Positions 1 through 25,407 of a stretch of DNA of 25,407 bases are shown piece after piece. The DNA is from a virus: positions 1 to 25,407 of the IMG/VR virus record IMGVR_UViG_3300031772_000256. One strand, written 5' to 3'. Position numbers and translations under genes: made by a program. Numbering within the stretch: the first letter of the stretch is position 1; each line of letters opens with the position of its first letter. A model generated the notes under the pieces. The model was not told the DNA's origin and did not search any database. It saw only the letters and a program-made list of their open reading frames with translations.

Positions 1-1023
1 AAAGAAAGTATTATTATTCGCCCCTATAGCGGAGCCTGAGATTGTGATGTAGGTCCCGACTGTGATCCCGTAGTCTTCTTTTGCGTTCTTTGTTGGCGGA
101 ATAATAATGCAATTTGGTTGATCGCCTAGCGTAACGTCACCTGTGAAAACGAAAGAACTTATTGGGATTGCTGATTGATAAACGCCATTCCAGCCGGACA
201 GCATTATTTTTAAAGCAAGATCTACTCCGTGGCCGGCAAGTTCCATTCCTTGCGTAACCTCAGCGTTATTATTGTGAGCAATAGCTATCGTGCCGCGAGA
301 TCCCCTGGTAACTGTAAATGTATTTGTTCCGATTCCTGTAGGACCATATTCCATCCACTCGTCATCGACTTTAATATAAGTCTTCACCGATGAATCATAG
401 AGACCATTCGCGCCTAGAATCTGACGAAAGAAATCCGTATTGCTTACCACTGGGACATTGGTTTGAACATTAGTCAGAGACGTCGTGGTTTTTGTTTTCG
501 GCTGATAGAATATATTTTGTCGCCTAACAATGTTTGGATCTGAAATCTGAAACAAGACGCGACCAGTCTCGGCAATAACCCCACTCACGCGACCCCTGAA
601 GACTGTGAAATATTGGTCGGGATAAGAGACCTCTAGAAATCCGATTCGCACTTTGACAGGCTTCCCCAAGATGTCGTCGATTAAAACACCTGGAGAAATA
701 ACCTTTGTCATGTATCCATCTTGATCGATGAAACTCAATGTTAGCATCGAGATAGATCCTCGACCTTGCTCTGGCTCTATTTTCTGCGAAAGCGTAAGGC
801 TAGATCCTTCTAGCGACAATAATGGTCTTACGCCTAGCACCCTTCGAAGTCCTCCGTAGTAAATAGGATCTCCGTAAACTACTGGGTCTCCATAACGCAA
901 GGTTGTGTAAAGTGCGGAGCTAGACAAAATGTCGATACCTGGTATCTCGATAGAAATTACTAGATTCTTATTCTGAAAAGTATTGAATTGGAGAAACTTT
1001 TCTGGATACCTTGATAAAGCCAC
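1..1023 (-). CDS. tail hub / baseplate-like protein, 3' part cut off by window edge
   Basis: The frame is open without a stop from a GTG at 1023 to position 1 (341 codons), so the gene continues to the left. The start is chosen because AGGGG lies five bases upstream and the previous gene ends at 1032. The protein begins MALSRYPEKF and is beta-rich. Around residues 222-250 it has the pattern WMEYG...TVTRGSRGT...AH...AEV, which recurs in phage tail hub and tail-tip proteins, followed by HGVDLALKIMLSGW. Near residue 50 there is a short repeat, YGDPVVYGDPIYYGG. The likely role is a central tail hub or baseplate component below the tail tube. Such genes usually sit directly after the tape measure and distal tail genes, but here the fibres and lysis genes come between. 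Family assignment rests on motif memory and is moderate. The C-terminal half is not visible. Confidence 0.7.
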   Translation of the reverse strand, partial: MALSRYPEKFLQFNTFQNKNLVISIEIPGIDILSSSALYTTLRYGDPVVYGDPIYYGGLRRVLGVRPLLSLEGSSLTLSQKIEPEQGRGSISMLTLSFIDQDGYMTKVISPGVLIDDILGKPVKVRIGFLEVSYPDQYFTVFRGRVSGVIAETGRVLFQISDPNIVRRQNIFYQPKTKTTTSLTNVQTNVPVVSNTDFFRQILGANGLYDSSVKTYIKVDDEWMEYGPTGIGTNTFTVTRGSRGTIAIAHNNNAEVTQGMELAGHGVDLALKIMLSGWNGVYQSAIPISSFVFTGDVTLGDQPNCIIIPPTKNAKEDYGITVGTYITISGSAIGANNNTFF

Positions 1024-1031
1024 TTCGACCC

Positions 1032-1487
1032 CTAATCTTTAGAAGTACGATAACCTAAAACTCTCGATAGTGGAAATGTATGAATCGACACAGTGTTGCC
1101 TTGATTCCCACCCAGAAGTTTGATTGTATGATTTTCCTCGCATATTTCAACAACCATAGCAACGTGACCCATTCCGTTACCTCTAGACAGGACGGCAATG
1201 TCTCCCTTTTTCCCATTAGAAGGATTCCCCCAGTGCATCCAACTCCGAGCCATTCCTGACCGAGTCCCTTTACATCCTGCGTCCTGAATCTTTTTGTTCA
1301 TGTAACAAGAACACCAAGGGATCTCACTATCATCGATGTCCTTAAGATGATCCCCACTTATGCCGAGATCATCTACGCACTCATAGCAATCAAGTATTAA
1401 AGGATTAGAGTGGGAGCCGGAGATTTCGTCCCAATCAAGTTTCAGATCCTCATTTGCGGCATGAAATGCCTTTTCGATTAACCTCAT
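1032..1487 (-). CDS. endolysin, NlpC/P60-CHAP-like cysteine peptidase (TIGR02594 type)
   Basis: This predicted peptidoglycan hydrolase has 151 residues. The core matches the pattern of the TIGR02594 family of small phage peptidases: IPWCSCYMN with candidate catalytic Cys59, then ARSWMHWG, GDIAVLSRG, GMGHVA with candidate His108, and LGGNQGN with candidate polar residue Asn128, ending in RVLGYR. Such enzymes cut peptide bonds in the cell wall. No signal peptide or membrane segment is seen, so it would need help to cross the inner membrane. The start is placed at the second of two in-frame ATGs (1487) because AGGAG lies eight bases upstream, against two bases for the ATG at 1493. This also gives an ATGA overlap with the stop of the lipoprotein gene. 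The context (spanin-like genes just before) supports host lysis. A virion-borne hydrolase is the main alternative. Confidence 0.85.
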   Translation of the reverse strand: MRLIEKAFHAANEDLKLDWDEISGSHSNPLILDCYECVDDLGISGDHLKDIDDSEIPWCSCYMNKKIQDAGCKGTRSGMARSWMHWGNPSNGKKGDIAVLSRGNGMGHVAMVVEICEENHTIKLLGGNQGNTVSIHTFPLSRVLGYRTSKD

Positions 1488-1783
1488 TTGCATTGCTCCT
1501 TATAGTAAGCGCGAATCAATTCATAGTCCGATGGCGACATTGTTACGAACTTTTTCATTTGATTCACTGGGATTTTTTTCTCTGAGCTATTTCTTACATT
1601 CACGCAAAACGAATAACTGTTATCTATCGGAGAGGCTTGAATGAATGTGCATAAGTATGCGTCAGGCTTTGGAGCCTGGGCCTTGCATGAGGTTAAACTA
1701 AAGATGCTTAGCAAGATCGCGAGCCGCTTGCTCTTGCTCAACGTCGGTAGTCGAATCTTTAAGTTTACTGATAGCGTCTGCAT
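1484..1783 (-). CDS. phage lipoprotein, candidate outer-membrane spanin (Rz1-like)
   Basis: This 99-residue protein has a basic N-terminus, a hydrophobic stretch LAILLSIFSLT and a lipobox ending LTSC, so it should be lipidated at the Cys and anchored in the outer membrane. The mature part is about 66 residues with further cysteines and a C-terminal pattern KFVTMSPSDYELI...C that I have seen in small phage lipoproteins. The ATG at 1783 is preceded by GAGGGAGGAG seven bases away, the strongest ribosome site nearby; a TTG at 1810 has none. The start lies inside the preceding gene in another frame, overlapping it by 86 bases, which is the classic Rz/Rz1 arrangement. Its stop overlaps the endolysin start as ATGA. 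Lipoprotein status is well supported. The spanin role is inferred from context and overlap. It is not as proline-rich as Rz1 of lambda. Confidence 0.7.
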   Translation of the reverse strand: MQTLSVNLKIRLPTLSKSKRLAILLSIFSLTSCKAQAPKPDAYLCTFIQASPIDNSYSFCVNVRNSSEKKIPVNQMKKFVTMSPSDYELIRAYYKEQCK

Positions 1784-1904
1784 GACGTGACTCCTCCCTC
1801 TTCTTTTCAAGATCTGCTAGATGCTGCCAAAGTTCTTTAATCATAGTCAAGACTTTTGGGATCGCTGCGATGGCCTGTAGAATAAGAGGGATTAGTGCTA
1901 CCAT
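1698..1904 (-). CDS. small protein with N-terminal hydrophobic helix, candidate inner-membrane spanin or holin
   Basis: This protein has 68 residues. Residues 3-23 (from ALIPLILQAIAAI onward) form a hydrophobic helix that could span or lie in the membrane. The rest is charged and helical (LADLEKKREES...), consistent with a short coiled coil. The lipoprotein gene starts inside it in a different frame. That layout, and the one-helix-plus-coil plan, fit an i-spanin, but at 68 residues it is much shorter than Rz of lambda (about 150), so a pinholin-like or antiholin role is also possible. It starts three bases after the previous stop with only a weak ribosome site (AAAAAG), so translational coupling is likely. 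No family is recognised. Confidence 0.6.
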   Translation of the reverse strand: MVALIPLILQAIAAIPKVLTMIKELWQHLADLEKKREESRHADAISKLKDSTTDVEQEQAARDLAKHL

Positions 1905-1907
1905 AAG

Positions 1908-2189
1908 TTACTTTTTCAACGCTCCAATTAGGTTAACAATTTCAGGCATTGCAGTCATTGCCAATTCTATCCCCTCAGCAATTGTCAAATGACCCATCTC
2001 TGGCCCAATCTTGTCGATGCCGTTGTAAGCGTCGAGCAATGCAGCTTTTAAAACCTCGTCGCCTGTGATCTTAGCAATAATTACGCTTACGTCAGCGGCT
2101 TGGAACCCGTCCTTGAAGTTAGCTGCAAGCAATACCGATAGCTTTAAAAACCCAACCATCGCCTCTTTGGTCTCTTTAATTCCGTCCAT
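1908..2189 (-). CDS. small helical phage protein of unknown function in lysis cassette
   Basis: This 93-residue protein is predicted to be almost entirely alpha-helical, with hydrophobic patches (FLKLSVLLAANF, AKITGDEVLKAALLDA) but no clear transmembrane segment. A motif IDKIGPEMGHLT near residues 58-69 resembles small helical proteins I recall next to lysis genes in other phage genomes. I do not know a function for them. The start has AAGGGG seven bases upstream and lies just after the stop of the previous gene. The position between two membrane-helix proteins suggests a part in lysis or its control, but this is inference from neighbours only. Confidence 0.6.
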   Translation of the reverse strand: MDGIKETKEAMVGFLKLSVLLAANFKDGFQAADVSVIIAKITGDEVLKAALLDAYNGIDKIGPEMGHLTIAEGIELAMTAMPEIVNLIGALKK

Positions 2190-2190
2190 C

Positions 2191-2439
2191 TTAATGCCCC
2201 TTCGGTTTCATGTTATGTCTTTCCATGCAATCTGAAAACTTTTCCTCGTGTTTATCAAGTCTTTTTTCTATTTTCTCGATACTAATTCTGATCCAATTTG
2301 ATTTCTCTATCTCTACCGCAACCGTTTTATTTAATTCATCTACAGATTTGACTAGCCTTGATAAAGTGTTAATTAAATAAATCGCTGCACCAGAAAGCAG
2401 AGCCTTAAAGGCCCAGTCAATAAATAAAGCAAAGTCCAC
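2191..2439 (-). CDS. single-pass membrane protein with coiled coil, candidate holin or i-spanin
   Basis: This protein has 82 residues. The N-terminus holds a membrane segment (roughly residues 4-25, including AFKALLSGAAIYLINTL). A long charged helix with heptad-like spacing follows (SVDELNKTVAVEIEKS...IEKIEKRLDKHEEKF), then a basic tail. I place the start at a GTG (2439) because GGGAGG stands seven bases upstream. A longer version from an ATG at 2472 would overlap the preceding gene and has no ribosome site. One membrane helix followed by a coiled coil is the plan of inner-membrane spanins and of some phage holins. It sits at the head of the lysis cassette, where holins are common. I cannot decide between these roles from sequence alone. 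Confidence 0.65.
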   Translation of the reverse strand: MDFALFIDWAFKALLSGAAIYLINTLSRLVKSVDELNKTVAVEIEKSNWIRISIEKIEKRLDKHEEKFSDCMERHNMKPKGH

Positions 2440-2459
2440 CGGTCTGCCTCCCAGAAAAA

Positions 2460-3038
2460 TTATTTTCCCCATTTTTGCATGAAAGTATCAATAATTGAAA
2501 TAACTTCCAATATCTCTGGCCCAGAATAGAAGGATCGTCCTAAACCCTGGATTAAAGTCTTGGCCGTTTTCAAGGACCCAGTTCTAAGAAGTCGCTCAAT
2601 GTTTGCATAAGTTTGGTTTGACAGAAAAGCCGCAAACTGATCTTCGGTTAGATTCTTTTGGTCGTTCATGTAATGAATCAGAATCAAAATTTCTGCGCCC
2701 AAATCTATTGACTCGCTCGCAAACTTTAGCCCAGCTCTCTTTTCATATTCTGCCGCCACATCGATCTGGTGAATCACATAATCGGCTGGCAATAAATATC
2801 TAGTGATCGACTGGCCTGTGTCTGGATCAGTCGTCACCTCTGTTTGAATTGCTCCGGTGATGTCAATGAATTCAAATCCTGGATCATTAGATGACACCCA
2901 TCTAGGGTTTTGCCCAAAAGCTTTGCTCTCCACAGAATTCTGAATCATCAAATCAGCTTGCTCTTGAGTCTCGAAATCAGCTCGATTGGTGATAACATTC
3001 TGCCCGTTAATTACTCTAGTTACTTCTATTCTGATCAT
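2460..3038 (-). CDS. fibre-associated protein of unknown function
   Basis: This 192-residue protein has a beta-rich N-terminal half (MIRIEVTRVINGQNV...) and a helical C-terminal half (LTEDQFAAFLSNQTY, IERLLRTGSLKTAKTLI). It directly follows the large fibre gene: the fibre stop and this start share one base (TAATG), so the two are probably translationally coupled. Genes in this position are often fibre assembly chaperones or a small tail-tip component. I do not recognise a family, so this role is only a guess from position. No signal peptide, membrane helix or cysteine cluster is visible. Confidence 0.7.
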   Translation of the reverse strand: MIRIEVTRVINGQNVITNRADFETQEQADLMIQNSVESKAFGQNPRWVSSNDPGFEFIDITGAIQTEVTTDPDTGQSITRYLLPADYVIHQIDVAAEYEKRAGLKFASESIDLGAEILILIHYMNDQKNLTEDQFAAFLSNQTYANIERLLRTGSLKTAKTLIQGLGRSFYSGPEILEVISIIDTFMQKWGK

Positions 3039-4945
3039 TAGTTTCCTACTCTCGCAATATGAATATGATTTCCATCTTGTTGCGCTTCAAGAGATCTAGT
3101 CGCGCCGTTCGTTTGGAATAAATAAGCCTGAATTGTTTCCCCTGCAAGCATCGGAATAATTACAGATCCACCTGGATGAATTGACGTCGCACCCGTGAAT
3201 ATGAACATTCTGTAAACCTTATATCCTGTAGAAGTGTTATTGTTCTTCGTTAAGTAAAGCAATGCCTCACCCGTTCCGCCCGTCAATCCAATCAAAGCAA
3301 CAAAAGCCGCAACGTGATACTTTCCTGCTATTGGTGCCGTGAATTTCCAACTTGCTCCGGTTGTTACCGCATTATGCGAGTCAAATATCTTTGTCGAAAA
3401 GTCGATTACGGTAAATGCTGCGCTGGTGAAAGAATTTCCTGCATTGGTGTAGTAACTTGCATTCACACTTTCACTCGCTGCTATTTGTGATGGACCGCTT
3501 ATTCTGTCAAAAGTTACAAAGGTATTATTATTTAAAGACCTTGACGCTCCTGCGTTTTGAAAAACCCTAACCTCAATAACATCACCAGCAACTAAATCTA
3601 AGACGTCCGATCCTCTTAGCGAAACAAAATCCGTCAATGAAGCAGGAAGAGTGTATCTGTCAATAATAGAAAATTGAGATCCATTTTTGAACACATATTC
3701 TTCTAGAATTACTCCCGTCGCAAACAAAGCAAAATCGAATCTGACGAATGTAGACAGCTTGTATTTCCCAGGGATAGCGACAGTGTATTGACCTGTCGTT
3801 GTGTTATAAGATCCATGCGAATCGAATGTCTTAGTTGGGTTTACAATAGTTGTAGTGATAGAGGAAGCGACGCTTGTGGTAGATCCAGAGGCCCTTGAGG
3901 ATACAACCCTTGTGTCTGCATCACTACTCATTATTTGCGAAGATGACCAACCCACGATTGGAACCTTGAAAGTTAAGGTAGCAGAATCACCAGCACCCCA
4001 CGTTTGAGGTATTCCATTACCCCAAGCGTTGCCTGCACCAGCTCCTAAAACTGCTACGCGAGTTGTATCGAAATAGGCTACGGCAGCGTCATAGAACCCA
4101 ACGCCCGAATCTAAAGATTGACCAATTCCGAAAGCACCATAGGAGCCAAGGAACTTGCTTGTATCTATAACCATTCCGCTCGGTATGCTCCAAGCAAATT
4201 GTCCGGTGCCTCCCGCTGGTAGAGCTGAAAATGTTGTAAAGATGTGAATTTCAGCCGAGTCTCCGACTCTTCGCCACTTACCTGTCGTTGACGTGTTTGT
4301 CCAAGCGACCGAATTCGTAGTACCCGTGAGCGTGGGAATGTAGCTAGTCCAATCGGTAATTGGGGAGCCATAAGTCTTTGGTAGTCTACCTAAGAAAAAG
4401 TTATCAAAAACAACTTGAAAATCAAGTGTGCTGGTTGTCCCGTAATATATTAAAATCCGAAAGCTCGTGACATCAATCGGCAGTTGAAACTCTCCGACCA
4501 TTTCCTCAAAGAATCCTGATCCAGTGTTTTTGATTTGATAGGGAGCAAGTTGAACAATTGTTGTCCCTGAAACATTCGTGCAAACTGCCCAAATCTGCAA
4601 ATCCCCATCGGCATAAGATCCCGAGAATATGCCATAGGAAAAACCAAAACGTAGGACCTTGCCTTTGTCCATCGGTGCAATGTTAGTTACTTGATAGCTA
4701 ACTCCCTCCCCTTGTCGGTTCACAGATCCGTTCTTAAACAGTCGGAATCGACCACCAACATTGTCTAAAACATTAGTTGAGACATCTCCGGAAATTGCTA
4801 CCGCAGGAGCTCCACCTATTCCGCTCGATGGGGTTGGACTTGCTGCATCTTTAAATGAGGTCCATCTACCTACAAAATCGCCAAACATGGTCGATTGACT
4901 TATGTAATTGTAAGGCAAATTATTATTCGTTGGGACAAAAGTCAT
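3038..4945 (-). CDS. receptor-binding tail fibre with carbohydrate-binding-like and two C1q-like domains
   Basis: This 635-residue protein is likely the host-recognition protein. Residues about 20-190 form a jelly-roll-like domain resembling carbohydrate-binding modules (WTSFKDA...VVFDNFFLG). Residues 198-333 match a domain repeated in many phage fibres (YIPTLTGTT...KWRRVGDSAEI). The C-terminal half is a tandem pair of C1q/TNF-like jelly rolls, about 345-482 and 493-635. The pair is marked by TKTFDSH and TKIFDSH 147 residues apart, by PGKYKLSTFV against AGKYHVAAFV, and by LVAGDVIEVRVFQ against MLAGETIQAYLFQ. Domains of this kind usually form trimers at a fibre tip. AGGAG lies five bases before the start. 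The gene follows another fibre gene, so one of the two probably forms the shaft and this one the tip. Confidence 0.85.
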   Translation of the reverse strand: MTFVPTNNNLPYNYISQSTMFGDFVGRWTSFKDAASPTPSSGIGGAPAVAISGDVSTNVLDNVGGRFRLFKNGSVNRQGEGVSYQVTNIAPMDKGKVLRFGFSYGIFSGSYADGDLQIWAVCTNVSGTTIVQLAPYQIKNTGSGFFEEMVGEFQLPIDVTSFRILIYYGTTSTLDFQVVFDNFFLGRLPKTYGSPITDWTSYIPTLTGTTNSVAWTNTSTTGKWRRVGDSAEIHIFTTFSALPAGGTGQFAWSIPSGMVIDTSKFLGSYGAFGIGQSLDSGVGFYDAAVAYFDTTRVAVLGAGAGNAWGNGIPQTWGAGDSATLTFKVPIVGWSSSQIMSSDADTRVVSSRASGSTTSVASSITTTIVNPTKTFDSHGSYNTTTGQYTVAIPGKYKLSTFVRFDFALFATGVILEEYVFKNGSQFSIIDRYTLPASLTDFVSLRGSDVLDLVAGDVIEVRVFQNAGASRSLNNNTFVTFDRISGPSQIAASESVNASYYTNAGNSFTSAAFTVIDFSTKIFDSHNAVTTGASWKFTAPIAGKYHVAAFVALIGLTGGTGEALLYLTKNNNTSTGYKVYRMFIFTGATSIHPGGSVIIPMLAGETIQAYLFQTNGATRSLEAQQDGNHIHIARVGN

Positions 4946-4953
4946 ATTTACTC

Positions 4954-6753
4954 CTATTTAATATACCAAGCGGCTCCGGTGCTTTTAATTGTGTAAGATT
5001 CCCAAAGGTTTTTCAAGACACTTGTCCCTTGGTTAAATTCTGGAAAAGAGGCCGTTGTCTGAAGTGTCACAGCATTAACAGTGTCGTCGATTTTTTTTAT
5101 TGTTATTTCAAACCCAGAGATAGAAGTCACTCCCGTCAAGGTTATAGAAAAAGCGCCTGAGGTAGCATCGACAAGAATCATTGCTCCATTGTCTGTAGAT
5201 AAAACAGTGTAATTTGCTGTTTTAGTAACCATCGCGCCAACGCCAGAACCGGAACCGGATCCAGTTCCACCAATCACGCGCCATCTTGATTGAAGACTGC
5301 AATAATAGACTAACAAACTTTGATTGTTTGCAACTGTAATGTCCGCGCCGGTCCCTGTTATGATTCTATCATTTGCAGCCGCTCCTGCGTTTTCATTCAA
5401 TACGCTGAAACTCGCTCCTGTTAGATTCTCAATTATAATTAAGCTGTCCAATAGATTTGTAACACCTGCAATCGATACCACGGCACCAGTCAAATGAACA
5501 ACTACCCTGGTATTTGAAATGGTCAAGGCTGTTCCGGCTTGAGTGTTGTTTTGCTCTGTTAGTTTCAAAGCACCAGTGATCGCCAAGTCATTGAAGATCT
5601 TCGCGCCTGTGACTGTTTCAGCACCGGCCAAATGAACAACTAGAGAGTCCGTTGCCTTGGCATTTAGTTGCGTTTGGATCGCGCTCGTAACACCAGAGAC
5701 AAGGTTTAATTCAGCAAATGTGGTGGTGGCCTCCACAATATCTTTGCCTACATTTGAGGCAAGAGCTTTGGCCACTCCTCCGAAACCTGTCGCATTGAAC
5801 TTGGTTCCCGTCTTGATGTCGCTGCCTGAATTTATTGCACCTCCAACGCCAACGCCACCACCAACCACAACCGCGCCATTTGCACTCGTAGTGCTGGCAG
5901 TAGTATCGACGAATGTCTTAATACCACCAAGGCTTTGAGTTCCAGCGGAGATCAGCCCTCTGAGCGATGATGTAGCGTCGATCACATCTGCCGTCGCATT
6001 GTCTGAAGGGATCGAAGCAAATTCCGAATATACAGGAGGGGAAACCATTGGATTGTAAAGTTCTTGGTAATACCATCGGATGTTATTTGCTGTGAAAGAA
6101 AATGCCGTTTCAGTTCCAGACAGATTTACAAAGAATGATAAAGTCCAAACGCTAGTAGCAAATGTCAATCGACCATAGACAATATTCCCAGAACCATCGA
6201 CATAAACGTCATCTTGACTTGCACCAGTAGCTTGACGAATAACTATTTTATTCTCTGGAGCTATAACCACGACGCCTAGACTGGTTGTCCCAGCGGAGTT
6301 TGTTTTTCCTGACATCTGAGTGGTGACGACAGTTGAGGTTCCGGTGATAGAAGTTAGATCTGATCCTTGTTGAATGTATCCTTTCAGCGGAACGCTTGTT
6401 AAATCACTAGCTATAACTCTAGCACCATCTCCAGCCGACCCAGTATGTTTGTGCCCTGTAGTTGGATCAAACTTGTTTGCTAGCTTCAACAAAGCGGCTG
6501 GATGATTGTCACCGTTTAAAATGGTCGAAGCAGGTGCTCCGTAAGTCATTCCATCATTGGAGTTTTCAGTTACGCCAGTGGCCGTCATGAGCCGGTTGCC
6601 AACTCTTTGAATGTTGTCTATGTTTGCACCACTCGCGGGAGCTGTGCTATGGAATCCAATAATTCCTAGGGCAATATCATCGCCATTCGCATCCAGGAAA
6701 GCTGGATTCGTTACCGCTGCACTTACTTGCTGTCCATCTAAAACGCCACCCAT
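4954..6753 (-). CDS. tail fibre shaft protein with repeated modules
   Basis: This 599-residue protein is rich in Gly, Ser, Thr and Ala. The N-terminal region (residues 1-100) ends in HKHTGSAGDG, a motif with an HxH pair that recurs in phage fibres. Three copies of a short fibre motif follow: GTQSLGGIKTF, VVHLAGAETVTGAKIF and VVHLTGAVVSIAG. The last 190 residues hold two related beta modules (about 410-494 and 508-599, ending RWRVIGG and AWYIK) joined by a GSGSGSG linker. The C-terminal ending is typical of fibre subdomains rather than of an enzyme. AGGGGG lies five bases before the ATG. It probably attaches at the tail tip and works with the next gene's protein. The precise split of roles is unknown. 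Confidence 0.85.
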   Translation of the reverse strand: MGGVLDGQQVSAAVTNPAFLDANGDDIALGIIGFHSTAPASGANIDNIQRVGNRLMTATGVTENSNDGMTYGAPASTILNGDNHPAALLKLANKFDPTTGHKHTGSAGDGARVIASDLTSVPLKGYIQQGSDLTSITGTSTVVTTQMSGKTNSAGTTSLGVVVIAPENKIVIRQATGASQDDVYVDGSGNIVYGRLTFATSVWTLSFFVNLSGTETAFSFTANNIRWYYQELYNPMVSPPVYSEFASIPSDNATADVIDATSSLRGLISAGTQSLGGIKTFVDTTASTTSANGAVVVGGGVGVGGAINSGSDIKTGTKFNATGFGGVAKALASNVGKDIVEATTTFAELNLVSGVTSAIQTQLNAKATDSLVVHLAGAETVTGAKIFNDLAITGALKLTEQNNTQAGTALTISNTRVVVHLTGAVVSIAGVTNLLDSLIIIENLTGASFSVLNENAGAAANDRIITGTGADITVANNQSLLVYYCSLQSRWRVIGGTGSGSGSGVGAMVTKTANYTVLSTDNGAMILVDATSGAFSITLTGVTSISGFEITIKKIDDTVNAVTLQTTASFPEFNQGTSVLKNLWESYTIKSTGAAWYIK

Positions 6754-6762
6754 TCATTCCCC

Positions 6763-7527
6763 CTAATTATTCTTTTGTCTAAATGTCATCATGCCAGTTT
6801 GGTATCTGAAAGGAAAATTTGGCAACATCTCTGCCATTGTAAATCCTAAACCTTTTCCGTCCGCGCTTGAACTCTCTAGAGTTCCTTCGTAGAAAACTGA
6901 CGGAGATCCTATCTCTGGAGTAAATTCAAAAAGCCTTTGTTGGATCAGCCATGTCCAAAGAGCTTCCCATTGCACGATCACGACCGCTTCTGCTTCATAT
7001 CTGAATTCGACTTGCCAAAACTTTTGAATATTAAAAACAACACTTTCTTTTTCGCCACTCGCTGAAACATTCACCGTCCCGAATACTTTTTGCTTCGCTT
7101 GCACTGGTAGAAAATTGTATCCAATGAATTCAGGAACTAAGACAATTCCAGAACTTAACGTGCCAGTGTAAACCGTGGCGAGAGTTCTGTTTGTTGCAGC
7201 GAACCCGATCAGCGGAGCAACACTAGTTGTAATCCTAGATCCTGTTCCAAACAATAAATCTAGATAGATCCCATTTGTTGAGATCGTGATTCGATTTTCT
7301 AGGCCACCGTTGGTAGTTCGATTAGCCGTCACAGTATAGACCCTAGATGGATCAGTTGCTTGCATGGCGGCCTTTATTGCTATCAACAAAGAACTGAGCG
7401 AATAATATCCAAAGGCTAGAGTGGCGTTTAATTCCGGACCTCCACTAACGGCACGAAAATCAAGTGATGAATTGCCGCCATCTACTTTGAATCCATATAG
7501 AAACAAACTCTTTGATTTTAATGCCAT
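6763..7527 (-). CDS. tail-tip structural protein, possibly distal tail (Dit-like)
   Basis: This 254-residue, beta-rich protein starts immediately after the tape measure stop (TAA then ATG). The region from about residue 150 (KQKVFGTVNVSASGEKE...VEFRYEAEAVVIVQWEALWTWL) looks like a folded tail domain, followed by an acidic, aromatic C-terminus. Genes in this place usually encode the distal tail protein or a minor tail protein joining the tube to the tip. I cannot see a definite Dit signature, so the name is based on position. It could also be an N-terminal tail-tip adaptor for the fibres encoded next. Confidence 0.7.
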   Translation of the reverse strand: MALKSKSLFLYGFKVDGGNSSLDFRAVSGGPELNATLAFGYYSLSSLLIAIKAAMQATDPSRVYTVTANRTTNGGLENRITISTNGIYLDLLFGTGSRITTSVAPLIGFAATNRTLATVYTGTLSSGIVLVPEFIGYNFLPVQAKQKVFGTVNVSASGEKESVVFNIQKFWQVEFRYEAEAVVIVQWEALWTWLIQQRLFEFTPEIGSPSVFYEGTLESSSADGKGLGFTMAEMLPNFPFRYQTGMMTFRQKNN

Positions 7528-9561
7528 TTACCTTTGTCCTATCTGCACATATTTAAAATCGGTCGCATCTGTGCTATCGCGAATCATATCGAGCAATCTA
7601 GTTTTCGTTTGCTCAGTCTCGAAGTAATTTCCTTGGACCTGTATAGTAACAGATTTTTGTTTCACTGGATCACCAGTGGGCTTGTCTGGCAGAGTCGTCG
7701 GATCAATAGGAGTCGCGTTACCACCTCCTGCGCCACCACCTCCGGACGATCCAGCGGAAGAGGCTCCAGATGCTCCGGCTTGTGATTTTAAGTAACCTGC
7801 GAGAGCTAACAGAGCCGCGCCTCCTGCGATGCGAGGCGCGTTCATAGTTGCAAGCCCAGCCGTCAATTGCAAACGCCCCTCGGCCTCTGCGATCTCTCCC
7901 AGGGATCCAAACATGAATCCTTTCATGATGTCACCTGCGGACTTTGATCCCTCGCCCATTTGCATAAAGGCCGTAACTGAATGTTCTTTGACTGTGTCGA
8001 AAGCTTTTTCTCCACGTTTGCCGAAATTCGCAATATCTATTACAGCTCCGGCACTTGCTTTCTTAGATGCCTTGACAAATCCGTCGAAAAAACTAGTGGC
8101 GTGTTTTAATTGATTGTCATAGCTCTTTAAGATTTTATCATTTTCCTCTTCACGAAGCCGTTGCAATTTTAATTGTTTTTCTGCCTCTAGCATTACGATC
8201 AATGTATCTACTTGCTCTTTGTTGCGAGCATCTGTTCCCATCGATTGAAATTTTAGCTCTGCAATCTTATTAGAGTAAATTGCTTCGGTATTAATTCGCT
8301 CTTGTCCTATGTTAAACAATTGAGAGGAAGCATCTTGCTCTAGCAAGATTTGATCTTTAATGCGCTGATCTGATAGCGCAAACAATTCCCTTTCAAACTT
8401 GATCTGATCTTGCATCCGTTGAAGCTTGCGAGCCCTCTCTTCTGCAATCTGATCCTCTGATCGGCCTTTTGCCTTTTCAACCTTTGGTTCTTCTTTCTCT
8501 GGTTCCGCTGCCTCAGCATCTTTTAATTTTTTCTTAGCGGCTAACAATCTGTCACTTAGCTCGACTACTTGAGATTGTATTGCGGTTAAATCTGGACCAC
8601 CAAACATCCATCCGAGAACCCCTGATCCCTTTGGATTTTCTTTGGCTTTGTGCAATCGATCCTTGGCTTCGTTGAATAATCTTTCGATCTGATCAACTTC
8701 TGCTTTAGCTGCGGTTGTTGCGCCACCAAATGTCATTTTTATTGAGTCGGCAGAGAACTTCATGAAATCGCCAGCGGCCTTTAGCGCGCCTTTAACGAAA
8801 CCTGTTTTCTCAACTACTTGTGCGATGGCCTCCGCAAGATCTTTCCATGCTATTTTTGCCCTCTGAATTGTTCCGGTGACAGAATCATTGTCGTCTTTTA
8901 TTCCCTTAAATGCAGAAGACCCTTTAATCAATACCGCGTTCAACATAGCGGTTTGTTTCTCATGCTCCGTCAGAGCTGTGCGAGATATTCCAAGAGTTCT
9001 CGCATAGTCGGCCTCTGCTTTATTCGCATCTATTTTTAATCCAATGTGCTTTAGTATTCGATCGTTACCGGATGCTATTGCCTGGGTTATTTGCTCGAAC
9101 CTCTGGACCGACTCGCCACCGAAAACTTTTGTCACTTTTGTTGCTAGATCTAATAGTTGTGGCATCTTGGCGGCATTTTCACCAAGGGAAATGATTCCCT
9201 CGTTTGCGGCTTTAATCAAATCCGTATCATCAATTAAACCTTTCGCGGCCTTCTCTAGGCCGGACTTTAAAGCTTCTCCAGCGATACCGGCATTAGTCGT
9301 GAGCATCTCGAATTGCTCATTGATTCTTTTGATCGACTCGCCTTCCATAGTTAGATCCAGCGCGGTTTTTAAAGCTAGAGCCATTCCAGCGGCCGCGATC
9401 AAAGCCGGACCTAGTGTTTTTGCTATGCTCATAAACTGATCCATAGAATCGGTTTCAAAAACTTCTTTTAAAGTTTTCTTAGCCTCCTGCGCGTGACCAG
9501 TGAATGACTTAATGTCTAGGTCAATAAAAAATGATGTTTTTCCTCCTGATTCGTCAGCCAT
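7528..9561 (-). CDS. tail tape measure protein
   Basis: This protein has 677 residues. The N-terminal third (about 40-270) is helical and resembles the phage tape-measure family (LKTALDLTMEGESIKRINEQ, QITQAIASGNDRILKHIGL, IKGSSAFKGIKDDNDSVTGT). A long charged coiled coil follows (about residues 280-490). Then come a hydrophobic Ala/Gly-rich part (IAGGAALLALAGYL), a Gly/Ser linker and a short C-terminal beta segment. It sets tail length. At the usual 1.5 angstrom per residue the tail would be about 100 nm. The start is the ATG at 9561, with AAGGG nine bases upstream and an 8-base overlap with the end of the GT chaperone frame. A longer reading from 9600 has no ribosome site. Its place after the chaperones is the standard siphovirus order. 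Confidence 0.9.
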   Translation of the reverse strand: MADESGGKTSFFIDLDIKSFTGHAQEAKKTLKEVFETDSMDQFMSIAKTLGPALIAAAGMALALKTALDLTMEGESIKRINEQFEMLTTNAGIAGEALKSGLEKAAKGLIDDTDLIKAANEGIISLGENAAKMPQLLDLATKVTKVFGGESVQRFEQITQAIASGNDRILKHIGLKIDANKAEADYARTLGISRTALTEHEKQTAMLNAVLIKGSSAFKGIKDDNDSVTGTIQRAKIAWKDLAEAIAQVVEKTGFVKGALKAAGDFMKFSADSIKMTFGGATTAAKAEVDQIERLFNEAKDRLHKAKENPKGSGVLGWMFGGPDLTAIQSQVVELSDRLLAAKKKLKDAEAAEPEKEEPKVEKAKGRSEDQIAEERARKLQRMQDQIKFERELFALSDQRIKDQILLEQDASSQLFNIGQERINTEAIYSNKIAELKFQSMGTDARNKEQVDTLIVMLEAEKQLKLQRLREEENDKILKSYDNQLKHATSFFDGFVKASKKASAGAVIDIANFGKRGEKAFDTVKEHSVTAFMQMGEGSKSAGDIMKGFMFGSLGEIAEAEGRLQLTAGLATMNAPRIAGGAALLALAGYLKSQAGASGASSAGSSGGGGAGGGNATPIDPTTLPDKPTGDPVKQKSVTIQVQGNYFETEQTKTRLLDMIRDSTDATDFKYVQIGQR

Positions 9562-10302
9562 GTCCTTCTGCCCTTTTCTTTTGTGCAAGTATAGATGCAA
9601 TCAAAGCCCCTGTTTCAGGATCAGCCGAATCTAATGCAGCACCAGACTTTGCTTTGCTTTGCATCTCTGGAAACGCCAACTGTAGAAAATAATTTCTTAA
9701 TTCTGTTTGATATTTCGATTGATACTGAGGAACTCCTGCCACATCTACAAGATCAGCGAGCCAGATATTGCGTTTTGTTTTCTCTATCTTTCTCGCTGAA
9801 GCAAGCATGGCAAAGAACCTCCTAGCCGGCATTTTTAAAACATGAACGTCGGTCCACTTGTAGCACAAACAAAACTCGGAAATTAAATCTACGAAACTAA
9901 TTTTCTCTATTCTCGACGATACTGAGGCAGTAGTGTCTTTTTTTTTTCCTCTTCGTAAATCTCCCCAGTAATTGTTTTGCGAATCATTTCAAAGATAGCT
10001 ACTACTTGATGTTGCTGGGCTTTCTCAATATCCTCTAGTGTTATGCTAGGAATCACGGATTGAATTACTTTAAAGCAAGCGTCAATGCACTCGGTTGGAG
10101 TCATTTTCCCAGTCTTACTTAATTCATCGAGCCTTGATTGCGCATCGACAAACTCAGCAAACTTTTGAGTAGTGATCGGATCTATCTTGTGAATTCTGCC
10201 GCAGAATCTAAATGATATTGATTCCGTAAGCATAGCGTCGAGGTCCGAAAACACCTCGACGTCATCAACTCTTGCATTGTCTCTTGCTGGAAATAATCTC
10301 AA
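9554..10302 (-). CDS. tail assembly chaperone GT, made by -1 ribosomal frameshift
   Basis: This is the predicted fusion of the G protein with a second frame, about 249 residues in total. The second frame is open from before the A-run at 9938-9947 to the stop at 9554. It is exactly -1 relative to G. It continues as KDTTASVSSRIEKISF, and then through CYKWTDVHVLKMPARRFF to its end at SILAQKKRAEGHG. The T part has no good start of its own: only a TTG at 9868 without a ribosome site, and its sequence is continuous with the part before it. In lambda the GT fusion brings the tail-tube protein to the tape measure. The last bases overlap the tape measure start. Confidence 0.85.
9907..10302 (-). CDS. 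tail assembly chaperone G (unshifted product)
   Basis: This 131-residue, mainly helical and acidic protein sits between the tail-tube and tape-measure genes, the standard place of the lambda gpG-like chaperone. It binds the tape measure during tail assembly and is not part of the virion. The start is a TTG with AGGAG six bases upstream. The end of the frame contains GAG GAA AAA AAA AAG, followed by a stop at 9907. Part of the ribosomes should slip there to give the GT fusion. Family identity rests on position, size and the frameshift rather than on a sequence motif, because these proteins diverge strongly. Confidence 0.85.
   Translation of the reverse strand: MRLFPARDNARVDDVEVFSDLDAMLTESISFRFCGRIHKIDPITTQKFAEFVDAQSRLDELSKTGKMTPTECIDACFKVIQSVIPSITLEDIEKAQQHQVVAIFEMIRKTITGEIYEEEKKKTLLPQYRRE
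9920..9943 (-). promoter_or_regulatory. programmed -1 frameshift signal (slippery heptamer plus hairpin)
   Basis: Read on the minus strand, the heptamer A AAA AAG occupies 9943-9937 in the right phase (zero-frame codons AAA and AAG), at the end of a run of ten A. This is the same heptamer as in E. coli dnaX. Four bases later TACTG-CCT-CAGTA (9932-9920) can form a perfect five-pair hairpin. Purine-rich AGAGG lies just upstream and GGGGAG lies 17 bases before the heptamer. Both are possible anti-SD contacts, although the spacing differs from dnaX. The signal joins the G and T frames. Confidence 0.85.
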
Positions 10303-10311
10303 TTCAAACTC

Positions 10312-10866
10312 CTAAAGTGCGTGGTCACCGTGACGATAAACTCTTGCAGGACTTACGGAAGTGTCTAGCAAGATGTTCCAAACGATCTTAAGTTTCATTT
10401 GCTCTGTAGGTCCCATTGAGATTGAACTGTCTGCGCTCGCGCAAGCTTTCCAGAAATAGAAATCTTGGTTGAAGTTCGCAGGATCAATGCTCATTGGGTG
10501 CAATCGCAAGATCCCAGCATTAGTTAGATCGCCATCGCCAACGGCTGATTTGAAATCCAAATATTTATTCGGATTTGTTCCGGCTAGAACAACATGAGGA
10601 AATACAATTTTCCAAATATCTTTGGAAATGATCTCTGCTAATTCTGTAGTCACCTGCACCTCTACGCCAGAAACTCGTCGATCTAGGACGCTTGTCCCGA
10701 ATTGATCGGCTTTAATTTCCGCCTTTGTGTACTTGGTTGTTACGACCACATTGCCAAGAGAGCCGCCTAGGTCTACTTCGGTAACGCCCCCTGGAGGTGT
10801 CCACAAAACCTGACAAGGTGTCAGATCCATATTTGTTGTTGTTACTATTGGATATGTTAAAGCCAT
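10312..10866 (-). CDS. major tail tube protein
   Basis: This 184-residue, beta-rich protein begins MALTYPIVTTTNMDLTPCQVLW. The body has alternating beta segments (GNVVVTTKYTKAEIKADQFG, RRVSGVEVQVTTELAEI). This resembles tail-tube proteins in which an early strand carries a K-A-D-Q-F/G-type motif. It lies between the tail terminator-like gene and the chaperone genes, where the major tail protein is always found in long-tailed phages. GGAGG lies six bases before the ATG. No sheath gene stands next to it, which supports a non-contractile tail. The assignment is well supported by position and pattern. Confidence 0.85.
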   Translation of the reverse strand: MALTYPIVTTTNMDLTPCQVLWTPPGGVTEVDLGGSLGNVVVTTKYTKAEIKADQFGTSVLDRRVSGVEVQVTTELAEIISKDIWKIVFPHVVLAGTNPNKYLDFKSAVGDGDLTNAGILRLHPMSIDPANFNQDFYFWKACASADSSISMGPTEQMKLKIVWNILLDTSVSPARVYRHGDHAL

Positions 10867-10891
10867 TTTAATCCTCCGTGAATTAAGTTAA

Positions 10892-11404
10892 TTAAAAACC
10901 TTCATAGTGTTGCACGTCAATCTCTAGAATTACTTCCTTCTGAAATGACTTCATTGCTGGATCTAAACCTTGTGCCTCGGTCGTAAACTCTGGCGAGAAT
11001 GTTGCGTTGCGAATAATTGGGACAATCTTAAGCTTGCCGTCCAAAGAAGTAATTGCTGTCTGATCTAATATCTTATCAAGAGCCGCCTGGTATCTCCATG
11101 CTTTAATATTAAGCAACAAAAGATTTTTATCCTCGACCACCACCGCGACCTTAGTCCGAATTACTGCATTGATATGATTTGCGCCTCTCTCTTTTTGAAA
11201 ATCTATGGTGTCAGCCACGATCATAACCATTGGACAACGATAAGATTCCACCCCTGCGTAGCGGTAATAAGATTTCGGCAGCTCAGTATTTACAATCGCA
11301 TCGGCACGATCTGTTCGAATATCAATCAGAGCTGCCTCGATATTGGCCTTTATATGATCCTCAATTAAACCGAGGCATGATTCTACTAGCAGTCTACTGG
11401 CCAT
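10892..11404 (-). CDS. tail terminator / tail completion protein (candidate)
   Basis: This 170-residue alpha/beta protein has a helical N-terminus (LLVESCLGLIEDHIKANIE), then strands (RCPMVMIVAD, INAVIRTKVAVVVED) and a C-terminal strand pair. This plan, and the place just before the tail-tube gene, fit the tail terminator that caps the tube and joins it to the head (gpU-like in lambda). I cannot see a diagnostic motif. The start has AGGAGGG eight bases upstream, and the gene follows the gpG-like morphogenesis gene almost directly. Confidence 0.65.
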   Translation of the reverse strand: MASRLLVESCLGLIEDHIKANIEAALIDIRTDRADAIVNTELPKSYYRYAGVESYRCPMVMIVADTIDFQKERGANHINAVIRTKVAVVVEDKNLLLLNIKAWRYQAALDKILDQTAITSLDGKLKIVPIIRNATFSPEFTTEAQGLDPAMKSFQKEVILEIDVQHYEGF

Positions 11405-11863
11405 TTAGATTTCCCTCCTAAGATAACCTGTAATAATGCCCTGAATCTTCTTCATGGTTGGGTCTCCCCATCGCGAGAAATCTCTCGCGGCATTAACATA
11501 GGGAGCGTAAACAATTTTAGTCACAATCTTAAGACTGGATTTGCCGACGATCTTTAGCCCACCATTCGATCCGTTTGGATTAACCAATGACTGATAAAGA
11601 GCGCCTGTTCGGAGGAGCATTTTCTTTCCTCCTCCTGGACCATTGGCGTAATGTTTTTCTTTCCATTCTTTGTACTTTTTATTGAGTGCTGCCCACTGAG
11701 AACCTTCGGTCTGGTTCTGCGAAGCAAATCTAGCATCCATTGCTTGACGATAGGCTTGAAATACTGGACCAGCTAACAAGGCTCGAACTGGCCTTTCGAT
11801 AGAAGTTAAAGCCTCAAGTTTAAGTGAAATCTTGTCTTCCAATTGTTTCAACGTGACTTTCAT
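11405..11863 (-). CDS. virion morphogenesis protein (HK97 gp10 / Mu gpG / P2 gpS-like)
   Basis: This 152-residue protein shows the typical pattern of this family. An N-terminal helix is followed by a segment with W and K/Y/R residues (GSQWAALNKKYKEWKEKHY). Then comes the motif LLRTGALYQSLV, a variable middle, and YAPYVNAARDFSRWGDP, close to the 'Y-A..H..G...... R..l' ending of the family. Members help head completion or tail-to-head joining. GAGG lies five bases before the ATG, and the next gene starts right after the stop. Position between connector and terminator genes agrees. Confidence in the family is good, although whether it acts on head or tail is not decided. Confidence 0.75.
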   Translation of the reverse strand: MKVTLKQLEDKISLKLEALTSIERPVRALLAGPVFQAYRQAMDARFASQNQTEGSQWAALNKKYKEWKEKHYANGPGGGKKMLLRTGALYQSLVNPNGSNGGLKIVGKSSLKIVTKIVYAPYVNAARDFSRWGDPTMKKIQGIITGYLRREI

Positions 11864-11865
11864 CT

Positions 11866-12519
11866 CTACCTCTTCGGCATTGGATCACTTACAGATCCAG
11901 AGATTGAGGAAAACAGTGGTTGGAGCGATTGACCTTGTCGAGTGTAGAATTGATCCCGAAGAGTGGTAGCCTCTTTGCGATAGTCAGAGGCGAATTGTCT
12001 GTACTGATCTACAATGGAACCACGCTTGGGATCTTGAGAATCCTGAAATCTGAACGTCTCGGACAGGTGTTCGGCGAATCTAAGGGCTAGCTTTTGATAA
12101 GCATCGGCAGATGCGTATTTTATCGCGCTAGGCTGTAAACCTGGAGCTACTAAAGTATAATCCTCTCCCACGCCAAGCCACTTAGAAGCACCGGCTAGGA
12201 AGACAATCAGTTCTATGTCAGTAAAAAATTTTACATAATAGGTTGCCTCGATTCGAGCACCTTCCGCTGGAGCTACCGCTAACTGGAATTGTCCATATTC
12301 TGGAAAGTCTGCGGCAACCGCTGCCAGAGTGTCATTTACATAAACGCCTTCTGGAGCTGCCGAGGTTGTGAAATTTGTTACTCTGCGAAATTCAAATGTT
12401 TTAAATTTTGTTCGAGTTCCGTTTGGTTGATCCAATACAGATTTGCCCCATCTGAGTTTGTCAGTGGCGGCATCGCTGAGAGTAACCTTTAGATCATTGA
12501 GTGCAGTTGTCCAGCTCAT
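11866..12519 (-). CDS. head-tail connector / neck protein (candidate)
   Basis: This protein has 217 residues. Residues 1-105 are beta-rich and end in a strand motif, EATYYVKFFTDIELIVFL. The second half is helical: SADAYQKLALRFAEHLSETF, then DPKRGSIVDQYRQFASDYR...LRDQFYTRQGQSLQPLFSS. The patterns resemble neck or adaptor proteins of other phages, but I cannot name a family with certainty. AGGGTG lies before the ATG, which overlaps the previous stop as ATGA. A role in joining portal and tail is expected from the position after the capsid gene and before the gpG-like and terminator genes. Confidence 0.65.
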   Translation of the reverse strand: MSWTTALNDLKVTLSDAATDKLRWGKSVLDQPNGTRTKFKTFEFRRVTNFTTSAAPEGVYVNDTLAAVAADFPEYGQFQLAVAPAEGARIEATYYVKFFTDIELIVFLAGASKWLGVGEDYTLVAPGLQPSAIKYASADAYQKLALRFAEHLSETFRFQDSQDPKRGSIVDQYRQFASDYRKEATTLRDQFYTRQGQSLQPLFSSISGSVSDPMPKR

Positions 12520-12914
12520 CTTTTCACCCTATTCAATTCAAAATGTGCTTCCTGTAAAGTCATATTCGGAGTTATGACAACATATAACAAATCAATCGAT
12601 TTCATAAACGCAGATTTTAAAATACAGAGATCAATATCCTCTGTAGTCACTGGCTCATCGAAATAGATCTCACCTTCTATTGTATGTGGATATTTTTTCC
12701 CCACATACCACATTCGTCTATCGTCTGGAAATTTTTCCTTAAGTTTTAGGACTAAAAAATTAACAAAATAAAATTGGTCATTTGATAATTCGTCAGTCAA
12801 AGAATATCTTTCGCGCCTTGTGTAGCGTTTTTCTTTTATTTCGACATTATCGAAGTCTACCATCTCAGCAGATTTTCTTTTTATAACTCGTAACCTATTT
12901 TGTGTCGCCAACAT
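12516..12914 (-). CDS. conserved-looking small protein after capsid gene, unknown
   Basis: This 132-residue protein is strongly charged and basic near its N-terminus (RLRVIKRKSAEM, KRYTRRERYSL). A mixed second half follows, including KYPHTIEGEIYFDEPVTTEDI. It is the first gene after the terminator-like hairpin that follows the capsid gene, and it is the first of a group of neck genes. Head completion or connector proteins are usual here, but I recognise no motif. The start has AGGA six bases upstream, and the stop overlaps the next start as ATGA. Codon use does not look different from neighbours. Confidence 0.65.
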   Translation of the reverse strand: MLATQNRLRVIKRKSAEMVDFDNVEIKEKRYTRRERYSLTDELSNDQFYFVNFLVLKLKEKFPDDRRMWYVGKKYPHTIEGEIYFDEPVTTEDIDLCILKSAFMKSIDLLYVVITPNMTLQEAHFELNRVKR

Positions 12915-12930
12915 CTTAATCCTAACATTT

Positions 12931-12978
12931 AAAAAGCCGGACTAAAACAGCAACGGAAAGAAACCGTTAAAGCCCAGC
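12931..12978 (-). terminator. likely intrinsic terminator after major capsid gene
   Basis: On the minus strand GCTGGGCT (12978-12971) can pair with AGTCCGGC (12943-12936) over eight positions, two of them G-U. Five T follow directly (12935-12931). The long loop contains a second small hairpin, AACGG-TTTCTTT-CCGTT. It starts eight bases after the capsid stop codon. It fits a weak or partial terminator that lowers expression of the tail genes relative to capsid. It lies in the largest gene gap of the window (71 bases). Confidence 0.6.
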
Positions 12979-12985
12979 AAAGAAA

Positions 12986-14152
12986 TTAAACAGAACCGTC
13001 AGAACCCTTCCACGCAAAACGAGAATCCAAATGATCCGCGTTCATGCGAGCTCTTGCTTTGAATCGATAAACATCGATGTCAAAAGAAGACCCTGAGTTC
13101 ACAGCCTCTTGCTCAACTGCTACGCTTTCACGCATTTGCAAGATGAACCAAGGTTTAGAATCATCAACGATATACCAAGCTTTAGAATCTCCAGTGATCG
13201 CGCCAGCATTGTCGAATAAATATCGAGAGACCGTGACGTCAAGCACAGATTTTAAAGGATTGATCGCGAACGCTCCTCCAACCGCTCCAGCCGCAGCCGC
13301 TCCACTTGGATAGTAAGAACTGTTCATAAGAACAGCACTATCAAAGTTGTAGTGCGGAGAAACAAGCAAACGTGATGGCGATACCTGCATGAGAATTCCC
13401 TGCATATTCTTTTGAGCCATCAAAGCTTGAATCCCAGTCTGGATATTAGCCTGATTTAACGCTCCGAAAGAAACCGGACGATTGAAACCGCCACCTCGGA
13501 AAGGTGCCGCAGAAGTTGTCCAAGGATAGTTTGTCTCAAGACTTGGTTTAGTCTCTGAAGTTGGAACAGAATATTGTTGATATTGCATTCCTGATTCAGA
13601 GGCCAATTTTCCATAACATAGAACTTCGGTAAGAAGTTTCATGTATTGACCAAGCAATCCAGCTTGACGCTGAAAAGATCCTGTTTGGTCGTCATCCAAA
13701 AGTTCGCGAGTCAATGCGTACATTGAACCAAACTTAAGATTTTTCAATTGAATATCTAAAGCGGCTGCGCCAACTTCAGGATATTTTTCTTGAGGGCCAA
13801 CTTGTTTAGGAAAAGAAATCCCATGATTTGGAGCGTAAAGCTCTGTGTCCTTATTTGAAGACACTACAGTTACCCACTCTTCGAAAGTCGTAGCCGTGGC
13901 TTCGTACATTCCATTGGTGATGTTTTGAACACCAGCTCTTAGGAATTGCATGAATGCGCCACTAGCGTCAGCCTCTCGAAGTTTTCTCTCTAGACGTTTC
14001 CAAGAGAAATTGCTTTCCATGATTGGAAATTGTTTATCGTCTGATATGTCTACCCCATAACGAAGTAAACTTTCGCGCATACCTTTGTAATTCTCACCAG
14101 AGGTGAGTTTATTACTTAAAACTTTTTGATTTGACTCTCTTAGTTTCAACAT
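12986..14152 (-). CDS. major capsid protein (HK97-fold)
   Basis: This 388-residue protein is the building block of the head. The N-terminus holds helices and an early DASGAFMQFLRAGVQN segment, followed by the long strand and axial domain regions (LKNLKFGSMYALTRELLDDDQTG, LLVSPHYNFDSAVLMN). The C-terminus has the pattern KAWYIVDD...WFILQMRESVAVE...YRFKARARMNADHLDSRFAWKG, close to Mu-like major head proteins. It has no long N-terminal delta domain, which agrees with a separate scaffold. Two ATGs are possible (14158 and 14152). I use 14152 because AGGGGG stands seven bases upstream, against one for 14158. The decoration and protease-scaffold genes precede it, as expected. A terminator-like hairpin follows. 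Confidence 0.9.
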   Translation of the reverse strand: MLKLRESNQKVLSNKLTSGENYKGMRESLLRYGVDISDDKQFPIMESNFSWKRLERKLREADASGAFMQFLRAGVQNITNGMYEATATTFEEWVTVVSSNKDTELYAPNHGISFPKQVGPQEKYPEVGAAALDIQLKNLKFGSMYALTRELLDDDQTGSFQRQAGLLGQYMKLLTEVLCYGKLASESGMQYQQYSVPTSETKPSLETNYPWTTSAAPFRGGGFNRPVSFGALNQANIQTGIQALMAQKNMQGILMQVSPSRLLVSPHYNFDSAVLMNSSYYPSGAAAAGAVGGAFAINPLKSVLDVTVSRYLFDNAGAITGDSKAWYIVDDSKPWFILQMRESVAVEQEAVNSGSSFDIDVYRFKARARMNADHLDSRFAWKGSDGSV

Positions 14153-14164
14153 AGTCATTCCCCC

Positions 14165-14659
14165 TTAAAATTTGAAAGCATCGGTTGGGAAACGTGCGCC
14201 AACTGCAACAAGGATCTTTTGTCCTGCCACGGTTGAAGCTACTGTCTTACCTTGGTAGATGCCTACTACCTTGGTCCCTGTTATTGTCACACCTTGAGCA
14301 CCAGTAGCAGGATCTAAATAGATACTGTCACCTGGAGCTAAAGCAATCCCTGTTTTTGCAATCAATTCTGCAACAACTCCATAAGCTGGACCTGCAACAT
14401 CACTGATCGCGCTAGACGAATCGACATCTGTAGAATATGGCTTTTTCATTTTGCCAGAAACTACGGTTTCGGTTGCTACACCTAGGAATGTTGCTCCGTC
14501 TGCTTCGGCAGCGGCTACTTTGATAACTTTTGTTGTGGTATCAAAAACCAGTAAGTCTCCTTGATTGTAACTAACGGTTGAATCAATCACCGCGAGCGCA
14601 CTAGGGAAAAGACTTTTTCTGTTTTCTGAGACTACAATATTGTTTTTTGAAACTGACAT
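14165..14659 (-). CDS. head decoration / stabilisation protein
   Basis: This 164-residue, beta-rich protein is rich in Val, Ala, Thr and Gly. Segments such as YNQGDLLVFDTTTKVIKVAA, ATFLGVATETV, ALAPGDSIYLDP and VVGIYQGKTVAS resemble small capsid-decorating proteins with a beta-barrel, which bind at three-fold points of the head. The place between the protease-scaffold and the major capsid gene is the normal one for decoration proteins. AAGGAG lies seven bases before the ATG. It could alternatively be a small capsid-associated protein of a different fold, but the virion role is well supported. Confidence 0.75.
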   Translation of the reverse strand: MSVSKNNIVVSENRKSLFPSALAVIDSTVSYNQGDLLVFDTTTKVIKVAAAEADGATFLGVATETVVSGKMKKPYSTDVDSSSAISDVAGPAYGVVAELIAKTGIALAPGDSIYLDPATGAQGVTITGTKVVGIYQGKTVASTVAGQKILVAVGARFPTDAFKF

Positions 14660-14670
14660 TGTCTATCTCC

Positions 14671-15465
14671 TTATTTTGTCAAACAATCTGAAAGGTTTAA
14701 TCCCTTGCTAGATTTGCTTGTGGTTTGTTTTTCTGGCTGAATAAACAAGGTTCCGATGCCCTTAGCCTCACCGCTAGTCGCATTGTATCCTTCTTTAAAT
14801 AGCTCAAGTTTTGTTTTTACTTCTGCAATTGTTTTGGACTCTTCAAGCTTTGCGCGAATTACCTTCGTTGCTGCGCGAGGAAGTCCTGACTCCTGCAATA
14901 ATTTCTCAATCTCTTTTTCTTTTTCAAGCTTGAATAAATTTTCTTTCAATTTAGCGTTCTCACCTTGGAGTTTTAAAAATGAAGCTGATTCTTTTTTATC
15001 AACCTCTTTTTTCTCCTCAGATTCTTTTGTTTCCTCAGATTCTTTTGCGATCTGCTTTGATGCCATGTGCTTCGCCATTTTCATAGAGTAGCCAGCGCAC
15101 TTTAAAGCTTCCTCGCCTTCCATTCCCATCTCTTTAGCGGAGGCATAAGCCTCTTTTGCCATAGAGGTCTCTTCTTCTGACGGCTCGCCATCTCCACCGA
15201 CGTAATCACTCAATAGCTTTTTTATTAAAGCAATATCCTGATCCTCGTCATCATGTTTTGGAGCGGGTTCACCAGGAGCATCTTTTTCTTCTTTGTCTTC
15301 GGGCTTTTTTTCAACATCGACTGCCGGATTCTCTTCGCCGTCTTTTTTCTCCGGAGGTTTTCCAAACGCCTCTATTGTTTCCTCTGACTCCTGCTTCTCT
15401 TCTGATTCAGCAAGTTTCATTGCCTCTTTAATTTTCGCTTCCATTGCTTTGTCTTTTTTACTCAT
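14671..15465 (-). CDS. nested scaffold protein from internal in-frame start
   Basis: An ATG at 15465, in frame with the protease gene, is preceded by AGGGAG with nine bases of spacing. It would give a 264-residue protein starting MSKKDKAMEAKIKEAMK, made only of the acidic and coiled-coil scaffold part, with no catalytic residues. The start falls exactly at the end of the predicted protease domain, just after the VTEAGAGG motif. This layout is known for lambda C/Nu3 and many other phages. The site is seen in the sequence. Its use is inferred. Confidence 0.65.
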   Translation of the reverse strand: MSKKDKAMEAKIKEAMKLAESEEKQESEETIEAFGKPPEKKDGEENPAVDVEKKPEDKEEKDAPGEPAPKHDDEDQDIALIKKLLSDYVGGDGEPSEEETSMAKEAYASAKEMGMEGEEALKCAGYSMKMAKHMASKQIAKESEETKESEEKKEVDKKESASFLKLQGENAKLKENLFKLEKEKEIEKLLQESGLPRAATKVIRAKLEESKTIAEVKTKLELFKEGYNATSGEAKGIGTLFIQPEKQTTSKSSKGLNLSDCLTK

Positions 15466-16524
15466 TGGTTCAAACTCCCTGTTATTTTCAACCATTGTTA
15501 ATACTTTTCCACCAGCTCCAGCTTCCGTTACTAAATCGCACGATACGGCATCGGATATGTTCGAAACTAATTTTACGGTTTCAATTCCTGCCTCAAGAGC
15601 CTTCTGTAATTTCAATTTAGCTCCATCGGGAACGCCTGATTCAATAAGCTGATCAATGCTTATTTCCTGAGCATCTCCGCTAGCATTTATTGACAACCCA
15701 ACGAATGATTTGTCGGGATATTGTTTTGAATATTCTACTGCGTGTCGCATAAGTGCTCTGGCCCACTCGTAAGGCTTGTCTGGTAGAGTAACAACGTCTG
15801 CCATTAGAACAGCCTGTCCGTCTTCATTTTCCTCGACTCGAACTTTTTCAAAGTGACCTAACACATCCTTGACCGATCGCTCTGGCCTGATTTGTTCCTC
15901 GATGTCGGTCGGATGATCTGCGAATATTTTCTTTCCCTCAAAAATTGATACCGCCGACTCTAATGCTTCGCGAGAGTAATAAAATCGGTCATTTAGATTT
16001 CCCATTCCCTCCGCAAGTAATACGGCCTTGAATTTAGTAAATCCAATTCCGTTATCCTTGGCGTTTGATTCAAGTAATTTACATTTGATCCCAATAAGAT
16101 TTGCCGCCTCTTTTTTCTTATCCTGATCGGCCACCAATACTTGTGGAAAAGAACTAGAGGCATCGGCCTCTTGACTTTTGTCCTGTAATATTTCTGGCGC
16201 ACTTATTTGGTAACCTTTTGATTTTAAAAGATTGTAGAATGTCGCTCCTGACATTTCAGGATGCTGTGCAAGCATTTGATTTATCTCGTTGATCGATCCT
16301 ATTTGTGGTGATTGCTCTATCTCTACCGCTGGAGATTGGTCTTCTTTTGACGGAGCGGTCTCTTGATTTGGATCTGGTTTTTTAAATATCAGCTTGTGAT
16401 ACCTATCGGAACCCCAAAACCAATACTGGGTTTTGATCCCGAAATTCTTATCGGCAAGACCAGATTTTTTTTCATCATGATCTTTCTCGAAAAGTTTAAC
16501 CAATATGCTCAATTTAGAGGTCAT
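14671..16524 (-). CDS. head maturation protease fused to scaffold
   Basis: This protein has 617 residues in three parts. Residues 1-160 are an extra N-terminal region rich in charged residues. Residues about 160-345 look like a prohead serine protease of the herpesvirus assemblin / T4 gp21 fold. The candidate catalytic His204 is in KIFADHPT, the candidate Ser278 in FVGLSINASG, and SDAVSCDLVTEAGAGG is typical of this group. Residues 354-617 are Glu/Lys-rich with coiled coils (KLQGENAKLKENLFKLEKEKE), typical of a scaffold. The protease should digest the scaffold and itself inside the procapsid. GGAAGG lies seven bases before the start. A strong internal start at residue 354 (see separate entry) would make the scaffold alone, like C and Nu3 of lambda. 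The N-terminal extension has no function I can recognise. Confidence 0.85.
   Translation of the reverse strand: MTSKLSILVKLFEKDHDEKKSGLADKNFGIKTQYWFWGSDRYHKLIFKKPDPNQETAPSKEDQSPAVEIEQSPQIGSINEINQMLAQHPEMSGATFYNLLKSKGYQISAPEILQDKSQEADASSSFPQVLVADQDKKKEAANLIGIKCKLLESNAKDNGIGFTKFKAVLLAEGMGNLNDRFYYSREALESAVSIFEGKKIFADHPTDIEEQIRPERSVKDVLGHFEKVRVEENEDGQAVLMADVVTLPDKPYEWARALMRHAVEYSKQYPDKSFVGLSINASGDAQEISIDQLIESGVPDGAKLKLQKALEAGIETVKLVSNISDAVSCDLVTEAGAGGKVLTMVENNREFEPMSKKDKAMEAKIKEAMKLAESEEKQESEETIEAFGKPPEKKDGEENPAVDVEKKPEDKEEKDAPGEPAPKHDDEDQDIALIKKLLSDYVGGDGEPSEEETSMAKEAYASAKEMGMEGEEALKCAGYSMKMAKHMASKQIAKESEETKESEEKKEVDKKESASFLKLQGENAKLKENLFKLEKEKEIEKLLQESGLPRAATKVIRAKLEESKTIAEVKTKLELFKEGYNATSGEAKGIGTLFIQPEKQTTSKSSKGLNLSDCLTK
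15014..15047 (-). repeat. 18-base tandem repeat in scaffold, encoding KESEET / KESEEK
   Basis: Two identical 16-base stretches start 18 bases apart (15014-15029 and 15032-15047). They encode KESEET and KESEEK, six residues each, in the charged linker of the scaffold. Such short in-frame repeats can change copy number without breaking the frame. They explain part of the low complexity of this region. Confidence 0.7.
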
Positions 16525-16882
16525 GCTTTAGCCTTCCTTGCTTTAAAACCAATCGTACGAGGAAATCACATTGACCACCACCTAGCGGTATGATTTCTGG
16601 ACTTAGAGCCAGATCATCAAGGTGGTATCCGTTGTTGAGGCAAATCCGTTCTACCTCTTCAAGCTTTGTGGTTCTGTAACCAAATATCTCATACTTATGT
16701 CTTCGCACCAAGTTAGATTTTCTGAAAAGATGTGATCCGGTCTCGATCTGTCCAAACAATTCATCTTTGCGACCTAACCACTTTTCAGGGTTGCGCTCAA
16801 ACTCGGTCAAGGTCGGCATACCATAGTCGCTTGGATTTCTTTCAATATCTGATAACTCTGTCGTTGAATTAATACCCCTCAT
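16514..16882 (-). CDS. small protein between portal and protease genes, unknown
   Basis: This 122-residue, mixed alpha/beta protein is rich in charged residues (TEFERNPEKWLGRKDELFG, VRRHKYEIFGYRTTKLEEVE). It overlaps the portal stop by 14 bases and the protease start by 11 bases, so it is likely translated by coupling. AGGAC lies about ten bases before the ATG. No membrane segment, signal peptide or known motif is visible. The C-terminal GGGQCDFLVRLVLKQ is a probable strand. Some head operons have a small portal- or protease-associated protein at this point, but I cannot support a specific role. Confidence 0.6.
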   Translation of the reverse strand: MRGINSTTELSDIERNPSDYGMPTLTEFERNPEKWLGRKDELFGQIETGSHLFRKSNLVRRHKYEIFGYRTTKLEEVERICLNNGYHLDDLALSPEIIPLGGGQCDFLVRLVLKQGRLKHDL

Positions 16883-18575
16883 GATCTGATAGGTCCTTTT
16901 TGTCTTGCGATGTTATTGAAGTTTTTCTTGAGCTAATGCCCATACTTCCAAGGGAACTTAGAGGATTAGATTGCTCAGGTGGAATAGTGACATCTGACTC
17001 GATGGCAACCTTCTCGTCATCATAATTAAAATCTGTCACGTTGAATTCTTTCGCAGCAATTTCCGCACATCTTTCTTTAGACAACCATCCAGAACTCTGA
17101 GCCAACAATAAGTCTTTCAGCTTTTGACTTCTATCGGCGATAATAATCTCTGGAAATGTAACTTCTATTCCGGTTTCTATGCCGTAAGTTTTAAACAGCC
17201 TCGTGGCCATTTTTCTAATGATTCTCTCATATACTAGCTGCCTAGCCTCGAACTTCTTAGTCACCGGCTCAGTCGCGACGATCGCATTTCCTCTGGTGCC
17301 TTGACCTGACAAGTGAGATCCAAAGTATTGAACTGGAATTCCGGTCGCGATTGCCACCATCGACATAGCCCAATCAAAGGCATTCGATACACTTTTGCCA
17401 GCGCCTTGCGCAGATAACATTTCTCGCGTGACTTTTGCCGAATGAACAAACTCACTGCCAGCCGGAGGTATTGTCCCAAGAGCTTCTTGACTAGCAACAT
17501 AAGCATCGATGTCGGCTTGCGATCCTTCGATCTTTGTATCAATGGCCCATGCCGCATTTTTTTGCATCCCAATGATTGAATAATTCACGGAATCTCTTAA
17601 TCGCTTCATGTATCCCAACGCTGGGAACAGGTCGGATCGACCACGTTTCTCATTTGACGCGCAATTTATTTTAAAGTGATCGACTTGATCGGCTGGGATT
17701 TGTTGATAAATAAACTTTGATCCTGGAACCGACTTCCCTGCATCTTTCCCAGTATAGGTTTGGTATTGCGTTGGTGCCACCCATTGATAAAAAAGAACTC
17801 TAGTAATATCCTCTGGGTAAGTCACGATTTCCCAAATGACGGAAGGATCTATTAGCCTAATTCTAGGGAGAAATTTACTCTTCGGCATTTGATCTGGACT
17901 TACCTGATAGGAAATATACTCCTCATTCCCAGGCAGCCACCAAAGCATTGACTCACCGTAAATGCTTAATTCTATCGCAACATATTCCATTAGTTGATCT
18001 AGATTATTCACCTCGCTAAAAGCGTCCCAAATTGCTTGCGCAACCTTGCTTTCGCAGTTCACTTTAAAGCCACGACCAAGAGTGAAGTCTCGAATTATAT
18101 GGACAACCGATCTGCCCATTGGATCGTGATGATAAGCATGAAAGCAAGTCGCGTGCATTTTCAAATAGTCTTTTTGATAAAGCTGCTTATTAAATGGCCC
18201 ACCTAAAGTATTGATTGTGTCGTCTCCAACTCTGGAGCTAGGATCTGCATCGGTGGAAAAATTATCACAGGACTCTTTAAAGTTTAATCGGCTTGATTCG
18301 TTTTTCTTGTAAGATTCAAGAAAGGCGTCCTTGCCCATTTCCTGCACAGTCCTTGTGCCATCATTTTTTATTGAAATAACTCTCGCCTCTATCGTGCAAT
18401 CACTAGATCCCTCTAGGCATTGAACAATGTCGTCTAAAGTTTTGGCTGTGCTAGGATCTCCATTGAACGGAGTGACTGACTCGTCAAACTCATAGCTGTC
18501 TGTGTCGAATGTTGCCTGATTTTTCAACACGCTCAATCTGTGATGCAAATTCTTTTTGTCTATTGATTCATCCAC
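16869..18575 (-). CDS. portal protein
   Basis: This 568-residue protein forms the ring through which DNA enters and leaves the head. The first 110 residues are an acidic N-terminal region. The core has MGRSVVHIIRDFTLGRGFKV, LSIYGESMLWWLPG, RIRLIDPSVIWEI and DQVDHFKINC. The helical stem and crown region includes GYMKRLRDSVNYSI and the signature-like MSMVAIATGIPVQYFGSHLSG...ATEPVTKKFEAR. The start is GTG, because AGGAG stands ten bases upstream and no ATG occurs in frame for 80 codons. It overlaps the end of the MuF-like gene by 16 bases. Size and order agree with portal families. In most phages the portal precedes the MuF-like gene, but here it follows it. Confidence 0.9.
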   Translation of the reverse strand: MDESIDKKNLHHRLSVLKNQATFDTDSYEFDESVTPFNGDPSTAKTLDDIVQCLEGSSDCTIEARVISIKNDGTRTVQEMGKDAFLESYKKNESSRLNFKESCDNFSTDADPSSRVGDDTINTLGGPFNKQLYQKDYLKMHATCFHAYHHDPMGRSVVHIIRDFTLGRGFKVNCESKVAQAIWDAFSEVNNLDQLMEYVAIELSIYGESMLWWLPGNEEYISYQVSPDQMPKSKFLPRIRLIDPSVIWEIVTYPEDITRVLFYQWVAPTQYQTYTGKDAGKSVPGSKFIYQQIPADQVDHFKINCASNEKRGRSDLFPALGYMKRLRDSVNYSIIGMQKNAAWAIDTKIEGSQADIDAYVASQEALGTIPPAGSEFVHSAKVTREMLSAQGAGKSVSNAFDWAMSMVAIATGIPVQYFGSHLSGQGTRGNAIVATEPVTKKFEARQLVYERIIRKMATRLFKTYGIETGIEVTFPEIIIADRSQKLKDLLLAQSSGWLSKERCAEIAAKEFNVTDFNYDDEKVAIESDVTIPPEQSNPLSSLGSMGISSRKTSITSQDKKDLSDHEGY

Positions 18576-19663
18576 GAGTCAAAGTCTCCTAATTTTTTTG
18601 TTTCATATTCTGGCAAGTCATCGGTCATTGGAGCCATTGAACATCGGCAACCCCAATGCGCTTTCGGAGTGACGGCTCTACATTCGTCATCCTTATGCTT
18701 TCCTGAATTCAATTGTTTTTCAATTTCAGAAGTTGTTAGCCCATCGCGCCATAAACAGCAATCATCTGTCTTATCGTCAACAATTGCAATCCACATAAAC
18801 TCCTTAATTCCATTTTTATTTGCAGAGTCAACCATTCCCTCTCGAACTGCAGACACGAAATCCTCGGTCATGTCGCGCTCTACTTCCCATGCGTAAATGA
18901 CCTCATCTCCTGCGGCCGTTTTGTGCGCCTGGTATCCTGGCTCAACTGGAAAATATACCTCGGGTCCATTGAATTCTGTGATAAAATCATTTTTGTATTC
19001 GTCCACAATATCTTGCCAATCTCGCTCATCATAGAACCCAACCGACAATCGTTGAGCGATATGCCTCTTATCTGACTCCCTGGACTGGATCACTTGCGGT
19101 TTTAGTATCCTGCGGTTTGATATTTTTTTCTGTCTTGGAAAAGAATCATAAACTCTTTGAATAAACTCTTCTCGACTATCATCTAGGACAACTCCTAGAC
19201 TTGCCGCATCCATAACTTTGTGCTTTAGCCTGGTTAAGCTTAATAGAATTCTTTTATGCAATTGCCCACCGGACCCAGAGCTTCTACTAAGAGCCTTAAC
19301 TAGATCTGAATTTTCAATCGTGTATTTGTGTTCCTTATCTAGTGCCCTGGCGATTGCTTCATTGTCTGTGATGATAGTAAATATATAAGTTCTTTTTCTC
19401 AAAAGCATATACTCTCGATAGACCTCCGCTGCCCATTGATCAAATATGTGATCTAAATAAAATGAAACGTGCTTATTGCTCTGGGGTATATGTATTAGTT
19501 TTTCGTAGTTTGACGCCATTAGATTAAGGATACTAGTTAAATACTTTCTGGTAATATCTGAAACCTTTAGCTGTGACTTACGAAGCAATACCTCTAGAAC
19601 TCTATCCCTGTCCCTAATGAAATTTCTGTATTCTAATGAATTAGTGAGAGGTTTTTTTGTCAT
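18560..19663 (-). CDS. minor head protein, MuF-like
   Basis: This protein has 367 residues. The first 200 residues are helical and basic (RNFIRDRDRVLEVLLRKSQL, KVSDITRKYL). The last 110 residues carry the MuF-type signature: WIAIVDDKTDDCCLWRDGL, then a spacer, then VTPKAHWGCRCSMAPM, where the Cys, Cys, His and Cys-x-Cys residues may bind a metal. Members of this family sit inside the head, bind the portal, and in some phages carry toxins; no toxin domain is seen here. The ATG at 19663 lacks a good ribosome site, which is unusual in this window. The stop lies inside the portal gene start. Function in head assembly is well supported by the C-terminal signature. Confidence 0.8.
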   Translation of the reverse strand: MTKKPLTNSLEYRNFIRDRDRVLEVLLRKSQLKVSDITRKYLTSILNLMASNYEKLIHIPQSNKHVSFYLDHIFDQWAAEVYREYMLLRKRTYIFTIITDNEAIARALDKEHKYTIENSDLVKALSRSSGSGGQLHKRILLSLTRLKHKVMDAASLGVVLDDSREEFIQRVYDSFPRQKKISNRRILKPQVIQSRESDKRHIAQRLSVGFYDERDWQDIVDEYKNDFITEFNGPEVYFPVEPGYQAHKTAAGDEVIYAWEVERDMTEDFVSAVREGMVDSANKNGIKEFMWIAIVDDKTDDCCLWRDGLTTSEIEKQLNSGKHKDDECRAVTPKAHWGCRCSMAPMTDDLPEYETKKLGDFDSWMNQ

Positions 19664-19671
19664 CTCAGAAA

Positions 19672-19700
19672 ATATTGATTCGATTGGCGCGTTTTGTCAA
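19672..19700 (-). promoter_or_regulatory. possible promoter before MuF-like gene
   Basis: On the minus strand TTGACA (19700-19695) stands 17 bases before CAATAT (19677-19672), which keeps three of six -10 positions. It lies in the 47-base gap between the large terminase and MuF-like genes, and the start would be almost at the ATG. This is suggestive only. The -10 box is poor and no test of expression is possible from sequence. Confidence 0.25.
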
Positions 19701-19710
19701 TTCTGATTTA

Positions 19711-21036
19711 TCATCTACGCGATACGACTTTAAGAACTCCAACATCTTGAATCTTGGTGCCTGGTAAGAATTTAAACACAGGATACCCAACGCTGTCCGA
19801 AGCGTGGGTTAATTCTCTTTTCTTTCCTGGATCCAAAGTGGCATCTGCACCATCTTTCCACAGGACTCGCTCGAAATCTTTCTTTAGTTTTGGGCACTTC
19901 TCTGGGTGTAAGAAAAAGGAAACTGTGCCATCGGCAGCCTTCAGTCTTGTGTTCATGGTGTTGACTCTATCTTTGACTGTCGGATTACTCTCGGGAGTTT
20001 CATTGTTTACATGGAATTTATGTTCTTTAAGTATAGCCTCAATTATGTCATAGTCCGAATTGGAAGCTGCGGCTCTTTGTCTTGCTTTTCCGGTGGCATC
20101 TCCGCAAAGAATTATCAAACCCTTCCAATTCATGTCTTTCAGTCTTGAGACCAATTCCAAGCTAGCCTCTTGCGTGTTTGAATTCTCCAGGTGAATCTCG
20201 TCGAACCAATAGCACTTCTCTTTTGAGAACTGCCCAAAATGCCAGCTCATAGGCGTGATGTTAAAATCAAGACCAATAACAAGAGGTAAATAAGGGCTAA
20301 ATAAATCAGCGTTTCCGGTGAAAGGACTAACCAGCAACTCGTTATGTGTACCGTAATTGCAGTAAGCACGTCCCGATTGAATATCTCTGAAGTTCGCATT
20401 GATTTCCTGATCGAACTCACCATCTGACATATCTTTTTTTGAAGACTCATACTCTTCCTGAGTAAACAATGGATTGCAAGTGCTAGGAGCTTGAAAAGAT
20501 TCCCAATCCTCGTCGGTAGATCCTTTTTCAAAAAAGTCATAGAATTGATCATAACCCTTTGGCGTGGAAATGAAAACCGCCCATCCTTGAGTTGTCGTAA
20601 GCATATTCCTAATTACCTGTGTCCACAGGTCTTGGTGCTGATCTCGCACCTCATCGATAATTACGCCATCAAGTGTCGCACCTCGAAGTCTGTGCAGAGT
20701 TTCCCCTGACTTGAATGTAACCTTCGATCCATTGATAAATGTAATTGTTAAACGAGATTCATTAGGTTTTTTTATTGCTCCTGAGTCGCGGAGCATTTCA
20801 ACCAGTCTCTCAAATTGAAGTCTGGCCTGATCGAATATTGGCGATAAGAACCAATAATGACCCCTGGGATTTTCCCAGGCTTTGGCAGCTAGTTCATTAA
20901 TACCAAATGTTGATTTCCCACTTTGTCGGCCAAATGCCCCAACTCTAAACCTGGCTTTAGATTCGTGAAGCTTTCTTTGCATCTCGTGAGGCGTGTAAAG
21001 CTCCAGTGTTATTTCATGTTTTTTTCTCTTTGCCAT
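19711..21036 (-). CDS. terL: terminase large subunit
   Basis: This 441-residue protein is the DNA-packaging ATPase and nuclease. The Walker A motif is GRQSGKST at about residues 36-43, Walker B is VIIDE at about 125-129, and the coupling motif is STPKG at about 157-161. The nuclease half shows GLDFNITPMSWHFGQ, IILCGDATGKARQRA and HASDSVGYPVFKF, whose acidic residues probably bind metal. The start is the ATG at 21036, which shares one base with the small terminase stop (TAATG); AAGGTGGGG lies just upstream. A GTG at 21054 would add six residues. The gene follows the small terminase as usual. Packaging type (cos or headful) cannot be told from what I see. Confidence 0.95.
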   Translation of the reverse strand: MAKRKKHEITLELYTPHEMQRKLHESKARFRVGAFGRQSGKSTFGINELAAKAWENPRGHYWFLSPIFDQARLQFERLVEMLRDSGAIKKPNESRLTITFINGSKVTFKSGETLHRLRGATLDGVIIDEVRDQHQDLWTQVIRNMLTTTQGWAVFISTPKGYDQFYDFFEKGSTDEDWESFQAPSTCNPLFTQEEYESSKKDMSDGEFDQEINANFRDIQSGRAYCNYGTHNELLVSPFTGNADLFSPYLPLVIGLDFNITPMSWHFGQFSKEKCYWFDEIHLENSNTQEASLELVSRLKDMNWKGLIILCGDATGKARQRAAASNSDYDIIEAILKEHKFHVNNETPESNPTVKDRVNTMNTRLKAADGTVSFFLHPEKCPKLKKDFERVLWKDGADATLDPGKKRELTHASDSVGYPVFKFLPGTKIQDVGVLKVVSRR

Positions 21037-21410
21037 TATTTGGCAGAGCCCCACCTTGCTTTGTAGACTTTATCTTTTTTAGTGTCTGTTTGTTCTCCGG
21101 TCTCTGATCCATCCCTGTAACCAAAGCGACACTTCATTGTAAATATCCAAACAGATTGGGCGAAGTTAGGTATTTTGCCAACCATTCCATTTACTCCGAG
21201 AGTTTCCCAGAAGTAGCGAGATTTAATGTCACCGATTGATTTGGCCTCGGCAAATTCAGAATGCTTGTCAATCCATTGGTACAAACAAATTCTATTGCAG
21301 TTTGCTACGGCACCGAAGGCTTCAAATGAGTAACCCTTGCTCATGTGCTCGATTAGCTTTTGCGGCAAGGTCTCGTTCCATTTCTCTTGTCCCTTTTTTG
21401 GTCTAGCCAA
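21036..21410 (-). CDS. terS: terminase small subunit
   Basis: This 124-residue protein would recognise phage DNA for packaging and load the large subunit. The N-terminus has a basic start (MARPKKGQEKW) and a helix-turn-helix-like segment (SFEAFGAVANCNRICLYQWIDKHSEFAEAKSIGDI). This is close to small terminases of the sort with a resolvase-like DNA-binding domain. The remainder includes IPNFAQSVWIFTMKCRFGY and an acidic/basic tail. The start is TTG with AGGAG nine bases upstream. The gene overlaps the end of the upstream peptidase gene by eight bases and joins the large subunit by a one-base overlap. The assignment is firm from position and the helix-turn-helix pattern. Confidence 0.85.
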   Translation of the reverse strand: MARPKKGQEKWNETLPQKLIEHMSKGYSFEAFGAVANCNRICLYQWIDKHSEFAEAKSIGDIKSRYFWETLGVNGMVGKIPNFAQSVWIFTMKCRFGYRDGSETGEQTDTKKDKVYKARWGSAK

Positions 21411-21906
21411 TTCGCTTTACTCCTATGGTCCTAACTTTTTCCCTTAAATCTTTTAAGGAAATGAAGTCCTGCAATTCGTCAAAAGATACATCGTAGCTGC
21501 TTTCCAAAAACTCTGCAACCAATTCCGAACAGATCAAGGTTTGCGAGCCATTCACATCTGTTTTGAAGAAGGTTTTGAAATGCCCCCAATAATTTGAAAT
21601 TGAAATTAACAACAATTGAAAGACCGAGTACGGCTTGCCCACCAAAGGTTTAATGAATACTTGCACCGCAGATGGAGTTAATTCCGGCATCTCATAGGCT
21701 TCAACGATGGTGTAATGATTGAGCCATTCTTCATAGGCAATATCTCTAGATATAGGAATAATACTTTCAACGACTCTTGTCATCCTGTCGTCTGAGTAAA
21801 GCAAAGCCGCGTGCTGAAAGGGAACCTTGTCGAGTATCTCTATCGAGCCGCCGAAGAATCTTTTAATACCTGACTTGCTTGTGCAGAATAAAACTAAGAT
21901 TCTCAT
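21403..21906 (-). CDS. permuted NlpC/P60 (YiiX-like) cysteine peptidase or amidase
   Basis: This 167-residue protein shows the order of the permuted papain-like fold: His32 in FQHAALLYSDD, Glu48 in RVVESIIP, and Cys126 in TLICSELVAEFLE. The region GKPYSVFQLLL lies between them, as in YiiX/YebB-like proteins. Members cleave or transfer acyl/amide bonds; the substrate of this one is unknown. It has no signal peptide. AAGGG lies before the ATG, and the stop overlaps the small terminase start. A peptidase between fibre-like genes and the terminase is not the usual place for an endolysin, so it may act in the virion, in entry, or on the host envelope. A separate endolysin exists at 1032-1487. Confidence 0.75.
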   Translation of the reverse strand: MRILVLFCTSKSGIKRFFGGSIEILDKVPFQHAALLYSDDRMTRVVESIIPISRDIAYEEWLNHYTIVEAYEMPELTPSAVQVFIKPLVGKPYSVFQLLLISISNYWGHFKTFFKTDVNGSQTLICSELVAEFLESSYDVSFDELQDFISLKDLREKVRTIGVKRIG

Positions 21907-21918
21907 TTTAGTTATCCC

Positions 21919-22596
21919 TTAAAGTTTTTTAGTTAATGTATAGTTGACCGCAACACTCCTAGCAGAGCCAGAATTGACGGCATGATATTTCACCGACAGA
22001 TAAAGATTAATGGGGATCTTTGCGTTGAGTGGATATGTGTCTATCTTGTGAACAGAAATAGATCCATTGGCAACTTCAACGAAAGCTTTATCTATGTACC
22101 TGGATACCGTTGGCCAGTTCTCGCAAATGCTTGGTCTAGCGATAGAGGGAATGATTCCATCCGGATCTTCGACACTCGCCTCGATCCAATCCCCGAACTC
22201 CGCTCCGGATACTATCAATGCACCACCAGAAACATATCTTTCTTCAGTCATTTTAAATGAGATATCAGTTGCGGTATTTATGGCGCAAGATACTGGGGAC
22301 GCTAAGGCATCCCTCTTCGTTCTAAAGGTTGGTTGTGCAAATGGTTGTTGCTCTGGTTGTATCTTAACCTCCACAGGAACATTTGTGTTCTGAGGCAATG
22401 GCAAACCAGAGTGATTAGTTACGAGTGTTGACAGGGTTGTTTGTTCTTCAGTAGACAAGTCAGACTTGAAAGAGATCTGTAGATCTGAGCCAAATAGAGT
22501 AATGTAATCTATAGCTATGGTAATGCTACTATTCTGAATCTCTTGCGTAAGCCTGTCGATTGATACAGGTGTTTTGGTGAATGAATAAGTTGTCAT
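21919..22596 (-). CDS. virion or fibre structural protein, unknown family
   Basis: This 225-residue protein has an N-terminal region (ITIAIDYITLFGSDLQISF, LSTEEQTTLSTLVTNHSGLP) resembling a small domain that recurs in phage structural proteins, where helix LS..E...L..L...H follows a strand pair. The middle and C-terminus are beta-rich, ending AVNYTLTKKL. GGAG lies five bases before the ATG. It directly follows the fibre-like 265-residue gene and probably forms part of the same structure. No enzyme motif or membrane segment is visible. The exact role, head fibre or neck appendage, cannot be told. Confidence 0.65.
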   Translation of the reverse strand: MTTYSFTKTPVSIDRLTQEIQNSSITIAIDYITLFGSDLQISFKSDLSTEEQTTLSTLVTNHSGLPLPQNTNVPVEVKIQPEQQPFAQPTFRTKRDALASPVSCAINTATDISFKMTEERYVSGGALIVSGAEFGDWIEASVEDPDGIIPSIARPSICENWPTVSRYIDKAFVEVANGSISVHKIDTYPLNAKIPINLYLSVKYHAVNSGSARSVAVNYTLTKKL

Positions 22597-23394
22597 CTAT
22601 ACTCCAAGTCTAATTAAAAGTAAGCTTCGACCATTGGCCGTAAATGTCCCTTGATTTGTTGAAATTCTTAAGTCGATCGTTTTTAATCCATCAACTTGAA
22701 AGATCGTCTGTGTCAATAGCTGAAATGTCATGTTGGAAGATCCCGATTGAAATGTTCTTTTTGAATCCGCTATTGCCGTTCCATTGTAATAAATAGTTGC
22801 GTTATTGAGTGAATTATTCTGATTATTAATATTGGTCGAACTGTACCAAATTGCATAAGTGCCAGCTTGGGGAATTAAAGCCATTCCAGTTATTAAAACA
22901 TCCGTCGCCGATCCTGTTGCAAAAGCCGTTGTTGAGATTACGTTGTAATTAACAATACCAGTCGCAACACTTAAAACAGTTTGGAAATATTCCCAAGTTC
23001 CCGCTGCAGATCCATTCAATCTTAAATAGGCCCAACCGATTGACCCTTGAGAAAGCACGAACAGATTCGCATTAGATCCATCTTTGATTTGAACTGATTG
23101 CGTAGATTTATTTAATAATGTGAAAACAATTGTTAATGGCAAGCTTGTCGCGTCTGGCAACACAACAGAGTAGCCAGTGGCGGTCCCTGTTAGTATTTGA
23201 AACGTCTTATCAGTCGTCGTGAGCGTTAATGTTCCATTGAGTGTCGTGGCTTGGGTTCTTGAATTGTAAACTGTTTGTTCTCTGGTTTCATTCAAAGCCG
23301 ATTGAACTTCCGTTGATTGAAAGCTCGTGGCTATCGTTTTATCGAATGGCGTTTCGATTGCTTGTTGTGTTCTACCGTAGGCGAATAAAGACAT
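22597..23394 (-). CDS. fibre-like structural protein with C1q-like C-terminal domain
   Basis: This protein has 265 residues. Residues 15-40 (TPFDKTIATSFQSTEVQSAL) match a short conserved motif of phage fibres in which PFD...F....VQ.AL/I links modules. Residues 55-138 form a beta module ending AGTWEYF, related to the C-terminal modules of the large fibre at 4954-6753. Residues 145-265 resemble a C1q/TNF-like jelly roll: LIPQAGTYAIWYSS, FQVDGLKTIDLRIS, RSLLLIRLGV. AAGGAG lies nine bases before the ATG. A receptor- or envelope-binding fibre is likely. Its location upstream of the terminase suggests a head or neck fibre rather than a tail-tip fibre, but that is inference. Confidence 0.75.
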   Translation of the reverse strand: MSLFAYGRTQQAIETPFDKTIATSFQSTEVQSALNETREQTVYNSRTQATTLNGTLTLTTTDKTFQILTGTATGYSVVLPDATSLPLTIVFTLLNKSTQSVQIKDGSNANLFVLSQGSIGWAYLRLNGSAAGTWEYFQTVLSVATGIVNYNVISTTAFATGSATDVLITGMALIPQAGTYAIWYSSTNINNQNNSLNNATIYYNGTAIADSKRTFQSGSSNMTFQLLTQTIFQVDGLKTIDLRISTNQGTFTANGRSLLLIRLGV

Positions 23395-23715
23395 TTAAGT
23401 TGGCTCCTTATTCAGGATGATCTCATAGTTCACAGAGGCCACATTACCTTTGATTCTTATTTGCGTGGGACTACCTTTCAGAGACCATCCGATAAACTCA
23501 CCAGGAGCTAGCGTTCCGAACGTCGTGCCGCCATCAAAAGAGTAAAGAAGTCTATTGCTGTTCGGAGTTTGAGAAGGGCATCTGATTAAACACTCCGCGA
23601 TTGATGTGGTTGCAACCGTAGGGAAAGCGGTCGAGGTAGTCCCGACCGTCCCTGTGAATTGTGTTGTCTGACCGAGAAGGTCTTCAGTTTCGAATTGAGG
23701 AGCCAAATCAGTCAT
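23395..23715 (-). CDS. small beta-rich virion protein, unknown
   Basis: This 106-residue, mostly beta protein is rich in Thr, Ser and Gly. Segments such as CLIRCPSQTPNSNRLLYSFDG, GEFIGWSLKG and IRIKGNVASVNYEIIL resemble a small jelly-roll or Ig-like domain. AAAGG stands five bases before the ATG, and the stop is followed directly by the next start. Its neighbours are all fibre-like, so a virion role is likely. I recognise no family. Confidence 0.6.
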   Translation of the reverse strand: MTDLAPQFETEDLLGQTTQFTGTVGTTSTAFPTVATTSIAECLIRCPSQTPNSNRLLYSFDGGTTFGTLAPGEFIGWSLKGSPTQIRIKGNVASVNYEIILNKEPT

Positions 23716-23727
23716 AACAACCTTTCA

Positions 23728-24279
23728 TTAAGCGAGTTCTAGGATATCAACGGTCGCGCGCAAAGCGGAAACCTTAGATGCTCCATCTAAGTTGTTTGCT
23801 TTAACAAGCAACTGTTGAGTTCCAGTCGCACCAGCGGTGAACATTACATCATTCATGAATGCGTGAAATGAGTATTGTCCAGCGTCAACGATAGCATCTG
23901 CCAAGACAGTTTCAGCGCCAGCGTCATTCCAAATTATTTGAAACAAAGCAGCACGTCGGCAAGAAACGATAAAGTTTAAATCAGCGTAAACTTTAGTCGC
24001 TGTGAGCGCCAAAGTCGCAACCGTCACAACGGTTGCAGATCCCGCAGCATCTTCACCGCGAACGTGTTTCTTAACTCCAGGTGCAGACAATGAAACCGGA
24101 ACTTGGCCAGCTCCAGTCAATTGAGGCAAGATCACATTGCCAGAACTGTCTTTGAAAGCAAAACCGATAGAACCATTTATGCCAGAAGAAGCATTACCTT
24201 CAACTCGCTTTGCCAAATTCGCACCCGAATTGGTCGTCAGATCCTCTAATGTACCAAAAATCTCTCTTGTATCAGCCAT
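23728..24279 (-). CDS. virion structural protein, unknown family
   Basis: This 183-residue protein begins MADTREIFGTLEDLTTN. The body is Ala/Val/Gly-rich with alternating strands (ATVVTVATLALTATKVYADLN, FIVSCRRAALFQIIWND, QQLLVKANNLDG). It has no membrane or enzyme motif. AGGGAGG stands six bases before the ATG, one of the strongest ribosome sites here, so the protein may be made in large amount. It is likely a decoration or fibre-base protein of the virion, placed in a cluster of similar genes. A link to known head or neck proteins could not be made from sequence alone. Confidence 0.65.
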   Translation of the reverse strand: MADTREIFGTLEDLTTNSGANLAKRVEGNASSGINGSIGFAFKDSSGNVILPQLTGAGQVPVSLSAPGVKKHVRGEDAAGSATVVTVATLALTATKVYADLNFIVSCRRAALFQIIWNDAGAETVLADAIVDAGQYSFHAFMNDVMFTAGATGTQQLLVKANNLDGASKVSALRATVDILELA

Positions 24280-24301
24280 CTAAAACCTCCCTATTTTAAA
24301 T

Positions 24302-24724
24302 TTAAGCGTAGCAAATCAATTCTATATCCTGACTAGCCTTATCGCAACTAAGATAGATCATACCTAGACTACCGACGAATGACTCATAGAAATCACTCCC
24401 TGGCGGTAGAGTATAGTAATTGGTTACTGTTTCGCCTAACACATAGGCCAGTTTCATTCTGGTGAGCTTTCTAGATTTTAATCTGAATTGAGCCGTCCCC
24501 GTTGGTAAGGTTATCGGAAACTCTGTGTTCGGTGTTGCTGGGCTTGTAATGTTTAATACGCTCGGATTTAACTGAACCGGAACAGTGGCGACTGGTATTG
24601 GCTCGGAGTTCTTGTTCTTGATCTTTACATGGAGCGCCCTGCGCTGATCGATATCCTCGCTATTACCAAGCGGAATACCTCTGTCCATAATAAGTGATGA
24701 ATTTGTAGGTGTCTCTAAAGCCAT
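24302..24724 (-). CDS. phage structural protein, unknown
   Basis: This 140-residue protein has an N-terminal region that is polar (SLIMDRGIPLGNSEDIDQ), followed by HVKIKN, a Pro-rich segment (VATVPVQLNPSVLNITSP) and a beta-rich C-terminus (TAQFRLKSRKLTRMKLAYVL, DFYESFVGSLGMIYLSCD). The pattern suggests a small adhesin-like or decoration protein. The start has no good ribosome site, so coupling with the upstream gene, 24 bases away, is possible. No family is recognised. Confidence 0.6.
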   Translation of the reverse strand: MALETPTNSSLIMDRGIPLGNSEDIDQRRALHVKIKNKNSEPIPVATVPVQLNPSVLNITSPATPNTEFPITLPTGTAQFRLKSRKLTRMKLAYVLGETVTNYYTLPPGSDFYESFVGSLGMIYLSCDKASQDIELICYA

Positions 24725-24748
24725 TGATTTGCATTGTGGCGCAATCTG

Positions 24749-25063
24749 CTAATGCAGGCAATCGCTTTTCGGATTCCTTGGCGCTCCCATGATTTCTTTC
24801 TCAGAGATCCAAATAATAAAAGCCGCTATACTGGCCTGATATTCTGTTTTAAATTCGCCGCATTGAATCAAATGCTCGGCAATGGACTTAATATCGTCCC
24901 ACTCGGTTGTCGTCAGCTTGTCTAGTGAGAACTCTCCGAATGATGTTTCGATTCCATACTGGTTAGACATAGACTTAGTTTGCTTTATCTTGTGGCCACC
25001 CGCAAGAATGACTACTCTCAAGAAGCGTTTGATCCGGACTTTAGTCGCAGGTAATTGGTCCAT
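24749..25063 (-). CDS. unknown small protein, start uncertain
   Basis: This is a 104-residue protein if the ATG at 25063 is used. The alternative is a TTG at 25084. Neither has a clear ribosome site, and both lie inside the end of the upstream gene, so the gene is probably coupled to it. The protein is mixed alpha/beta with a basic start (TKVRIKRFLRVVILAGGHKI) and an acidic middle (FGEFSLDKLTTTEWDDIKSI). Its place suggests a small tail or head accessory protein. I recognise nothing. Confidence 0.5.
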   Translation of the reverse strand: MDQLPATKVRIKRFLRVVILAGGHKIKQTKSMSNQYGIETSFGEFSLDKLTTTEWDDIKSIAEHLIQCGEFKTEYQASIAAFIIWISEKEIMGAPRNPKSDCLH

Positions 25064-25407
25064 AGGGAAGAGTTTGATCGACAAGAGGACTTAAGGCAAA
25101 CTCTGTATTGTTATTTGCATTCAAAGCAAACATAACCTCGGTCGTAACTCCTCCGAGGAATTTCTTAGACGTTGGTCCAACCTCGTGCCCGAAGCTCGTT
25201 ACCACGGATCTTCCATTTGCCTGCACAAGATATCTTGTTCCAGGAGTTGGCATTGCTCCACTTGCATAATAAATATTGCCCTGCCACATTTCCTGATCAA
25301 GTGTTGGCTTGTTCTTTTCTCTAGCAGTAGCACCGACGTTGCCACCGCCCTCCGCTGGCGTCCATACTTTTTGATATGTTTGTTTGAATACTTTCGAGCA
25401 ATCAATC
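25041..25407 (-). CDS. C-terminal part of an unidentified phage protein, 5' end outside window
   Basis: The frame is open from the right edge of the window down to a stop at 25041 (122 residues visible). The visible part starts IDCSKVFKQTYQ and has KVWTPAEGGGNVGATARE, EMWQGNIYYASG, GTRYLVQANGRSVVTSFGHE and a beta-rich end. An internal ATG at 25289 is not needed, because the frame is continuous through it. The gene is the first of the fibre-like cluster and may be a structural or enzymatic virion component. I cannot name it from the tail alone. Confidence 0.6.
   Translation of the reverse strand, partial: IDCSKVFKQTYQKVWTPAEGGGNVGATAREKNKPTLDQEMWQGNIYYASGAMPTPGTRYLVQANGRSVVTSFGHEVGPTSKKFLGGVTTEVMFALNANNNTEFALSPLVDQTLPYGPITCD

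Follow-up and report, generated by a model that had tools for sequence, protein, structure and literature searches.

What does a YiiX-like enzyme do immediately upstream of the terminase genes of a phage? The question is raised by a small gene of a virus (IMG/VR record IMGVR_UViG_3300031772_000256), which a first-pass annotation had described as a YiiX-like permuted cysteine peptidase. The gene was studied in the window, that is the whole stretch of 25,407 bases that was analysed, which is likely a fragment of a virus genome. Such YiiX-like enzymes are already known from many phages, with 107 Streptomyces phage records alone. The family is thus widespread in phages, yet it is misnamed, and the literature searched reports no assay or function for any phage member.

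Organization of the locus

The features of the locus are listed in Table 1. The enzyme gene is separated from the preceding gene by 12 nt and, as first described, overlaps terS, the overlap being 8 nt. A GGAG motif (21423-21420) stands nine bases ahead of the TTG start of terS. The 12-nt gap, the AAGGGA motif ahead of the enzyme gene and the overlap with its GGAG motif indicate that the enzyme gene belongs integrally to the late operon. Its base composition resembles that of its neighbours. Downstream, a weak TerS match is followed by a clear TerL.

The preceding genes had been called fibre-like. This holds as a reading of their sequences by eye; the profile searches gave no informative family match for any of them, and none backs a fibre identity. 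The unrelated endolysin noted elsewhere is confirmed as a CHAP protein, encoded at the other end of the window, 20 kb from the enzyme gene. No holin or endolysin gene neighbours the enzyme gene in this window, whereas such a neighbour is found in some relatives. Queries with TerL, MCP and fibre proteins found no close kin of this phage. In three records of distant TerL relatives, no YiiX-like gene is annotated beside the terminase.

Table 1 Coordinates of the enzyme gene, its key codons and the genes discussed in the text
Feature	Position in window	Strand	Evidence
YiiX-like (C92-like, PHROG 1128) permuted papain-fold enzyme gene	21403..21906	-	ORF, ATG start, 167 aa
Shine-Dalgarno-like AAGGGA of enzyme gene	21915..21920	-	sequence
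His32 codon, predicted catalytic	21811..21813	-	100/100 aligned relatives
Glu47 codon, third polar residue of triad	21766..21768	-	hand alignment and His spacing
Tyr93 codon (GKPY), predicted as the superfamily's fourth catalytic residue	21628..21630	-	100/100 aligned relatives; role from PMC3142127
Tyr93-Cys126 insert, hydrophobic helix 95-106	21532..21627	-	site of YiiX S1-pocket helices; helix in model
Cys126 codon (ICSELVAE), predicted nucleophile	21529..21531	-	100/100 aligned relatives (count biased by fetch patterns)
terS	21036..21410	-	TTG start; PHROG 3064 E 6.8e-5, weak match
terL	19711..21054	-	Pfam Terminase_6N E 1.9e-17; 33% identity to SSU5-like phage TerL
Preceding genes (225, 265, 106, 183, 140, 111 aa)	21919..25084	-	fibre-like by eye only
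CHAP endolysin or tail lysozyme, unrelated	1032..1493	-	TIGR02594 E 7.9e-24; Pfam CHAP 2.9e-8; PHROG 1259 1e-22

Predicted fold and family

An AlphaFold2 model of the enzyme was built on 55 natural sequences (pLDDT 85.5, pTM 0.83). It supersedes an earlier model from a 16-sequence alignment, which was poor (pLDDT 60). The predicted model has the permuted papain fold, with a match that spans the whole chain. The best solved match in Foldseek was B. cereus 3kw0 (probability 1.00, E 5.6e-3). VIA-align gave a Z score of 12.7 over 136 residues with E. coli YiiX and of 11.6 with 3kw0. Structure prediction and a fold search, proposed at first pass as a check, therefore returned the expected permuted fold. 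Lower matches were TseH (Z 8.8), PPPDE1 (6.3), the MARTX RID domain and PLAAT3/HRASLS3 (5.9), which are all described permuted relatives (PMC12994826, PMC3142127). Among viral models, the best matches were uncultured phage proteins, and the list includes the Ibantik ‘peptidase’ and several proteins annotated as C92.

The profile of PHROG 1128 matches residues 11-154 of the enzyme with an E value of 1.3e-6. No Pfam model (C92 included) or NCBIfam model matches the enzyme itself, yet 29 of the 55 members of its alignment match Pfam C92. The link between the enzyme and the C92 profile is therefore only transitive. When 15 relatives were used to build a profile that excluded the enzyme, the enzyme was recovered at E 8e-6, as compared to 0.073 for the best-scoring of 2000 shuffles. 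The family profile also detects 3kw0 (5.6e-6) and YiiX (0.0028). The permuted fold and the YaeF/YiiX-like, C92-like family assignment of the enzyme are almost certain. The view of a YiiX-like permuted cysteine enzyme is thus supported by the predicted fold, by the profile matches and by the residue conservation described below.

The enzyme adds a remote, divergent member to a phage family that is already known but functionally uncharacterised. A close relative was found in none of the collections searched. A tblastn search of 50,697 phage records gave no direct relative, and viral and genome contigs scanned with the single sequence gave none either; the IMG/VR relatives were recovered with an alignment as query. 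A PADLOC scan gave no defence-family match for the enzyme. PHROG 1128 bears the label ‘enoyl-CoA hydratase’, which we rejected: relatives match C92 and none matches a crotonase. Since the PHROG 1128 members carry permuted papain fold motifs and related viral proteins match C92, the label is a misnomer.

E. coli YiiX (PDB 2if6) and B. cereus 3kw0 (BcPPNE), YaeF/YiiX-like proteins of Pfam PF05708 (Peptidase_C92), share the permuted fold with the phage enzyme over nearly its full length. They also share its His-Glu-Tyr-Cys order, but their identity to the phage enzyme, which has no Pfam score of its own, is about 15%. The proteins of PHROG 1128 (SuMu_51, the Streptomyces phage ‘peptidase’, the freshwater IMG/VR clade) have a similar length and the motifs H, GxPY, ICS and a C-terminal L. 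In contrast, their full-length identity to the phage enzyme is only ~15-29%, and their TPGDL motif is degenerate in it (SLKDL). The T6SS effectors TseH and Tox-Act1 have a permuted NlpC/P60 fold, as the phage enzyme does. However, they are secreted toxins that belong to separate clades in the published tree, and Tox-Act1 is paired with an immunity protein, whereas neither an immunity gene nor a marker of secretion was seen for the phage enzyme. LnsA, from the S. aureus lipoprotein N-acyl transferase system, is a YiiX-like permuted enzyme according to published HHpred results (PMC7387801). LnsA carries a signal peptide and depends on LnsB; for the phage enzyme, neither was seen.

Active site

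The order of residues along the chain is His32, Glu47, Tyr93 and Cys126, corresponding to the His, polar residue, Tyr, Cys order of C92-like proteins. The canonical NlpC/P60 endopeptidases have the Cys before the His, whereas His32 lies ahead of Cys126 here. His32 and Cys126 are as originally proposed. The acid had been placed at Glu48; it is instead Glu47, residue 48 being a serine, and the catalytic Tyr93 was absent from the original list. Ser127 is, like His32, Tyr93 and Cys126, conserved in 100/100 aligned relatives. Relatives that had lost Cys126 would have weakened the assignment. None was seen among the 100 aligned, a count that is biased because the fetch patterns for many relatives included that Cys; the His and the Tyr were not in the patterns.

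Glu47 was located by setting its VVES sequence by hand on the IVEA/VVEA motif of relatives, while MAFFT puts it two columns off. The His-Glu spacing is 15, equal to that of His49-Glu64 in B. cereus 3kw0 (numbers from PMC3142127). Some relatives have a Ser or a Gln at the Glu47 position. This fits the published suggestion that LRAT may not need its third polar residue (PMC3142127).

Tyr93 and Cys126 are 33 residues apart, as compared to 13 for the corresponding residues of YiiX, and the insert of the phage enzyme is longer and hydrophobic. It is 32 residues long (family median 31) and its first 19 residues have a mean Kyte-Doolittle value of 0.55 (family median 0.34).

Genomic settings of relatives

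Relatives were found in three recurrent settings: in lysis cassettes, upstream of terS-terL, and behind the tail-fibre genes of Mu-like phages. In a freshwater clade, an endolysin gene is next to the enzyme gene in 22 of 23 usable loci, which are related to one another so that the count is not one of independent cases; an HNH-like gene intervenes in the remaining locus. A tail gene and then two small genes, holin-like or for membrane proteins, precede the enzyme gene, and the endolysin gene comes after it. The endolysin is of the Amidase_2 type in most of these loci and of the CHAP type in others, the types beyond L010 being read from sequence. The YiiX-like gene is retained in the freshwater cassettes L012-L035 while the endolysin swaps between Amidase_2 and CHAP. 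In L051, an endolysin gene is directly upstream of the YiiX-like gene, and in L069 rIIA-rIIB take that place, which also suggests a lysis link. Counted per lineage rather than per locus, lysis adjacency is found in few lineages only, which argues against a link to lysis.

In another set, terS-terL lie 0.5-1.4 kb downstream of the enzyme gene in 18 of 80 loci, again related and not independent, and an HNH gene is often close by. Ibantik and L057, where the gene precedes a TerL-like ORF, share this packaging-type setting, to which the window also belongs. In SuMu, Mcat7 and the Salmonella STM4198 prophage, the relative is directly behind tail-fibre or tail genes. Streptomyces phage relatives sit among tRNA genes. 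A tally of neighbours by PHROG over diverse loci showed mixed contexts and no universal partner. In L053 (774-6185), the order is TerL, portal, YiiX-like enzyme and then an ORF resembling a head maturation protease.

Possible role of the enzyme

We propose, with a probability of about 0.5, that the protein is a late cytoplasmic thiol enzyme that would hydrolyse or transfer acyl chains of a host membrane lipid or lipoprotein around lysis. The predicted fold and the residues point to a thioester-forming thiol enzyme. Cys126 would attack the carbonyl, His32 activating it and Glu47 orienting, and a thioester acyl-enzyme would form. Tyr93 would be located on the oxyanion or P1 side. The enzyme, a single-domain protein with no predicted signal peptide, would be made in the cytoplasm from the late operon, with its translation coupled to terS. 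Late action is suggested by the position in the operon.

The most likely substrate would be a fatty-acyl ester or amide, in a phospholipid or a lipoprotein, at the host membrane. We infer an acyl rather than a peptide substrate from YiiX, Tox-Act1 and LnsA, together with the hydrophobic helix of the Tyr-Cys insert. YiiX carries a fatty acid in its hydrophobic S1 pocket (PMC3142127). Tox-Act1 is a phospholipase that acts on PG and PE and loses its activity when its His or its Cys is mutated (PMC12994826). LnsA is required for lipoprotein N-acylation (PMC7387801). Not all enzymes of the wider permuted fold act on acyl substrates, however: the solved match 2wp7 is titled a deSUMOylase. Acyl hydrolysis or transfer late in infection might then weaken or alter the envelope around lysis. 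Envelope action at that stage is a guess drawn from the lysis-cassette setting of relatives. In this window, the distance to the endolysin and the neighbours, terS and fibre-like genes, speak against the proposed role, as does the placement of Streptomyces phage relatives among tRNA genes. Among the functions suggested at first pass, the one that best suits the family is modification of a host lipid or lipoprotein, whereas processing of a virion protein finds little support.

A distinct if minor possibility is that the enzyme has an accessory role in host takeover or superinfection exclusion. Its target would then be a signalling or membrane protein of the host, modified at an early or a late stage; lysis would not need the enzyme, and its gene would simply occupy a cargo position ahead of the packaging genes. 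PHROG does place PHROG 1128 under moron/host takeover. The position upstream of terS-terL, often with an HNH gene, recurs in the loci counted above as well as in Ibantik and L057, the position of the gene differs widely among phages, and related plasmid enzymes adjoin a bSEFIR/TIR protein. Yet the 12-nt gap and the 8-nt overlap leave no room for a promoter and a terminator of its own, and a base composition like that of the neighbours counts against cargo.

The place of the enzyme gene behind genes that look fibre-like by eye, and that of the SuMu, Mcat7 and STM4198 relatives right behind tail-fibre or tail genes, would fit an enzyme carried in the virion with the fibre or tail, opening peptidoglycan or outer-membrane lipid at entry. 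This seems improbable for a stand-alone protein of 167 residues that has no binding or tail domain. Moreover, relatives are often distant from tail genes, and the narrow hydrophobic S1 site of permuted enzymes is considered unfit for peptides (PMC3142127). A protease processing the capsid or another virion protein might be expected beside packaging genes, and the L053 relative does lie between the portal gene and the ORF resembling a head maturation protease. Nevertheless, most relatives show no link between the gene and the head module, and the solved enzymes related to it bind lipids or use them as substrates. A role in virion maturation is therefore unlikely, and we give it only a very slim chance.

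Returning to acyl hydrolysis or transfer at the host membrane, a broader idea can be formulated, although it is rather doubtful. The C92-like enzymes of phages might form a further late lysis or envelope class beside holin, endolysin and spanin, targeting membrane acyl lipids or lipoproteins. They would be wired into the lysis cassette in some phages and, in others including this one, into the beginning of the packaging operon. With the family tied to the permuted lipid-handling papain branch and, in one clade, to lysis cassettes, a direct test becomes feasible. The question raised is whether phages enzymatically attack host acyl lipids or lipoproteins at lysis.

Additional observations

In the window, positions 3038-4945 encode a fibre-like protein with a weak C1q-type domain, whose only phage relative in the collection comes from Manatee Spring. 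On a 139-kb viral contig (L069:1183-4492), the order rIIA, rIIB, YiiX-like enzyme was observed. Two E. coli IncF plasmid loci (L125:2583-4779 and L127:3141-5329) carry a gene for a 395-aa YiiX/YebB-like hydrolase and, after it, one for a TIR-domain protein. The latter has a PADLOC bSEFIR match (1.2e-66), and the yacAB toxin-antitoxin pair adjoins. The hydrolase and the TIR-domain protein possibly form a two-gene defence unit.
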